Of a stretch of 64,000 bases of DNA, positions 1-64,000 are shown piece after piece. The first letter of the stretch is position 1. Each line of letters begins with the position of its first letter. The notes below the pieces were generated by a model that saw only the letters and a list, made by a program, of their open reading frames with translations, was not told the DNA's origin and searched no databases. The stretch comes from Burkholderia pseudomultivorans (lineage in GTDB: Bacteria > Pseudomonadota > Gammaproteobacteria > Burkholderiales > Burkholderiaceae): positions 2,852,001-2,916,000 of the forward strand of contig NZ_CP013377.1 of NCBI RefSeq assembly GCF_001718415.1, given 5' to 3'. The translations under genes and the position numbers were made by a program.

Positions 1-185
1 CCTACGGGATCGCGTCATCGGTCAAGCTCGCGCCGGATACGGTCATGCGCATGCTGGCGCGCGACATGGCCAGTGTGCAGCGCGGCATCCACGAGTTGAA
101 TGTCGCGCTGCGCGAGTTCGAGGATCTCGACAAGGTCAGGGACTGGTTGAAGGACGTGAAGCGCGGGAGTCGCTTCGATGACTAG
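1..185 (+). CDS. C-terminal fragment of an unidentified protein
   Basis: The window opens inside a plus-strand reading frame (in frame from base 3) that ends at the TAG at 183-185, giving 60 residues of a C-terminus. The tail is charged and probably helical, with stretches such as RMLARDMASVQRGIHEL and KVRDWLKDVKRG. It converges with the LysR gene on the opposite strand, 15 bases away. I do not recognise the family, and the 5' part lies outside the window, so no function is assigned. Confidence 0.5.
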   Translation, partial: YGIASSVKLAPDTVMRMLARDMASVQRGIHELNVALREFEDLDKVRDWLKDVKRGSRFDD

Positions 186-200
186 CGGTAAACCCGCCCA

Positions 201-1097
201 TCACCCCATATCGCGCATCAGCTCCACAAGCCGCTCGCGCAGCCAGCGATTCGCCTGGTCCTGATCGGCGCTGCGATGCCAGTAGCAGAAGTATTCGAGG
301 CCGGGCATCTCGAACGGCAGTTCGAGAATGCGCGCCGGATAGCGCTGCAGCAGCCGCAGCGGCGCGGTCAGCGCGAGATCGCCGCGCATCGCGATCAGCG
401 GCGCGACCATGTAGTGCTGCACGCGCATCTGGATGTTCCGGCGCAGCCCGAGCCGCGTCAGCTCCGCATCGACGTGGCCGCTGCCCTTGCGGCGGCTCGA
501 CACGTGGATGTGCCCCATCGCCAGATAATCGTCCATCGACAACACGTCGCCGTCGAACGGATGACCGTCGCGGATCATGCACGCGTAGCGGTCGCGCACG
601 AGCGGCGCCTGGTGCAGGTGCGGGTCGCCGATCAGCGGCGCGTCGATCGCGATGTCGACGGAGCCGTTCGCCAGCGCGGTCGCCACTTCGCGACGGTCCA
701 GCGTATAGCTGCGCACATGCATGCCGGGCGCATGCCGCTGCAGCAGTTCGCCGAGCGCGGGCAGCAGCAGCGCTTCGGTCAGGTCGCTCATGCTCAGGCG
801 GAACACGCGCGTCGACGACGCCGGATCGAACACGTCGCCTTCGTGTGCGCTCGAATCGAGCAGCTGCAGCGCCTCGCGCACGCGGCCGACGATGTTCTCC
901 GCCATCGGCGTCGGCATCATCCCGGCCGGCGTGCTGACGAACAGCGGATCGTTCAGCGATTTGCGCAGCCGCGCCAGCGCGTTGCTGACGGCAGGCTGCG
1001 TGAGGTTCAGCACTTCGGCCGCGCGCGTCAGGTTGCGCTTGTTGTAGATCGCGTCGAATACGACGAACAGGTTCAGGTCAATCTTCGATAGGCGCAT
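201..1097 (-). CDS. LysR-type transcriptional regulator
   Basis: A 298-residue LysR-family activator/repressor. The N-terminal winged helix-turn-helix is clear (NLTRAAEVLNLTQPAVSNAL, about residues 20-40), followed by a NodD/SyrM-like effector-binding domain. The start at MRLSKIDLN is supported by an AAGGAGG ribosome site just upstream; a much longer open frame continuing upstream lies over the acyl-CoA dehydrogenase and is not real. It is the last gene of a minus-strand run and starts 74 bases after the dehydrogenase stop, so it probably regulates, and may be co-transcribed with, the acyl-CoA operon. The effector is unknown. Confidence 0.9.
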   Translation of the reverse strand: MRLSKIDLNLFVVFDAIYNKRNLTRAAEVLNLTQPAVSNALARLRKSLNDPLFVSTPAGMMPTPMAENIVGRVREALQLLDSSAHEGDVFDPASSTRVFRLSMSDLTEALLLPALGELLQRHAPGMHVRSYTLDRREVATALANGSVDIAIDAPLIGDPHLHQAPLVRDRYACMIRDGHPFDGDVLSMDDYLAMGHIHVSSRRKGSGHVDAELTRLGLRRNIQMRVQHYMVAPLIAMRGDLALTAPLRLLQRYPARILELPFEMPGLEYFCYWHRSADQDQANRWLRERLVELMRDMG

Positions 1098-1171
1098 CGC
1101 CGGGCCTCCTTGCCGGCATGTTACGGCGTGCGCCGCCGGTTCGTCCATGTCGGTGCCGCGTGGCCCGGTGC

Positions 1172-2416
1172 TCAGCCGCGCGGCGGCGGCGTCAGGTACG
1201 GCGCCGTCGCGCCGCGCTCGCCGCCCTTGATCTCCATCCGCGCGATCGACTGCAGGTGCACCTCGTCCGGACCGTCGGCGAAGCGCAGCGCGCGGCCCCA
1301 GGTCCAGTGATCGGCGAGCGGCGTGTCGGGACTCAGGCCCATCGCGCCGAACAGCTGCATCGCGCGGTCGCATACGGTCGTATGCACGTTCGGCACCAGC
1401 GCCTTGATCATCGAGATCTCCTTGCGCGCCGCCTTCGCGCCGACCTTGTCGATCATCCACGCGGCCTTCAGCACGAGCAGGCGCGCCTGGTCGATCTCGA
1501 TGCGCGAGCGCGCGATCCATTCGCCCACCGTGCCGTGGCGGTTCAGCGGCTTGCCGAACGCCTCGCGCGACTGCGCGCGATCGATCATCAGTTCGAGCGC
1601 GAGCTCGGCCGCGCCGATCGAACGCATGCAGTGATGGATGCGGCCCGGCCCGAGGCGCGCCTGCGCGAGCGCGAAGCCGCTGCCTTCTTCGCCGAGCAGG
1701 TTGCTCGCCGGCACGCGCACGTTGTCGAAGGTGATCTCGCAATGCCCTTCCGGCGCGACGTGATTGACGACCGTGATGTTGCGCACGACCGTCACGCCCG
1801 GCGTGTCGCGCGGCACGAGGATCATGCTCTGCTGCCGGTGCGATTCCGCATCGGGATCGGTCTTGCCCATCACGATGAAGATCCGGCAGTTCGGATGCGC
1901 GGCGTTCGTGATGAACCACTTGCGGCCGTTGATCACGTAGTCGCCGCCGTCGCGCGTGATCCGCGTCGTGATGTTCGTCGCATCCGACGACGCGACGTCG
2001 GGCTCGGTCATCGCGAACGCCGAACGGATCTCGCCGCGCAGCAGCGGCATCAGCCACTGCTCGCGCTGCGCGGGCGTCGCGAACATGTGCAGCAGCTCCA
2101 TGTTGCCGGTATCCGGCGCATTGCAGTTGAACACCTCCGAGGCCCAGCCGACGCGCCCCATGATCTCCGCGAGCGGCGCATATTCGAGGTTGGTCAACCG
2201 CGTGCCGGGCTCGTCGTCCTTCAGGTGCGGCAGGAACAGGTTCCACAGCCCTTCGGCCTGCGCGCGCGCCTTCAGCTCTTCCATGAACGACACCGGATAC
2301 TGCCCGGCATGCACTTCGTCGTTCCACTGGCGAATGCGCGGCACGATGTACGCGTCCATGAACGCGCGCACGCGGCCGCGCAGTTCTTCCACTTTCGGGG
2401 TATAGCCAAAGTCCAT
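1172..2416 (-). CDS. Acyl-CoA dehydrogenase, ACAD10/11-like group
   Basis: A 414-residue FAD-dependent acyl-CoA dehydrogenase, full length for the family. Typical signatures are AFAMTEPDVASSDATNI and the nearby WFITNAAHPN segment of the middle beta domain, and the C-terminal helical domain with QLFGAMGLSPDTPLADHW. It should oxidise an acyl-CoA thioester to the enoyl-CoA, passing electrons to ETF. It follows two short-chain dehydrogenases and a kinase of the ACAD10/11 N-terminal type. In animal ACAD10/11 that kinase domain is fused to the dehydrogenase, which points to hydroxyacyl-CoA rather than ordinary fatty-acid substrates (inference). Spacing to the upstream SDR is 24 bases. Confidence 0.92.
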   Translation of the reverse strand: MDFGYTPKVEELRGRVRAFMDAYIVPRIRQWNDEVHAGQYPVSFMEELKARAQAEGLWNLFLPHLKDDEPGTRLTNLEYAPLAEIMGRVGWASEVFNCNAPDTGNMELLHMFATPAQREQWLMPLLRGEIRSAFAMTEPDVASSDATNITTRITRDGGDYVINGRKWFITNAAHPNCRIFIVMGKTDPDAESHRQQSMILVPRDTPGVTVVRNITVVNHVAPEGHCEITFDNVRVPASNLLGEEGSGFALAQARLGPGRIHHCMRSIGAAELALELMIDRAQSREAFGKPLNRHGTVGEWIARSRIEIDQARLLVLKAAWMIDKVGAKAARKEISMIKALVPNVHTTVCDRAMQLFGAMGLSPDTPLADHWTWGRALRFADGPDEVHLQSIARMEIKGGERGATAPYLTPPPRG

Positions 2417-2440
2417 GATCGACTCCTCGATTCGGTTCCG

Positions 2441-3199
2441 TCAGTAAGCCGAGACGCCGCCGTCGACGGCGACGGCCTGCCCGGTCAGATAGGTGTTTTC
2501 CTTCGCGCACAGCATCAGCATCGTCGCGACGACTTCGTCGGGCCGGCCGAGCCGCTTCATCGGCGAACCCTGCGCGAGAAAGTCCTGCCGGTCGCCCATG
2601 TCGCTGTCGGTGACCATCGGCGTCGTGCTGTAGAACGGACACACCGCATTCACGCGAATGCCGTGACGCGCGTATTCGAGCGCGGCCGTCTTCGTCAGCC
2701 CGACCACCGCGTGCTTGGCCGCCGCGTAGGCAGCCAGCTTCGGCGCGCCGCCGAGCCCCGCCATCGACGCGACGTTCAGGATCACGCCTTCGCGCTGCGC
2801 GAGCATCTGGCGGATCTGATGCTTCATCCCGAAGAACACGCCCTTCGCGTTGACCGCGAAGCTCATGTCGAGATCGGCTTCGTCGGTGTCGACCAGCGCC
2901 TTCATCGGCGGCGCGATGCCCGCGTTGTTGATGCCGACGTCGAGACGCCCGAAGCGCGCCGCGGCGGCCTCCACGAGCGCGGCGACGTCCGCTTCGCGGC
3001 GCACGTCGCAGCGCTGCGCGATCACCTCGGCGCCCGCTGCGCGCAGCGGCGCGACGACGCGTTCGAGCCCGTCCGCGTTCAGGTCGCCGAGCGCGAGCCG
3101 CGCGCCCATCGCGGCCAGCTCGCTCACGAGCAGCGCGCCGAAGCCGCTCGCGGCGCCGGTGATCATCACGGCCTGTCCGGCGTAGCTGTCGAGCTTCAT
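2441..3199 (-). CDS. Short-chain dehydrogenase/reductase (NAD type)
   Basis: A 252-residue classical SDR. The Rossmann glycine motif TGAASGFG is at residues 14-21, NNAG at 91-94, and the catalytic Ser145, Tyr158 and Lys162 (YAAAK) are present. Asp39 after the second beta strand predicts NAD(H) preference. It probably oxidises a hydroxy or reduces a keto group on the acyl substrate of this operon. It starts 7 bases after the second SDR, so the two are almost certainly co-translated. The exact substrate cannot be read from sequence. Confidence 0.9.
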   Translation of the reverse strand: MKLDSYAGQAVMITGAASGFGALLVSELAAMGARLALGDLNADGLERVVAPLRAAGAEVIAQRCDVRREADVAALVEAAAARFGRLDVGINNAGIAPPMKALVDTDEADLDMSFAVNAKGVFFGMKHQIRQMLAQREGVILNVASMAGLGGAPKLAAYAAAKHAVVGLTKTAALEYARHGIRVNAVCPFYSTTPMVTDSDMGDRQDFLAQGSPMKRLGRPDEVVATMLMLCAKENTYLTGQAVAVDGGVSAY

Positions 3200-3206
3200 C
3201 GCGCGC

Positions 3207-3971
3207 TCAGATCGTCAGGCCGCCATCGACGACGATGCATTCGCCGTTCGTGTAGCTCGCCGCGTCCGACACGAGATACAGCACCGTGCCGGCCATCTCG
3301 CGCGGCTCCGCATGGCGACGCAGCGGGATCTTCGCCATCCAGGCCTCGTAGATGGCCTTGTCCGCGAACAGCGCGCCGGCGAACTTCGTCTTCGTGAGGC
3401 CCGGCAGCAGCGCGTTCACGCGGATGCCGAACGGCCCGCACTCCTTCGCGAACGCCTTCGTCATGTTGACGACCGCGGCCTTCGTGATCGAATAGATGCC
3501 CTGCCGGTCGCCCGGCTGCAGCGCGTTGACCGACGCCGTGTTGACGATCGCGCCGCCGCCCTGCGCCTTCATCAGCTTGCCGGCCTCGACCGACATGAAG
3601 AAATAGCCGCGGATGTTCACGTCGACGGTCTTCTCGTACGCGGCGAGATCGGTATCGAGGATGTGGCCGAAATACGGATTCGCGGCCGCGTTGTTGACGA
3701 GGATGTCGAGACGCCCGTGCCTGCCGCGCACGGTTTCGAACGTCGCGGCGATGTCCTCGAGCCGGCCGACGTGACAGGCCAGCGCCTCGGCCCGGCCGCC
3801 CGCCGCGACGATCTCGTCGGCGACGGCCTGGCAGTCGTCGAGCTTGCGGCTCGACACGATCACGTGCGCGCCGTGCTGCGCGAGCAGCTTCGCGATTTCC
3901 TCGCCGATGCCGCGGCTCGCCCCCGTCACCAGCGCGATCTTGCCGGTCAGGTCGAACAGATTGCTTGCCAT
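3207..3971 (-). CDS. Short-chain dehydrogenase/reductase (NADP type)
   Basis: A 254-residue classical SDR with TGASRGIG at residues 16-23, the catalytic Ser147, Tyr160 and Lys164, and NNAA at 93-96 in place of the usual NNAG. Arg42 in the SSRK segment after beta-2 suggests NADP(H). The start at MASNLFD was chosen because GGAGGAG lies at correct spacing before it; the longer start 15 bases upstream would put this ribosome site inside the gene. It is 37 bases downstream of the kinase-like gene. A second SDR with opposite cofactor preference beside it suggests a redox-separated pair of steps (inference). Confidence 0.9.
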   Translation of the reverse strand: MASNLFDLTGKIALVTGASRGIGEEIAKLLAQHGAHVIVSSRKLDDCQAVADEIVAAGGRAEALACHVGRLEDIAATFETVRGRHGRLDILVNNAAANPYFGHILDTDLAAYEKTVDVNIRGYFFMSVEAGKLMKAQGGGAIVNTASVNALQPGDRQGIYSITKAAVVNMTKAFAKECGPFGIRVNALLPGLTKTKFAGALFADKAIYEAWMAKIPLRRHAEPREMAGTVLYLVSDAASYTNGECIVVDGGLTI

Positions 3972-4008
3972 GCTTCGCTCCTCCATGAATGTTGTGTTCT
4001 GCCGGCGC

Positions 4009-5043
4009 TCAACGATGCGCGTCGATCACGCGCACGGCCTCGCCGGCGAGCCGGCCGGCCATCGCGCCGACCCGCAGCGCCTGCGCGCTCGACGCATTGC
4101 CCTGCAGCGCGCGCGCCTTCACGCCCTGCACGATCGCCGCGAGCCGGAAAAAGCTGAATGCGAGATAGAAGTGCCAGTCGCGAATCGGCGCGATGCCGCG
4201 CAGCGCGCAATAGCGCTCGACGATCTGCGCTTCGTCCGGCACGCCGAGCGCGGCGCGGTCCTGCCCCGCGATCCCCCGCACCTGGCCGTCGGCCGGCAGG
4301 CGCAGGCACATGCAGAAATACGCGAGATCGGCGAGCGGATTGCCGAGCGTCGACAGCTCCCAGTCGAGCACGGCCTGCACGCTGTAGCTGTCGCGCTCGA
4401 ACATCAGGTTGTCGATCCGGTAGTCGCCGTGCACCAGCGACGGCCGGCCTGCGTCGTCCGGGCAGGCCTTCGGCAGCCAGTCGATCAGCGTTTCCATCGC
4501 GTCGATCCGTTCCGTCTCGGCCGCGCGATACTGCTTGGTCCATACGCCGATCTGCCGCTCGAAGTAGTTGCCGGGCCGGCCGTAGTCGGCGAGTCCGACC
4601 GCGTCGACGTCGACGTCGTGCAGCGCGGCCATCGTCTGCAGCACCGCGTCGTAGCAGGCTGCACGATCGGCCTTCGGCAGCTCCGGCAGCGCGGGATCCC
4701 AGAAGATCCGCCCGTCCTCGTAGCTCATCACGTAGAACAGGCTGCCGATCACGTCGCGGTCCTCGCACAGGTGATACGGATGCGCGACCGGCACCGCGGT
4801 GCCCGACAGCGCGCTCAGCACGCGGAACTCGCGATCGACCGCGTGCGCGGACTTCAGCAGTTCGCCCGGCGGTTGCCGGCGCAGCACGTAGCGGCCGCTG
4901 CGGGCGTGCAGCAGAAAGGTCGGGTTCGACTGGCCGCCGGCAAACTTCTCCGCATCGACCGGCCCTTCGAATCCCGGCACATGGTCTTCCAGATAGCGCG
5001 CAAGGCGGGCAACGTCGAGTTGCTGGGTGGTGTTCGTCGTCAT
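4009..5043 (-). CDS. Aminoglycoside-phosphotransferase-fold kinase, ACAD10/11 N-terminal type
   Basis: A 344-residue APH-fold kinase. The catalytic loop HGDYRIDN is at residues 205-212 and the metal-binding DWE at 227-229, followed by LGNPLADLAY, the signature of the ACAD10/11 N-terminal-like group rather than of true antibiotic kinases. In animal ACAD10/11 and in bacterial levulinate catabolism, related kinases act on 4-hydroxyacyl-CoA, and a partner then removes phosphate to give an enoyl-CoA. The adjacent acyl-CoA dehydrogenase fits this (inference). It lies 18 bases after the histidine phosphatase. Annotation as a drug-resistance gene would be wrong. Confidence 0.87.
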   Translation of the reverse strand: MTTNTTQQLDVARLARYLEDHVPGFEGPVDAEKFAGGQSNPTFLLHARSGRYVLRRQPPGELLKSAHAVDREFRVLSALSGTAVPVAHPYHLCEDRDVIGSLFYVMSYEDGRIFWDPALPELPKADRAACYDAVLQTMAALHDVDVDAVGLADYGRPGNYFERQIGVWTKQYRAAETERIDAMETLIDWLPKACPDDAGRPSLVHGDYRIDNLMFERDSYSVQAVLDWELSTLGNPLADLAYFCMCLRLPADGQVRGIAGQDRAALGVPDEAQIVERYCALRGIAPIRDWHFYLAFSFFRLAAIVQGVKARALQGNASSAQALRVGAMAGRLAGEAVRVIDAHR

Positions 5044-5061
5044 CGTCGCGATCGTTCGTGG

Positions 5062-5736
5062 TCAGCCGTAGGTTCGAAACGCGTGTCGCTCCGGATCCTC
5101 CAGATGCGGGATGCCGTTGAACGACGCGACGTGGAACGCTTCGGCGTTGAAGAAATACTGCGAAATGCTGCTGTTGCGAATCTGCAGGTTCAGCGCGATC
5201 GCGCTCGCCGGCGGCGCGGCCAGCACCTGCTGCAAGGTGACGGCGATCGGGCCGCCCGAACTCACCGCGAGCACGCGCTGGCCGCCGCCGTGGCGGATCG
5301 CGGCGCGCGCGTCGGCGACGCGCTGCTGGAAGTGCGCCCAGGTCTCGGGCGCGGCGGGCCCGAGCTTGTCCTCCGACCACAGCTGCAGCAGTTGCCTGAG
5401 CGCCCGGAAATAGTCCTTCATCGATCCGGCCGCGAGCTGCGCGAGCGCCGGGTAGTCGCTGGCCGCCACCGCAAACAGCCCGTGAAAATCGTATTCGTCG
5501 AGGCCCGGATGGCGATCGCAGGCAGCGTCTTCGCGCCCCATCCCGCGCAGGATCGCCGCGAGCGTCTGCGTGTGCCGGTTCAGCGTGCCGCAGATCAGGC
5601 GGTCGAACGCGAGGCCCTGCCGCGCGAAATACTCGCCGAGCCACACGGCCTGCTGCTCGCCGACGGCGGACAGCCGGTCGTAGTCGTCGGTGCCGAACGA
5701 CGCCTGCCCGTGCCTTACCAGATAGAGTTCTGCCAT
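5062..5736 (-). CDS. Histidine phosphatase family protein
   Basis: A 224-residue phosphoglycerate-mutase-like phosphatase. The phosphohistidine motif LVRHG is at residues 6-10 and a second conserved block, SSGGPI, is present near residue 150. I start it at MAELYLV, since the 70 extra residues available upstream look unlike protein. It is the first gene of the minus-strand acyl-CoA operon. Whether it removes phosphate from the product of the neighbouring kinase or has a separate role is unknown. Animal ACAD10 also carries a phosphatase-like (HAD) domain beside its kinase, so the pairing is suggestive. Confidence 0.85.
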   Translation of the reverse strand: MAELYLVRHGQASFGTDDYDRLSAVGEQQAVWLGEYFARQGLAFDRLICGTLNRHTQTLAAILRGMGREDAACDRHPGLDEYDFHGLFAVAASDYPALAQLAAGSMKDYFRALRQLLQLWSEDKLGPAAPETWAHFQQRVADARAAIRHGGGQRVLAVSSGGPIAVTLQQVLAAPPASAIALNLQIRNSSISQYFFNAEAFHVASFNGIPHLEDPERHAFRTYG

Positions 5737-5933
5737 CGCATGCCAGCCAGATCGGAACAGAAGGCCCAGCATAGCGACCGGGATTGCATTTTTGAAATTT
5801 ATTTTCTGAATCAAACAGTATTCATCGAATGAATTCCGCCGTGCGGGCGGCCGGTTCGCCGGCTGTCGGGCGTCGCGGCACAGGAATTGCGGTATCCGCG
5901 GCGTCGTGTCGACTTTATTCAAGGAGGAGTGCG

Positions 5934-6089
5934 ATGCTCGGAACAATACTTATCGTCATACTGATCCTGATCCTCATCGGCGCCTTTCCTGCGTGGCCGC
6001 ACAGTCGCAGCTGGGGCTACTGGCCGTCGGGGACCGTCGGGCTGATCGTCGTCATCGTCGTGATCCTGGTGCTGATGGGCCAGATCTGA
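5934..6089 (+). CDS. DUF3309-type small membrane protein
   Basis: A 51-residue hydrophobic peptide with two predicted membrane segments (about residues 4-19 and 33-49) joined by a short loop containing WPHSRSWGYWPSG, the hallmark of the DUF3309 family. A strong AAGGAGG ribosome site at 5921-5927 decides the start. It is encoded alone, divergent from the acyl-CoA operon and convergent with the quinone oxidoreductase. Members are common in proteobacteria, but no function has been shown. Confidence 0.85.
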   Translation: MLGTILIVILILILIGAFPAWPHSRSWGYWPSGTVGLIVVIVVILVLMGQI

Positions 6090-6122
6090 CGTCCTCCACC
6101 GCCGGCGGGCGGCGAGGACGTC
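6088..6122. terminator. Candidate bidirectional hairpin between convergent genes
   Basis: A perfect 9-bp inverted repeat (GACGTCCTC / GAGGACGTC) with a GC-rich interior sits between two convergent genes and overlaps the DUF3309 stop codon. It lacks a T-run on either side, so it is at best a weak intrinsic terminator. Confidence 0.35.
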
Positions 6123-6142
6123 GCAGGCAAGGCGCCGACCGG

Positions 6143-7204
6143 TCATGCGGCATGCCGGTCGACCGCGGCCTGCAGCGACCGATCCGCCGCCGGCGTCACC
6201 AGCACGATCTTGCCGATGTGGCGCCCGGAGTCCATCAGCGCATGCGCGGCGCGCGCATCGCGAAGATCGAACAGCCGATAAACCTGCGGCTTCACGCTGC
6301 CTTGCCGGATCAGCGGCCACACGGCCGCTTCCAGTTCGCCGATGATCTGTGCCTTCTCCGCGTGCGTGCGCGAACGCAGCGTCGAGCCGATATGCGTGAG
6401 CCGCTTCGTCAGCATCGGGAACAGGTCCAGCTCCTTCGCCGGCCCCTTGATCACGCCGATCTGCACGATGCGGCCGTTGACCGCCGCCGCCGCGAAATTG
6501 CGTGCGACGTAGTCGCCGGCGATGATGTCGACGATCACGTCGACGCCCTTGCCGTCCGTATGGCGCGCGACCGCTTCGACGAAATCCTCGCGGCGGTAGT
6601 CGATCGCGTGATCGGCGCCGAGGCGCACGCTCGCGTCGCGCTGCGCGTCCGAGCCGACGGTCGTGATGATCTTCGACGCGCCGAACGCCCTGGCGAGCAT
6701 CGTCGCCGTAGTGCCGATGCCGGACGCGCCGCCGTGGATCAGCACGCTTTCGCCGGCCGTGAACCGGCCGCGCTGGAACAGGTTCAGCCAGACCGTCATG
6801 AAGGTCTCCGGCATTGCCGCCGCTTCGGCCATGCCGAGGCCTTGCGGAATCGCGAGCGTGTTGTGCTCGTCGGCCACCGCATATTGCGCATAGCCGCCGC
6901 CCGGGATCAGCGCGCATACGCGATCGCCGATCGCGAAGCGCGTGACGTCGCGCCCGATCGCGACGACCTCGCCCGCGATCTCCAGGCCCGGGATGTCGGA
7001 CGCGCCCGGCGGCGGATCGTACAGCCCCTTGCGCTGGAACACGTCGGGGCCGTTCACGCCGGCCGCGTGTACGCGGATCAGCACTTCGCCGGGGGCCGGC
7101 GACGGCACCGCGCGCGTGGTGGGCACCAGTACTTCGGGGCCGCCGGGACGCACGATCTCGATCGCGGTCATGTCGGCGGGCAGGGTTTGCATGTCATCAA
7201 TCAC
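6143..7204 (-). CDS. Zinc-free MDR-family NAD(P)H:quinone oxidoreductase
   Basis: A 353-residue medium-chain dehydrogenase/reductase. It has the QOR-type motif ESVLIHGGASGIGTTA for NADPH binding, and lacks the catalytic zinc cysteines of alcohol dehydrogenases. It should reduce quinones or enones with NADPH. The frame begins at a GTG (7204); ATGs at 7192 and 7171 are equally possible because none has a convincing ribosome site. It is divergent from a LysR gene, with an inverted repeat between them, so it is a likely target of that regulator. Confidence 0.88.
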   Translation of the reverse strand: MIDDMQTLPADMTAIEIVRPGGPEVLVPTTRAVPSPAPGEVLIRVHAAGVNGPDVFQRKGLYDPPPGASDIPGLEIAGEVVAIGRDVTRFAIGDRVCALIPGGGYAQYAVADEHNTLAIPQGLGMAEAAAMPETFMTVWLNLFQRGRFTAGESVLIHGGASGIGTTATMLARAFGASKIITTVGSDAQRDASVRLGADHAIDYRREDFVEAVARHTDGKGVDVIVDIIAGDYVARNFAAAAVNGRIVQIGVIKGPAKELDLFPMLTKRLTHIGSTLRSRTHAEKAQIIGELEAAVWPLIRQGSVKPQVYRLFDLRDARAAHALMDSGRHIGKIVLVTPAADRSLQAAVDRHAA

Positions 7205-7235
7205 GATATGATCCTCAACGTCGTCGATGCGCGGC

Positions 7236-7260
7236 CGATTCGCGGACCTTCCCCGAATCG
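7236..7260. promoter_or_regulatory. Candidate LysR operator
   Basis: CGATTCG and CGAATCG form a perfect 7-bp dyad separated by 11 bases, the usual geometry of LysR-family sites. It lies in the 160-base gap between the divergent quinone oxidoreductase and LysR genes. Binding is inferred, not shown. Confidence 0.5.
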
Positions 7261-7364
7261 CGGCATCGCCATGGGTGTGAAGGCAGTCTAGGGGCGATGC
7301 CGCGCGCCGGCACGCAGCGAATTGCCGGTCGGGGAATGCAAAAATGCATCAGTCTGGACAATCG

Positions 7365-8237
7365 ATGAACTGGGACGACGCGCGCGTCTTCCTCGCGATC
7401 CATCGCGAGCGCACGCTGCGCCGCGCGGCGCAGACGCTCGGCGTCGATCAGGCGACGGTCGGCCGGCGCCTCGCGACGCTCGAGCACCAGCTCGGCGCGA
7501 CGCTGTTCCTGCGCTCGTCGAAGGGCTATCTGCCGACGCCGGTCGGCGAACTGGCGCTGCGCGCCGCCGAGGCGATGGAGCAGCACGCGCACGAGCTGGT
7601 CCGGCTGACGCAGGGCGTCGACCGGCGGCTCGCCGGCGACGTGAAGGTCACGACGACCGATGCGCTCGCAATCGAGTTCGTGATGCCGTCGATCGCGCGG
7701 CTGCATGCGAAGCATCCCGACGTATGCGTGTCGCTGAATACGTCGACGCAGGTCCTGAACCTCGCGAAACGCGAGGCCGACATCGCGGTGCGCACCGTGC
7801 GGCCCGCCAACCCCGATCTCGTCGCGCGCCGCCTCGCCTGCTGGGACATGGGACTGTTCGCATCCCCCGACTATCTGCAGCGGCACGGCGAGCCGACCCG
7901 CGGCACCGCCTTTGCGGGACACGACCTCGTCGTCTACCAGCCGTATATCGATGCGAGCCGCCGGCCGGCCATTGCCGGCGAGCCGATCGGCGACGCACGC
8001 ATCGTCGCGCGCATGAATTCGAGCCTGATGATGCGCGCCGCGCTGCGCGCGGGCCTCGGCATCGGCGAGATTCCCGTGTACATGGGCGAGCGCGACGGCC
8101 TCGTGCGCGTGTGGCCCGGGCAGCTACGCGAAGCCCCGTACGAAGTCTGGCTCGTCACGCATCGCGACCTGCGCCACACCGCGCGCATTCGCGCGACCAT
8201 CGACGAGATCGTGTTCGCGTTCGACGCGCCCCGATAA
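7365..8237 (+). CDS. LysR-type transcriptional regulator
   Basis: A 290-residue LysR regulator with an N-terminal helix-turn-helix (TLRRAAQTLGVDQATVGRRL) and a substrate-binding effector domain. I use the ATG giving MNWDDARVF, the normal N-terminus of this subgroup; an upstream ATG at 7344 adds seven residues and cannot be excluded. It is divergent from the quinone oxidoreductase and probably controls it and itself through the dyad at 7236-7260. The effector is unknown, perhaps an electrophile or quinone (inference from the partner gene). Confidence 0.9.
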   Translation: MNWDDARVFLAIHRERTLRRAAQTLGVDQATVGRRLATLEHQLGATLFLRSSKGYLPTPVGELALRAAEAMEQHAHELVRLTQGVDRRLAGDVKVTTTDALAIEFVMPSIARLHAKHPDVCVSLNTSTQVLNLAKREADIAVRTVRPANPDLVARRLACWDMGLFASPDYLQRHGEPTRGTAFAGHDLVVYQPYIDASRRPAIAGEPIGDARIVARMNSSLMMRAALRAGLGIGEIPVYMGERDGLVRVWPGQLREAPYEVWLVTHRDLRHTARIRATIDEIVFAFDAPR

Positions 8238-8318
8238 GCGGCGGCCGAGGCGCGGTCGGGCCCGCGGCTGCGCGAGGTCACGCGCGCCAGCTGCCGCAAG
8301 CGCCTTGCGCCGCGCGGC

Positions 8319-8819
8319 TCAATCCACACGCCGCCACACCGAGATCGGTACATCGCCGTTTGGCCGCGGCGGGACGCGATAGCTCAGTTCATTGCCCTTC
8401 AGCTCGTAGCTTCGCACCTGCGCCTGCCCGACCCAGTTCGGAAACGACGAATCGGTGATGTGGAACGTCAGCGTGCGCTGCGCCGCATCGACGTCGAGCG
8501 TGCCGTAATGGGTGCTGGACCCGAGCACGGCCTCGCGATACTCATCCGGCGTGCCCTTGCTCTTGTCGTTCGAGCCGAAGCGCGGACGTTCCGACTTGAA
8601 GATCTGCAACGAGTAGTTGCCGCGCGCATCGATCAGCAGCAGCCCGTGCGGGGCGGCACCGTAGTCGCGGCCAAGCGTGCCGTCGGGATGCCGGACGTCC
8701 GCGGCGACGAGCGTCCACGTGCCCGCGAGCGACGGCACGGTCGCGGCGCTGCCCGGCACCACCAGGGCGGCCAGCAGCATGCCCGGCACGCCGGTCGTGA
8801 AGATCGAGTGGCGTTTCAT
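8319..8819 (-). CDS. Secreted lipocalin-like domain protein
   Basis: A 166-residue protein with a signal peptide (basic MKRH, hydrophobic core, cleavage near VVPGSAA) and a lipocalin-like domain starting at LAGTWTLVAADV and ending in a strand with SVWRRVD. Such proteins are usually periplasmic and may bind small hydrophobic ligands; no ligand can be assigned. It is divergent from the LysR gene at 8978, separated by 158 bases, which suggests it is that regulator's target. It converges with the LysR gene ending at 8237. Confidence 0.8.
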   Translation of the reverse strand: MKRHSIFTTGVPGMLLAALVVPGSAATVPSLAGTWTLVAADVRHPDGTLGRDYGAAPHGLLLIDARGNYSLQIFKSERPRFGSNDKSKGTPDEYREAVLGSSTHYGTLDVDAAQRTLTFHITDSSFPNWVGQAQVRSYELKGNELSYRVPPRPNGDVPISVWRRVD

Positions 8820-8977
8820 TCACCCTCCTTTGCGCAAGCTTTGAAAGAAAGACGCGCCGGACGCTGCGGTGCCGCTCATGTTTCGCGATGCCGACCGGCG
8901 CGATCCACTTGATGGTAGCGACGGCGACATGCAATAAATACGATAATTCGAAATCGACTTATAAGAAAAACCGCATC

Positions 8978-9883
8978 ATGACGCTCCCCAATCTCGACAT
9001 GGATGCGCTGCGCACGCTGCTCGCCGCCGACCGGCTCGGCAGCCTCAATCGCGCGGCGGACCGGATCGGCCGCTCGCAATCGGCGGTCAGCCAGCAGATG
9101 CGCAAGCTCGAAACGCAGGTCGGGCAGCCGCTGTTCCGGCGGCAGGGGCGCGGCCTCGTGCCGACGGCAGCGGGCGAGCTGCTGTTGTCGTATGCGCGCC
9201 GCATGCTGGAGTTGAACGACGAGGCCGTCCAGGCGATCCGCGGTTCGGCGCTCGAGGGCGCGGTACGCTTCGGGCTGCCCGGCGATTTCGCGGAATCGTG
9301 GCTGCCGACCGCGCTCGGCCAGTTCAAGCGCACGCATCCGGCGGTGCGCGTCGAGATCGTCGTCGAGCGCAACGGGCAGCTGCTCGAACGGCTCGATCAC
9401 GGCGAACTCGACCTCGTGCTCGCGATGGGCCACGCGCAGCGCGTGGACGCCGAGCCGCTGGTCACGCTGCCGATGGCCTGGATCGGCCCGTCGGGCCGCG
9501 ACATCCGGCCGCGGCCCGGGATGCCGCTCGACCTCGCGCTGTACAAGCCGCCGTGCATGTTCCGCAGCGCAGGCACCGATGCACTCGACCGCGCGGGCAT
9601 CCCGTGGCGGGTCGCCTATACGACGGGCAGCCTGCAGAGCCTGTGGGCGGGCGTCGCGGGCGGACTCGGCATCACGCTGAGAACGATGGCCGGCGTCCCG
9701 CCGACGCTGCGCCGGCTCGGCGAGCGCGAGGGCCTGCCGCCGCTGCCGTCGGTCGAAGTGTGCATTCACTCGGGCCAGCGGGACGCGCCGCCGGCGCTCG
9801 CCGGCCTGAAGCGCGTCGTGGTCGACAACCTGATCGCCAATCTTGCCGACACGCGGCAGGAACCGGGGCTGCTCCCCGGGTAG
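8978..9883 (+). CDS. LysR-type transcriptional regulator
   Basis: A 301-residue LysR regulator with a clear helix-turn-helix (SLNRAADRIGRSQSAVSQQM) and a periplasmic-binding-protein-like effector domain. The start MTLPNLDMDALRTLL matches the family N-terminus; a frame open for 30 further residues upstream has no ribosome site. It is divergent from the lipocalin-like gene. The intervening DNA is AT-rich near 8930-8975, as expected for a promoter. The effector is unknown. Confidence 0.9.
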   Translation: MTLPNLDMDALRTLLAADRLGSLNRAADRIGRSQSAVSQQMRKLETQVGQPLFRRQGRGLVPTAAGELLLSYARRMLELNDEAVQAIRGSALEGAVRFGLPGDFAESWLPTALGQFKRTHPAVRVEIVVERNGQLLERLDHGELDLVLAMGHAQRVDAEPLVTLPMAWIGPSGRDIRPRPGMPLDLALYKPPCMFRSAGTDALDRAGIPWRVAYTTGSLQSLWAGVAGGLGITLRTMAGVPPTLRRLGEREGLPPLPSVEVCIHSGQRDAPPALAGLKRVVVDNLIANLADTRQEPGLLPG

Positions 9884-9940
9884 ACGGGGCCACGGATATC
9901 GCGCGCCCCGCCGCCGCGGTCCGGGCCACTCTTTTATAAT

Positions 9941-9959
9941 GCGAACGATATTCATTTTT
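9941..9959. promoter_or_regulatory. Candidate Fur box upstream of feoA
   Basis: GCGAACGATATTCATTTTT agrees at about 13 of 19 positions with proteobacterial Fur boxes of the type GCAAATGAGAATCATTCTC, and lies 22 bases before the feoA start in an otherwise GC-rich region. This fits iron repression of ferrous iron uptake. The consensus is from memory, so the match is approximate. Confidence 0.55.
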
Positions 9960-9981
9960 CTTTCGCAGCCGTCATCCCATC

Positions 9982-10233
9982 ATGCGTCTCTCGAATCTGA
10001 CCAAACACACGCCGGCCCTGGTCGAGCGTGTCGACGATGCCCAGCCCCACGACCCGATCGCGCAGCGGCTGCGCGATCTCGGCTTCGTGCGCGGCGAGCC
10101 GGTGCGCGTCGTCGCGTGCGGGCCGTGGGGCGCGGATCCGCTGCTGATCCAGGTCGGCTCGACGCGCTTCGCGCTGCGTCGCGCCGAAGCGGAACGCGTG
10201 AGCGTCAGCGTGCCGGAGGACGCCCGGTCATGA
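9982..10233 (+). CDS. feoA: FeoA ferrous iron transport accessory protein
   Basis: An 83-residue SH3-fold FeoA protein. The segment IAQRLRDLGFVRGEPVRVVACGP is the characteristic core, with FALRRAEAERVSV at the C-terminus. FeoA is cytosolic and is required for FeoB-dependent Fe(II) uptake, probably by influencing GTPase or pore function. Its stop overlaps the feoB start in an ATGA, so translation is coupled. A Fur-like site lies immediately upstream. Confidence 0.95.
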   Translation: MRLSNLTKHTPALVERVDDAQPHDPIAQRLRDLGFVRGEPVRVVACGPWGADPLLIQVGSTRFALRRAEAERVSVSVPEDARS

Positions 10234-12080
10234 GCGCCAATGCATTGCGTGTCGCGCTGGTCGGCAACCCCAACTGCGGCAAGACCGCGCTGTTCAACCA
10301 GCTGACCGGCGGGCGGCAGAAGGTCGCCAACTACGCGGGCGTCACGGTCGAGCGCAAGGTGGGACGTTTTGTCGCGCCGTCGGGCCGGCAGATCCAGGTG
10401 CTCGACCTGCCCGGCGCGTACAGCTTCGATTCGACGAGCCCCGACGAACGCATCACGCGCGACGTGCTGCTCGGCCGCCATCCGGGCGAGGCGCCGCCCG
10501 ACCTGGTGGTTTGCGTCGCGGATGCGACCAACCTGCGCCTGCACCTGCGTTTCGTGCTCGAAGTGCAGCGGCTCGGCCGGCCGGTCGTGCTCGCGCTGAA
10601 CATGATGGATGCGGCCGAACGCCGCGGCATCCGGATCGACATCGACGTGCTGGCGCGCGAACTCGGCGTGCAGATCGTGCAGACCGTGGCGGTGCGGCGC
10701 GGCGGCGCCAGCCGGCTCGTCGACGTGCTCGACCGCGCCGTCGCGAACGCGCCGGCGGCCGCGCCGCCCGCGGCAGACGACACCGACGACGACACGATCC
10801 ACGCGCGCGTGCGGGCGCTGCTCGCGGCGGCCGTCGTGATGCCGCGCGCGACCGACGTGCGCGACGACCGGATCGACCACTGGGCGCTGCACCCGGTGTT
10901 CGGGCTCGTGATCCTCGCCGCCGTGATGTTCCTGGTGTTCCAGGCGGTCTATTCGATCGGCAAGCCGATCACCGACGCGATCGGCGACGGCTTCACGTGG
11001 CTCGGCGCGCTGGCCGGCGCCCATCTCCCCGACGGGCCGCTGCGCGGTCTCGTCACCGACGGCCTGATCGGCGGCCTCGGCACCGTGCTCGGCTTCCTGC
11101 CGGAGATCCTGGTGCTGTTCCTGTTCATCCTGGTGCTGGAGGAATCGGGCTACCTGCCGCGCGCCGCGTTCCTGCTCGACCGGATGATGGTGTCGGTCGG
11201 GCTCACCGGCCGCTCGTTCATTCCGCTGCTGTCGAGTTTCGCGTGCGCGATTCCCGGCGTGCTCGGCACGCGCAGCATCACCGACCCGCGCGACCGGCTC
11301 GCGACGATCCTCGTCGCGCCGCTGATGACGTGCTCCGCGCGCCTGCCGGTCTATGCGCTGCTGATCGGTGCGTTCATCCCGTCGCAGCGCGTGCTCGGCA
11401 TCTTCAACCTGCAGGGCGTCGTGCTGTTCGCGCTGTATGCGGCGGGGATCGGCGGCGCGATGCTCGTCGGCTGGATCATGAAGAAGCTGCGCGGCCCGCA
11501 GGGCGAGCACGCGCTGCTGATGGAGCTGCCGTCGTATCGCCTGCCGCGCGTGCGCGACGTCGCGATCGGCCTGTGGGAGCGCGGTTCGATCTTCATGAAA
11601 CGGCTGACCGGCGTGATTCTCGCGCTCACCGTGCTGATGTGGTTCATCTCGACGTTCCCGTCGCCGCCGGCCGGCGCGGTCGGCCCCGCGATCGACTACA
11701 CGTTCGCCGGCTACCTCGGCCGCGCGCTGCAGTATGTGTTCGCGCCGCTCGGCTTCAACTGGCAGATCAGCCTGTCGCTGATCCCCGCGTTCGCCGCGCG
11801 CGAAACCGCGGTCGCCGCGCTCGCGACGGTCTATGCGGTGAGCGGCGGCGACGCCGATATCGCGAGCGTCGGCCACGCGCTCGTCGCCAACTTCTCGCTC
11901 GCGAGCGCGCTGTCGCTGCTGGTCTGGTTCGCGTTCGCGCCGCAGTGCATGTCGACGCTCGCGGTGATTCGCCGCGAGACGGGTTCGTGGCGCAACGTCG
12001 CGATCTCGTTCGGCTACATGTTCGTGATGGCGTACACGGCGTCGTTCGTCACCTACCAGCTCGCGAGGGCGCTGACATGA
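10230..12080 (+). CDS. feoB: FeoB ferrous iron permease
   Basis: A 616-residue FeoB, shorter than the roughly 770-residue E. coli protein but usual for beta-proteobacteria. The N-terminal G domain has GNPNCGKT at 12-19 (G1), AGVTVE (G2), DLPGAYS (G3) and NMMD (G4). After a helical linker come two Gate domains, one containing LTGRSFIPLLSSFACAIPG and the second RETAVAALATVY, each with conserved cysteines, and the hydrophobic helices of the inner-membrane Fe(II) channel. The start overlaps feoA and the stop overlaps the next gene, so four genes are translationally linked. Confidence 0.96.
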   Translation: MSANALRVALVGNPNCGKTALFNQLTGGRQKVANYAGVTVERKVGRFVAPSGRQIQVLDLPGAYSFDSTSPDERITRDVLLGRHPGEAPPDLVVCVADATNLRLHLRFVLEVQRLGRPVVLALNMMDAAERRGIRIDIDVLARELGVQIVQTVAVRRGGASRLVDVLDRAVANAPAAAPPAADDTDDDTIHARVRALLAAAVVMPRATDVRDDRIDHWALHPVFGLVILAAVMFLVFQAVYSIGKPITDAIGDGFTWLGALAGAHLPDGPLRGLVTDGLIGGLGTVLGFLPEILVLFLFILVLEESGYLPRAAFLLDRMMVSVGLTGRSFIPLLSSFACAIPGVLGTRSITDPRDRLATILVAPLMTCSARLPVYALLIGAFIPSQRVLGIFNLQGVVLFALYAAGIGGAMLVGWIMKKLRGPQGEHALLMELPSYRLPRVRDVAIGLWERGSIFMKRLTGVILALTVLMWFISTFPSPPAGAVGPAIDYTFAGYLGRALQYVFAPLGFNWQISLSLIPAFAARETAVAALATVYAVSGGDADIASVGHALVANFSLASALSLLVWFAFAPQCMSTLAVIRRETGSWRNVAISFGYMFVMAYTASFVTYQLARALT

Positions 12081-12382
12081 GCGCCGGCCTCGTCGCGCAA
12101 TACGCGGTGATCGCCGCGCTGGTCGCGGCCAGCGCGCTGTTCATGTTCCGCAAGCTCGCGCCGAAGCCCGCGTCGCGCTGCCAGCGCGCCGTCGCGCTCG
12201 CGCTGGTTCGCACGCGCGCGCTGCGCTGGCTCGGGCAGCGGCTGATGCCGGGCGCGGCGGCTGCGGCCGATTGCGGCGACGGCTGCAGCACCTGCGGCGC
12301 ATGCGGCACCGACGGCGACGCGACGCCGTCGGCGAGCGGCGAACAGCCGCTTACGTTTCATTCGCCCGCACGGCGGCGATGA
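12077..12382 (+). CDS. DUF6587-type small Feo-operon membrane protein
   Basis: A 101-residue protein with one N-terminal membrane helix (about residues 5-23), a basic stretch, and a C-terminal cysteine cluster CGDGCSTCGACG. It resembles the DUF6587 proteins found downstream of feoB in Burkholderiaceae. The clustered cysteines could bind iron or a Fe-S cluster, giving it a role like the unrelated FeoC of enterobacteria (inference). Its start overlaps the feoB stop and its stop overlaps the acetyltransferase start. Confidence 0.75.
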   Translation: MSAGLVAQYAVIAALVAASALFMFRKLAPKPASRCQRAVALALVRTRALRWLGQRLMPGAAAAADCGDGCSTCGACGTDGDATPSASGEQPLTFHSPARRR

Positions 12383-12816
12383 AACCCGCGATCGGCCTGC
12401 GTCCCGCCTGCGCGGCCGACCTGCCGTTTCTGCTGACGCTGCGCCGGCTCACGATGACCGCGCATCTGCAACGCGTCGGCGCCCCCACCGACGACGACTC
12501 ACACCATCGCCGCATCTCGGCGCACTTCGACGACGCCGCCATCATCTGCGAAGGCGATCAGGCAATCGGATTGCTGAAGGTCTCGCGGTCCGCCGACGAA
12601 TGGCACATCCATCAGCTCCAGCTGATGCCTGCGCATCAGGGCCGCGGCATCGGCCGCGCCGTGCTCGGCAGCGTGCTCGCCGACGCGGCGCGCGCGAACG
12701 TGCCCGTCTCGCTCAGCGTGCTGCACGGCAATCCCGCGCGACGGCTGTACGAGCGGCTCGGCTTCCGGCTCGTGTCGGAAACGGCCACCAGCGCCCGCCT
12801 GGTCTGGCACGCGTGA
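12379..12816 (+). CDS. GNAT family N-acetyltransferase
   Basis: A 145-residue GNAT protein. The acetyl-CoA pyrophosphate-binding motif is QLMPAHQGRGIGRAVL, and the C-terminal NPARRLYERLGF strand-helix is typical. Substrate is unknown. Its ATG overlaps the stop of the small Feo-operon protein by ATGA, so it is the last gene of the feo operon, although a link with iron is not a known property of the family. Confidence 0.88.
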   Translation: MKPAIGLRPACAADLPFLLTLRRLTMTAHLQRVGAPTDDDSHHRRISAHFDDAAIICEGDQAIGLLKVSRSADEWHIHQLQLMPAHQGRGIGRAVLGSVLADAARANVPVSLSVLHGNPARRLYERLGFRLVSETATSARLVWHA

Positions 12817-12868
12817 CGGCTCGCGCGCGGCCGACAATCGCCGCACGCCGCCGCGTCGGCATCGGCAG

Positions 12869-14803
12869 TCAAGGCGTCCAGCGATAAACGGTGATGCTGC
12901 TGCCCTTCACGTTGTTCTTCGTGACCACATACTCGCCGTTCGACCGACGATAGGCGCGCACGCCGTACATCGAATCGAGTGCGCTGCTCGCATCGACGGT
13001 GCTGCTGCTCGTGTTGACCAGCGTGGTGTCGAGCTTGCCGGTGGACAGGTTGAACGCGTCGATGTTCGGCAACGCCGCGCCGCTGCCGCCGAACCAGTAG
13101 CCGACGAACAGATGGTTGCCGGCCGCGTCGAGCGACTTCGCGCCGCTGTGCGGCAGCGTGATCACCGGGTTCGGCTGCGTCGTGTTGCCCGCGCTCCAGC
13201 CGTGATACACCTCGATGCGCGTGCCGATCGCCGTCCAGTCCGTGCTGCCGGGGACGCCCTGCGCGAGGATCATCGTGTCGCTGTCGGCGAGGTAGACGAT
13301 GCGCGTCAAGGGCTGCACGCTCGCGGGGACCGGAATCGCGACGGGCCGGCCCCACGCCGGCTTGCCGTCCGCGTCGAAGCCCGTCAGCGGGTAGTGGTAG
13401 ATCGCCCCGGTCTTGTCCAGGCCCGCCCACACGTCGCCCTTGCCGTCGAGGCTGAAGCCGCTCGTGACGCGCCGCGTCGTATTGAACGCGGGCCCCGGAA
13501 TCGACGCGTCCGGAATGGCGATGTAGCCGTTCGCCTGGTTGAAATGGAAGAAGTAGAAGATCGGCGGATTCTGCCCGGCGGCGACCAGGATCCGGTTCGC
13601 GCCAACCGAAACGACTTGCCCGAAATGCTCGTCGCGCTGCACGTCGTTGACGTCGATGCGCGGATCCGACGGATAGGTGAACGGATCGACCGTGTTCGCG
13701 ACGAACACGCCGCCCGCGCGGCCCGAGTAGATGTGCGTGCCGCCGTAGAACAGCGTGCCGTCGGTCGCCGGGTCGGGGGCGGCGATGCCCTCGAAGTTGA
13801 GCGCCTGGAGCGTCCAGCGCAGGTTGCCGTTGCGGTCGTACGCGTGGATGTCGGTCGCGCCGTCGCGGCCGAGGTCCCAGCTGCCACCCCACGGGTTGTT
13901 CAGCACGTACAGGTTGCCGGCGGTGTCCTTGCCGATCCCGACGATGCGCGTGAACCGCTTCGCGCCGACCTGCCCCTTGATGCCGGTGGTGGTGTCGAGA
14001 TAGCCGCCCTGCACGCCGAAGGTGCCGGCCAGGGTCGGCCTGGACGACACGTCGTAGCGCTTGATGTTCATGTCGGGGCCTTCGTCGCCGACCATCAGCT
14101 GCTGCGACGACGCATCGAAAAACAGCGACGACGGCCGCGACTCGCCGGCCATCCGGATCGTGTTCAGCAGCGCGCCGTTCGGCGCGAACTCGACGATCGT
14201 GCCCGCGCTCTTTTGCGCGACCCAGAGGTTGCCGGCGCCGTCGAGCGCGAGCGCGCCCGGGCCCGACACGCCGATGTCGCGCTGCCACACACCGTCGGTC
14301 GTGAAGACGCGCACGCGATTGCCGTAGAAGTCGCTCGCATACAGCAGCGAGCCGGCCGTCGCGAGCCCGGTGACGACGTCGACGCGCGGCTGGTTGGTCG
14401 CCGCGCTGATCTGGATCAACCGGTCGCGGACCTTGGTCGCGCGGTTGTAGCGCCCGACCGCGCCGCTTCCATACGTCTTGCCCGGCTGCAGCGCCGCGAA
14501 GATCGACGTCGCGTTGCCGGTGATCGCGCTGCCCTGGAACTCGCCGTGCGCGCCGATCGAGCCGAGGCTCCGGTGGTTCTGGTAGATCGCGACGCCGCCT
14601 TCGTCCTCGTCCCACATCGACGCCGTGTAGATCACGCCTTCCGGCGACACCCACATCGAACGCGCGGTATTGCCGACGTGGGCGGCGAGCGTGCCGTAGG
14701 TGTTCGCCAGCCAGTCGGTGGTGTTCTGCGCGACACCGGCCGGCGCGATCGCGGCGAGCGCCGCAGCGAAGAGGATGACGCGGATGCGTTTTTTATCGAC
14801 CAT
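12869..14803 (-). CDS. Secreted NHL/beta-propeller repeat protein
   Basis: A 644-residue exported protein: signal peptide MVDKKRIRVILFAAALAA ending near APAGVAQ, then repeated beta-propeller-like units with GxLxVA/SDxxGNRVRVF patterns (for example GPGALALDGAGNLWVAQKS). It is probably periplasmic or extracellular. No catalytic motif is visible. The start is supported by AGGAGA at good spacing; the longer frame upstream is not needed. It stands alone, separated by 344 bases from the next gene, so context gives no function. Confidence 0.75.
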   Translation of the reverse strand: MVDKKRIRVILFAAALAAIAPAGVAQNTTDWLANTYGTLAAHVGNTARSMWVSPEGVIYTASMWDEDEGGVAIYQNHRSLGSIGAHGEFQGSAITGNATSIFAALQPGKTYGSGAVGRYNRATKVRDRLIQISAATNQPRVDVVTGLATAGSLLYASDFYGNRVRVFTTDGVWQRDIGVSGPGALALDGAGNLWVAQKSAGTIVEFAPNGALLNTIRMAGESRPSSLFFDASSQQLMVGDEGPDMNIKRYDVSSRPTLAGTFGVQGGYLDTTTGIKGQVGAKRFTRIVGIGKDTAGNLYVLNNPWGGSWDLGRDGATDIHAYDRNGNLRWTLQALNFEGIAAPDPATDGTLFYGGTHIYSGRAGGVFVANTVDPFTYPSDPRIDVNDVQRDEHFGQVVSVGANRILVAAGQNPPIFYFFHFNQANGYIAIPDASIPGPAFNTTRRVTSGFSLDGKGDVWAGLDKTGAIYHYPLTGFDADGKPAWGRPVAIPVPASVQPLTRIVYLADSDTMILAQGVPGSTDWTAIGTRIEVYHGWSAGNTTQPNPVITLPHSGAKSLDAAGNHLFVGYWFGGSGAALPNIDAFNLSTGKLDTTLVNTSSSTVDASSALDSMYGVRAYRRSNGEYVVTKNNVKGSSITVYRWTP

Positions 14804-15147
14804 CACGGATGCTCTCCTGAATGTAGCGGTCAATCGCGCGAATGACCGGCCAGGCGGATTTTTCAAATCGGTGATGCGTAAAACCTTCCTCGCGACCTTG
14901 CTGCTCGGTCTTTATTACGCGCAGCGTAACGGAGGCAAGTGACAGGACGATAACGAATTATTTAAAGCAACGCGAATCGCGAATAATCGCTGTCTCGCGG
15001 ATTTTCGGCGGGGTTTATGATTTTCGGTAAATCCTGGAATATCGAATTCGAATACGCGAGAGGCGGGTATATTTTTCTGGTCGACCGGATGCGCCGGACA
15101 GCGCGCGTTGCCGACGTCGCGCCATCCGGCTCGCTCGACCCGACACG
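14804..15147. other. Gene-free AT-richer spacer
   Basis: 344 bases with no convincing gene between the NHL protein start and the end of the amidohydrolase. Composition is AT-richer than the flanks, especially 14930-15080, with a short palindrome TCGAATTCGA around 15040-15051. It presumably holds the NHL gene promoter; I see no terminator or repeat. Confidence 0.5.
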
Positions 15148-16371
15148 TTACCGCGCGCAATCCACCAGCAGGTTCGCCAGTACCGACGCCCCTTGCGCCA
15201 GATGCACCGGATCGGCGTCCTCCGCCTCGTTGTGGCTCAGCCCGGCCTTGCACGGGACGAACACCATCGCGGTCGGCGCGACGTAGGACAGGTTCACCGC
15301 GTCGTGCCCCGCGCCGCTGCACATCTCCAGATACGGATAACCGGCGGCCGCCGTTGCGCGCCGGACCTGCTCGACGCACTGCGCGTCGAACACCACCGGC
15401 GCATATTCGGCGATGGTCTGCACGTCGACGCGCGTACCGCGCAGCGCGGTACGCTGCACGCAGATCGCCTCGATGTCGGCGACGAGCCGTTGCAGTGCCG
15501 GCTGCGAAGGATGGCGCACGTCGACGCTGAAGCGGACCTTGCCCGGGATCGTGCTCGGCGAATTCGGCTGGCACGTCAGATGACCGACGGTCACGCGCGC
15601 ATCGGCATCGAAACCGTGGCCGTGCTCGACGATCGCGGCGATCATCGCGGCGGCCACGCTCATCGCATCCTTGCGCACGCTCATCGGCGTCGTGCCGGCA
15701 TGCGACTCGAAGCCGGTCACCGTGACGTCGAGTTCGTAGATGCCCTGCACGCCGGTCACGACGCCGATCGGCTTGCCGGCGTTCTCGAGCACCGGGCCCT
15801 GCTCGATATGCGCCTCGAAGTACGCCTTCGGCATCTGCCGCTCGCGCTCGCGGCCGGCGAAGCCGGTGCGCTCGAGCTCGTCGCCGAGCAGCACGCCGGT
15901 CTGCATGCACGGCCGCGCGCGCGCATGGTCGAGATCGAGCGCGCCGGCATAGACGGCCGAGCCCATCAAGCCCGGCGTGAAGCGCGAGCCCTCTTCATTG
16001 GTCCATGCGACGACGTCGATCGGATGCCGCGTCGCGATGCCGTGCTCGTTCAGCGTGCGAATCGCCTCAAGGCCCGCCAGCACGCCGTAGACGCCGTCGA
16101 AGCGGCCGCCGAGCGGCTGCGTGTCGAGATGGCTGCCGCACATCACCGCCGGCGCGCCGTGCTGCGTGCCCGGCCGGCGCGCGAACACGTTGCCGATCGG
16201 GTCGATGCGGATGTCGCAGCCGGCTTGCTCGCACCAGTGGATGAAGCGGCGGCGGCCCCGCACCTCGTCGTCGCTGAGCGCGAGCCGGCAGCTGCCGCCG
16301 TGCGCGGTGGCACCGATTTTCGCCATCTCCATCAGCGAATCCCACAGCCTTTGCTGGTTAACGAGGATCAT
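15148..16371 (-). CDS. M20-family Zn-dependent amidohydrolase (carbamoylase/allantoate type)
   Basis: A 407-residue hydrolase of the hydantoinase/carbamoylase (AmaB/AllC) group. Metal-binding motifs are present in order: GSHLDTQPLGGRFDGVYG, the TNEEGSRF catalytic glutamates, EAHIEQGP, and the C-terminal GAGHDA. It should hydrolyse an N-carbamoyl amino acid, allantoate or ureidoglycolate-like amide in the cytosol. AGGAG sits 8 bases before the start. It is divergent from a LysR gene with a clean T-N11-A site between. No hydantoinase or other ureide gene lies nearby, so the substrate stays open. Confidence 0.9.
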   Translation of the reverse strand: MILVNQQRLWDSLMEMAKIGATAHGGSCRLALSDDEVRGRRRFIHWCEQAGCDIRIDPIGNVFARRPGTQHGAPAVMCGSHLDTQPLGGRFDGVYGVLAGLEAIRTLNEHGIATRHPIDVVAWTNEEGSRFTPGLMGSAVYAGALDLDHARARPCMQTGVLLGDELERTGFAGRERERQMPKAYFEAHIEQGPVLENAGKPIGVVTGVQGIYELDVTVTGFESHAGTTPMSVRKDAMSVAAAMIAAIVEHGHGFDADARVTVGHLTCQPNSPSTIPGKVRFSVDVRHPSQPALQRLVADIEAICVQRTALRGTRVDVQTIAEYAPVVFDAQCVEQVRRATAAAGYPYLEMCSGAGHDAVNLSYVAPTAMVFVPCKAGLSHNEAEDADPVHLAQGASVLANLLVDCAR

Positions 16372-16405
16372 CGCGGTCGCTCCTGAAAAGCACCGAGCAT
16401 ATACA

Positions 16406-16430
16406 CTTGGATGGATCAGAAAAATCCAAG
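16406..16430. promoter_or_regulatory. LysR-type inverted repeat (T-N11-A)
   Basis: CTTGGAT and ATCCAAG are perfect 7-bp arms separated by exactly 11 bases with T and A at the inner edges, the canonical LysR recognition form. It lies midway between the divergent amidohydrolase and LysR starts. Confidence 0.7.
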
Positions 16431-16507
16431 ATTTCGTTGCGTTCGATAACTTTTTCTTTTCACCTTCGGTCGCGCCCGCCCGCCGGGCCGCGTTCGCGGC
16501 AGCGCCC

Positions 16508-17428
16508 ATGAAACTCAAGCAGCTCCATGCCTTTCTCGCGGTTGCCGAGCACCGCACCATTCGCGGCGCCGCCCGCGCGCTCGGCGTCACGCAGCCGGCA
16601 ATCAGCGGCACCGTGCGCGAGCTCGAACTCGATCTCGGCGTGCCGCTCGTCACGCGCAGCGTCAAGGGGATTGCGCTGACCGGGTACGGCAGCGCGTTCG
16701 CCGTTCGTGCACGGTTGATCGTCGAGGAGATCGAGCGCACGCGCGACGAGATCGAACAGTTGCGGCTCGGCACGACCGGTTCGGTGTCGATCGCGGTCAG
16801 CCCGACCGTCGCGCTGACCATCCTGCCGCGCGCATTCGATGCTTTCACGCGGGCGCTGCCCGGCGCGACCGTGAACATCGACGACGCGCTGACATCGACC
16901 GATCTCGCGCGGCTGCGCGACGGCACGCTCGATTTCATCGTCACGCATCAACTGTCCGAGCCGATGCCGGACGCGGACGAATTCGCCAGCATTGCGCTGT
17001 TCCGCACGGCGTTCGCGGTCGTGGCCCGACGCCGGCATCGGCTGGGGCGCGCGCGATCGCTGCGCGAGCTCGTCGACGCGCAATGGTGCACACCGCGCTA
17101 CGGTGCAGGCGGCGACGACCTGGTGCGCTCGATTTTCACGCCGTTCGGCATCGACATGCCGAAGCGCGTGATCCATTGCCCGTCGTTTGCCGCGACGCTC
17201 GCGCTCGTGTCGCAGACGGATGCGCTCGGCATCTTCGCGCGGCCGCTCGCCGATGCCGAGCGCCGGGCGCGTGGGATCGCGGTGCTGGATCTCGTCGAAC
17301 CCATGCCGCAGTTGACGGTCGCAATCGTGATGCGCCGGCACGCGTTGCTGACGCCGGCCGCGCTGCATTTCATCGAATGCCTGAAGGCCGCGTCCGCCGA
17401 CGTGGCGGGGCAGGACGGCGGCGCATGA
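16508..17428 (+). CDS. LysR-type transcriptional regulator
   Basis: A 306-residue LysR regulator of the CysB/GbpR-like group: helix-turn-helix TIRGAARALGVTQPAISGTV, then an effector domain with SPTVALTILPRAFDAF at the first strand. The ATG at 16508 gives the standard MKLKQLHAF N-terminus. It faces away from the amidohydrolase and is its likely regulator through the dyad at 16406-16430. Its 3' end is 3 bases from the convergent ThrRS paralogue. Confidence 0.92.
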   Translation: MKLKQLHAFLAVAEHRTIRGAARALGVTQPAISGTVRELELDLGVPLVTRSVKGIALTGYGSAFAVRARLIVEEIERTRDEIEQLRLGTTGSVSIAVSPTVALTILPRAFDAFTRALPGATVNIDDALTSTDLARLRDGTLDFIVTHQLSEPMPDADEFASIALFRTAFAVVARRRHRLGRARSLRELVDAQWCTPRYGAGGDDLVRSIFTPFGIDMPKRVIHCPSFAATLALVSQTDALGIFARPLADAERRARGIAVLDLVEPMPQLTVAIVMRRHALLTPAALHFIECLKAASADVAGQDGGA

Positions 17429-17431
17429 CGA

Positions 17432-18655
17432 TCAGGCCGGCGGCCGGAACGCACGCGTCGCGGAGGGTGCATGTGCATGCTGCTCCAGGTAAGCCAGCGC
17501 ATCGGCGAGCGCCAGCACCTGCGACTCGCCGTTTCTCATGCGCAGCGACACCGCGCCGGCCAGCGCCTCCTTGCGCCCGGTCACCGCGACGATCGGCGCG
17601 GCCAGCGCGCGTGCGTCGAAGATCTTGCGCGGCAGGCGTTCCGCACGGAAGTCGCGCAGCACGCGGCAGCCGATCGCTTCGAACGCGGATGCCACACGGT
17701 CGGCAAACGCGCGTTCGTCATGCCCGATGTTCGCGACGACGATCTGGTCGGGCGCGAGCCACGTCGGCAGCCAGCCTTCGTAGTGTTCGAGCAGCACGCC
17801 GATAAACCGTTCGAGGCTGCCGAGCACCGCGTGATGCAGCATGACGGGCACGGCTCGCGCCCCGTCCTCCGCGACGTACGCCGCGCCGAGCCGCTCCGGC
17901 AACACGAAGTCGAGCTGAATGGTCCCGCACTGCCATTGCCGCCCCTGACGGTCGAGCAGGTGAAACTCGAGCTTCGGGCCGTAAAACGCGCCCTCCCCCG
18001 GCCGCACGGCAAAGTCGAGGCCGGCCGCCCGCGCGGCGGACGCCAGCATCGCTTCGGCGCGGTCCCAGACCGCTTCGTCGCCCGCGCGCACCGCCGGCCT
18101 CGTCGACAACGCCACGTCGAACCCGCCGAATCCGAAGTCCGCATAAATCGACTTCAGCAACATGCAGAAGCGCGCGACTTCGGCCTCGACCTGATCGGGC
18201 ATGCACAGCACGTGCGCGTCGTCCTGCGTGAATGCACGCGCGCGCATCAGGCCATGCAGCGCGCCCGACGGCTCGGCGCGATGCACCGCGCCGAACTCCG
18301 AATATCGAACCGGGAGATCGCGATACGAGCGGACGCCTTTCCTGAAGATCTGCACATGGCACGGACAGCTCATCGGCTTGAGGCAGTACGGGCGATCGTC
18401 GCTCTGCAGCGAGAACATGCCGCGTCCGAACTTTTCCCAGTGGCCGCTCTGCTCCCACAGGCTGCGCGCGATGATCTGCGGCGTCCGCACTTCGGAAAAT
18501 CCGGCTTGCCGCATCCGGGCACGAATATAGTCTTCGACGACACGCAGCAGGACCATGCCGCGCGGATGCCAGAAAATGGCACCCGGACTTTCGTCCTGCT
18601 GATGAAACAGCTCGAGCTTGTTGCCGAGCACTCGGTGATCGCAGTCATCCATCAT
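17432..18655 (-). CDS. Short threonyl-tRNA synthetase paralogue lacking the N-terminal editing domains
   Basis: A 407-residue class II synthetase that is catalytic core plus anticodon-binding domain only; normal ThrRS is about 640 residues with N-terminal TGS and editing domains. Motif 2 is clear (FGAVHRAEPSGALHGLMRAR, Arg126) and motif 3 has LGSLERF with Arg283. The three zinc ligands that recognise threonine are kept: Cys97, His148 and His274. Differences from E. coli ThrRS include PGH to PCH (Cys99) and IHR to LHH (His275). The start at MMDDCDH follows a GGAG site. It would charge tRNA-Thr but cannot clear Ser-tRNA itself. It is preceded by a threonine-codon attenuator. Roles could be starvation backup, inhibitor resistance or supply of Thr-tRNA. 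Confidence 0.9.
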   Translation of the reverse strand: MMDDCDHRVLGNKLELFHQQDESPGAIFWHPRGMVLLRVVEDYIRARMRQAGFSEVRTPQIIARSLWEQSGHWEKFGRGMFSLQSDDRPYCLKPMSCPCHVQIFRKGVRSYRDLPVRYSEFGAVHRAEPSGALHGLMRARAFTQDDAHVLCMPDQVEAEVARFCMLLKSIYADFGFGGFDVALSTRPAVRAGDEAVWDRAEAMLASAARAAGLDFAVRPGEGAFYGPKLEFHLLDRQGRQWQCGTIQLDFVLPERLGAAYVAEDGARAVPVMLHHAVLGSLERFIGVLLEHYEGWLPTWLAPDQIVVANIGHDERAFADRVASAFEAIGCRVLRDFRAERLPRKIFDARALAAPIVAVTGRKEALAGAVSLRMRNGESQVLALADALAYLEQHAHAPSATRAFRPPA

Positions 18656-18694
18656 GTTCTCCGCTGATATTCGATGCCGAATACGACGGAGCAT

Positions 18695-18724
18695 GAAAAA
18701 AGCCCCGTCGCATGCGGCGGGGCC
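18695..18724 (-). terminator. Intrinsic terminator of the threonine attenuator
   Basis: On the minus strand GCCCCGCCGC-ATGC-GACGGGGC folds into a GC hairpin (six pairs, one mismatch, two more pairs) followed directly by six Ts. It lies 23 bases after the leader-peptide stop and 40 bases before the ThrRS paralogue start, where an attenuator terminator is expected. Confidence 0.85.
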
Positions 18725-18779
18725 TGGGATGGTTCGAAGCACTGAATTACGACGCGCGACATCCTCCCGACCCGCCATG
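18711..18779 (-). promoter_or_regulatory. Antiterminator pairing in the ThrRS leader
   Basis: The leader segment CATGGCGGG (18771-18779, minus strand), just after the Thr codons, is complementary to CCCGCC-GC-ATG in the 5' arm of the terminator (18711-18721), apart from a two-base bulge. A ribosome stalled on the Thr codons would leave this segment free to break the terminator; a ribosome reaching the leader stop would cover it. No folding energy was computed. Confidence 0.7.
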
Positions 18780-18830
18780 AGCGGTCGTGGTGGTGGTGGT
18801 GGTCGTGGTCGTGACGAAACGTGCGTTCAT
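18747..18830 (-). CDS. Threonine leader peptide with ten consecutive Thr codons
   Basis: A 27-residue open frame: MNARFV, ten threonines in a row encoded only by ACC and ACG (18783-18812), then AHGGSGGCRAS and TAA. It is the sensing element of a ribosome-mediated transcription attenuator for the ThrRS paralogue: scarce Thr-tRNA would stall the ribosome in the Thr run. It resembles in logic the enteric thr operon leader and the pheM leader of pheST, but is not homologous by sequence. No ribosome site precedes the ATG; the predicted transcription start coincides with it, so it may be translated from a leaderless mRNA. Confidence 0.85.
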   Translation of the reverse strand: MNARFVTTTTTTTTTTAHGGSGGCRAS

Positions 18831-18836
18831 GCGGTG

Positions 18837-18865
18837 AATCTAGTCGACTCGCTGGCGGCTGTCAA
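18837..18865 (-). promoter_or_regulatory. Sigma-70 promoter of the attenuator and ThrRS paralogue
   Basis: On the minus strand a perfect -35 box TTGACA (18860-18865) is separated by 17 bases from TAGATT (18837-18842, 4 of 6 matches). The predicted start point is six or seven bases on, at or next to the leader ATG (18830). Confidence 0.7.
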
Positions 18866-19113
18866 CAACGCGCGTGATGCCGACTGTCGTGCGCGCGTGC
18901 GTCGGCGGTCCGCTCGCTGCGCATCGAATCGAATGACTTTCGCGTACCTTGTGCGAGGATGCCGACAAAGCACCGATGGCGGTTTGAGCCGATGATGAAT
19001 CAGATCCGCACGTGTCGATATCGACCGTCCGGGCGGTTCCACCGTGCGATCCTGAAGCGATGCGTGTATCGTCCGGTTTCATCCCGCCTGCCATTTCATC
19101 TCGCGCCACTCAC

Positions 19114-19848
19114 ATGAAACGTCTCGCCTGTTTCGCTCTCGCGCTGGGTCTTGCGATGTCTTCGCCCGCTCGCGCGGACTGCAAGCGCTTCATCCGCTCA
19201 TGGGCCCAGCTCTATCCGCAGCGCACGGTCGACGCCGCGCATGTCGCCTGCGTCGCGTGGCCCGCCAATCCGAAACTGACCATCGCCGCGCTGCCGTTCG
19301 ACAGGCAGTCCGCCGATCTCGGTGTCGTCGTCGCCGACAGCGCAACCGGAAAGGTCGTCGCGCACGGCCTGCAGCAAGACGTGATCGACCGCAGCAGCTG
19401 GCGCAGTCTCGAACGGCTCGCGATCGACGTGGCGCCCTATCCGCTCGACAAAAACCGGACCGCATTCGGCGTGGTCGCGGTGAATCGCGACACCGACAGC
19501 GCATCGCACACCGTCGAAGCCGTGATGTCGATGTACGTGATCGACGGGCCGCGCGTCCAGCAGATCCTCGACCGGCTGCTGGTCTACTGGCGCACCGGCG
19601 GGATCTTCTACGACTGCGCCGGCGAAGTCTCCGAGGTAAAGCGGAAACTCGCCGTCGGGGCGAGCGGCAGCGCGGGTTACCCGACGTTGAATGTGTCGGA
19701 GACGTCGTCGACGTATGCGAGTCCGCACAAGGGACAGTCGGCCGACGACTGCAACGTGCGCGCGTCCGACGTGAAGCATCGCGACTATTCGATCCGCTAC
19801 CGCAACGGCCGGTACGAAGTGCCGAAGGCGCTTCAGCCGTTCGCGTGA
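19114..19848 (+). CDS. Secreted protein of unknown function
   Basis: A 244-residue protein with a standard signal peptide (MKRLACFALALGLAM, cleavage near SPARA). The mature part has four or five cysteines, including DCKRF near the start and FYDCAGEV, compatible with disulphides in the periplasm. I start it at the Met of the signal peptide; 34 additional upstream residues are unlikely. I do not recognise the family. It lies between the ThrRS attenuator (divergent) and the MFS exporter (convergent, 17 bases away) and so could belong to either or neither. Confidence 0.65.
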   Translation: MKRLACFALALGLAMSSPARADCKRFIRSWAQLYPQRTVDAAHVACVAWPANPKLTIAALPFDRQSADLGVVVADSATGKVVAHGLQQDVIDRSSWRSLERLAIDVAPYPLDKNRTAFGVVAVNRDTDSASHTVEAVMSMYVIDGPRVQQILDRLLVYWRTGGIFYDCAGEVSEVKRKLAVGASGSAGYPTLNVSETSSTYASPHKGQSADDCNVRASDVKHRDYSIRYRNGRYEVPKALQPFA

Positions 19849-19865
19849 GCGTCGAACCGGACGAA

Positions 19866-21230
19866 CTAGCGCGCCTCTCCGTCGACCTGGGCGCGCGGCG
19901 ACGCCAGCATATGACACGACACGGCGACGATCATCACGATCACCGCCAGCGCCAGCATCAGCGCCCGATAGCCGCTGCGGAAATCGTCGAAATGCCGGGT
20001 CAGGAAGATCGCGAACGCGATGCCGCTCGCGCCGCCGATGTTGTGCACCGTCCATGAGGTGCCCATCGCGACGGCCGCCTTCTCGCGTGGCAGCGCGCCG
20101 AGCGCGACCAGCGTCGACGGGCCGAGAATCGCGCCCCAGCCGATGCCGAACAGGATCAGCGGCAGCAAGAACCAGCGCGCGTCCAGCTTCGCCGCGGCAA
20201 CGGCCAGCAGCAGCGCCGCGACGACGAACAGGAACAGGCCGGTCACGATGATCCGCGACGGCCCGATGCGCTCGCTTCGGCCGCCGATCCAAGACGACGC
20301 GACCGAGAACGTCACGGTCGCGGGCAGCAGGAACAGGCCGATCGCGATGTCGCCCATCCCGAGCTGGCTCGAAAAGAAAATCGGGAAGGTCAGCAGCACG
20401 ATGCAGTAGAAGAACGCGAGAAAGAACGTCGCCAGCAGCGCGGACAGGAACCGCGGTTCCCGGAAGAAATGAAACTCGACGATCGGATCGCGCGTGTTCA
20501 GTTCGTGCCGCACGAACAGCGCCAGCGACCCGATCGACACCGGCAGCAGCCACAGATGGAGCGACGCCCCGTCGATCGACAGATAGCTGACGAGCGCGGT
20601 CAGGCCGACGACGAGCAGCAGGCAACCGGTGACGTCGAGGCGCTTCGCCGTGGCTTCCCTGAATTCCGGTATCGCCCATGCACAGAGAACCAGGCTGATC
20701 GCAATGAACGGAATATTGATCAGGAATGCGACATGCCAGTCGAGCGCGCCCGCGAACACGCCGCCGATGATCGGGCCGAGCGCGAGGCCGATGCCGTTCG
20801 CGCCGAACAGGATCCCCAGCGCCTTGCCCTGCTCGCTTTCGTCGAAGGTATAGCTGACGATCGCGCCCGACACCGTATACAGGATCGCGCAACCGATGCC
20901 CTGCACGAAGCGGAACAGAACCAGCAGCCAGAACTGATGCGCGATACCGGCGAACAGCGACGCGACGCCGAATATCGCCAGGCCGATCATCAGCAGCTTC
21001 TTGCGCCCGAGATTGTCGGCGAGCGTGCCGACCGGCACCATGAACGCCGACAGCGCCACCATGAATATCGACGTGACCCACTGCGTCGCCTGGATCGGAA
21101 TCGAGAAGTCGCGGCCGATCGCAGGAAGAATCGTGTTGACGACCGTGAGATCGATGCAGCCCAGGAAGCTGGCGATGCAAATGCCGGTCAGCCCGACATA
21201 TTTTCGAACCTTGCCCGATGTATCAGTCAT
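19866..21230 (-). CDS. MFS drug exporter, DHA2 (EmrB/QacA) type
   Basis: A 454-residue major facilitator with about 14 hydrophobic segments. The family motif GTLADNLGRKKLL follows TM2, and DLTVVNTILPAIG in TM1 is typical of the 14-helix DHA2 group. It uses proton exchange to pump small molecules out through the inner membrane. Its start overlaps the end of the cyclodipeptide synthase gene by eight bases, so it is translationally coupled and most likely exports the operon's diketopiperazine product or protects the producer. Confidence 0.9.
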   Translation of the reverse strand: MTDTSGKVRKYVGLTGICIASFLGCIDLTVVNTILPAIGRDFSIPIQATQWVTSIFMVALSAFMVPVGTLADNLGRKKLLMIGLAIFGVASLFAGIAHQFWLLVLFRFVQGIGCAILYTVSGAIVSYTFDESEQGKALGILFGANGIGLALGPIIGGVFAGALDWHVAFLINIPFIAISLVLCAWAIPEFREATAKRLDVTGCLLLVVGLTALVSYLSIDGASLHLWLLPVSIGSLALFVRHELNTRDPIVEFHFFREPRFLSALLATFFLAFFYCIVLLTFPIFFSSQLGMGDIAIGLFLLPATVTFSVASSWIGGRSERIGPSRIIVTGLFLFVVAALLLAVAAAKLDARWFLLPLILFGIGWGAILGPSTLVALGALPREKAAVAMGTSWTVHNIGGASGIAFAIFLTRHFDDFRSGYRALMLALAVIVMIVAVSCHMLASPRAQVDGEAR

Positions 21231-21951
21231 GCGCCGTCGCCTCGGTTTCCTCGTGCTCGTAGCCGTGCTCGTGCGCCTGCGCCGAGGACTTTTTCTTGAA
21301 CTTGACAGCCAGCCAGTTCGCGCGAGCGTCGCCGTCGTTCTGGACGAATATCTCGCGCGTCTTGCTCATCGCGGAGGTCATCTGCTTCGGGTAGAGGATG
21401 AAGTCGATGCCGTCGCGCGCCCACATCGGCATGATGATCGGGCATTCCTCGAGAATATAGAACAGCGAACGATAGAACGCATCCTCGTGCGCCTGCGTGC
21501 CGCGCACGAGCCCGTTGCGTTCGGCGAACACGTCGATCGTGCCGTTGATCGCATCGCGGTATTCGTGATTCGAATAGTACTCGTTGGTGATCAGGTGGTA
21601 GTACTGCGTGTAGTCGTCGCGGCGCAGCAGATCGTCCCAGCGCAGCACCTCGCGCCGCATCGACAGCTTCGCGAGAATGCCCGCGTTCTGCGCGAGCCAC
21701 GCGTCGCCGCGCTCGCGGCTGCGGCGATAGTTGCTGTGCGCCGATCCGGTGTTGTAGTTGTGACGCTGCAACGTGTCGGCCACCGCGATCACGCAGCGGC
21801 CGAACGCCGACACGTTGATCTTGTCGACCGTCGCCGCCAGCTTGTCGCCTTCGTGATACTCCTTCCCGACGCTGATCAGCAACAGCGCCGTCTTGCCGAT
21901 GTAATGATGCGCCTGGAATTTGCCTTGCGCCTGCAACGAGACCTTGTACAT
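21223..21951 (-). CDS. tRNA-dependent cyclodipeptide synthase (XYP subfamily)
   Basis: A 242-residue protein recognised as a cyclodipeptide synthase, which joins two amino acids taken from aminoacyl-tRNAs into a diketopiperazine. The Rossmann start has LLLISVGKEY, giving the nucleophilic Ser27. The catalytic pair Tyr165 and Glu169 is in FYILEECPI, and Tyr187-Pro188 is in FILYPKQ; with Lys30 at the position that is Asn in the NYH group, this marks the XYP subfamily. Product amino acids cannot be read reliably. A 24-residue tail rich in His and Glu (HEHGYEHEE) follows the catalytic domain and is unusual. GGAG precedes the start. The stop overlaps the MFS exporter. Confidence 0.87.
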   Translation of the reverse strand: MYKVSLQAQGKFQAHHYIGKTALLLISVGKEYHEGDKLAATVDKINVSAFGRCVIAVADTLQRHNYNTGSAHSNYRRSRERGDAWLAQNAGILAKLSMRREVLRWDDLLRRDDYTQYYHLITNEYYSNHEYRDAINGTIDVFAERNGLVRGTQAHEDAFYRSLFYILEECPIIMPMWARDGIDFILYPKQMTSAMSKTREIFVQNDGDARANWLAVKFKKKSSAQAHEHGYEHEETEATAHD

Positions 21952-21953
21952 GC

Positions 21954-22769
21954 TTAGCTCCAGTAGACCAACGGTTCGGTTTCGGATTTGACGCCGACAA
22001 AGGCACTCAGCGTGACCCTGTCCTGCTCCTCGACCGGGCGTACCGCATGAATGAAGCGCGGATTCAGGATGATCAGGTCGCCGACCTCCGGCTTGACGAC
22101 GACGTCGGGATCGCTCACGTGGCGGCGGCTGATCCCGTAGCGCCGGTCGCCCTGCAACGCGGCGTACTCGTGCGCGTCGGGCTCGATGTTCCAGAGCTCC
22201 AGTTCGCCGCCGCGCGGCGGAACCTGCAGATAGATGTTCGCCGACAGCTGGTGTCGAAGTTTCCAGTCGATGCCCTTCGGCAGCGTCCACTCCAGGTTGT
22301 CGATATGCGGCTCGAGATCGACGCCGGGCGTCTGGTAACGGCACACGCCGACGAAGCATTTCTGCCGGTCGACGCTGAGGAGCCGCGCGCCTTCGGGCCA
22401 GGCGTCGTCGAGCAGCGTGCGAAACCGGTCGACCGGCGAGGCCAGCTCGCCGAACAGCGTGCGCACACGCTGGATGTTGTCCAGTGCGTGCGCGTGGTAC
22501 GCGCGCCGGACCTCGTCGGAGCGGATCTCGGCATACGCGATGCCGAGCCGCGTGAACTCGGTGGCATGGCCCAGCGCGCCGCGCTCCGGATGCGAGAACA
22601 GGCGCTCCCCGGCGCGCCGGATCACCGCCGGCGGTGCAAACGTGTGGATGCGTATCGCCAATGCGTCGCCGTTGCATAGCGCCAGCAGGTGATCGGCGCG
22701 CAGCGCGGTTTCGTCCAGATCGATGACTGCGTGTGCGACTTCTGCTCGTTTTTTCATGGGCTTGGACAT
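21954..22769 (-). CDS. 2-oxoglutarate/Fe(II)-dependent oxygenase
   Basis: A 271-residue double-stranded beta-helix oxygenase. The iron facial triad is His155 and Asp157 (LEPHIDNLEW) with His241 (NPRFIHAVRP), and Arg251 is placed to bind 2-oxoglutarate. It should hydroxylate, desaturate or otherwise oxidise a substrate, most simply the cyclodipeptide made by the next gene, whose start is 2 bases away. The start is either MSKPMKK (used here) or MKKRAEV four codons later; neither has a good ribosome site. Bicyclomycin operons also pair a cyclodipeptide synthase with such enzymes, but use five of them. Confidence 0.88.
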   Translation of the reverse strand: MSKPMKKRAEVAHAVIDLDETALRADHLLALCNGDALAIRIHTFAPPAVIRRAGERLFSHPERGALGHATEFTRLGIAYAEIRSDEVRRAYHAHALDNIQRVRTLFGELASPVDRFRTLLDDAWPEGARLLSVDRQKCFVGVCRYQTPGVDLEPHIDNLEWTLPKGIDWKLRHQLSANIYLQVPPRGGELELWNIEPDAHEYAALQGDRRYGISRRHVSDPDVVVKPEVGDLIILNPRFIHAVRPVEEQDRVTLSAFVGVKSETEPLVYWS

Positions 22770-22828
22770 GATGGAGTCGAGGGCGAAGATCCCGATCGCA
22801 AAATGCGCCGCCGTGCGGCGCCGGCGCG

Positions 22829-25216
22829 TCAAAGCAGGTAGCGCGCACGCAGATAGTAGAAACCGCCGTTCACGCCGATCGGCGACGACACGATGTCGTA
22901 CTTCGTGCCCAGGAACTGCGTATTCGCCGGCAGCGTGGTCGGATACGCGTTGAACAGGTTGTTCGCGCCGAGCGCGATCTCGAACTTGCGCGTCACCGCA
23001 TAGCGCACTTCGAGATCGGTGATGTAGCGCGCAGCGTTCTTGAAGTGCACGAAGGTCGTCGTCGAGTAGGCGTTCGGTCCGCTCCAGATGCTCTCTTCCC
23101 CGGATGTCGTGCCGTAGCGCGACTCGTGCAGGCTGACCGCCCACTTGTCGAGATGCCAGGTGCCGCCGATCACGATCTTGTTCTTCGGCGTCGACGACGT
23201 CAGGTACGCGACCTGCTGCGCGTTGAGCAATGCATTGCCGTTGTTGTCGCGCCCGATTCGCGTCACGCTCGTCGTGTTGAAGTTGATGCCGAGATCCCAG
23301 TCGACACTGCCCCACGACGCGAAATTGCTGTGATACGTGCCGACGATGTCGATGCCGCGCGTGCGCGTGTTCACGCCGTTCGTGAAGTAGTTCGCCGTCA
23401 CTGAAGGCAGCCCGGCAGGCAGCGTGATGCCGGCCAGCGTCAGTGCGTCGATCGCCGTCTGGCCGCTGTAGGTGCCGCCCAGCACGATGCGGTCGCGGAT
23501 GTCGATCTGGTATGCGTCGATCGTCACGTTCAGCTTCGGCAGCGGATTGAGCACGAGGCCGACGTCGAAGTTCGTCGACTTCTCGGGCTTCAGCGGCGTC
23601 GCGCCGAGATTACGCGCCGCCGCGGAATTCGCCGCGAGTATGCCGTTTGCGCTGAGCGGCGAGATGTTCAGGTTCGTGAAGTACTCCGTGGCGAGCGACG
23701 GCGCGCGAAAGCCCGTGCCGACGCTGCCGCGCACCGCGATGCGCGGCGTGATGTCGTAGCGCGTCGACAGCTTGCCGTTCGCGGTACTGCCGACGTCGTT
23801 GTAGTGCTCGTAACGCCCGGCAAGGTCGACCTGCCAGTTCGGCGCGAGCTTCGTCGCGAGATCGGCGTACGCGCCGAGCACCTCGCGCGACGCCGACAGC
23901 GCGCTGAGCGACGACAGCCCGGGCAGCGCCTGCGTGCCCGAACCGTAGGTCGATGCCGCATCGCCGGCGCCGACCGAGTAGGTCTCGTGGCGATGCTCGA
24001 CGCCGACCGACACGTTCAGCGGCGCGGGCAGCACCGGCAGCCGGAAGGCGCGCGACAGGTCGAGGTTGTTCGTCCACTGCGTGTTGTGGAAATTCGACAA
24101 GTGAAAGCGCGTCGGCGTCGAGCCCGTATCCGCGAACAGGCTCGTGTTCGCCGAGTTGATCATGCCGATGTTGATGTTGTCGCTGCCGTAGGTCGTGCTG
24201 AGATCCCACGCCCAGCCGAACAGCCTGTCGCCCTTCACGCCGGCCGTCACCGAATAGTCGTTCTCGCTGATCGTCTCCTGCGGCGTGAAGCCGTTCGGAT
24301 AGATCGACGGCAGCACCGAGGGCAGCCGGTAGTTCTGGTAGCTGCTGCCGTCGCGATGCGCGTACGTGCCGAATCCGTAGAGCTGCACGCCGCTGTCGAG
24401 CAGGTAGCCCGCGTTGAATGCGAATGCCTCGCGCGTGCTCGCCGGCGAACCGAGGATCAGGTTGTCGTCGCGGCCCGTGCGCGGATCGGGGCCGGTGCGC
24501 ACCGTGTGGTTCTGGCGGTTGTATTCGGCGCTGAGGTCCAGGAAACCCGCATCGCCGAGACGCAGGCCGAGGCTGGCCGCATTGTTCTGCGCGAGGCCGT
24601 CGCCGCGATAGGTCTGCCCGGTCGTGTTCGACAGCTCGCCACCCTTGTAGTCGGACTTGAGGATGACGTTGATCACGCCCGCGATCGCGTCCGAGCCGTA
24701 TTGCGCCGATGCGCCGTCGCGCAGGATCTCGACGTGATCGACCGCCGAGACCGGGATCAGATCCACGTCGACGCCGGTCGAGCCCTGCTGCGGGCCCCGG
24801 TTCAGCGAGATGTTCGCGGACGAATGCCGGCGCTTGCCGTTGACGAGCACGAGGACGTGATCGGGGCTCAGCCCGTGCAGCGTCAGCGTGCTGGTCAGGT
24901 TCCCCGCGTCGCCCCGCATCGCCTGCCGTGCGATCGAGGGCGACAACTGCACGAGCGCATCGCGCAGGTTGGTCTGGCCGGTGCGGCGCAGCGCATCGCC
25001 GCCGATCACGTCGACGGGATTCGTGCTGTCGCCTGCCTTCTTCGCGGTCTCGCGCGTGCCGGTCGTTACGACGACGTCCTGCACGTTGCCGGTGAGCGTC
25101 GCGTTGCCTGCGTCCTGCGCCCAGGCCGCCCCGCTCCCCAATCCGCAGGCGGTCAGCGCCAGCAGACAACCGCGCTGCCGCGCGGCGCGTGCGTATTTAC
25201 TCCTCTGAGATTTCAA
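22829..25216 (-). CDS. TonB-dependent outer-membrane receptor of the cyclodipeptide operon
   Basis: A 795-residue TonB-dependent receptor. A signal peptide (KSQRSKYARAARQRGCLLAL, cleavage at AAWAQ) is followed by a TonB box (DVVVTTG), a plug with LRDALVQLSPSI and GSDAIAGVINVIL, and a 22-strand barrel ending FYYLRARYLL. I start it at a TTG preceded by GAGGG, since no ATG gives a signal peptide. It is the first gene of the operon, 59 bases before the oxygenase, so it may take up a metal complex or the matured product of the pathway (inference). Confidence 0.88.
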   Translation of the reverse strand: MKSQRSKYARAARQRGCLLALTACGLGSGAAWAQDAGNATLTGNVQDVVVTTGTRETAKKAGDSTNPVDVIGGDALRRTGQTNLRDALVQLSPSIARQAMRGDAGNLTSTLTLHGLSPDHVLVLVNGKRRHSSANISLNRGPQQGSTGVDVDLIPVSAVDHVEILRDGASAQYGSDAIAGVINVILKSDYKGGELSNTTGQTYRGDGLAQNNAASLGLRLGDAGFLDLSAEYNRQNHTVRTGPDPRTGRDDNLILGSPASTREAFAFNAGYLLDSGVQLYGFGTYAHRDGSSYQNYRLPSVLPSIYPNGFTPQETISENDYSVTAGVKGDRLFGWAWDLSTTYGSDNINIGMINSANTSLFADTGSTPTRFHLSNFHNTQWTNNLDLSRAFRLPVLPAPLNVSVGVEHRHETYSVGAGDAASTYGSGTQALPGLSSLSALSASREVLGAYADLATKLAPNWQVDLAGRYEHYNDVGSTANGKLSTRYDITPRIAVRGSVGTGFRAPSLATEYFTNLNISPLSANGILAANSAAARNLGATPLKPEKSTNFDVGLVLNPLPKLNVTIDAYQIDIRDRIVLGGTYSGQTAIDALTLAGITLPAGLPSVTANYFTNGVNTRTRGIDIVGTYHSNFASWGSVDWDLGINFNTTSVTRIGRDNNGNALLNAQQVAYLTSSTPKNKIVIGGTWHLDKWAVSLHESRYGTTSGEESIWSGPNAYSTTTFVHFKNAARYITDLEVRYAVTRKFEIALGANNLFNAYPTTLPANTQFLGTKYDIVSSPIGVNGGFYYLRARYLL

Positions 25217-25879
25217 TTGAATGCCCTCTGTCCAGCGAGCCGCGTGTGCGTTTCTCGAGTTCCGCGTTCCGCTTTTGTGCTTGTATGGATACGGGTTTGA
25301 TACGGGTGTACGCGGCAAATCATCGCTCGGCAGCGAAGGCTTGTTAAATAATTAATCTGAATTTGGATTTATCGGAGGTGGGCATTCTTGTGTTTGAGGG
25401 GAGCCGCGATCTTATCGGAAAGCATGTTTCAGCAAACTCGGACCATCTCCAATAAATAGACCGACAATGAATTAGACAAATTCTTCGAAATTTGTTTTGC
25501 CCGGGATCATGGCGCCGCCGCTGTCATGGCAGAAGCAGTGAAGGTTACGTCGATTTCGGCCGTTGGAATACGAAAATCCTCCGACCACAAAAATTGACTC
25601 GATATTTCGGTTAAAAATGACGCGGATTGAGTTCATAATCTACGCCATTTCTCCGGTCGTCAGAATGCGATTTATCGCGACCTGCGACGCGACAACGGCT
25701 GCGGGCTCCCGGAAAAGTCATCTTCTGGAATACGGTCGTTCCGTTCCGGCCGAATGCGCTGTCGGAAGCTGGCGATGTCAATGCCGAGTCGCGTCAGGTC
25801 GTTCACACAAACAATCAGCATCCGGCAGAATCCTCGTGTCGATCACGTACACGGCCGAAAGCCCGGCCGTGCGAAAGAC
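25217..25879. other. Gene-free region upstream of the cyclodipeptide operon
   Basis: 663 bases with no convincing gene. The part 25320-25640 is clearly AT-richer than the surroundings (for example TTGTTAAATAATTAATC near 25340) and should contain the promoter of the receptor operon. No good Fur or LysR site could be recognised. The lower GC may mark an insertion boundary. Confidence 0.45.
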
Positions 25880-26197
25880 TCATCCGCCTTCTTCAACCCG
25901 CTCACCAGCAGGCTGCCCTCCTGCATGCCGCACCGACGAAGCACCCTGCTCGATGCAACGTATTCCGTACTGTTCCTCGACATCCTCCGGCTCCAGCAGC
26001 GCGCCATCCCGATGGAGTGCATCGAGAAAGACACGCCCCTTGTCCGTCAGACGAGCACGACGCTCGCCCGCAGCACAATGCTCGAGCATGACGAGTTGGC
26101 GTTCGAGCAACGCGTCGAGTTCGGCGCGGTTCATGTCGAGCTGATCCGGCGCCTGACGAACCAGCATCAGCGTCGCGAATTCGTGTGGGCTGAGCAT
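25880..26197 (-). CDS. Small winged-helix-like hypothetical protein
   Basis: A 105-residue protein. An AGGAGAAGGAA ribosome site directly before the ATG supports it. The order of predicted helices, with RAELDALLERQLV followed by RRARLTDKGRVFLDALHR, resembles the recognition helix and wing of small winged-helix proteins that predict strand turns at a TDKG motif. It is downstream of, and on the same strand as, the Hsp20 pair. Function unknown; a stress regulator or adaptor is possible. Confidence 0.6.
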   Translation of the reverse strand: MLSPHEFATLMLVRQAPDQLDMNRAELDALLERQLVMLEHCAAGERRARLTDKGRVFLDALHRDGALLEPEDVEEQYGIRCIEQGASSVRHAGGQPAGERVEEGG

Positions 26198-26442
26198 TTC
26201 CTTCTCCTGTCAGCAACGGAACCGCGAGCAGCCGCGCGTTTCGAAAAAACGCAGCACGATACAGGCGCGAACCGGGTCACGGCCCCACACGGCCGGGCAC
26301 CGTCGCGCGCCCGCGCCACCCGGCGGTCCCACATTTTCCATACAACGCGTATCAGCGGTAACGGTACGCACGGCGCAAGCACCGGTCGCCCGATGCAACG
26401 CTTGCGGCCCGCGCAGGCTTCGCCGTGCGTCCCGACCTGCTG

Positions 26443-26868
26443 CTATACCCCTGCCTTGTCGACACTCACCTCGATGCGTCGCGGCTTCGCCTCCTCGCGG
26501 CGCGGTATGGTCAGCTTCAGCACCCCGTCGCGCAGCTGCGCATCGATACGCGAAACGTCGAAGTCGGGGCTGAGCGTGAACGCGCGCCAGAAGTGCGGAT
26601 GGCGCACTTCGCCGTGTTGCAGCCGCAGTCCGGCAGGCGTCGGAATCACCGCTTCGGCCTCGACGGTCAGGCTGCTGTCCTGCACGCGCACGTCGAGCTT
26701 TTCACGCGGAACGCCGGGCAGGTCCGCATACAGCGTAATGCCGTGACTGTCCTCGAACACATCGACGGCAGGCGCGATGCGGGTGAACTGCCTGGCAGGC
26801 GCCGCCTGCTCGGCGTGGGCGACCTCGGTGCCGGAACGGCGAGTCGCCAGTTCGGTACTGTCGTTCAT
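26443..26868 (-). CDS. Hsp20/alpha-crystallin small heat-shock protein
   Basis: A 141-residue Hsp20. The alpha-crystallin domain runs from about VDVFEDSHGITLYADLPGV to GVLKLTIPRREEAKPRRIEV, including the FWRAFTLSPDFD segment. It holds unfolding proteins for refolding in the cytosol. It is the second of two Hsp20 genes, 34 bases after the first, probably one heat-shock transcript driven by the sigma-32-like promoter at 27482-27509. Confidence 0.93.
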   Translation of the reverse strand: MNDSTELATRRSGTEVAHAEQAAPARQFTRIAPAVDVFEDSHGITLYADLPGVPREKLDVRVQDSSLTVEAEAVIPTPAGLRLQHGEVRHPHFWRAFTLSPDFDVSRIDAQLRDGVLKLTIPRREEAKPRRIEVSVDKAGV

Positions 26869-26902
26869 GATGTCCTCCGTGCCTTTGACATTTCATCCGG
26901 AA

Positions 26903-27343
26903 TCACTGGACCGTAATCGCGCGCGGCTTCGATGCCTCGGACCGCCCGACACTGACGATCAGGCAACCGTTCACGTACCGCGCGTCGACCTTGTCCGGAT
27001 CGGCGTGCTGCGGCAACTCGATCACGCGCCGGAACGCGCCCATGAAACGCTCCCTCGCATATACGCGCGTCTCGGCGTCCGCGTTCGATTCGGGCGGCCG
27101 GCGCTCGCCGCTGATCGTCAGCAGCCCCTTGTCGATCGTGACGTCGATCGCGGCAGGATCGAGCCCTGGCGCGAACGCGACGATCTCGACGCTGTCGTCG
27201 GTGCTGCCGATATTCACCGGAGGAAAGGTTTCGCTGCGCGTGGCGCGCAGGCTTGCGGGATAGCCCGCAAAGAGGCTGGCCATCTGCCGTTGCAGGCGGT
27301 CGAATTCGCCCAGCAGATCGGTGCCGAAGAAAAGATCGCTCAT
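26903..27343 (-). CDS. Hsp20/alpha-crystallin small heat-shock protein
   Basis: A 146-residue Hsp20. The alpha-crystallin domain includes PPVNIGSTDDSVEIVAFAPG, the ERFMGAFRRVIELP strand pair, and a C-terminal GCLIVSVGRSEASKPRAITV. The C-terminus lacks a perfect I-x-I motif. The start MSDLFFG is preceded by AAGGAG. It is the first gene of a two-Hsp20 unit; having two unlike members often indicates hetero-oligomers, which is not testable here. Confidence 0.93.
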   Translation of the reverse strand: MSDLFFGTDLLGEFDRLQRQMASLFAGYPASLRATRSETFPPVNIGSTDDSVEIVAFAPGLDPAAIDVTIDKGLLTISGERRPPESNADAETRVYARERFMGAFRRVIELPQHADPDKVDARYVNGCLIVSVGRSEASKPRAITVQ

Positions 27344-27481
27344 GGCTGGCTCCTTGAAACCGGGGGCGCCTCGCGAAAGACGAACGGAACCACGCGCTCC
27401 AGTCCGCCTGCCCGTGGGAAACCCCGCCGACAAACAAATCGAAACACGCAGTGCTTATCGCAACTGCCTGAGCGATGCATA

Positions 27482-27509
27482 AAATAGTGCAAGCAACGGA
27501 AATTTCAAG
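27482..27509 (-). promoter_or_regulatory. Candidate sigma-32 promoter for the Hsp20 pair
   Basis: On the minus strand CTTGAAA (27503-27509) is followed after 13 bases by CACTATTT (27482-27489), close to the heat-shock consensus CTTGAAA / CCCCATnT. It reads toward the Hsp20 genes, 139 bases before the first start. Confidence 0.55.
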
Positions 27510-27540
27510 AGGCCTCGCGACATGTCGCACAGGAGGGTTC

Positions 27541-28179
27541 ATGGATCTTTTCGATAGGCTGCAGGAACAGGTCGAGAGCGTGCGCCTGCCGCTCTTTGCC
27601 GTCACGGTCACGGCGGCGGCCCGCGTCAACACACCGCTGTTTGCGATGTTCCACTGGCACGGATTCCGCCGCGCGACACCGCTCGTGCTGCCCGGCGTCG
27701 AGATCCCGCCCCGGCCGGTTCCGGGGTCGGTCGTCCAACTCGATACGCCGTGGCACAGCTTCGAAGCGGTGGACGCGATGCTGCTCGACGCCGCGTGGCA
27801 ATCGGGCGCCTGGGATGTCGAGCGCGTCGAGCGGCGCGGATGCAACGTGATCGGCGCGAGCGCCGCCGAGGCACTCGCCTGCCGTCAGGCGTTCGGCGAC
27901 TACGGGGACGACGTCGCACGCGATCCGCTGCTGCCCGACGATCGTACCGACCGCGACGCGCTGATGCAGCTTGCCGCCCGCAGCGGCTACGTGCGCTGGC
28001 TGTTCCGGCCCGTCAAGGGCGGCCTGTGGCGCACGCTCGACGAACCGGACGACACCCTCGACGCGGACGGCGGGCGCCGCCCTCCCTGTCCCGTGCTGCC
28101 CCAGCCGCGCCGCCCGAACGGACGCGGCCGCACGATTTATCGGCTCGGCGCAGTCCATCGGATCCTGTCGGCACGCTGA
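27541..28179 (+). CDS. Hypothetical protein of the chaperone island
   Basis: A 212-residue protein with a good ribosome site (AGGAGG) before [11 protein letters not shown]. It has no signal peptide or membrane helix and no motif I recognise; the C-terminus is Arg/Pro rich. It is divergent from the Hsp20 genes and upstream of groES in the same direction, 169 bases apart, suggesting heat-shock or proteostasis regulation. Candidate function: chaperone accessory (inference only). Confidence 0.6.
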
Positions 28180-28212
28180 AACAATTTGTTACAAACAGCC
28201 GCGATCGCGCCT

Positions 28213-28241
28213 CTTGAAGGGCGCGACGTGCACCTCTATCT
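28213..28241 (+). promoter_or_regulatory. Candidate sigma-32 promoter for groESL
   Basis: CTTGAA (28213-28218), a 14-base spacer, and CCTCTATCT (28233-28241) resemble a heat-shock promoter about 110 bases before groES. No CIRCE (HrcA) inverted repeat was seen. Confidence 0.5.
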
Positions 28242-28348
28242 CGCTTTCCGCCAAACATTGGCGCGGCTGCACCGCGGCGCTCCACGCGCTCCGGGATCCG
28301 CAGCCGGATTCCCTTATTGGTGATCCTCTAATCGCTCAGGAGATGGAA

Positions 28349-28666
28349 ATGCAGATTCGTCCCCTCTACGACCGGGTTATCGTCAAGCGAATCGAAACGC
28401 AGCGGACGACAGCTTCGGGCATCGTGATTCCCGACTCGGCTGCCGAGAAGCCCGAACAAGGCGAAGTGCTCGCAGTCGGCAACGGCCGGCTGCTGCAGGA
28501 TGGCACGCTGCGCGCGCTCCAGTTGAAAGTCGGCGACCACGTTCTCTTCGGCAAATACGCAGGCCAGACCGTCAAGGTCGACGGCGAGGAACTGCTCGTC
28601 ATGCGCGAGGAAGACGTGATGGGCGTCCTCGACGCCGACGCAGACGCCTCCCGCAAGGCTGCCTGA
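28349..28666 (+). CDS. groES: Co-chaperonin GroES (paralogue)
   Basis: A 105-residue GroES, slightly longer than the usual 95-97 because of a C-terminal extension ([11 protein letters not shown]). Core features are [12 protein letters not shown], the mobile loop with [13 protein letters not shown], and [20 protein letters not shown]. It caps the GroEL ring. An AGGAG site six bases upstream selects this ATG over one two codons earlier. It is co-transcribed with groEL, 76 bases away. Burkholderia genomes commonly carry extra groESL copies. Confidence 0.95.
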
Positions 28667-28715
28667 CATCCCAGGCCGTTCGCGAAGCGCCGAACCGGCG
28701 TTCGCGACGCGTTGA

Positions 28716-30365
<1,650 letters not shown>

Positions 30366-30421
30366 CCTGACAGCGGCTCGTGCAAGCGCCGGCTAACCAG
30401 TCGCGGCCGGCGCAACACGTT

Positions 30422-30460
30422 CGGCGCCGCACGCCCACTCGGCACGCGGCGCCGCTTTTT
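30422..30460 (+). terminator. Intrinsic terminator after groEL
   Basis: CGGCGCCGC and GCGGCGCCG form a perfect 9-bp stem followed by CTTTTT, about 60 bases after the groEL stop and just before the next small gene. Confidence 0.8.
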
Positions 30461-30473
30461 GCCCAGGACCGCC

Positions 30474-30728
30474 ATGAAACTCTCGCTTCTGATCGACTCG
30501 AAGCCGCTCGACATCGAGATCGACGATGTCGTGGCAGGACTGTTGTCCGCGAGGCTCGACCTGCCCGCGGGCCATGACAATGCGGATGCCCTCGCGCGCT
30601 ATCTCAGCGACAAGGGCCAACCGTGGATTCTCGACGAGGAACACATGCGCAAGCGCATATTTCGCCGGCTGATTCTCGACATCGCCGATCCGTCGCTGAT
30701 CATCCGCCATCTGATGGCAGACGAATGA
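30474..30728 (+). CDS. Small hypothetical protein downstream of groEL
   Basis: An 84-residue acidic protein starting MKLSLLIDSKPLDIEIDDVVAG, with helical segments and a basic patch RKRIFRRLIL. AGGA lies at normal spacing before the ATG. It follows the groEL terminator, so it may be read only by readthrough or from its own promoter. No family recognised. Confidence 0.55.
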   Translation: MKLSLLIDSKPLDIEIDDVVAGLLSARLDLPAGHDNADALARYLSDKGQPWILDEEHMRKRIFRRLILDIADPSLIIRHLMADE

Positions 30729-30786
30729 AGTCGCTCGACCGGCGAGGTCGAGCATGCGCTGGCGGCGTCGAACCGCTGCATCGCCC

Positions 30787-31011
30787 CTAGCCGCGCGTGT
30801 CGACCCAGTGGCGCGCCCAGCGGGCCGAGTACTGCAGCGCCTGCTCTTCGCTCGCGAAGTAATCGAGCGAATAGAACTGGTAGCGGCCTTCGGTCCGTGC
30901 GCTGCCGTGACGTTCGAGCAGCAGGTTCGAGGAAAAGCTGCCGTCGGGCAAACGATGTGCCGACGGTCGGACGGCATAGCCGTTGTATTGTTGAATTGTT
31001 TCGTTATGCAT
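30787..31011 (-). CDS. Small conserved-type hypothetical protein
   Basis: A 74-residue soluble protein starting MHNETIQQYNGYAVRPSAHRL, with an aromatic, likely beta-rich core (RYQFYSLDYFASEEQAL) and a C-terminal helix (YSARWARHWVDTRG). The start MHNETI is chosen over an upstream one because the leading residues look like untranslated DNA. The upstream DNA is strongly AT-rich. Function unknown. Confidence 0.6.
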   Translation of the reverse strand: MHNETIQQYNGYAVRPSAHRLPDGSFSSNLLLERHGSARTEGRYQFYSLDYFASEEQALQYSARWARHWVDTRG

Positions 31012-31666
31012 TTTAATTTTAATGATGTTCGAGATCGGACGTACCGTGCGCATTGCGCGCGGATACGCTGATTCAAAGCCGTCGTGGCCGAATCGGGAGC
31101 AGTCGGCAAGCGCAAGAGACGTTGCCGTCCGGGAGAAGAATGAAGCGCGACGAGACGCGTGGCGCGATCGAGCCGATTGATGCTCGGCCGGCGTCCTGAA
31201 GCCGTCAATTGACGATACCGGTATCCGTGGAGAATCCTTGATGACGAATGGAAAAATTTGCCCGACTGACGAGCGGGTGAAGCATCAAGGAGGGAGAGGA
31301 CAACGAATACCGCTGAGGGGGGAGCAGTGGATGAACAGCTATCGAACTTCTTGAACTTCGGACGACACGGTACCTGCTGGAGACTGCCGGCGTCAACACT
31401 TATGTTGTAACTGTTTCGTCAGGCGGCCTGCCGCGCCTCGCCGCGCGCTGCCATCTGCGGCGCGCCGGGCAAGCGTTTCATCGGTGCAGGGCCATTGTTC
31501 AGACGTTTGTCTCAACGCCCCGGATTATCCGTCTCCAACCCCGTTTCGACCGGCCGTTCATGCCGAAGGGTTATAAGCAATGCCGCTCTGGCCCGGAAAG
31601 GCCGTCTTATACTGGTAAGGACGTTCAGGTCTTTCTTGCCTGGCCGGACGAACAAAGGAGGTATGT
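31012..31666. other. Gene-free region before the His-rich gene
   Basis: 655 bases with no convincing gene, except that a promoter-like TTATACT occurs at about 31609-31615, roughly 50 bases before the His-rich gene. The AT-rich part just upstream of 31030 is the promoter area of the small gene at 30787-31011. No repeat or terminator recognised. Confidence 0.4.
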
Positions 31667-32014
31667 ATGAGCACCTGCAATGAGCCTCATCACGCCCAGC
31701 ATGAACATCAACATGGTCCGGCTTGCGGCCACACGGCAATCAGGCATGGCGACCACGTCGACTATCTCCACGACGGCCATCTGCATCATCCGCACGGCGA
31801 TCATGTCGACGAGCACAAGATCGAAGTCAGCGCGAAAAATCCGGATCAGTGTACGCCGGGCTGCGGCGACCATGAACCGGGCCATGTACACGGTCCGGGC
31901 TGCGGGCATGAAGCCGTACCGCACGGCGATCATGTCGATTATCTGGTCAACGGGCGCCTTCATCACCCGCATGGCGATCACTGCGACGACCATGGCACGG
32001 TGGACCTCGCCTGA
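31667..32014 (+). CDS. Histidine-rich protein with two tandem repeats
   Basis: A 115-residue cytosolic-looking protein with 27 or so histidines and several cysteines. It consists of two copies of a unit containing HGPxCGHxAxxHGDHVDYL and LHHPHGDHxDxH, separated by a short acidic/cysteine linker (NPDQCTPGCGDHEPGH). A strong AAAGGAGG site (31654-31661) is present. The composition is that of a metal-binding (zinc, nickel or copper) protein, perhaps a store or chaperone. It converges with a TonB operon that may import a metal. I do not recognise a named family. Confidence 0.75.
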   Translation: MSTCNEPHHAQHEHQHGPACGHTAIRHGDHVDYLHDGHLHHPHGDHVDEHKIEVSAKNPDQCTPGCGDHEPGHVHGPGCGHEAVPHGDHVDYLVNGRLHHPHGDHCDDHGTVDLA

Positions 32015-32179
32015 GCACGTTTGCAGGCGGTGGTAGCGCGGACGATCGCCGATAATGCCGCGGCCGCGTCGAGCGCCACGCGACGACCCGAAAATTTTCA
32101 CGATCGCTCTCAGGTTTTCCGACCGTGGGCCGATAACTTATCGGGACCCACCTCGTGCCAGAGATGTCCTTTTTCCTTC

Positions 32180-32210
32180 GCTGCTTGCGCGTTGCGCAAG
32201 CAGCTTTTTT
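32180..32210 (+). terminator. Strong intrinsic terminator
   Basis: GCTGCTTGCGC and GCGCAAGCAGC form a perfect 11-bp stem with a three-base loop, followed by TTTTTT. It terminates plus-strand transcription about 165 bases past the His-rich gene and just before the convergent tonB gene. Confidence 0.85.
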
Positions 32211-32244
32211 CATTCCGGCGCCGGTATCGCCGCCGATCGACGGC

Positions 32245-32994
32245 TCACTCCACGTTGAAATGCACGCGGACATCCTGTCGGCTCTCCACCGGATGCCCGT
32301 CCTCCGTCGCCGGGAAAAAACGCCATCTCCGCAGCGTCTCCAGCAGTATCTGATTGAGCCGGGGATTGGGCGTCGGCTTCACGAGCTCGATGTCGAACGT
32401 CCCGTTCGCATGGACAAAAAAACGCGCGACCGCGACAGCTTGATACGCCTGCTCGCGAAGATCGTCGGGAAGCGCCGGCAGCGGCTGGGACAGCAGGCGC
32501 GCCTGCGTGCCGCCCGTCGAGTTCGCATGCGCGGGCGGCGCATCGCTTTGCGTCGGCGGCGCCGGGCGCGCATCGTCGGCAGTGTGTGCGGATTGCGTGG
32601 GCGTTGAAGGCGATGGCGTCACCGGCGCGTCATTCGACGGCGCGGTCGCCGGGCGCGCGATCGGCGGCGTCGGCCGGGTCGGCGCATGCGGCGCTTGCGC
32701 AGTCGTCGGCCGCGACACGGCATGATGCTGGACCGCGACAGGCTCCGCATGATCGACGTGCTGCATGCCCGGCGATGGCGGCGGCAGTTCGACCGGCGGC
32801 AGTTCGACCAGCTGCATCTGTATCGCCTCGGGCCGCGCGGGAGCGGGCCGCTCACCCATGAACAGCTTCAGCGCGCCCCCGAGAAACGCGTACCACAGCA
32901 GGCTCGCGACGCCGATTGCCATGGCGAAACGACGCACGTCCCGCTTCGGCCGGCCGCCGGATACCGGCAAGCGTTCATTCACGATGGACCGCAA
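32245..32994 (-). CDS. tonB: TonB energy transducer
   Basis: A 249-residue TonB. A single N-terminal membrane helix (residues 24-44), a long Pro-rich periplasmic spacer (about 55-160), and a C-terminal domain with ARFFVHANGTFDIELVKPTPN and WRFFPA. It links proton-motive force harvested by ExbBD to an outer-membrane receptor. Its start overlaps exbD by 20 bases. It is probably dedicated to the receptor heading this operon. Confidence 0.9.
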   Translation of the reverse strand: MRSIVNERLPVSGGRPKRDVRRFAMAIGVASLLWYAFLGGALKLFMGERPAPARPEAIQMQLVELPPVELPPPSPGMQHVDHAEPVAVQHHAVSRPTTAQAPHAPTRPTPPIARPATAPSNDAPVTPSPSTPTQSAHTADDARPAPPTQSDAPPAHANSTGGTQARLLSQPLPALPDDLREQAYQAVAVARFFVHANGTFDIELVKPTPNPRLNQILLETLRRWRFFPATEDGHPVESRQDVRVHFNVE

Positions 32995-33373
32995 CGAGAA
33001 AATGTTCGGCGCCCGCGCGGCGCGCTTCGAGCATCGCCTGCACGACGACGCCGTGCGAAGCGCGATTGTCGGCTGCGACGATGATGTCGTGATCGCGGCC
33101 GAGCAGGCGGGCGACGGTGCCGCTCACCTGCGCGAGCGCCGTCGGCTGCTGGTTGATGAAGATCCGGTCGCCTTGGTCGACCGACAGCGTGAGCGGTCGA
33201 TCGGCTTGCAGCTGCGTTGCGCTGCCATGCGGGAGATCGATGCGGACCGCATCGAGTCGCTGCATCGCGAGCGAGGTCAGCATGAAGGTCGCGAGCAGGA
33301 AGAACATCACGTCGATCATCGGGATGATCTCGATACGTCCACGCTTCGAGGCGCGCGAGCGGCGCAGCTTCAT
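32975..33373 (-). CDS. exbD: ExbD biopolymer transport protein
   Basis: A 132-residue ExbD. One membrane helix with the conserved aspartate in IEIIPMIDVMFFLLATFML, then a periplasmic domain. It forms the proton channel together with ExbB to energise TonB. It overlaps exbB by four bases (ATGA) and tonB by 20. Confidence 0.93.
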   Translation of the reverse strand: MKLRRSRASKRGRIEIIPMIDVMFFLLATFMLTSLAMQRLDAVRIDLPHGSATQLQADRPLTLSVDQGDRIFINQQPTALAQVSGTVARLLGRDHDIIVAADNRASHGVVVQAMLEARRAGAEHFLVAVHRE

Positions 33374-33957
33374 GCCGAGGCTCCGCGGTCCTGCACGAGC
33401 CGCAGCTCGCCCAGGCGTTCGTTCGCGTGCAACTCGATGTCGTCCATCAGGCGGTCGACGCGGCGCGAGAAGTAGTTGAACGCGAACAGCGCGACCAGCG
33501 CTATCACGAGGCCGATTGCGGTCGCGACGAGCGCCTGCGCGACCCCGCCCGACACGCCGGCCGGATTGACGAGCCCGTCGCCGCCGATCAGCCGGAACGA
33601 ATGCATCATGCCGACGATCGTGCCGAGCAGGCCGAGCAAGGGCGCGGCCGTGACGATCGTTTCGAGCAGCCACAGGCCGCGGCTCATGTCGCGCTCGATG
33701 CGCTGCGCAATCGCGTCGATCTTCGCTTCGGCGCGCCAGAGCGGCATCCCGCCCTCCTCGAAGATCGCGCCGAGCCGACGCATCACATGTGCGTCGGGGT
33801 AGTCGCGCGACGCGTCGTGGATGCCGCGCGCGAAGCGCCAGAATACGTATCCGCGATCGATGATGATCGCCAGCGCGACGATCGCCAGCGCACTCAGCGG
33901 ATAGACGACCCAGCCGCCGATCCGCAACGCATCGGTAAATCCCGTCCACTCGTTCAT
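33370..33957 (-). CDS. exbB: ExbB/TolQ-type proton channel protein
   Basis: A 195-residue MotA/TolQ/ExbB protein with three membrane helices. The core LLGTIVGMMHSFRLIG and the LVATAIGLVIALVALFAFNYF helix are characteristic. I use MNEWTGF, which puts GAGGA seven bases ahead; a start two codons earlier is possible. It begins 25 bases after the receptor gene, in the order receptor-exbB-exbD-tonB. Confidence 0.92.
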   Translation of the reverse strand: MNEWTGFTDALRIGGWVVYPLSALAIVALAIIIDRGYVFWRFARGIHDASRDYPDAHVMRRLGAIFEEGGMPLWRAEAKIDAIAQRIERDMSRGLWLLETIVTAAPLLGLLGTIVGMMHSFRLIGGDGLVNPAGVSGGVAQALVATAIGLVIALVALFAFNYFSRRVDRLMDDIELHANERLGELRLVQDRGASA

Positions 33958-33982
33958 CGTCATTCCTCGTCCTGCTCGAAGC

Positions 33983-36346
33983 TCAGAAGTGTTTCGTCAG
34001 ACCCGCGTAGATCGCGCGCCTCGGCCCGTACTGCGGCGCGCCCACGCCGATGCCGGAACCGTCGCGCAGTTCGTAGACGCGACCGAACGCGTTGACGAGC
34101 GACGCCCGCACGTCGAATTTGCCGATGATCGGCTCGTCGAAATGCCGCGACACGCCGAGGTTGAGCTGCATGTACCAAGGCAGGCGATCCGTGTTCGCGA
34201 AGCCGCTGCGCAGCCCGCTGCCGACCGTCGCGTCGGCGCTGAACGTCGTGCGACCCAGCGTATACGCGCCGCCGAACGACGCGGTGATGCGCTGGTCGTG
34301 ATCGAGATAGACCCAGTTGTTGGCGATGTACGCGAGTTCGTCCGGGCCGAAATTGAACTGCGCGGATTCGATGCCCTTGCCCTGGGCACGGCTGTACGCG
34401 ACGTTCAGATAGGCGGACACGTTGTCCTGCTTGTAGCTCGACGTGAACTCCACGCCGTAGACGCGGCCTTCCTGATAGTTGAACGGCGTGAAGATCAGCG
34501 CGGTGCCGAACTGTCCTTCGTCGAGCAGATCGGAGGCCTTCTTGTAATACGCGTCGAGGCCGACGGTCAGCGCGGGCGTGAGACGCTGCGTGACGCCGAT
34601 GTCGAAGTAGTGGCTGCGTTCCGGTTTCACCGGATCGTTCTGCGTCGACGGCGACTGATTCGTCGTGCCCTGGAACCGGCTGACCGTCGCGGCGGACACG
34701 AGCTCGAACGCGGGCGGCGTGAAATAGCGCGCGTAGCCGGCATGCAGCGTGGTGGTCTCGGTGGCCTGATAGACGATGCCGATCCGCGGGCTGACCTGGC
34801 CTGCCTGCACGTACTCGTTCATCCGGTCGAAGCGCAGGCCGTAGTTCAGCGTCAGCTTCGGCGTGATCTTCCACTCGTCCTGCGCGTAGAGGCTGAACAG
34901 ATAGCCGGGCTTGCTGTGCGCGTCCTGGATCGTCAGCGGCTGGTCCGACAGCTGGTTGCCGTCCGCATCGGCCGGGAACACGGTGACGCTGTCGTTGAAG
35001 GTCGCGTGCTCGACCTCCGCCATCAGGCCCGCCCGCAGCGTATGCGTGTCGTTCAGGCGATACGTGAAATCGGCCTGCGTGCCGCTTGCGCGATTGCTGT
35101 GAAAGTCGCTCGATGCGACGCCGTTGAAGATCAGGTCGCCGACCGGGTCGGGATTGAACTTCGTGCGCGTATAGCGGGTGAACAGCGCCACCTGATAGTC
35201 GAGCGCGCCGCCGTTCGTGCCTTGCAGCGCGAGCACTGCGAAGTTGTTGAGTTCGGCCTGCGTTTCGTTCAGATTCGCGGAGTCGAAGCTCGACTGCCCG
35301 TTCAGCGTGTAGGACGGCGAAATACCGGGCGTATTGGGAATCTCGAAGCGGTTGCTCGTCGCGCCGAACATCAGGCTCACGCGCGTGAGCGGGTTGATCA
35401 GGTACGACATGTAGCCGAACGCGTCGCCCTGGCGCGTGTGGTCGTGCAGCGGACTGCCGTTCGACGTCGGCGCCTCGATGCCGAGATTGTTTTCGCCGAG
35501 CGTGCCGGAGAAGTAATAGCTGAACGCGCCTTGCGAGCCGAATACGTCGGCGCTCGTGCGCAGCGTCTGATGGCTGCCGCCGTATACGTCGATCGTGCCG
35601 CCATTGCCCGTGTCGCCCGACTTGGTGTGGATGTCGACGACGCCGGCAGTCCGATAGCCGTATTGCGCGGGCAGCGCGCCGGTGATCAGGCTGACCTGGT
35701 CGACGATCCGCGTATCGAGCGACTGGCCGAAGCCGCTGATCGGTTCCGGGATGATGATGCCGTTCAGCCGGTACTGCAGGTTCGCATGGTCGCCGCGCAC
35801 GTGCAGTTGCCCGTAGGAGTCGTCGGCGACGCCCGGGGCCTGCAGCAGCACCTGGTTGAGCGGCGTGTTGTCGCCCTGCGGCAGCGCCTGGATGTCGGCC
35901 TGCGAGAGGCGATAGACGCTGCTCCCCACTTCCGGCAGCAGGCCGTTGCGGGCGCGGTCGAGCCGCTTCGCGTTGACCGACACGTCGAGCGTTGCGTTCG
36001 CGTCCTTGCCGAGCGCCACGTCCACCGGCTCCGGCGAGCGGCCCTGCGTGACCGTCGCGATGCCGCTGCCGGTCGTGTAGCCGTCCGCGTCGACGACTGC
36101 CGCATAGGTGCCGGGCGGCACATGGTCGAACCGGAACCGGCCGTCCGCGCCCGTCGTCGTGCGGGCGACCGCGTGCCCGTCGGTGTCCTGCAGGACGACG
36201 CGTGCGTGGGCAAGCCCCCGTCCCCGGTTGTCGGCGACGGTACCGGCGACCGTGGCATCGGCATCCGCCGCAACGGCGTCGACACGAACGACCGCGGTCA
36301 GCACGAGGACGGCGACCTGTGACGCAAGCATGCGATTGATTTTCAT
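33983..36346 (-). CDS. TonB-dependent receptor with carboxypeptidase-like N-terminal domain
   Basis: A 787-residue outer-membrane receptor. After the signal peptide (MKINRMLASQVAVLVLTAV) comes a carboxypeptidase regulatory-like beta-sandwich (residues about 35-115; VAGTVADNRGRGLAHARVVL, PPGTYAAVVDADGY), then a TonB box/plug and a barrel ending IYAGLTKHF. A regulatory domain of this kind is often seen in CarboxypepD_reg receptors for peptides, glycans or metals; substrate unresolved. It heads an operon with its own exbBD-tonB, and a 19-bp palindrome lies 67 bases upstream of its start. Confidence 0.88.
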   Translation of the reverse strand: MKINRMLASQVAVLVLTAVVRVDAVAADADATVAGTVADNRGRGLAHARVVLQDTDGHAVARTTTGADGRFRFDHVPPGTYAAVVDADGYTTGSGIATVTQGRSPEPVDVALGKDANATLDVSVNAKRLDRARNGLLPEVGSSVYRLSQADIQALPQGDNTPLNQVLLQAPGVADDSYGQLHVRGDHANLQYRLNGIIIPEPISGFGQSLDTRIVDQVSLITGALPAQYGYRTAGVVDIHTKSGDTGNGGTIDVYGGSHQTLRTSADVFGSQGAFSYYFSGTLGENNLGIEAPTSNGSPLHDHTRQGDAFGYMSYLINPLTRVSLMFGATSNRFEIPNTPGISPSYTLNGQSSFDSANLNETQAELNNFAVLALQGTNGGALDYQVALFTRYTRTKFNPDPVGDLIFNGVASSDFHSNRASGTQADFTYRLNDTHTLRAGLMAEVEHATFNDSVTVFPADADGNQLSDQPLTIQDAHSKPGYLFSLYAQDEWKITPKLTLNYGLRFDRMNEYVQAGQVSPRIGIVYQATETTTLHAGYARYFTPPAFELVSAATVSRFQGTTNQSPSTQNDPVKPERSHYFDIGVTQRLTPALTVGLDAYYKKASDLLDEGQFGTALIFTPFNYQEGRVYGVEFTSSYKQDNVSAYLNVAYSRAQGKGIESAQFNFGPDELAYIANNWVYLDHDQRITASFGGAYTLGRTTFSADATVGSGLRSGFANTDRLPWYMQLNLGVSRHFDEPIIGKFDVRASLVNAFGRVYELRDGSGIGVGAPQYGPRRAIYAGLTKHF

Positions 36347-36412
36347 AGTGCGAATCGGAAGAAGAAATGTTTTCCCCGAAGCCCGCAAGAACCGCATGCC
36401 GAATCGTAAGGA

Positions 36413-36431
36413 TACGATATAACATATCGTA
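36413..36431. promoter_or_regulatory. Perfect 19-bp palindromic operator
   Basis: TACGATAT-AAC-ATATCGTA, an 8-bp perfect dyad around AAC, sits between the RND gene and the TonB-dependent receptor, upstream of the latter. The AT-rich core GATATAACATATC is reminiscent of Zur-type boxes, and metal-binding neighbours (His-rich protein, TonB system) fit, but a different repressor such as a TetR-family protein cannot be excluded. Confidence 0.6.
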
Positions 36432-36593
36432 AGCTGGACCCGGTTTGCGCCGAAGGAAGTCGTGTTCGTCTGAGTGTGGGGCTAAGGTGCGTCGGTCGAG
36501 ATGATATAACGTTGCACAACGCCAGCGCAATGCGCGGCGACAGCGCCGCGCTTTCCCGTCGGGGTCAGCTTCCGTCCCGCTCAACCGCGGGAT

Positions 36594-39500
36594 TTACGCG
36601 CGGCGCACACCGAGCAACATGCCCAACAGCGCAGGCAGCACGAGCAGGACGAGCGGAAGCTGCACGATCAAGCCGGAGATGATCGCGACCGCCAGCGGCT
36701 GCTGCATCGCCGAGCCCTGCCCGAGCGCGAATGCGAGCGGAAGCAGTGCGAGGATCGCGGCGATCGTCGTCATCGCGATCGGCCGCAGCCGGTTGCGGCC
36801 CGCCGCGAGCAACGCGGCATCGGGCGCCATCCCTTCGTCGCGCACGAGCCCCTGGAATTCCGATACGTAGAAGATCGCGACCTCGGTCACGATGCCGATG
36901 ATCATCGTCATGCCCATCATCGCGGAGATGTTGAGCTCGATGCCCGTCACCCACAGCCCGATGAACACCGCGCCGGTCGCGCACAGCGGCATCGCCATCA
37001 CCGCGAGCGCGACGCGGAAGCGTTCGTACAGAAACAGCAGCAACCCGAATACCAGCGCGACCGCCGCGCCGAACACCGCGATCAGTCCGCGAAACGCGAT
37101 CTGCTGTTGCTGGTACAGCCCGCCGAGTTCGTAATAGACGCCGCGCGGCAACAGGTTCGCGTCGCCGAGCGCGTGCTGCACGTCGGCGATCGTCGAGCCG
37201 AGATCGCGCCCGTCGATCCGTGCGGTGACGGCGACCATCCGCTTCAGGTTGTCGCGGCTGATCTCGGGCTGGCCGCTGACCGTGATGCGATCGGTCACGC
37301 GATCGAGCGGGAACAGGTGCCCGTCGGGCGCGTGAATCTGCAGCGCGCCGAGCCCCGTGTCGTTCATCCGCATCGCGTTCGACACGCGCACGCGCACGCC
37401 GACCGTCTTCGGCCCCTGCTGGAACTGGGTCGCAACGCTGCCCTCGAGCAGATCCGACACCTGTTGCGCGATCGACTGCGGGTCCATCCCTTCGGCAGCG
37501 GCGGCATCGGGCCGGATGTGCAGATCGAGCGCATCGCCGGCCGGATTGATGCCGTTGTCGACGTCGACGATGCCGGGGATCCTGCCGATGCGCGCGGCCA
37601 CGCGCTGCGCGGTCGCGTCGAGCACGTTGGCATCGTCGGAGTAGATCTTGATCTGCACGGGCTGCGGTACCGCGGTCAGGTCGCCGATCAGGTCTTCCAT
37701 CAGTTGCGCGAGCTCGACGTTGACGCCGGGCACGTTCGCCTCGACCTTCGAGCGAATCTCCTCCATCACGGTTTCGATCGGCTCGCGCGAACCCGATTTC
37801 AGGCGTACGAAGAAGTCGCCCTTGTTCGGCTCGTTGAGATCGCCGCCGAGGCCGGCGCCGGTTCGACGCGAATACGTCGCAACGTTCGGGTTCCGGCGAA
37901 TGATCGTCTCGATCTCGCGCATCAGGCGGTCCGTTTCCGTGATCGACGTTCCGGGCGCCGTGTGGTAATCGAGCACGAATCCGCCTTCGTCCATCGACGG
38001 CATGAAGCCGCTGCCGACGCGCGTGAACGCAAACACGGCGACCACGACGAGCGGCACGATGCCCGCGAGCGCCAGTACCGGCCGGCGGCTGACGCGCTCG
38101 ACCAGCGTCGCGTAACGCGTGTTCAGCCAATGCGCGAAGCGCGACTCGCGATGCTCCTCCGCGTCGGCCGCGGTGAGCCAGTGATCGCACAGGATCGGGA
38201 TCGCCAGCCAGCTCACGACGAACGAGATGAACAGCGCACTGGCCATCGTGATCGACAGTGCCTTGAAGAACGCGCCTGTCACGCCGGACAGGAACGCGAG
38301 CGGCACGAAGATGATCAGCGTCGCCGCCGACGAGCCGGCGAGCGGCCGCGTGAACTCGAGCGCCGCGCTCATCACGCGGCCGTGGAATGCGTGCGCGCCC
38401 GCCTCGCGCATGCGCCGCGCGATGTGCTCGATCATCACGATCGCGTCGTCGATCACGAGCCCGACCGCCGCGGCCATCCCGCCGAGCGTCATGATGTTGA
38501 AGCCCATGCCGAACACGTCGAGCAACAGGATCGTCGCGCTCATCACGACCGGCACCAGCGCGACGGCGATCGCGGTGATCTTCCAGTTGCGCAGAAACAC
38601 GAACAGCGTGAACGCAGCCAGCACGACGCCGATCAGGATCGCATCGCGCACGCTCGACGCGGACGCGATCACGAGCTGGCTCTGGTCGTACCAGTTGGCG
38701 AGATGGACGCCCGCCGGCATCTGCTTCTGGAAGTCCGCGAGCTTTGCGCGGATCGCCGCGGCCATCGCGACACTGTTCGCGCCCGGCTGCTGGAACACGT
38801 TCACGAGCACCGCGTCCTGCCCGTCGGCCGTCACGCGGATCCACTGCGGCACCGTGCCGCGCGATACCGTGGCAACGTCGCCGACGCGCACCTGGTTGCC
38901 GCCGGCCGACGACACGACCGCATTGCGCAGCGTGTCGAGCGACGTGATCGTCGTGTCGGCCACGACGAGATACAGCTTGTAGTGATCCTCGATCCGGCCG
39001 GTCGCCGTCAGCACGTTGCCCGCGCCGATCGCCTTCGACACGTCCTCGACCGATAGCTTGTACGCGGCGAGTCGAGCCGGATCGATGTCGACCTGCAATT
39101 CATCCTGCGCCCCGCCCGTCACTTCGACGCGCGCCACGCCGTCGACCGACGATAGCAGCGGCCGCAACTGAAATTGCGCGAGATCGCGCAGCTGCGACAG
39201 CGACTGCCGGGACGAGGTGAGGCTGTACGCAAGCACGGGGAACACGGTCGGGTCCATCCGCTTGACCTGCATCGTCGTGCCGTTCGGCATCGACGGCAGG
39301 ATCTCCGCGATCGCCGACTGCGCCTGCAGCGTCGCCTGCGCCATGTCGGTGCCCCAGTCGAAATTCAGCGAGATCTCCGCCGAGCCGCGGCTCGTTTTCG
39401 ATTCGACATCGCGCACGCCCGGCACGCGCCGCAGCGCCTCCTCGACCGGCATCGTCACGAGCGTCGCCATCTGCTCGGCCGGCCGGTCGCCCGCATCGAG

Positions 39501-39644
39501 CGAGACGACGGCGCGCGGAAACGATACGTTCGGAAACAGCGAGATCGGCAGGCGAAACGCCGTCAGCGCGCCGGCGACCGCGAGCAGCGCGACGATGAAC
39601 AGCAGCGATCGCCGGTGCATCTGCATCCATTGCCCGACGTTCAT
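36594..39644 (-). CDS. RND efflux permease (HAE-1-type)
   Basis: A 1016-residue inner-membrane RND pump with 12 transmembrane helices and two large periplasmic loops. The proton-relay aspartates are D399 and D400 (VGLVIDDAIVM), typical of drug-exporting HAE proteins rather than metal-exporting HME ones. It exports substrates in exchange for protons, with the periplasmic adaptor upstream and the outer-membrane channel before that. The adaptor overlaps its start by four bases. Substrate unknown; the nearby metal genes are a separate transcript. Confidence 0.92.
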   Translation of the reverse strand: MNVGQWMQMHRRSLLFIVALLAVAGALTAFRLPISLFPNVSFPRAVVSLDAGDRPAEQMATLVTMPVEEALRRVPGVRDVESKTSRGSAEISLNFDWGTDMAQATLQAQSAIAEILPSMPNGTTMQVKRMDPTVFPVLAYSLTSSRQSLSQLRDLAQFQLRPLLSSVDGVARVEVTGGAQDELQVDIDPARLAAYKLSVEDVSKAIGAGNVLTATGRIEDHYKLYLVVADTTITSLDTLRNAVVSSAGGNQVRVGDVATVSRGTVPQWIRVTADGQDAVLVNVFQQPGANSVAMAAAIRAKLADFQKQMPAGVHLANWYDQSQLVIASASSVRDAILIGVVLAAFTLFVFLRNWKITAIAVALVPVVMSATILLLDVFGMGFNIMTLGGMAAAVGLVIDDAIVMIEHIARRMREAGAHAFHGRVMSAALEFTRPLAGSSAATLIIFVPLAFLSGVTGAFFKALSITMASALFISFVVSWLAIPILCDHWLTAADAEEHRESRFAHWLNTRYATLVERVSRRPVLALAGIVPLVVVAVFAFTRVGSGFMPSMDEGGFVLDYHTAPGTSITETDRLMREIETIIRRNPNVATYSRRTGAGLGGDLNEPNKGDFFVRLKSGSREPIETVMEEIRSKVEANVPGVNVELAQLMEDLIGDLTAVPQPVQIKIYSDDANVLDATAQRVAARIGRIPGIVDVDNGINPAGDALDLHIRPDAAAAEGMDPQSIAQQVSDLLEGSVATQFQQGPKTVGVRVRVSNAMRMNDTGLGALQIHAPDGHLFPLDRVTDRITVSGQPEISRDNLKRMVAVTARIDGRDLGSTIADVQHALGDANLLPRGVYYELGGLYQQQQIAFRGLIAVFGAAVALVFGLLLFLYERFRVALAVMAMPLCATGAVFIGLWVTGIELNISAMMGMTMIIGIVTEVAIFYVSEFQGLVRDEGMAPDAALLAAGRNRLRPIAMTTIAAILALLPLAFALGQGSAMQQPLAVAIISGLIVQLPLVLLVLPALLGMLLGVRRA

Positions 39645-40747
39645 TGACGTGCGCCTCCGGCGGAACGAACCGCCATCCCGTCCTGCAATTCATAGTTGCC
39701 GGTGACGACGAGCGGCTCCGACGCATTCAGCGGGCCGTCCACGCCGTAGCGGTCGCCGCTTTCGACGCGCACCGCGACATCGACGCGGTGCGCGACATGC
39801 TTCGGCGTGACCTGGAACACGTACGCGCCCTTTGCGTCCTGCAGGACGGCCGAGCGCGGCACGACCCACCACGTGCCCGTCTGCGTCGCGATGTCGGCGC
39901 TCACGCGGGTGCCGGGGATGAATGCGGTGCCGCCGAGCGGCACGTTCGCGCCGACGTTCACGAGCTGGCTTTGAGGATCGATCGACGCACCCGCGACGAC
40001 GACCTGCCCGGCCGGCGCCGCGTGCGCGAGCGCGGTGGACAGCCCGTGCAGCACGACCGTATCGCCCGCGCGAATCGACGCGGCCGCGGACGGATCGACG
40101 CCGAGCGTCACGTTGGCCTGGCGGCCGGACGCGCCATTCGTCGCCGCGAGCTGCGCGATCGTCGCGCCTGCCTGCACCTGGTCGCCCGGCACCGCGGAAA
40201 GCTGCGATACGACGCCCGCGAACGGCGCGGTGACCGTCACGTCGCCGCTACGCACGCCCATCTGCCGCTGCGCGGCCTGCGCCTGCTGCGCATCGTCGAG
40301 CGCCTTCTGCGCGGCGGCGAGCTGCGATTGCGTCGCCAGCCCGTCGGCGAGCAGCGCACGCGTGCGGGCGAATTCGCCGCGCGCCAGCGTCAACGCGCTG
40401 GCGGCCTGCGACGCGGCCAGCGCCGCGGCGGGATCGGCCTGCACGACGACCAGCGGCGCGCCGCGCGCGACCGTCTGGCCGGGCAGCACGAGCACCTTGC
40501 GAATGCGCGCCGTGTACGGCAGGTTCACCGACGTGACGCTGGCAGACGAGGTGGCGACGACGCCATAGGCGCGCACCTGTTGCGAGATCGGCGCACGCTG
40601 CACGCGCACGGTATCGACCGCGGCGGACACGGCTTCGTCGGCCCGCGCTGGGCTGGCCAACGGCGCGAGCGCGGCAAAGGCGGCGGCGAGTACGGCGGCT
40701 GACAAAGCCGCGCGACGGCAGGTCAAGCGATTCGGGACGACTGGCAT
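39641..40747 (-). CDS. RND periplasmic adaptor (membrane fusion protein)
   Basis: A 368-residue HlyD-type adaptor. Signal peptide and a lipoyl/beta-barrel architecture with GVVATSSASVTSVNLPYTAR at the N-terminus, a coiled-coil hairpin region (about residues 100-180; ALTLARGEFARTRALLADGL) and VTAPFAGVVSQL of the second half-lipoyl motif. It bridges the RND pump and outer-membrane channel. I start at MPVVPNRL; a start twelve codons earlier overlaps the channel gene. Confidence 0.9.
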   Translation of the reverse strand: MPVVPNRLTCRRAALSAAVLAAAFAALAPLASPARADEAVSAAVDTVRVQRAPISQQVRAYGVVATSSASVTSVNLPYTARIRKVLVLPGQTVARGAPLVVVQADPAAALAASQAASALTLARGEFARTRALLADGLATQSQLAAAQKALDDAQQAQAAQRQMGVRSGDVTVTAPFAGVVSQLSAVPGDQVQAGATIAQLAATNGASGRQANVTLGVDPSAAASIRAGDTVVLHGLSTALAHAAPAGQVVVAGASIDPQSQLVNVGANVPLGGTAFIPGTRVSADIATQTGTWWVVPRSAVLQDAKGAYVFQVTPKHVAHRVDVAVRVESGDRYGVDGPLNASEPLVVTGNYELQDGMAVRSAGGARQ

Positions 40748-40751
40748 GAGG

Positions 40752-42164
40752 TCAACGCTGGGTGGAATCGGTGGAAAAGGCATCCGGGACCGCGCTGCCG
40801 AGCAGCGCCTGCAGGCCGATGCGCTGCTCGGCCAGTGCGTCGCGCTGTGTGGCCACGTCGATGCGCTTCGTCAACGCGGCGAGCTGCGCATCGGTGTACT
40901 GCCCGAGCGTGATGTCGTGCGCGGCATACGCGTGCTGTGCATGCACGGCCGCCTGTTCGAGCGCGGGCAAGGCCGCCTCGTCGCCGGCCAGCTGCTGCGC
41001 GGCGAGTCGCGCATCGGCACGCAGATGCGCGATGTCCGCATAGGCGGTGTTCAGCCGGGTCTGGTATTCGTCGCCGAGGCGCTGACGGGTCGCCTGCTCG
41101 ATCGCGATGTTGCCGCGATTGCGATTGAAGATCGGCAGACTCAGCGTGATCTGGAAGCCGGTCGTATAGATGCCCGACGTGTCGCGTGCACGATTGAAGC
41201 CGACGTTGAGGCTCGGGAACTGGTTCAGGATCGCTGCGCGGTACTTCTGCTCCTGCGCCTCGTAGCCGGCCTGCAGCGCGATCAGGTCCGGTCGCCGCTT
41301 CGGCAGCGCGGCGAGCGCATCGTCGAGCGTCGCATCGGGCAACGCCGTCGTCGCATCGGAACCGGCAAGCCGCAGTTCGACATCCGGCGCGAGGCCGAGC
41401 AGCGCATCGAGATCGTGACGGGTCTGCTCGCGCGCCACGACCATGTCGCCGTATTGCTTGCGCGCGTCGCTGTATGCGGTCGATGCGACGGTGACCGCGT
41501 CGTCGGTGACGTTGCCGGCCTCGCGCGCATGCGCGATCCGCTCGTAGCGCATCGCATCGAGATCGCGCGCCTGGGCGAGCAGCGGCAGCACCGCGTCCTG
41601 GTAGCGCGCCTTCGTATAGAGCTGCTTCGCCTGCGCGACAACCTGCCATTCCTGCCACAGCAGGCCGAGATCGGTCTTGCGCACGGTGGCGTCGGCGGAA
41701 TGCTTGTTCGCATTGCGTGACACGATCGCCATCACGTCCATGCTCAGGCCGTAGGTAAACGCGCGCTCGAGGCCGACCGCGCCCGGATAATCGCTCGACA
41801 CCGACAGTTGCGGATCGGGCAGCAGCCCCGCGGAATATGCCTGCGCCTGCGCAATGCCGAGATCGTCGCGGGCGAGCTTCAGGTCGGGATTGTTCGCGAC
41901 CGCAAGCATCGCGACGTCTTCGATGTCGAAGCCGGAGGACGGGTCGAAGCGATGCGCGGCCAATTCCGGCAGCGGCATTTTTGCCGGGTCGATGCGGATC
42001 CGGTCGAGTTCGTCGGCGGTGGTCAGCGTCGCATGCGACGCGAGGGGCTGCGGGCGATAGGTCGTGCAGCCGCCGAACGCGGCGATGCACGACACCGCGC
42101 AAGCCAGCGCGGCACGCGGACCAAAACCGGGGAACGGCGACGCAGCAAGCAGAGAGCGGAACAA
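40752..42164 (-). CDS. TolC-family outer-membrane efflux lipoprotein
   Basis: A 470-residue outer-membrane factor. It has a lipoprotein-type signal with Cys33 (AFGGCTTYRP), two repeated coiled-coil hairpin regions, and GFQITLSLPIFNRNRGNIAI, the hallmark of the family. It is the first gene of the RND operon (channel-adaptor-pump). The adaptor begins 4 bases after its stop codon. Confidence 0.9.
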   Translation of the reverse strand: MFRSLLAASPFPGFGPRAALACAVSCIAAFGGCTTYRPQPLASHATLTTADELDRIRIDPAKMPLPELAAHRFDPSSGFDIEDVAMLAVANNPDLKLARDDLGIAQAQAYSAGLLPDPQLSVSSDYPGAVGLERAFTYGLSMDVMAIVSRNANKHSADATVRKTDLGLLWQEWQVVAQAKQLYTKARYQDAVLPLLAQARDLDAMRYERIAHAREAGNVTDDAVTVASTAYSDARKQYGDMVVAREQTRHDLDALLGLAPDVELRLAGSDATTALPDATLDDALAALPKRRPDLIALQAGYEAQEQKYRAAILNQFPSLNVGFNRARDTSGIYTTGFQITLSLPIFNRNRGNIAIEQATRQRLGDEYQTRLNTAYADIAHLRADARLAAQQLAGDEAALPALEQAAVHAQHAYAAHDITLGQYTDAQLAALTKRIDVATQRDALAEQRIGLQALLGSAVPDAFSTDSTQR

Positions 42165-42424
42165 CTGTCGCTCCTTGTCGGGTTGACGTGAAAATGGACG
42201 CGGCTCCGATCGATCGGAGCGGATGCGGCGCCATTATCCCGACTGCTTGCTTAAGAGGTGATTAAGCAGACGCAGATGACGGGTTTCGGGTCGTCAATCG
42301 AGTCAAGCCGGTCTAGAGCGGGTGCTTTTCGTTGCGGCATCGTGCATGGCCGGTCCGGCCGCGCCACTCGCCGCCGCGTCGACGCTCGACGCGGCCAGTT
42401 CCGCGAAACCTGGAACGACGGTGA

Positions 42425-42610
42425 TCAGTCGGTGGTTGCCGGAGGCAGCTTCGCCTGTCTCCTCGCCCGATCGTTCACGATCTGATGGCGGCGATGATCC
42501 GTCATCTTCTTCCACGCGCGCGCTTCGTCCCGTGTCCGCAGACACGCCACGCAGTAGCCGGTCTTGCCGTCGAACACGCACACTTCGACGCAAGGCGATT
42601 TGACCGCCAT
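42425..42610 (-). CDS. DUF1289 small cysteine protein
   Basis: A 61-residue protein. The N-terminal CVEVCVFDGKTGYCVACLRT with four cysteines is the DUF1289 signature and may bind zinc or iron-sulphur; the C-terminus is basic. Its start is 2 bases after the DmeF stop, so it is co-transcribed with the cation exporter. Function unknown. Confidence 0.8.
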   Translation of the reverse strand: MAVKSPCVEVCVFDGKTGYCVACLRTRDEARAWKKMTDHRRHQIVNDRARRQAKLPPATTD

Positions 42611-42612
42611 GC

Positions 42613-43908
42613 TCAGCGCCCCCTTGCGGCCGGCACCACTTCGACGGTCACGTGCGACAGATCCTTGAAGCGTTGCAGCAGGCCATGATAGAAGCGCGAA
42701 TCCCGCGCAGCGTCGTCGGTCGAGACGGAGATGACCGCGCTCATGTGCCCCGGCCCGACACGCCAGACGTGCAGATCGTTGATCCGGTCGCCGCTGCCTT
42801 CGATGATGGAGCGCACGCTGTCCGCCAGCCGGCGATCGGGATTCATGTCGAGCAGAATGCCGCCGGTGTCGCGCATCAGGCCGTACGACCAGTTCGCAAT
42901 CACCAGCGCGCCGATAATCCCCGCCACGGGATCCATCCACACCCAGCCGAACGCACGTGCGAGCAGCAGGCCGATGATCGTGAGGACGGAGACCGCCGCA
43001 TCGGCGATCACGTGAATGTAGGCGGAGCGGATGTTGTGATCCCGAACCGCCTCGGCGGACACGCCGTGGTCATGTTCGTCGAACGCGAGTTCGTGCTCGC
43101 TGCCGTTCAGCCGGACGATGGCCTTGAACGCGTGAGGTTCGGGGATTTCCTCGACCGATTGCAGACAGCCGCCGCGATCTTCCATCGCAAACGCTTGCCG
43201 GCTACCGTCCGGGCGGATCGTCGTCACCGACACGGCGCTTGCATCGACGAGCTTCGTATCGGTCGACGCAGGCGTCATGCGGAAAACGGGCGGCACGCCA
43301 TCTTCGAATATCGACACGAGGAATACGCCGTGCGGATCGACGATCGTATGCACTTCCTCGTCGTGCTGATGATCGCCGTGACTGCCGTGCGCATGCCCGT
43401 GATGATGACCGTGGCTGTGACCATGGCTATGGCTATGGCCGTGGTGATCGCCGCTCAGCAGCCAGACGCTCGCGATGTTGACGAGCAATCCGGCGACCGC
43501 GATCGGGATCGCTTCACCGAAATGGATCGGAACGGGCGCGAGCAGGCGCGCGATCGCTTCATACCCGATCAGCAGCGCGATCATCGCCAGCACGATGGCG
43601 CTCGTGAAGCCTGCCAGGTCGCCGAGCTTTCCCGTGCCGAAGACGAACCGCGGGTCGCTCGCGTGCTTGCGCGCATAGGCATAGGCGAGCGCGGCGATCA
43701 GCATCGCGCCGGCATGGGTCGACATGTGCAGCCCGTCGGCGACGAGCGCCAGCGAACCGAAGATCGAGCCGCCGACGATCTCGGCGACCATCATGGCCGC
43801 GCACAGCGCGATGACCATCCAGGTCCTGCGCTCGTTCTCCTCGTGCGCGGCGCCCAGAAAAATGTGGTCGTGGCCCGCACCGAATGCGGCGTCCTTGAAT
43901 TCGCTCAT
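42613..43908 (-). CDS. dmeF: DmeF-type cation diffusion facilitator (Co/Ni export)
   Basis: A 431-residue CDF transporter. The first metal site is in DGLHMSTHAG (Asp58, His61, His65) and the second in HVIADAAVSV. A long cytoplasmic loop (about residues 152-184) is extremely His-rich (HGHSHSHGHSHGHHHGHAHG), as in DmeF of Cupriavidus. It exports Co2+/Ni2+ (and sometimes Zn2+) from cytosol to periplasm with proton exchange. It lies between its regulator and DUF1289 in one transcript. Confidence 0.9.
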   Translation of the reverse strand: MSEFKDAAFGAGHDHIFLGAAHEENERRTWMVIALCAAMMVAEIVGGSIFGSLALVADGLHMSTHAGAMLIAALAYAYARKHASDPRFVFGTGKLGDLAGFTSAIVLAMIALLIGYEAIARLLAPVPIHFGEAIPIAVAGLLVNIASVWLLSGDHHGHSHSHGHSHGHHHGHAHGSHGDHQHDEEVHTIVDPHGVFLVSIFEDGVPPVFRMTPASTDTKLVDASAVSVTTIRPDGSRQAFAMEDRGGCLQSVEEIPEPHAFKAIVRLNGSEHELAFDEHDHGVSAEAVRDHNIRSAYIHVIADAAVSVLTIIGLLLARAFGWVWMDPVAGIIGALVIANWSYGLMRDTGGILLDMNPDRRLADSVRSIIEGSGDRINDLHVWRVGPGHMSAVISVSTDDAARDSRFYHGLLQRFKDLSHVTVEVVPAARGR

Positions 43909-43920
43909 CCCGGCACTCGA

Positions 43921-44193
43921 TTACTTGAAATAGCTGTGGACGACTTCGATCAACTGCTCTGTCGCGCTGCCCTCGTCTTCGTGCCCGTCGGCGTCGACGA
44001 GGTGGCTGCGGATGTGATCCTCGAGCACGACCGCGAGCAGGCCGTTCATCGCGCCCCGGCTGCTGGTGATGAGCTGCAGGACTTCGTTGCAGCCGCGCTC
44101 TTCTTCCAGCGCACGCTCGATCGCCTCGACCTGCCCCTTGATGCGGCGAACGCGGTTCAGCAGCTTTTGCTTTTCCTTGACGGTATGGCTCAC
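43921..44193 (-). CDS. RcnR/DmeR nickel-cobalt sensing repressor
   Basis: A 90-residue all-helical CsoR/RcnR-family repressor. His3, Cys35, His60 and His64 match the Ni/Co ligands of E. coli RcnR exactly, and differ from copper-type CsoR. It should release the operators when the metal binds, inducing dmeF. It starts with GTG, preceded by GGAG; no ATG is available. Two G-tract operators lie immediately upstream. Confidence 0.92.
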   Translation of the reverse strand: MSHTVKEKQKLLNRVRRIKGQVEAIERALEEERGCNEVLQLITSSRGAMNGLLAVVLEDHIRSHLVDADGHEDEGSATEQLIEVVHSYFK

Positions 44194-44206
44194 GACGGCT
44201 CCCTCT

Positions 44207-44226
44207 TATAGAGGGGGGGAGTATAT
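44207..44226. promoter_or_regulatory. G-tract operator 1 for the RcnR-type repressor
   Basis: TATAGAGGGGGGGAGTATAT has the A/T-rich flank, G-tract, A/T-rich flank form of RcnR/DmeR operators, 13 bases upstream of the repressor start. It would sit over the promoter. Confidence 0.7.
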
Positions 44227-44242
44227 GCCAATCCGCGAATCC

Positions 44243-44263
44243 ATATTGGGAGGAGGGGTATAT
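44243..44263. promoter_or_regulatory. G-tract operator 2 for the RcnR-type repressor
   Basis: ATATTGGGAGGAGGGGTATAT, a second but less regular G-tract site with the same flanking TATA-like arms, 16 bases further upstream than operator 1. Confidence 0.5.
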
Positions 44264-44411
44264 TGCGGCAGACGGAATGGACGGTTTTTCCGCGAAACCG
44301 CGGATCGCGGTGTGCGTTCGCGGGCCGACGATCGGGTGGGCGGGTATCGGTCATGACCGGTCGATCATGCCAGCCACCCATCCCCCCTTCGAGCGACGCA
44401 ACTCCCCGTGC

Positions 44412-46046
44412 CTACTGGTACTGACGATTCACCGTCTGGTTGGCGTCATTCAGCGGCTCAACGAGATCGATCTGCGATTTCAGCGGATTCGGCTGCTCCA
44501 CCTGCAAGGCGCCCGACGACGTAAATTCCAGCTGATTGTCGGCGTCGACCGTATACGCCGGCCACGCGATCAAGCCTGCATTCGACGGATTCCCGGTCCT
44601 GGCGAAGGCCGTCCAGCAGGCAATCATGTTCTGCGCGACTCGTTCGTCCTGGCTCGTCACTGCCGTGCCATACGTGGCGGAGAGCGTGTCGAACACATAG
44701 GGAATCTCGGCGGCATGAAATGCGCCGCCGACCTGGCTGCGTATCGACTGTGCGACATAGGAGAAGCGATAGAGATAAGCCGGCACACCTCGCGAGGCAA
44801 AGGTACGCGCGACAAAGCGCGCTGGCTCGTCCATCGTAATGACGCGGGCAATCTGGTTCTCCACGGTCGAAACGGAAGCGGCGCCCGTCGGATCGAACGC
44901 CGCGGCAGCCGCGCTCAGGTTCTGCGGACCGAAGATCGCGTAGGCCTGCTCCTTCGTCGTGAGCCCGCGAGTAGCAAAGCCGAGGTCGGCATTGTTGACG
45001 CCGAGCAGAAGCGGAACCTTCGCGAACCGGCCGGCCTTGTACTGATTCTCCGGTTCGTCCACGACCAGCTTGCCGTCGATGATGGCGCCGCCCGAGAAGG
45101 TCGCGAGGCTATGCGCGGCATTCAATGTCGAAAGGTCGAGACCGTCGAGAACCTGCTCTGCCGGGAGCGCTCGCAGCGCCTTCAACGCGTCTGCGTCGCT
45201 GCCGGCGATGCCGAACTCTTCGGCAAACGCGGAGCCCTGTTCTTCCGCCGAGGCGCCCACCGTTTTCGCGTTGCGCGAGAGCGTGCGCCCGTAGTACTGG
45301 TTCACGCGCCCATTGCCGGACTCGATGATCGCCTTGGCGAACAGCCCGGATGCCTGCGGTGACGTCAGCAGGTTGTGAATCGCTTCGCCGCCGGCCGATT
45401 CTCCGAAGACCGTGACGTTCGCCGGGTCGCCGCCGAAGTTGGCGATGTTGCGCTGTACCCATTTCAGCGCAGCGATCTGATCCAGGTAGCCGTAATTGCC
45501 CAAGGTCTCGCCGGATGGCGCGGCGGCTGCCGTCAAAGCCGGATGTGCAAAGAAGCCGAACCGGCCGAGACGGTAGTTCAGCGTGACAATGACGACACCC
45601 TGCTTCGCGAACTGCGTGCCGTCGGAGGTCGGCATCGATGTGCCGCCGCTGACGTATCCGCCGCCGTAGATCCAGACCATGACGGGCAAGTTTTGGCCCT
45701 TGCTGTCTTGAGGGCGCCAGACGTTCAGGTACAGACAGTCTTCCGACGGCGTGACCGTCAACCCGGAATTCGGGCCGTCGGTCTGCATGCAATCGTGCAC
45801 GAAAGACGTGGCCTGCCGCACGCCGCTCCATGCGCTCACGGGCTGCGGCGGTCTCCAGCGCAGGGCGCCGACTGGCGGAGCTGCGAACGGAATGCCCTTG
45901 AAGGCGACCACGCCGTTGCTCGCCGCGCCCTGCACGGCGCCGTCGGCTGTCACCGCAATGGTGGGATCCGACGTAACGGACGATCCGCCGCCTCCGCAAG
46001 CCGCGAGCATGACGGTGAGCGTCGACGAAACGAACAGCGCGGGCAT
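44412..46046 (-). CDS. Type-B carboxylesterase lipoprotein
   Basis: A 544-residue alpha/beta-hydrolase. Lipobox LAAC with Cys17 suggests anchoring in an envelope membrane. The oxyanion-hole region is WIYGGGYVSGG, the nucleophile motif is VFGESAGGEA, and a conserved His lies in HAAEIPYVF. It should hydrolyse carboxyl esters outside the inner membrane. The start is taken where the lipoprotein signal begins; about 42 further upstream residues are not credible. It is transcribed alone. Confidence 0.88.
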   Translation of the reverse strand: MPALFVSSTLTVMLAACGGGGSSVTSDPTIAVTADGAVQGAASNGVVAFKGIPFAAPPVGALRWRPPQPVSAWSGVRQATSFVHDCMQTDGPNSGLTVTPSEDCLYLNVWRPQDSKGQNLPVMVWIYGGGYVSGGTSMPTSDGTQFAKQGVVIVTLNYRLGRFGFFAHPALTAAAAPSGETLGNYGYLDQIAALKWVQRNIANFGGDPANVTVFGESAGGEAIHNLLTSPQASGLFAKAIIESGNGRVNQYYGRTLSRNAKTVGASAEEQGSAFAEEFGIAGSDADALKALRALPAEQVLDGLDLSTLNAAHSLATFSGGAIIDGKLVVDEPENQYKAGRFAKVPLLLGVNNADLGFATRGLTTKEQAYAIFGPQNLSAAAAAFDPTGAASVSTVENQIARVITMDEPARFVARTFASRGVPAYLYRFSYVAQSIRSQVGGAFHAAEIPYVFDTLSATYGTAVTSQDERVAQNMIACWTAFARTGNPSNAGLIAWPAYTVDADNQLEFTSSGALQVEQPNPLKSQIDLVEPLNDANQTVNRQYQ

Positions 46047-46417
46047 GTACTTCGATCGACCTGCGTGAATACGGCGAGAGAGTCTGTCTTTTTCACAGCG
46101 TCGTGTCTCCGTGCAATCGTGGCTGTCACCGTCCTTTATCGCACTCCATCGTCTCGGCATGGAATGGTTCACTCGGCACCACGGTGCTTATGCCGGCGGG
46201 CTCTGCGGCGCAGAGTGGGATCGAGTATCGAAGCGTGCCTGTGGGCCGTCAAATTCAGGCCAATAATGGCCGGCATGAATCGCGCTCATGCGGCCCGGTC
46301 GTTCGAAATACTTATCTTTCACGCTGATTGTTGATGCACACGTTCGCGGCACGTGACGAAGCGGACGCCACGTCGTCAGACGGGACGCCCGCACTGGCGC
46401 GCTTCAGACCTCGCTGG
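46047..46417. other. Gene-free spacer
   Basis: 371 bases between the esterase and the 3' end of the LysR gene, with no convincing gene. It must hold the esterase promoter; nothing more specific was recognised. Confidence 0.4.
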
Positions 46418-47350
46418 TCAATCCACGCTTTTTGCGCTATGAGGACCGAACAGGGTCGAGATGGTCTGCCGCAACCACGCAACGCCGGGATCGCTGGCGA
46501 ACTGCGTGTGCGAGTGGATCTGTATTTCGATGGGGGGCAGCTTGAACGGCAAGGGCAGAATGCGAAAGGCCTTGCCGCGATTGAAGCGCCGCGCAATGCT
46601 CTTCGGAAAGATGACTGCGAGGTCCGTGTTCATCACGATCTCGGGCGCGACCACGAAGTGCGGCAGCCGGACCACCACATCGCGCTTGAGATTGAGTTCG
46701 TCAAGCCACTGCTCGACCATGCGATGGCCCGTCGCGTTGGTGCTCGCGTAGACGTAGCGCAGCGCGGCCAGGTCTTCGCGCGTCGGCCGCGACTTGCCCA
46801 AAGGATGATTCGCGCGCACCACACAGACATGCTCGTCGACGAACAAGGTCCGGCTCACGCAACCCGCATCCAGGCCGGGCACATAGCCAAGCGCAAGGTC
46901 GATTTCCCCGGAGCGCATCGCCGCGCTCACGGATTGCACCGGAACATTGACCGCTTCGATTCGGATGCCGCGCGCCTCGCGATCGAGCAACGCGACCAGC
47001 GGGGGCAGGAAAAAGAATTCCGACATGTCGGACATCGAGATGCGAAACACCCGTTGCGCCGTCGCCGGATCGAACCTGGCAAGCTGCTGGACCGCCTCGT
47101 TGATGATCGACAGCGCCTGGGCGAGCGGCGGGTACAGCCGATGCGCGGCATCGGTCGGCACCATGCCGGTGGGCGTGCGCACGAACAGCGGATCGTCGAA
47201 GAGCGTACGCAGGCGCCGCAGCGCGTGACTCACCGCAGGCTGCGTCAATTCCAGGCGGTCGCCGGCGGCGGTGAGGCTGCGCAGATCCCAGATGGCAAGG
47301 AATACACGCAGCAGATTCAGATCGGCGAGACCGAGGTTGAGCTTGGTCAT
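46418..47350 (-). CDS. LysR-type transcriptional regulator
   Basis: A 310-residue LysR regulator with DNA-binding domain SLTAAGDRLELTQPAVSHAL and an effector domain similar to the NodD/NahR group (FRISMSDMSEFFFLPPLVA). It is on the same strand and directly after the flavin monooxygenase operon (43 bases), so it probably controls it in response to the aromatic substrate. NahR-type members usually activate aromatic catabolism, consistent with this. Confidence 0.92.
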   Translation of the reverse strand: MTKLNLGLADLNLLRVFLAIWDLRSLTAAGDRLELTQPAVSHALRRLRTLFDDPLFVRTPTGMVPTDAAHRLYPPLAQALSIINEAVQQLARFDPATAQRVFRISMSDMSEFFFLPPLVALLDREARGIRIEAVNVPVQSVSAAMRSGEIDLALGYVPGLDAGCVSRTLFVDEHVCVVRANHPLGKSRPTREDLAALRYVYASTNATGHRMVEQWLDELNLKRDVVVRLPHFVVAPEIVMNTDLAVIFPKSIARRFNRGKAFRILPLPFKLPPIEIQIHSHTQFASDPGVAWLRQTISTLFGPHSAKSVD

Positions 47351-47393
47351 ACGGTTGACTCACGAGCGAGCGCATGGTCGCGCGATGCGGCCA

Positions 47394-48068
47394 TCAACGT
47401 CCGGCGAGATTACCGTATGTGCTGCGCATTGCAAAATGCGGCGCACCACCCCGGTAGGGCGGCAAGGCATGGAAATCGCGCCGCATCAGGTCGCGCACCG
47501 GCGAAGCCAGCGCATCGGCGAGCGCCGACACGTCGTCGAAGACGACCTTGTTGCGCTGCATCGCCTCCACGCGTGCGCAAGGCAGGCCGATCGTGCAGTC
47601 GATGCGCGTGTAAATCTCCAGCTCGCGCAGCGCGGGCAAGGTCGACATCAACGGGGCGTGATGCTGCAGGTAATGCGCAAGCCAGGAGTCGAAATCGTCG
47701 GCGGGGCCTTCGTACGTGACGAGATAGGTGCACCGCTGCTCGCGTGCTCCATCTGCCGGCACGGATGACACCAGCGCGCGCACCGCCATGACTTGCAGCG
47801 TGAAGCACTCGACCGACGCCTGTGCGCGCAGCGCGCGATGAATCGGACCATCGTTGCTCGCAGCCGCTTCGAGCGCGGCGAGTTCATCGAAATAGAGCTG
47901 CAGCACGCACGATGGCGCATCGGCGGCCGGCGGGATGCGCGGATCGACATGTTGCGTTATCGGCTCGTGCACGATCAGGCTGTGCAAGCCGCCGATACCC
48001 CACAACGGCGCGACATCGAGCAGCGGTCGCCGACCGCTCGCACCGGTCAAGAACAGGCAGACTTGCAT
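47394..48068 (-). CDS. EthD/dimeric alpha-beta barrel-like protein
   Basis: A 224-residue protein with two half-domains. The C-terminal half contains CTYLVTYEGPADDFDSWLAH and LPALRELEIYTRI, the ferredoxin-like EthD pattern. Such domains occur in catabolic operons as dimeric, sometimes catalytic, helpers. It is the last structural gene before the LysR gene and starts 2 bases after the flavin reductase stop. Specific function unknown. Confidence 0.6.
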   Translation of the reverse strand: MQVCLFLTGASGRRPLLDVAPLWGIGGLHSLIVHEPITQHVDPRIPPAADAPSCVLQLYFDELAALEAAASNDGPIHRALRAQASVECFTLQVMAVRALVSSVPADGAREQRCTYLVTYEGPADDFDSWLAHYLQHHAPLMSTLPALRELEIYTRIDCTIGLPCARVEAMQRNKVVFDDVSALADALASPVRDLMRRDFHALPPYRGGAPHFAMRSTYGNLAGR

Positions 48069-48070
48069 GG

Positions 48071-48589
48071 TCACGCCGCCTCGCAGGGTGCGCTCGCGCG
48101 CGCGAGCCGATGAAACTGTCGGCCGAAATAGACGAGACCATCGCCGTCCTCGCGCAAGCCGATGTGCTCGACCTGTACGAAGAGCACCGAATGCGAGCCG
48201 ACCTTCTTGCTGTCGACGATGCAGCCTTCGAGGCTCGCGATGGCGTCGTCGAGTACGGGAAGTTGCAGGGCGCCGGGCCGCGAGCCGCAGCGCGCAAAGC
48301 GTTCGTCCATCGAGCATCCGGCCATGCCGGCAAAAACACGCGCCAGTTCCTGCGCATGGGCGCCGAGCACATTGATGCACGCGCGGCCGTTGCTCAGCAG
48401 CACGTCGTGAACATAACTCGACTGATTGATGCAGACGAGCATCGTCGGCGGCGTATCGGTCACCGAGCAGACGGCGCTCGCCGTGATACCGCAGCGTCCG
48501 TGCGGGCCGTCCGTGGTGATGACGTTGACGGGCGCACCGAGCGAGGCCATTGCATTGCGAAATTGCGCACGCGCTTGATCGTGGGTCAT
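48071..48589 (-). CDS. Flavin reductase of a two-component monooxygenase
   Basis: A 172-residue FMN/FAD reductase of the HpaC/HsaB type, with PVNVITTDGPHGRCGITASAV and NVLGAHAQELARVFAG. It supplies reduced flavin to an oxygenase. It lies 28 bases after the flavin-dependent oxygenase and therefore forms a two-component hydroxylase with it. The start is the Met in MTHDQARA; the longer frame upstream belongs to no protein. Confidence 0.9.
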   Translation of the reverse strand: MTHDQARAQFRNAMASLGAPVNVITTDGPHGRCGITASAVCSVTDTPPTMLVCINQSSYVHDVLLSNGRACINVLGAHAQELARVFAGMAGCSMDERFARCGSRPGALQLPVLDDAIASLEGCIVDSKKVGSHSVLFVQVEHIGLREDGDGLVYFGRQFHRLARASAPCEAA

Positions 48590-48617
48590 GGCTGCTGTCC
48601 TTTCACGGTTCGCCGGT

Positions 48618-49808
48618 TCAGGGATACGGCGTGACGGGCGGAATACCGACGAAGATCGCGCCCGATGCATCGTAATTGCCTTCGCCGAGGAAGGCGTGTT
48701 GAGTGACGACGATCGAATCGCGCACCAGGCGCTGCATGCGGTTCTCGCGATAGATCGCGCCGATGCCCGCCATCTTGTACGCCTGCATCACGATATCGGC
48801 ACAGGTGTGAGCCGCATGCGTGGCCGACAGGCGCAGCAGATTCGCTCCGGAAGGCGACACCGGGTCGCCGGCGAGCACGGTGCGCCACGACGCTTCCGCC
48901 GCTTCGAAGAAAAACGCCCGCGCGCTGCGCAACTGCGCCTCCGCTTGTGCGAGCCCCGATCGATAGTAGGCGCGATCGGCCAGCCGCGGCGCTCCTGTCG
49001 TGGTCGTGGTCACGCCGGACATGCCCGCCAGCATGTCGAGCGCGGCGCGCGCCAGACCGATGTTCACGGCTGCATGCACCTGCGCCTGATAGGCGACCGC
49101 GGGATACCGATACAGCGGTTCATCGATCAGCGGCGTGCCACCGCGCACGAACGTCCACCGTTCCTCGACGTATTTGTCCTTCAAGCGCAAGTCGTGGCTG
49201 CCCGTGCCTTGCATGCCGACCACGTTCCAGTTGTCGACGATCTCGACTTCGCTCGCCGGAAAGACCGCGGTGAAGGGTTTGCCTGCGTTCTTGTCGTCCG
49301 CGCCCGCCGGTGCGCCGCCGATCCCCACGCCGATCCAGTCAGCCCCCTTGCAGCCGCTGGCGAAGCGCCATTGACCCGACACGAGGAAGCCGCCGGGCGC
49401 GCGCTCGGCTTTCTGCAGCGGATACAAGCCGCCCGCGAAGACCTGATCGGGACCCGTTGCGTAAATCTGCGCCTGCGTTTCGATCGGCAGCGACGCCAGA
49501 TAGGTATTGGCGGAGCCGAACGCTGCGACCCAGGCGGTGGAGCCATCCGCGATCGCGATACGTTCGAGCATCTCGAGGAAACGCGCAGGCGGCAGCGCGT
49601 CGCCGCCGAAACGTTTCGGTGTGCTCGCGCGGAAAATGCCCGCGCGCTTCATTTTTCCGACCATATCGCGCGGTACATGAGACAGCGCATCGAATTCGTC
49701 ACGGCGGCGCTCGACTTCCTCGATCAGCGCATCGAGCGACAACGGTTCGGCGTACGCCGGATAGTCGTTTTGCGAATCGACGACGGGTTCGCTTTGCAGG
49801 GCGTGCAT
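48618..49808 (-). CDS. Flavin-dependent monooxygenase of the acyl-CoA dehydrogenase fold
   Basis: A 396-residue acyl-CoA-dehydrogenase-fold protein of the group D monooxygenase type (HpaB/HsaA-like). It has FGGDALPPARFLEML, ADGSTAWVAAFGS, a GQWRFASGCKGADW segment and the helical C-terminal domain with ASGAIFVGIPP. It lacks the usual acyl-CoA dehydrogenase catalytic glutamate context. With the adjacent flavin reductase it should hydroxylate an aromatic or heteroatom substrate. It begins 33 bases after the transporter. Substrate unknown. Confidence 0.87.
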   Translation of the reverse strand: MHALQSEPVVDSQNDYPAYAEPLSLDALIEEVERRRDEFDALSHVPRDMVGKMKRAGIFRASTPKRFGGDALPPARFLEMLERIAIADGSTAWVAAFGSANTYLASLPIETQAQIYATGPDQVFAGGLYPLQKAERAPGGFLVSGQWRFASGCKGADWIGVGIGGAPAGADDKNAGKPFTAVFPASEVEIVDNWNVVGMQGTGSHDLRLKDKYVEERWTFVRGGTPLIDEPLYRYPAVAYQAQVHAAVNIGLARAALDMLAGMSGVTTTTTGAPRLADRAYYRSGLAQAEAQLRSARAFFFEAAEASWRTVLAGDPVSPSGANLLRLSATHAAHTCADIVMQAYKMAGIGAIYRENRMQRLVRDSIVVTQHAFLGEGNYDASGAIFVGIPPVTPYP

Positions 49809-49841
49809 GAGTGGTACCTCTCGGTTAATGGTGTATCGATG

Positions 49842-51209
49842 TCATTCCGGCCGCTGACGGGCTGCCGCGCGCATCGCTTTCGGAAACGTCTCGCGTGCGA
49901 GCAACGTCGCGACGACGGTGATCAGTCCGAGTGCGGCGAGATAGACGGCGACCGGCACGGCGCTGTGGTAGTGCGCGAGAAGCGCGGTCGCGATCATCGG
50001 CGAGAGGCCGCCACCGAGTACGGAAGAGGCTTCGCGTCCGATGCCGAGCCCGGAAAAACGCAGGTGCACCGGCAACAGCTCGCTGATGAACGCGGGCTGC
50101 GCGCCTTCGAGAATGCCAAGCGTGATGCTGTTGGCCAGGATCAGCGCCGCGACGACCTTCCAGTACTCGCCGGAGCCGAGCAGCGCGAAATACGGCCAGG
50201 CAACGAGCACGATGGCGATCGCGCCGACGAGATACACGGGCTTGCGCCCGACCTGGTCGGTCACCCAGCCGAAAAACAGGGAGACGGGGATCATCAGCAG
50301 CATCGAAATGCACAGCCCGCTGAGAATCCAGCCCGGCTTGACGCCGAGAAACTGCCCGTAGGCGAGCGAAAACGCGAAGAAAAGGTAGGACGCCGCGCCC
50401 TCGCCAAAGCGCAGGCCGAACACGGTGAGCACTTCGCGCGGGCATTGGCGCAGCACTTCGATGACAGGCATCCGGCTTTCGTGGCGCGTCGCCTTCACTT
50501 CGGCGAACGCGGCACTTTCTCCGACGGAACGGCGCATCCAGAGGCCGAGGAGCACGAGTGCCGCGCTCGCAAGAAACGGAAGGCGCCAGCCCCAGCTCTG
50601 AAAGTCGCCGGCCGGAAGGTTCTGCACCAGCATGAACGCACCCGTGGACAGGACGAAGCCGAGCGCCGCGCCACAAGGGCTCCATGCTGCGAGCGCTCCG
50701 CGCTTCGATTGCGGCGCGTTCTCGTGAATCAGCAGGATGCTGCCGCTCCATTCACCGCCGGCGGCGAGCCCCTGAAGAATCCGCAACAGAACCAGCATGA
50801 CGGGCGCCGCGATGCCGACCTGCTGATACGTTGGCAAGACGCCCATCAGGACGGTGGCCGTCCCCATCGTGAGCAGCGTAAACATCATCACGGCCTTGCG
50901 GCCGTAACGGTCGCCGATATGGCCGCACAGCACGCCGCCGATCGGTCGCGCGATAAAGCCCACCGTAAAGCCGCCGAATGCAGCGATGGTGCCCGTCAGC
51001 GGATCCGTGCCGACGGGAAAGAACAGCTTGCCGAAGACGAGCGCGGCGGCGGTGCCGTACAGGAAAAAGTCATACCACTCGAGGATTTGGCCGAGCACCG
51101 CCGTGGTGACCGCGCGGCGCACATTCGTTGCGGGGCGCGCGGGTCGCGAGTGAGCGAGCACGCCTGGATCGGAGTTCAGGGCTTCGGGGTTCATGGTGAC
51201 GGAAAACAT
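49842..51209 (-). CDS. MFS metabolite:H+ symporter
   Basis: A 455-residue major facilitator of the metabolite:H+ symporter group (like shikimate, citrate or alpha-ketoglutarate permeases), with 12 hydrophobic segments and the motif GHIGDRYGRKAVM. ILEWYDFFLYGTAAALVFG is typical of this group. It probably imports the substrate of the flavin monooxygenase. Start could be here (MFSVTMN) or five codons later (MNPEAL). It is the first gene of the operon. Confidence 0.88.
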   Translation of the reverse strand: MFSVTMNPEALNSDPGVLAHSRPARPATNVRRAVTTAVLGQILEWYDFFLYGTAAALVFGKLFFPVGTDPLTGTIAAFGGFTVGFIARPIGGVLCGHIGDRYGRKAVMMFTLLTMGTATVLMGVLPTYQQVGIAAPVMLVLLRILQGLAAGGEWSGSILLIHENAPQSKRGALAAWSPCGAALGFVLSTGAFMLVQNLPAGDFQSWGWRLPFLASAALVLLGLWMRRSVGESAAFAEVKATRHESRMPVIEVLRQCPREVLTVFGLRFGEGAASYLFFAFSLAYGQFLGVKPGWILSGLCISMLLMIPVSLFFGWVTDQVGRKPVYLVGAIAIVLVAWPYFALLGSGEYWKVVAALILANSITLGILEGAQPAFISELLPVHLRFSGLGIGREASSVLGGGLSPMIATALLAHYHSAVPVAVYLAALGLITVVATLLARETFPKAMRAAARQRPE

Positions 51210-51757
51210 GAAGTGATGGTTCCCGCTCCCCTGATGCTCAAGAAGCGGCGCGAGTCGTATCGATGCGATGTGCTCACGATATGAGCCACGCCAATCGCGG
51301 TCAAATTCGGGACAAAAATGCACGACATGAATCTGGTGCATGTGTGCGCGTGTGCCGTACGAACTCGCCCTTGCTTTGCAGGCCGTATCGAACGCGTTTG
51401 TCGATCGTCGTGGTTCGGGGCGGGTTGTCGCTTGAGCCGCACGGCGGCGGACTGCCTGGTGTATCCCCGTCGTGACGGCGATGAGCTTTCATCGCGTCGT
51501 TCGACCGCGTGACTCGCAGCGAATATGCGGGGGGTTCAAGATCCTGAGCGGCGTCAGGCGGGCAAGTCGCTGTGGCGCTCGATCACGCCTTGGATGAGCG
51601 ATGGAATTGCACGAGAGGGGCCGGTCCATCAGGACGCGGCCTGCTACCACGGGGTCCGGGCTCGGGCATGCACCGCACGCCGCAGGGCCGGATAATCGTT
51701 GAGGGAAGCCTCACGCATCGGTTCTTCCGCGTGGCCGTCGAGAGCCGAACGTTCCAT
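51210..51757. other. Gene-free region between two operons
   Basis: 548 bases between the MHS transporter start and the end of the aldo/keto reductase with no convincing gene. The near-palindrome GTGCTCACGATATGAGCCAC at about 51269-51288 may be the LysR operator for the monooxygenase operon (T-rich inner edge, imperfect). The rest shows no feature that I recognise. Confidence 0.4.
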
Positions 51758-52681
51758 TCACGGCACGTCCGCGCCCCGCGCCGCGTGCAGCAGCTCGAAC
51801 CAGTGTTCGCGTTCGAGCGTGACGCGCGTCGCCGCCACGGCCTCGCGCAGCGCCGCGATCCGGCTCGAGCCGACGATCGGCAGCGGCCGGCACGGCAACG
51901 CGAGGAGCCACGCGAACAGCACCACAGTCTCGGGCACGCCGAGCGCGGCCCCGATCCGTTCGGCACAGGCGCGCACGCGGGTCGCCGCAGGCAACGCGTC
52001 GGTCAGCACGCGACCGCCCGCGAGCGGCGACCACAGCATCGGCGAACAGCGCCAGCGCTGCGCCTGGTCGAAGGTGCCGTCGTCGAGCGGAGCGAGATGC
52101 AGCAGCGAACACTCGACCTGGTTTGTCGCAAGCGACATGCCGAGCGCCCTCATCCGGTCCTGCAGCAATTCGGCCTGTGCCGGCATGAAGTTCGATATCC
52201 CGAATTCTCTCACCTTTCCGTCACGCCGCAGGCGGGCAAACGTCGCGGCGACTTCGTCCGCGTCCATCAGCGGATCGGGACGGTGCAGCAGCAGCAGGTC
52301 GATCCGGTCGGTACGCAGCGCGCGCAGCGACTGCTCGACCGATGCGACGAGATGCGCGGCCCGCGTGTCGTAGTGCTTGATCCCGTGTGCGGGCCGGCGC
52401 GCCGACACGAGCCGGATCCCGCACTTCGTGACGATCTGCATCCGCTCGCGCAGGTGCGGCGCCTCGACCAGCACGTCGCCGAACAGGCTCTCGGCCGTAT
52501 AGTCTCCGTAGATGTCGGCATGATCGAAACTCGTCACGCCGAGTTCGAGCGCTGCCTCGACCAGCGCGCGGCGTTCACGGCCCGACAACGCCCAGTCGCC
52601 GATCCGCCACATCCCGAACACGATGCGCGAGAACGGAGCGGCATCGGCCCCCATCGATATCGTCGGGCAGCGTTCCGTCAT
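51758..52681 (-). CDS. Aldo/keto reductase
   Basis: A 307-residue AKR of the YdhF/YajO type. It has the catalytic DHADIYGDY, the KCGIRL beta-strand lysine, LLLHRPDPLMD, and the NADPH-binding LPIVGSSRIAALREA near the end. It should reduce a sugar ketone or aldehyde. It begins 5 bases after the porin gene and so is the last gene of the disaccharide operon. Reduction of a 3-ketosugar formed by the thuAB products would be logical but is inference. Confidence 0.88.
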   Translation of the reverse strand: MTERCPTISMGADAAPFSRIVFGMWRIGDWALSGRERRALVEAALELGVTSFDHADIYGDYTAESLFGDVLVEAPHLRERMQIVTKCGIRLVSARRPAHGIKHYDTRAAHLVASVEQSLRALRTDRIDLLLLHRPDPLMDADEVAATFARLRRDGKVREFGISNFMPAQAELLQDRMRALGMSLATNQVECSLLHLAPLDDGTFDQAQRWRCSPMLWSPLAGGRVLTDALPAATRVRACAERIGAALGVPETVVLFAWLLALPCRPLPIVGSSRIAALREAVAATRVTLEREHWFELLHAARGADVP

Positions 52682-52686
52682 CGCGT

Positions 52687-54249
<1,563 letters not shown>

Positions 54250-55398
54250 TCAGCCCGCGACGTCGAGGTCCACCACCGGCGGCGCATCGACGGCCGCCGC
54301 TCCCGGTGCGTGAATGCGGATCGGCTCGCCGGCGGCCGCGCTCGCATAGATCGCGTCGAGAATCTCCATCACGATCAGACCTTCCTCGCCGGACGCGGGA
54401 TGCGGGACGTCGCACAGAATCGCCTCCGCGTAGTCGTACATCGCGGAGTGCGCGCCTTCCGCGGGCGGGTTCAAGCGCATGTCGAACTGCGCGCCGTTCT
54501 GCTCGACGAACACGTGCGCGTCGAACGTGTAGCCCTCGTTCAGGTTCTTCTGCAGCAGCCCGGCGCGCGTGCCGAGGAGGCGCGTTTCCATCAGCTCCGC
54601 TTCCTGGATATGGGTCGCCCACGACGCCTCGAGCGCGAGCGTCGCGCCGTTGTCGAAACGGATCAGGGCGGCCGCCAGATCCTCGACGTCGAACGTCTTG
54701 CCCGCACGCGCGGCCAGCTCGCGCGCGATCGGATCGTAGGTGCTGCCCATCACCCATACCGGTTTCGGATAGCCCATCAGCCACAGCGCGAGATCGAGAC
54801 GATGCACGCCGAGATCGATCAGCGGGCCGCCGCCCGCCAGCGCCTTCGTGCCGAACCAGCCGCCGAATCCGGGCATCCCTCGCCGGCGATGCCAGACCGT
54901 GCGCCCGAAATAGAAATCGCCGAACAGGCCGCTCTCGACCTGCGCCTTCAGCGCGCGCGACTGCGCGCTGAAGCGGTACGAGAAATTGATCATCAACCGC
55001 TTGCCGGCGCGATGCGCGGCGATCAGCATTTCACGGCCCTCGTCCGCGTTCATCGCCATCGGCTTCTCGCACAGCACGTGGCAGCCCGCGTCGAACGCGG
55101 CGAGCGTCAACTCGCGATGAAACTTATTCGGCGTACATACGCTGACGACGTCCAGCTTCTCCGCTGCGAACATCGCGTCGGCCGACGCATAGCGCGCGTC
55201 GATGCCGAACGCGTCACCGACCTTCGCGAGCCGCTTCGTATCGGGATCGGCAATCGCGACCACGTCGACATCCGGATGTTCGCGCCAGCCTTCGACATGC
55301 TTGCGGCCGATCCCGAGTCCGATCACGCCCACGCGCAGGCGACGGCCGCGCGCAATCGCCGCCACTTCCGGCAGCTCTACCTTGTAGTCGTCGTTCAT
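54250..55398 (-). CDS. thuB: Gfo/Idh/MocA sugar oxidoreductase ThuB
   Basis: A 382-residue NAD(P)-dependent oxidoreductase. Rossmann start [16 protein letters not shown], then CEKPMAMN with the conserved catalytic lysine, and a [18 protein letters not shown] motif. In Sinorhizobium, ThuA/ThuB convert trehalose (and maltitol/sucrose-type sugars) to 3-keto derivatives. Its ATG overlaps the thuA stop (ATGA), and AGGAG precedes it. Confidence 0.87.
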
Positions 55399-56204
55399 GC
55401 GAGGTCTCCTGCGCTTTGCTGGATGCCGACGTGCGCGAACTGCCGGCTGTTGTCGCCGAGCTTTTCGAGCGGCGGCGAGTTCGGGCAGCGGTCGGCGATG
55501 TTCACGCGCGGCGCGGCCCACTGCACCGCATTCGCGATCACGCGCTGTACGTTGCGATCGTGATAGGTCGGGTAGGCCTCGTGCCCGGGGCGGAAATAGA
55601 AGATCCGGCCGTGGCCGCGCTCCCAGCAGCAGCCCGAGCGGAATACCTCGCCGCCCTCGAACCACGAGATGAACACGGTGCTGTCCGGCTGCGGAATGTC
55701 GAAACGCTCGCCGTACATTTCCTCGTGCTGCAGTTCGAAGTACTCGCCAAGACCCGCCGCGATCGGATGCGACGGTTCGACGACCCACAGTCGCTCCTTC
55801 TCCGCGGCCTCGCGCCATTTCAGCGAACAGTTCGTGCCGAGCAGGCGGCGGAAGATCTTCGAGAAGTGCCCGGAATGCAGCACGATCAGGCCCATGCCTT
55901 CGAGCACGCGGCGCTGCACGCGCTCGACGACCTCGTCGGAGACCTTCGCGTGAGCCTTGTGCCCCCACCAGATCAATACGTCGCACGCGGCAAGCCGCGC
56001 TTCGCCGAGGCCATGCTCGGGCTCGTCGAGCGTCGCGGTGCCGATCTCGAGCGGCAACGCACCGTGGCCGAGCGCCGGCGTCTCGGCGAGCGCGCTGGCG
56101 ATCACCTGGTGCAGGCCGTCGGGATAGACCGCACGCACGCCCGCGTTTTCGCGTTCGTGCTCGAACTCGTTCCATACGATCACTGACAGCTTCTTGTTTA
56201 GCAT
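55395..56204 (-). CDS. thuA: Trehalose-utilisation protein ThuA
   Basis: A 269-residue ThuA-domain protein, the type-1 glutamine-amidotransferase-like fold: [16 protein letters not shown] near the N-terminus, [33 protein letters not shown], and [15 protein letters not shown]. Together with ThuB it acts on disaccharides taken up by the adjacent ABC importer. It begins 91 bases after thuK. Confidence 0.9.
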
Positions 56205-56295
56205 GACTATCCTTTATCGATGATTTGGCGCCCATTCGACAGCGGCCATGCGCCCTGACCGCCTGAAACCCGTGGCCGGATTTGCCGCGCGCCGC

Positions 56296-57432
<1,137 letters not shown>

Positions 57433-57467
57433 GTTTTCCCTCCTGATCCTGTTCGGGCCGATACGCG

Positions 57468-58298
57468 TCAACCCTTGACCGCACCGGCGGTCAGGCCGGA
57501 AACGATTTGCCGCTGAAACACCAGCACCAGCAGCACGAGCGGCACGGTGACAATGACCGACGCGGCCATGATGGTTCCCCACGGCAGCTCGAAACTGCTC
57601 GCGCCCGAGATCATCGTGATCGCGACGGGCACCGTGCGCTGGCTCGACGAGATCATGAAGGTCAGCGCGAACAGGAACTCGTTCCACGCCGATACGAACG
57701 CGAGCAGCGACGTCGCGGCCAGCGCCGGCCGCAGCAGCGGCATGAAGATCCGGAAGATCAGCGTGAACACGCCGACGCCGTCGACGAGCGCCGCCTCCTC
57801 CAGCTCGCGCGGCAACTCGCGCATGAAGGTGACCAGAATCCAGATCGTGAACGGCAGCGTGAAGATCAGGTCGGACAGCACGAGCGCGCCGAGGTGGTCG
57901 TACAGGCCGAGCGAACGGACCAGCTCGAACAGGCCCGACAGGATCGCGACCTGCGGAAACATCGACACGCCGAGAATGCACATCATCAGCACGCCGCGTC
58001 CGCGAAACGACACGCGACCGAGCGCATACGCGGCGAGCACCGACACGGCGAGCGACAACGCGACCGCCCCGCCCGCGACGAGCGCCGAGTTCAGCAGGTA
58101 CGCGCCGAACGGCTGGTCGCGGAACAACTGGCGATAGTTGTCGAGCGACGGGTTGGCCGGGAACAGCGACGCGTCGAACAACGCATCGCCATGCTTGAAC
58201 GACGTCCCGATCATGTAGAGGAACGGAAACAGCGCGATCGCCAGCACGAGCGCGGAAAGCAGCCCGTGAATCGCGATGTCGAGCGGATGCTTCTTCAT
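57468..58298 (-). CDS. thuG: Sugar ABC transporter permease ThuG type
   Basis: A 276-residue MalG-type permease with six membrane helices. The cytoplasmic EAA loop reads ELEEAALVDGVGVFTLIFRI. It pairs with ThuF to form the inner-membrane channel. It starts one base after the thuF stop. Confidence 0.92.
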   Translation of the reverse strand: MKKHPLDIAIHGLLSALVLAIALFPFLYMIGTSFKHGDALFDASLFPANPSLDNYRQLFRDQPFGAYLLNSALVAGGAVALSLAVSVLAAYALGRVSFRGRGVLMMCILGVSMFPQVAILSGLFELVRSLGLYDHLGALVLSDLIFTLPFTIWILVTFMRELPRELEEAALVDGVGVFTLIFRIFMPLLRPALAATSLLAFVSAWNEFLFALTFMISSSQRTVPVAITMISGASSFELPWGTIMAASVIVTVPLVLLVLVFQRQIVSGLTAGAVKG

Positions 58299-58299
58299 G

Positions 58300-59256
<957 letters not shown>

Positions 59257-59321
59257 TCGATGTCTCCTGTCAGCCCGGCATCCTGCGGAGGCCGGCCCGA
59301 TCGATCAATCGTGCGCGACGC

Positions 59322-60599
59322 TCAGTGCCAGCTGCCGCCCGGCGCGAGCCGGTTGAGCGTGGCGGCGAGTCGCGCGAGCGCGCCGGCTGCCGTATCGCTG
59401 CCGGCGAGCACGTCGTGCGCGGCATTCCAGAACTGGTTGCTGACCTGGTTGTACTTCGCGCCGGTCACGGTCGACGGCCGCGCGACCGCCGTGCTGAAGG
59501 TTGGCAGCAGATCGGCCATGAACGGGTTGGCCTGCAGGATGTCCTTGTCGCGGTAGAGCGCCGGCATCGTCGGGTTGTACGCACCCTGGATCGCACGCAT
59601 CTTCTGCACGTCCGCGCTCGCCATGTACATCACGAGATCGGCGGCCAGTCTCGGGTTCGGCGAGTAGCGCGATACGGCCAGCTGCCACCCGCCCAGCGCA
59701 GCGGCCGGGCGACCGTCGGCGCCGCCCTTCGGCAGCGGCGCAATGCCGACCTTGCCCTTGATCGGGCTGCCCGCACGATTCGCGATCGCCCAGGCATACG
59801 GCCAGTTGCGCATGAACACGGCGTTACCGGCCTGGAACACGCCACGCGCCTCCTCTTCGCCGTAGTTCAGCACGGCCTTCGGGCTGATCGTGCCGACCCA
59901 TTTTGCCGACTGCTCGAGCGCCTTGATCGCACCCGGGTTGTCGATCGTCACGCGGCCTTTGTCGTCGACTACCGTGCCGCCGTTGTAGCTGCTGACCCAC
60001 TCGAGCGCATCGCAGGTCAGTCCCTCGTACGCGCGCCCTTGCCACACATAGCCCCAGACCTTCTCGTTGCCGGCGGCACGCTCGCCCGACTGGATCCTGC
60101 GTGCGGCGGCATCGAGTTCCTCCCACGTCGCAGGCACTTTCACGCGGTACTTGTCGAGCAGGTCCTTGCGGTAGTACAGCAGGCCCGTGTCGATGAACCA
60201 CGGCATCGCGACCAGCTTGCCGTTCACCGTATCGTTCGCGACGATGCTCGGAAACGACTGGCTTTCCAGCCCTTTGCTGTACGGCTTCAGGTCGATCAGG
60301 TGGTTCGCGAGAATGCCCGGCCAGACCGTATCGATCTGCATCACGTCGATCTTGTCCGAGCCGCCGCCCAGCAACTGCTGATACAGCGCGAGTGTTTCGC
60401 TCGAGTTATTCGGCATGCTGATGAACTCGACCGCGTTGCCGGTCTTCTCGGCCCACCGCTTCGCCGAGACCTGGCAAATGTCCTGATCGACGCCGGCTGC
60501 ACCGCATGCGATCCGCAACGTCGCCGCGCCTGCGCTGGCGGCCGCGGCGGCCGTCAGCGCGAGCGTCATCGTCAGCAAACCTGCCTTGAGCTTCATCAT
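59322..60599 (-). CDS. thuE: Sugar ABC transporter substrate-binding protein ThuE type
   Basis: A 425-residue periplasmic binding protein of cluster B (MalE-like) with signal peptide (MMKLKAGLLTMTLALTAAA). It has DVMQIDTVWPGILANHLIDL and GAYNPTMPALYRDK. In this gene order (E-F-G-K-A-B) it matches ThuE for trehalose, maltose, sucrose or related disaccharides. It is the first gene of the operon. Confidence 0.9.
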   Translation of the reverse strand: MMKLKAGLLTMTLALTAAAAASAGAATLRIACGAAGVDQDICQVSAKRWAEKTGNAVEFISMPNNSSETLALYQQLLGGGSDKIDVMQIDTVWPGILANHLIDLKPYSKGLESQSFPSIVANDTVNGKLVAMPWFIDTGLLYYRKDLLDKYRVKVPATWEELDAAARRIQSGERAAGNEKVWGYVWQGRAYEGLTCDALEWVSSYNGGTVVDDKGRVTIDNPGAIKALEQSAKWVGTISPKAVLNYGEEEARGVFQAGNAVFMRNWPYAWAIANRAGSPIKGKVGIAPLPKGGADGRPAAALGGWQLAVSRYSPNPRLAADLVMYMASADVQKMRAIQGAYNPTMPALYRDKDILQANPFMADLLPTFSTAVARPSTVTGAKYNQVSNQFWNAAHDVLAGSDTAAGALARLAATLNRLAPGGSWH

Positions 60600-60754
60600 T
60601 CGGTGTCTCCAGTTTTTTCGAATCGTCGAATCGTGCGCCGCGGTGTCGCGAGCGCGTCGCCGGGTGCCGTGGGTCTATGAGACTCCAGTCCCGTTAATCG
60701 AAAATTTCGGAAACGCGCCGCGCCATTAACAATCGAAACAATCGCCGTCGCGGC
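60600..60754. promoter_or_regulatory. thu promoter region with repeats
   Basis: 155 bases between the hybrid kinase gene and thuE. It contains the palindrome CGAAAATTTCG (60699-60709) and repeated AATCG/AATCGAAA units (for example TTAATCGAAA and AACAATCGAAACAATCG, 60694-60743). These may be operators for the thu operon. No firm -35/-10 pair was recognised. Confidence 0.45.
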
Positions 60755-63358
60755 TCAGCCCAGCAGCGCGGCGAGCGCCGCCAGATCGAACGGCTTCGGC
60801 ACGAACGGCACGTCGGCGCGCCAGTCGGGATGGGTCTGATGAATCTCGGGCGGCAGGCCCGAAGTCAGCGCAACGCGCTGCGCCGGCCAGCGCTCGGCGA
60901 GCCGCGCCGCGAGCGCGATGCCGCTGCCGCCCGCGCCGAGCGAGATGTCCGACAGCACCAGCGTGACAGGGCCGTGCTCGGCCAGCCAGCGCAACGCCGC
61001 GTCGCCGGTCGCCACCGCATCGGCCCGCGCGCCGAGCGCCGTGAACTGGCTGAGCGCCGTGTCGCGCACCTCGGGATCGTCGTCGACCACGAGCACACGG
61101 GCACCGGTCCGCCCTGCAACGGTCGCCGCCGCCGGAACGGCCGGCGCGCCACGCCGCTCGGGCGGTGCGCTCTCGGGCAGCCACAGTTCCACGCGCGTCC
61201 CCTGGCCGACCTCGCTGTAGATGCGCAGATCGCCGCCGCTCTGGCGCACGAAGCCGTAGACGCTGCTGAGCCCGAGCCCGCTCCCCTCGCCGGCCGCCTT
61301 GGTCGTGAAGAACGGCTCGATCACCTTGTCGAGCAGCACCGGGGCGATCCCGCATCCCGTGTCGGCGACGCTCAGCACGATCGCGTGCGGCGCGCCGACC
61401 CCGTCGGCCGCCGGCGCGCGGCGCGCGGCCAGCACCAGCGTCCCGCCGTCCGGCATCGCGGCGGCGCTGTTGAGCGTCAGGTTGAGGACCGCATTCTCGA
61501 GCTGGCCGCGGTCGACGTTCACCCACATCGCGTCGGCGGCCGGCTCCAGCACGACGGTCACCCGCTGGCCTGCGGAATATTCGACGAGATCGAGCATCTC
61601 CGCGAGCATCGCCCGCACTGACACGCGTTCTGCCTGCAGCGGCTGGCGCCGCGCGAACGCGAGCAGCCGCCGTGTGAGCCGCGACGCGCGCTCGGCCGCG
61701 CGACGCGCCCGCTCGGCCATCGTCTGCGCATCCTGCTGGCCGTCGAGCCGCGGCAGCAGCAGTTCCAGGTTGCCGAGTATCGCGACCAGGAAGTTGTTGA
61801 AATCGTGCGCGACACCGCCCGTCAGCTGGCCTAGCACGTCCATCTTCTGCGCCTGGCGCAACTCGGCCTCGACCGCGCGCCGGCTCGTCAAGTCGCGGCA
61901 GACCGCCACCCATCCGCCGTCCGGGAGCGGCTGGCAGTGGAATTCGAGGGTGCGCTGGTCGCGCAGGTGCAGTTCGGCCGACGCGGCAATGCGTGCGCCA
62001 TCCGAGCTGCGGGTCGCGGTCTCGCGCGACACCTGGCGCCAGCGCGCGGGCTGATGCATGGCCTGCCGCAGCATCGCGAGCGACATGCCTGCATGCAGCG
62101 TGCGCGGGTCGATCCCGAGCAGCGTTGCGAAGGTCGGATTCCACGCGATCAGGCTGCCGTCCGTGGCGTGGACGGACACCCCGTCGTTCATCGAATTGAG
62201 CACCGACTCCTGCAGACGGCGCTGCGACTCGAGGCCGTGGGTCAGTTGCTCCTTCTCGATGAGGTTGGTGCGGAACACCTCGAATGCGCGCGCCAGTTCG
62301 CCGATCTCGTCCGGCCGGTGCGTCGACGGCACCCGGTCGGACGTGATCCCTTTCGCGAGTCGCGCCATCACGCGCGTCATCGCCTGCAGCTTGTGCAGGA
62401 TCCGGCTCGCATACGCGACGCCGAGCAGCGCCACCGCGACGCCCGCGACGGCCAGCAGCAGCAGGCCCGACTGGCTGGAGACCGCGACCTTGCGCACCTT
62501 GTCGCTGCGCTCGCTGGCAATCTGCCGCAAGCGTTCGACGTAGCGTGCCGACTTGCCGCTCAGGTGATCCGCGTGGCCGCGCAGGAGCGTGACGAGATAA
62601 CCCGTCTGCGCTTCGCTCGACAGAAACTCGCGGCGCACCGCGAACACGCTGCGCGCGCCGCCGTCGAGTTGCTGCAGCGCCTCGGCAAGCGCCGGCCGGC
62701 GGCGGTCTTCGGCGCGTTCGCGCACGCGCAGCCACAGCGCCTCGTTGTCGCTTTCCGCACTGCCGAGTTCCGCCGCGTTGGCTGCCTGCAGCGCACCGGC
62801 CGTCCGGGCCCAGATCTCGAGCAGCGTCGGCGCCTGCTGTGCGATCACGCTCTTGTCGCGCGCGATGCCGTCGCCGATGCCGTCGTTCGCGAGGCGCAGC
62901 GCGCTCAGCTCCTCTTTCAGCTGTCGCTGCCTGCCCGACACGATCAGCAGCCGGGCGAGATCCTGGTCGATCGCGTCGAGATCGTCGATCACCGCAAGCT
63001 GCTCGCCCGCCTTCGCGGCAGGGCCCGGCTGTTTGCCGGAGGCTGGCGACAGCCGCCGGATGTCGCCGAGCAGGCCGCGCATCAGCTCGGTGTCGTTGTG
63101 CAGCAAGTCCGGCGAATCGGTCAGCATCATGCTCGGCGCGACGGCGGCGAGCTGCGCGACCTTGTCCGACAACTCGAGCGCGCGGGCGATTTCCGGCACC
63201 ACGTTCGCTTCGTATTCGTCGAGCGCGTTCTGGTTCGCGCGCATGGACAACACGCCGACCACCACGACCGCGAGCGTGATGCCGAACAGCAGCAGAAACG
63301 TCGCAATCAGCTTGGCCCGGACACTCCAGGGCGGCAACAACGTCAACGTCGCGCGCAT
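60755..63358 (-). CDS. Hybrid sensor histidine kinase with C-terminal receiver
   Basis: An 867-residue hybrid kinase. Domains in order: a membrane helix (about residues 16-40), a long periplasmic helical sensor, a second helix (about 310-330), HAMP, PAS (about 400-500), a dimerisation domain with the phospho-His motif GGVAHDFNNF, the ATPase domain (N-box NLTLNSAAAMPDG, G-box DTGCGIAP) and a C-terminal receiver (VLVVDDDPEVRD, VLSDISLG). It starts 4 bases after the response regulator stop. It probably senses an envelope signal and works with that regulator. Confidence 0.92.
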   Translation of the reverse strand: MRATLTLLPPWSVRAKLIATFLLLFGITLAVVVVGVLSMRANQNALDEYEANVVPEIARALELSDKVAQLAAVAPSMMLTDSPDLLHNDTELMRGLLGDIRRLSPASGKQPGPAAKAGEQLAVIDDLDAIDQDLARLLIVSGRQRQLKEELSALRLANDGIGDGIARDKSVIAQQAPTLLEIWARTAGALQAANAAELGSAESDNEALWLRVRERAEDRRRPALAEALQQLDGGARSVFAVRREFLSSEAQTGYLVTLLRGHADHLSGKSARYVERLRQIASERSDKVRKVAVSSQSGLLLLAVAGVAVALLGVAYASRILHKLQAMTRVMARLAKGITSDRVPSTHRPDEIGELARAFEVFRTNLIEKEQLTHGLESQRRLQESVLNSMNDGVSVHATDGSLIAWNPTFATLLGIDPRTLHAGMSLAMLRQAMHQPARWRQVSRETATRSSDGARIAASAELHLRDQRTLEFHCQPLPDGGWVAVCRDLTSRRAVEAELRQAQKMDVLGQLTGGVAHDFNNFLVAILGNLELLLPRLDGQQDAQTMAERARRAAERASRLTRRLLAFARRQPLQAERVSVRAMLAEMLDLVEYSAGQRVTVVLEPAADAMWVNVDRGQLENAVLNLTLNSAAAMPDGGTLVLAARRAPAADGVGAPHAIVLSVADTGCGIAPVLLDKVIEPFFTTKAAGEGSGLGLSSVYGFVRQSGGDLRIYSEVGQGTRVELWLPESAPPERRGAPAVPAAATVAGRTGARVLVVDDDPEVRDTALSQFTALGARADAVATGDAALRWLAEHGPVTLVLSDISLGAGGSGIALAARLAERWPAQRVALTSGLPPEIHQTHPDWRADVPFVPKPFDLAALAALLG

Positions 63359-63362
63359 CGCG

Positions 63363-64000
63363 TCACACGCGCACGACGGGCACCGCGAACACATAGCCGA
63401 CGCCGCGTTGCGTGCGGATATAGGTCGGCTGCTCGGGGTTCGGCTCGATCTTGCGGCGCAGGCGCAGGATTAGCACGTCGATCGTCCGGTCGTACACGTC
63501 GATGCCGAAACCGCGCGTATGTTCGAGCAGCTGATCGCGCGACCACACGCGCGACGGCTGCTGCACCATCGCGGCGAGCAGTTCGAACTCGCCCTGGGTC
63601 AGCGCGCACGGACCGCCGCTGTGCGTCAGCGTGCGTGCGGCCAGATCCAGCGTCCAGCCGTCGAAGCAGTAGCGCGGGCCGCCGCCGTTCGATGCCGGGC
63701 GCGGCATCGACAGCTCGGTCGTACGCCGCAGCTGCGCACGCACCCGCGCGATCAGTTCGCGACCGGAGAACGGTTTCGTGACGAAGTCGTCGGCAGCGGT
63801 CTCGAGACCGAGTATGCGATCCGTCTCGTCGCCAAGGCCGCTGATCATGATGATCGACACGTCGGACCGGCGCCGCAGCTCGCGCGCGGCCGTCAGGCCG
63901 TCTTCGCCGCGCAGCTTCAGATCGAGAATCACGACCGCATGCGGCGCGGCAGCCAGCCGTTGCTGCATCTGGGCGGTGCTGTCGACCGCCGAGACCTCGA
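63363..64000 (-). CDS. OmpR-family response regulator (5' part missing)
   Basis: The visible 212 residues are cut off at the window edge: part of the receiver domain (VVILDLKLRGEDG with the phosphoacceptor Asp, then ISGLGDETDR and DDFVTKPFSGRELIARVRAQL) and the complete winged-helix DNA-binding domain (TQGEFELLAAMVQQPSRVWSRDQLL... YIRTQRGVGYVF). It is followed immediately by the hybrid kinase, its cognate partner. TorR/TorS-like arrangements are similar, but the target genes are unknown; the thu operon is the nearest candidate. Confidence 0.93.
   Translation of the reverse strand, partial: EVSAVDSTAQMQQRLAAAPHAVVILDLKLRGEDGLTAARELRRRSDVSIIMISGLGDETDRILGLETAADDFVTKPFSGRELIARVRAQLRRTTELSMPRPASNGGGPRYCFDGWTLDLAARTLTHSGGPCALTQGEFELLAAMVQQPSRVWSRDQLLEHTRGFGIDVYDRTIDVLILRLRRKIEPNPEQPTYIRTQRGVGYVFAVPVVRV

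Follow-up and report, generated by a model that had tools for sequence, protein, structure and literature searches.

A putative leaderless threonine attenuator, with predicted Shine–Dalgarno release, ahead of an auxiliary threonyl-tRNA synthetase gene in Burkholderia pseudomultivorans

The window, the whole stretch of 64,000 nucleotides of Burkholderia pseudomultivorans DNA that was analysed, carries on its minus strand a short threonyl-tRNA synthetase (ThrRS) gene, thrS2, preceded by a compact regulatory leader (Table 1). The 407-residue product, ThrRS2, is composed of a catalytic core and an anticodon-binding domain and lacks both the TGS and the editing domain, in agreement with the first-pass annotation, which had proposed a minimal ThrRS paralogue. 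The other ThrRS of the same genome, encoded elsewhere by a 676-amino-acid open frame, is 53% identical to ThrRS2, making the latter an auxiliary synthetase, a second copy beside the housekeeping enzyme. In a quick tree, the minimal ThrRSs fall on one side of a single branch, with 23 full-length ThrRSs on the other (SH-aLRT 100). Resistance of the minimal enzyme through the known substitution of Gly463 (to Ser or Ala) was rejected, since the FYGPK motif with Gly463 is retained by the window gene and by 90 of 90 short loci (repeats of one genome being among them). Alignment with solved ThrRSs, inspected by eye at the positions named in PMC9880928, indicates that the Cys and His residues recognised as zinc ligands are also retained, and ThrRS2 would therefore need zinc as well. 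Wide carriage of the locus on plasmids was likewise rejected: a near-match search gave one record, a 3.5 Mb Burkholderia replicon.

Table 1 Features of the thrS2 locus in the window, with the basis of each assignment
Feature	Position	Strand	Details
Sigma-70-type promoter, TTGACA-17-TAGATT	18837..18865	−	TTGACA 18865–18860, 17 nt, TAGATT 18842–18837; read directly
Leader ORF, 27 codons, peptide MNARFVTTTTTTTTTTAHGGSGGCRAS	18747..18830	−	ATG 18830, stop ends 18747
Thr codon run (region 1), ten consecutive codons, pairs with region 2	18783..18812	−	Sequence and folding
Region 2, GGCGGGTCGGGAGG, antiterminator 5′ strand	18763..18776	−	Sequence and folding
Region 3, partner of region 2 (antiterminator) or region 4 (terminator)	18716..18732	−	Folding
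Intrinsic terminator	18696..18723	−	Hairpin 18723–18702, TTTTTT 18701–18696; sequence and folding
Alternative 4:5 hairpin, terminator 3′ arm with anti-SD strand across the U tract	18676..18718	−	Folding
SD hairpin, region 5 against SD region 6	18656..18692	−	Region 5 18692–18683, GGAG 18662–18659; sequence and folding
thrS2, minimal threonyl-tRNA synthetase, 407 aa	17432..18655	−	Start ATGATG 18655–18650

Direct reading of the minus strand bears out the leader anatomy that had been claimed: a TTGACA-17-TAGATT promoter, a leader frame with a run of ten consecutive Thr codons (10 of its 27 codons), and then an antiterminator segment, a GC terminator and six Ts, all before the ThrRS ATG. TAGATT ends six bases ahead of the leader ATG. 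Across 127 leaders, the distance from the start of TTGAC to the leader ATG is 35–37 nt in 115, and a Shine–Dalgarno (SD) sequence (GGAG, AGGA, GAGG or AAGG) precedes the leader ATG in none. Because of this spacing and this absence, translation of the leader ORF is probably leaderless, on a transcript starting at or beside the leader ATG. The leaderless start, the SD layer and the related leaders before other genes, the last two described below, are additions to the first-pass annotation.

The conservation of the leader was assessed in 26 minimal ThrRS genes, protein-similarity matches with readable upstream DNA that were chosen without regard to a leader among the best 80 listed. The set spans Burkholderia, Paraburkholderia, Alphaproteobacteria and one Myxococcota; L099, which has no upstream DNA in its locus, was replaced by L010 from the same contig, and five similarity-search loci at contig edges were left out. 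Among the matches listed, a leader ORF with 5–11 Thr codons is present in 26 of 26 loci, as is a GGCGG or GCGGG segment together with a GCCCCG terminator arm, so that the leader codons and the terminator, whose absence from related genomes would have spoken against attenuation, are kept. Two of the 26 depart from the pattern: in L086 a single additional base displaces the stop codon, and L022 is a weak fit. In the Paraburkholderia-type and Myxococcota relatives, the terminator has a poor U tract. A shortened ThrRS2 outside the set (L191, in genome G027) also has the leader. Because all 26 genes among the matches listed have such a leader, a chance codon run is ruled out, and the window leader is, as judged from sequence, a genuine and old Thr attenuator.

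Folding of the window RNA gives the switch expected from structures computed with and without the Thr run occluded: the full leader RNA forms the terminator and a closed SD (OFF), and the RNA without the Thr run forms the antiterminator (ON). The computed antiterminator is thus mutually exclusive with the terminator and dependent on occlusion of the Thr run. On its own, the window antiterminator is mildly better than shuffles (z −1.72). A segment comprising regions 2 and 3 folds into a closed antiterminator in 26 of the 26 minimal ThrRS loci among the matches listed; region 2 is free without a ribosome in three of them (L013, L014 and L090; folding, judged by eye).

A second layer of control is predicted downstream of the terminator. 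In the window, the 4:5 hairpin has a folding energy of −29.6 kcal/mol (z −7.15, with 0 of 200 shuffles as stable), and its formation is incompatible with the terminator and with the SD hairpin. The terminator 3′ arm can pair with the anti-SD strand; therefore, antitermination should free the SD of the gene. The window SD has a computed probability of being open of 0.44 when the antiterminator is formed and of 6e-7 when the terminator is; with region 4 added the value is 0.34, which 0 of 100 shuffled versions of region 4 reached. At least 8 pairs form across 4:5 in 158 of 158 folded segments, a count made without a shuffle control. The 4:5 z score is −2 or lower in 36 of 51 ThrRS2, 5 of 5 MFS and 8 of 8 ABM leaders, and in hydrolase leaders from Burkholderiaceae (37/39) and Pseudomonas-like genomes (25/28). 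Pair 4 of the outer helix is seen as G–C, A–U and C–G, and 59 of 68 distinct arms are paired there, a level that 0 of 2000 shuffles equalled. For pair 6 the shuffle count is 7 of 2000, and pair 5 is not significant (142 of 2000). These pairs were counted by script on arms picked by their predicted outer pair, a choice that leans towards pairing.

The predicted effect on the SD is uneven among relatives. The ON/OFF ratio of SD opening, for which 15 of the 127 leaders were skipped, exceeds 1 in 41 of 50 ThrRS2, 5 of 5 MFS and 1 of 1 ABM leaders, and in 23 of 36 Burkholderiaceae and 15 of 20 Pseudomonas-like hydrolase leaders; hydrolase SDs are almost closed in the ON and OFF states alike. The SD is closed more firmly than in 95% of 60 shuffles in 33/51 ThrRS2, 4/5 MFS and 23/39 hydrolase leaders, and in 5/20 Pseudomonas-like, 3/8 ABM and 0/1 full-length ThrRS leaders. 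The native region 4 beats 95% of its own shuffles in 17 of 38 ThrRS2, 5 of 5 MFS, 21 of 39 hydrolase and 0 of 6 ABM leaders. These models predict that antitermination opens the SD through 4:5, to a degree that differs from leader to leader.

Related leaders also precede genes other than thrS2. Isochorismatase-type hydrolases lie behind them in Burkholderiaceae and Pseudomonas-like genomes, an MFS transporter of the efflux type took over the leader together with about 21 ThrRS2 codons, ABM proteins follow related Thr leaders, and a GNAT acetyltransferase follows a Met-rich one. In alphaproteobacteria, the biosynthetic gene asd lies behind Thr/Lys leaders; none of the Burkholderiaceae and Pseudomonas-like loci read showed a gene for threonine biosynthesis after the leader. 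Two full-length ThrRSs were also seen behind the leader. One (L161) is a second copy with FYSPK, that is, Ser463, and inspection by eye of 34 kb around it showed no evident NRPS-like gene. The other (L291/L372), with FYGPK and thus Gly463, is the only ThrRS found in the alphaproteobacterial genome G832, and its position behind a Thr leader fits plain charging control. Two kinds of leader with weak model matches and no Thr run were rejected as Thr attenuators: those of DUF2917 genes (15 of 100 fetched loci, with L233, L236 and L238 of the same kind) and those of alphaproteobacterial DUF1127 genes (...TRFGWAVGG... or similar). Among 65 Burkholderia genomes, 3 have both ThrRS2 and an intact leader-controlled hydrolase, 16 have ThrRS2 only, 23 the hydrolase only and 23 neither (one-sided Fisher p 0.009, kinship ignored), which is only a hint of complementary occurrence.

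The leader resembles the E. coli thrL leader (RF00506) in its Thr-rich peptide and its choice between antiterminator and terminator, and the TTGNG tail of thrL is presumably similar to that of the window leader. It differs in controlling a synthetase or other genes and not thrABC, in its leaderless start and in its SD layer; membership of the Rfam family RF00506 (Thr_leader) was rejected (15.1 bits, E 2.1, against a gathering score of 55). A T-box was also rejected, as no Rfam family reached gathering in the window and no T-box was listed up to E 10 for 18600–18900. B. subtilis thrZ, like thrS2, encodes a second ThrRS and is induced, as thrS2 would be, when tRNA-Thr is uncharged, but thrZ relies on a tRNA-binding T-box and the window gene would rely on a leader peptide. 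In Streptomyces coelicolor, trpRS1, an auxiliary indolmycin-resistant TrpRS, is under ribosome-mediated attenuation. It too accompanies a housekeeping synthetase and has a leader with its own cognate codons; the amino acid and the phylum are different, and leaders of the window type also precede non-synthetase genes. His-leader peptides have been predicted upstream of hisZ and a hisS paralogue in Bacilli (PMC2965389), where attenuators hopping between genes are also discussed; these share with the window a predicted leader peptide ahead of a synthetase paralogue but concern His and Firmicutes, and no SD layer is described in the consulted part of that source. The first-pass annotation's remark that attenuation of a ThrRS paralogue appears unusual needs a qualification, as attenuated synthetase genes do have precedents. 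Among the open-access listings searched, none described Thr attenuation of a ThrRS gene or of a gene for an isochorismatase-type hydrolase. The S. meliloti trpL attenuator RNA, rnTrpL, has its 5′ end at the leader ATG and is likewise leaderless, but it belongs to Trp and a biosynthetic operon, and its product works in trans (PMC7298713). ObaO, the obafluorin self-immunity ThrRS, is also a second ThrRS, and Gly463Ser in ThrRS confers resistance to obafluorin and borrelidin (PMC11252418); Ser463 is shared by the full-length L161 enzyme, whereas the window gene encodes a minimal enzyme with Gly463.

We consider it likely that the locus controls an auxiliary ThrRS by ribosome-mediated attenuation at Thr codons and is one member of a portable regulatory element in which antitermination is coupled to SD opening. 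Transcription would begin at the leader ATG or next to it, and translation of the leader would need no SD. With plentiful Thr-tRNA, the ribosome would reach the leader stop, leaving region 2 covered or paired with the Thr run; the terminator (3:4) would form and the RNA would end, and should any RNA read through, its anti-SD strand (5) would close the SD (6). With scarce Thr-tRNA, the ribosome would stall on the Thr run, 2:3 would form and transcription would go on, and the freed region 4 would pair with region 5 and open the SD, giving as output a spare ThrRS without an editing domain.

A plain attenuator, in which termination is settled by the ribosome at the Thr run and the 4:5 and 5:6 hairpins are idle, has a lesser though appreciable chance of being correct. 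The choice between 2:3 and 3:4 accounts for regulation by itself, and a fair number of leaders, though a minority, show weak or inverted coupling to the SD. Yet region 5 lies beyond the termination point, so that 4:5 could form only in read-through RNA, and it is nevertheless found in all 158 segments, across unrelated downstream genes and with paired changes on both sides. It is very improbable, in turn, that the leader peptide acts in trans like peTrpL of Sinorhizobium, with the conserved GGxxGG tail reflecting a peptide function: the tail after the Thr run is alike in most ThrRS2 leaders and peTrpL arises from a leaderless trpL (PMC7298713), but the tail codons are also antiterminator region 2, which explains their conservation, and several hydrolase leaders stop directly after GGP or GGS.

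The nature of the signal also has to be weighed. General charging control, with low threonine as the signal and ThrRS2 adding charging capacity, strikes us as unlikely. A Thr attenuator is unable to distinguish starvation from synthetase failure, and both the asd leaders and the sole thrS of one alphaproteobacterium would suit such control; against it, the outputs in Burkholderiaceae and Pseudomonas-like loci are synthetase, hydrolase, MFS, ABM and GNAT (the last with its Met-rich leader) and include no threonine-biosynthesis gene, and an extra synthetase would presumably be no help if the amino acid were missing. Quite unlikely, too, is a backup for zinc limitation in the manner of Anabaena ThrRS T2, an editing-defective enzyme that low zinc induces and whose mistakes T1 corrects in trans (PMC4787780); in this case loss of charging, and not Zur, would be the signal. 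ThrRS requires a catalytic zinc and ThrRS2, comparably to T2, is without an editing domain, but its retained zinc ligands imply that it needs zinc too, and a zinc response does not account for the hydrolase, MFS and ABM outputs. Because related leaders precede hydrolases, efflux-type MFS, ABM or a Ser463 ThrRS, the most likely signal in Burkholderia and Pseudomonas-like genomes would be failed charging of tRNA-Thr (through a ThrRS inhibitor, zinc loss or starvation) and not a need to make threonine; ThrRS inhibitors are perhaps the cause.

We tentatively extend this reading of charging failure to a portable, leaderless proteobacterial attenuator cassette, in which one stalled ribosome, through a chain of mutually exclusive helices (2:3, then 4:5), would both stop termination and open the SD. 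Its codon run would be exchangeable (Thr for ThrRS2, hydrolase, MFS and ABM; Met for GNAT), and it would sound an alarm when a given aminoacyl-tRNA synthetase fails, switching on target replacement, efflux and detoxification. A single alternative helix is predicted to tie antitermination to release of the SD, which would make the element a clean and testable form of classical attenuation with two layers. If this is true, many Burkholderiaceae and Pseudomonas-like genomes would carry a codon-specific alarm for synthetase failure, the leader would be a ready-made reporter for finding synthetase inhibitors, and the hydrolase, MFS, ABM and GNAT proteins would qualify as candidates for hitherto unrecognised defence against natural inhibitors of synthetases.

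The promoter, the leader frame with its run of threonine codons (region 1), the antiterminator and the terminator were all found on the minus strand of the window where the first-pass annotation had placed them. They precede thrS2, which encodes a minimal 407-residue threonyl-tRNA synthetase (ThrRS2) with no domains beyond the class II core and an anticodon-binding domain. The protein exceeds the NCBIfam thrS cut-off and, from residue 6 on, aligns with the catalytic region of ThrRSs of solved structure. The gene begins with two adjoining ATGs, and its Shine–Dalgarno sequence (SD), GGAG, lies 3 nt upstream of the first and 6 nt upstream of the second; given this spacing, the second ATG is probably the start in use. 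The source genome (Burkholderia-type, judging by how its closest relatives are named; 7.96 Mb in three contigs, the window being one stretch) encodes a second ThrRS, 53% identical to ThrRS2, in a 676-residue open frame on a different contig. At E ≤ 0.001 the RNA model matches the source genome once, at the window leader, so no similar element was found at the housekeeping ThrRS gene. Isochorismatase relatives in the genome are distant only (at most 35% identity).

The threonine attenuator is real and conserved. A protein search identified a full-length minimal ThrRS in 19 of 65 genomes of the genus (62–100% identity), and a scan of species genomes added, among the matches listed (80 loci), Paraburkholderia unamae, Acidocella, Azospirillaceae, Ferrovibrio, two other alphaproteobacterial MAGs and a MAG labelled Archangium. 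The leader was used in neither search. All 26 minimal ThrRS loci obtained in this way carry a threonine-rich leader frame, region 2 (the 5′ strand of the antiterminator) and terminator motifs, confirming the expected conservation among relatives. Threonine accounts for 210 of the 712 codons pooled over these leaders. Codon counts over the compiled ThrRS2 leaders (ACC 230, ACG 125, ACT 23, ACA 9) indicate that the amino acid is kept despite variation at the third codon position. A single branch (SH-aLRT 100) separates the minimal enzymes from the full-length ones in a quick tree built from 30 minimal and 23 full-length ThrRSs, a sample that, in contrast to the 26 loci, was gathered partly via the leader. 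At several loci (L148, L151, L165, L169, L171, L173, L187, L190, L191, L216) the gene behind the leader, a hydrolase, ABM, MFS or ThrRS gene, is broken or shortened, and in some of them the leader start has been lost. These damaged loci point to frequent gain and loss.

A ribosome stalled on the threonine run would leave free the stretch of RNA that begins with region 2 and ends with region 3. This stretch is computed to fold as a hairpin with a GGCGGG:CCCGCC-type closing stem in all 26 leaders; when the threonine run is included, most of them pair region 2 with upstream sequence (exceptions by eye, L013, L014 and L090). Folding of the window leader agrees with the proposed switch: the whole RNA forms the terminator with the SD closed, and removal of the threonine run yields the antiterminator. 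We compiled 127 leaders, 26 from the protein search and the rest via the RNA model, leaving out loci without a called leader frame. In 115 of these, 35–37 nt separate the start of TTGAC from the leader ATG; with a standard promoter, this places +1 at or beside the ATG. None of the 127 has GGAG, AGGA, GAGG or AAGG at SD distance upstream of that ATG. The leaderless start predicted here from sequence is shared with Sinorhizobium meliloti trpL, a published precedent (PMC7298713).

Past the U tract, region 5 is predicted to close the SD (region 6) of the downstream gene or, alternatively, to pair with the 3′ arm of the terminator (region 4) and its loop, forming a long hairpin with the U tract within its loop. 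In the window this 4:5 hairpin has an energy of −29.6 kcal/mol (z −7.15; 0 of 200 shuffles equally stable). Because region 5 is transcribed after the termination point, 4:5 pairing is possible in read-through RNA only and must therefore act, if at all, on translation or stability. At least 8 pairs span 4:5 in 158 of 158 folded segments from all downstream-gene classes, including DUF2917 and GNAT, a count made without shuffle control; the shuffle-controlled folding energy is at z ≤ −2 in 134 of 158. Within the outer helix, 56 of 68 distinct arms have G-C, A-U or C-G as pair 4 (59 counting G-U), compared with 66% paired when the letters are redealt; pair 5 is no better than shuffles and pair 6 is better. 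Enforcing the antiterminator versus the terminator (15 of 127 leaders skipped) made an open SD more likely in 41/50 ThrRS2, 5/5 MFS, 23/36 hydrolase, 15/20 Pseudomonas-like hydrolase and 1/1 ABM leaders. With 11 leaders skipped and a few lacking a usable start left out, native region 4 opened the SD better than 80% of shuffles in 33/38 ThrRS2, 5/5 MFS, 26/39 hydrolase and 2/6 ABM leaders; it outdid 95% of them in 17/38, 5/5, 21/39 and 0/6, respectively. This modelling makes a convincing case for a second layer of SD control in the window and in many of its relatives, whereas for hydrolase and ABM leaders such a layer is unproven.

A covariance model spanning region 2 to the terminator matched 45 of 65 genus genomes and 125 of 398 family genomes (genus included). 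We fetched 100 matched loci and sorted their downstream genes by script, confirming domains on one example per class.

Genes behind attenuator-type leaders, with coordinates and numbers among the 100 fetched Burkholderiaceae loci
Gene or feature	Coordinates	Fetched loci	Remark
thrS2	window 17432..18655 (−)		
Adjoining ATGs of thrS2	window 18650-18655 (−)		
L161 / L348 ThrRS	G078:C2:853243-854400		full-length, behind threonine leader
L291 / L372 ThrRS	G832:C2:1206806-1209020		full-length, alphaproteobacterium
Isochorismatase-type hydrolases		42/100	one, L216, of 96 aa only
Minimal ThrRSs		18/100	
DUF2917 proteins		15/100	leaders without threonine run; L233, L236 and L238 are three more of this kind
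ABM-domain proteins		8/100	
MFS transporters		5/100	one shortened
Full-length ThrRS		1/100	
Remaining loci			downstream gene broken or ambiguous

A similar terminator and SD hairpin precede the DUF2917 genes (L224–L229, L231–L242), whose leader peptides, for example ending ...GGPLGACAR, have no clear sensor residue. The MFS protein comes closest to MdtH-type efflux pumps but falls far under the cut-off of that family. Four Burkholderia MFS genes are 92–95% identical to the minimal ThrRS gene of L093 over the 60 bases upstream of the start and 64–82% identical, by segment, over the first 63 coding bases, past which identity drops to 15–43%. The MFS gene therefore bears the ThrRS2 leader and approximately the first 21 ThrRS2 codons. 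In one Pseudomonas-like genome, an MFS gene of this sort encodes a ThrRS2-like N terminus, MDDFDHRALRNKLDL, and has a leader scoring 101 bits; ungapped identity counts for this gene are out of register.

In wider samples, RNA-model matches of any kind, including leaders without a threonine run, occur in 20 of 398 genomes sampled across the phylum, 30 of 385 of an Alphaproteobacteria class sample and 109 of 249 of a genus termed Pseudomonas-like on the basis of its genome size and gene content. The loci read were those returned for the best matches plus 20 fetched. The 27 alphaproteobacterial loci comprise 11 minimal ThrRSs (the leader of one, L284, has four scattered threonines), 9 asd genes, 1 full-length ThrRS (L291) and 6 ambiguous cases. 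Aspartate-semialdehyde dehydrogenase (asd), its identity confirmed on one example, lies behind leaders containing threonine and mostly lysine codons, such as MFTTTKRTTKTTTASGARGGVRA (L263, L265–L267, L277–L279, L281, L288, L293, L295–L297), likely Thr/Lys biosynthetic attenuators. Alphaproteobacterial DUF1127 genes (L253–L255, L258–L260, L264; one example confirmed) follow leaders that end in ...MTRFGWAVGGVAR or a similar sequence; the terminator is of the same kind, but these leaders are not of the threonine type. In the Pseudomonas-like genus, 30 loci gave 28 isochorismatase-type hydrolases, one MFS gene and one ambiguous case, and 20 further loci gave 9 hydrolases and 11 GNAT acetyltransferases (identity confirmed on two examples). 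The GNAT leaders share the RNA architecture (L331, L335, L336, L338, L339, L341, L342, L344–L347; also L186 in Burkholderia) and are methionine-rich, for example MTYIRRMNMMCSSMTASGGP, with 52 methionines in 220 residues over 11 leaders, initiators counted. They are possibly Met-tRNA attenuators of a detoxifying enzyme.

A threonine attenuator responds to uncharged tRNA-Thr from any cause. At the loci read from Burkholderiaceae and from the Pseudomonas-like genus, the outputs are not biosynthetic. Two full-length ThrRSs were found behind the leader, L161 and L291. The L161 enzyme, a second copy in its genome, has serine at the position of Escherichia coli Gly463 (FYSPK for FYGPK), as does ObaO. 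This serine is reported to make ObaO obafluorin-resistant and, placed in E. coli ThrRS, to confer resistance to obafluorin and borrelidin (PMC11252418). The L161 copy favours ThrRS inhibition as a natural trigger; no antibiotic cluster or NRPS-like gene is evident by eye within 34 kb around it. The L291 enzyme has Gly463 and a threonine-run leader, MRTHPVLRSTATTTTTATGGRWRMRA, and no other ThrRS was found in that genome; this case favours general charging control. Zinc limitation, by analogy with Anabaena (PMC4787780), is a possible trigger, as is starvation. The minimal ThrRS retains Gly463; its resistance, if any, would therefore need another basis. In two Burkholderia-type genomes another full-length second ThrRS, approximately 51% identical to the query, occurs at L350 (G014:C4) and L351 (G050:C488; motif FYGPK), with no match to the RNA model (R1) at either gene.

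The interpretation of the leader as a threonine attenuator, proposed from the window alone, is supported. Regulation of this kind is already known, and the architecture is a variant combining a predicted leaderless start with a predicted SD layer. The set of genes found behind related leaders is unexpected.
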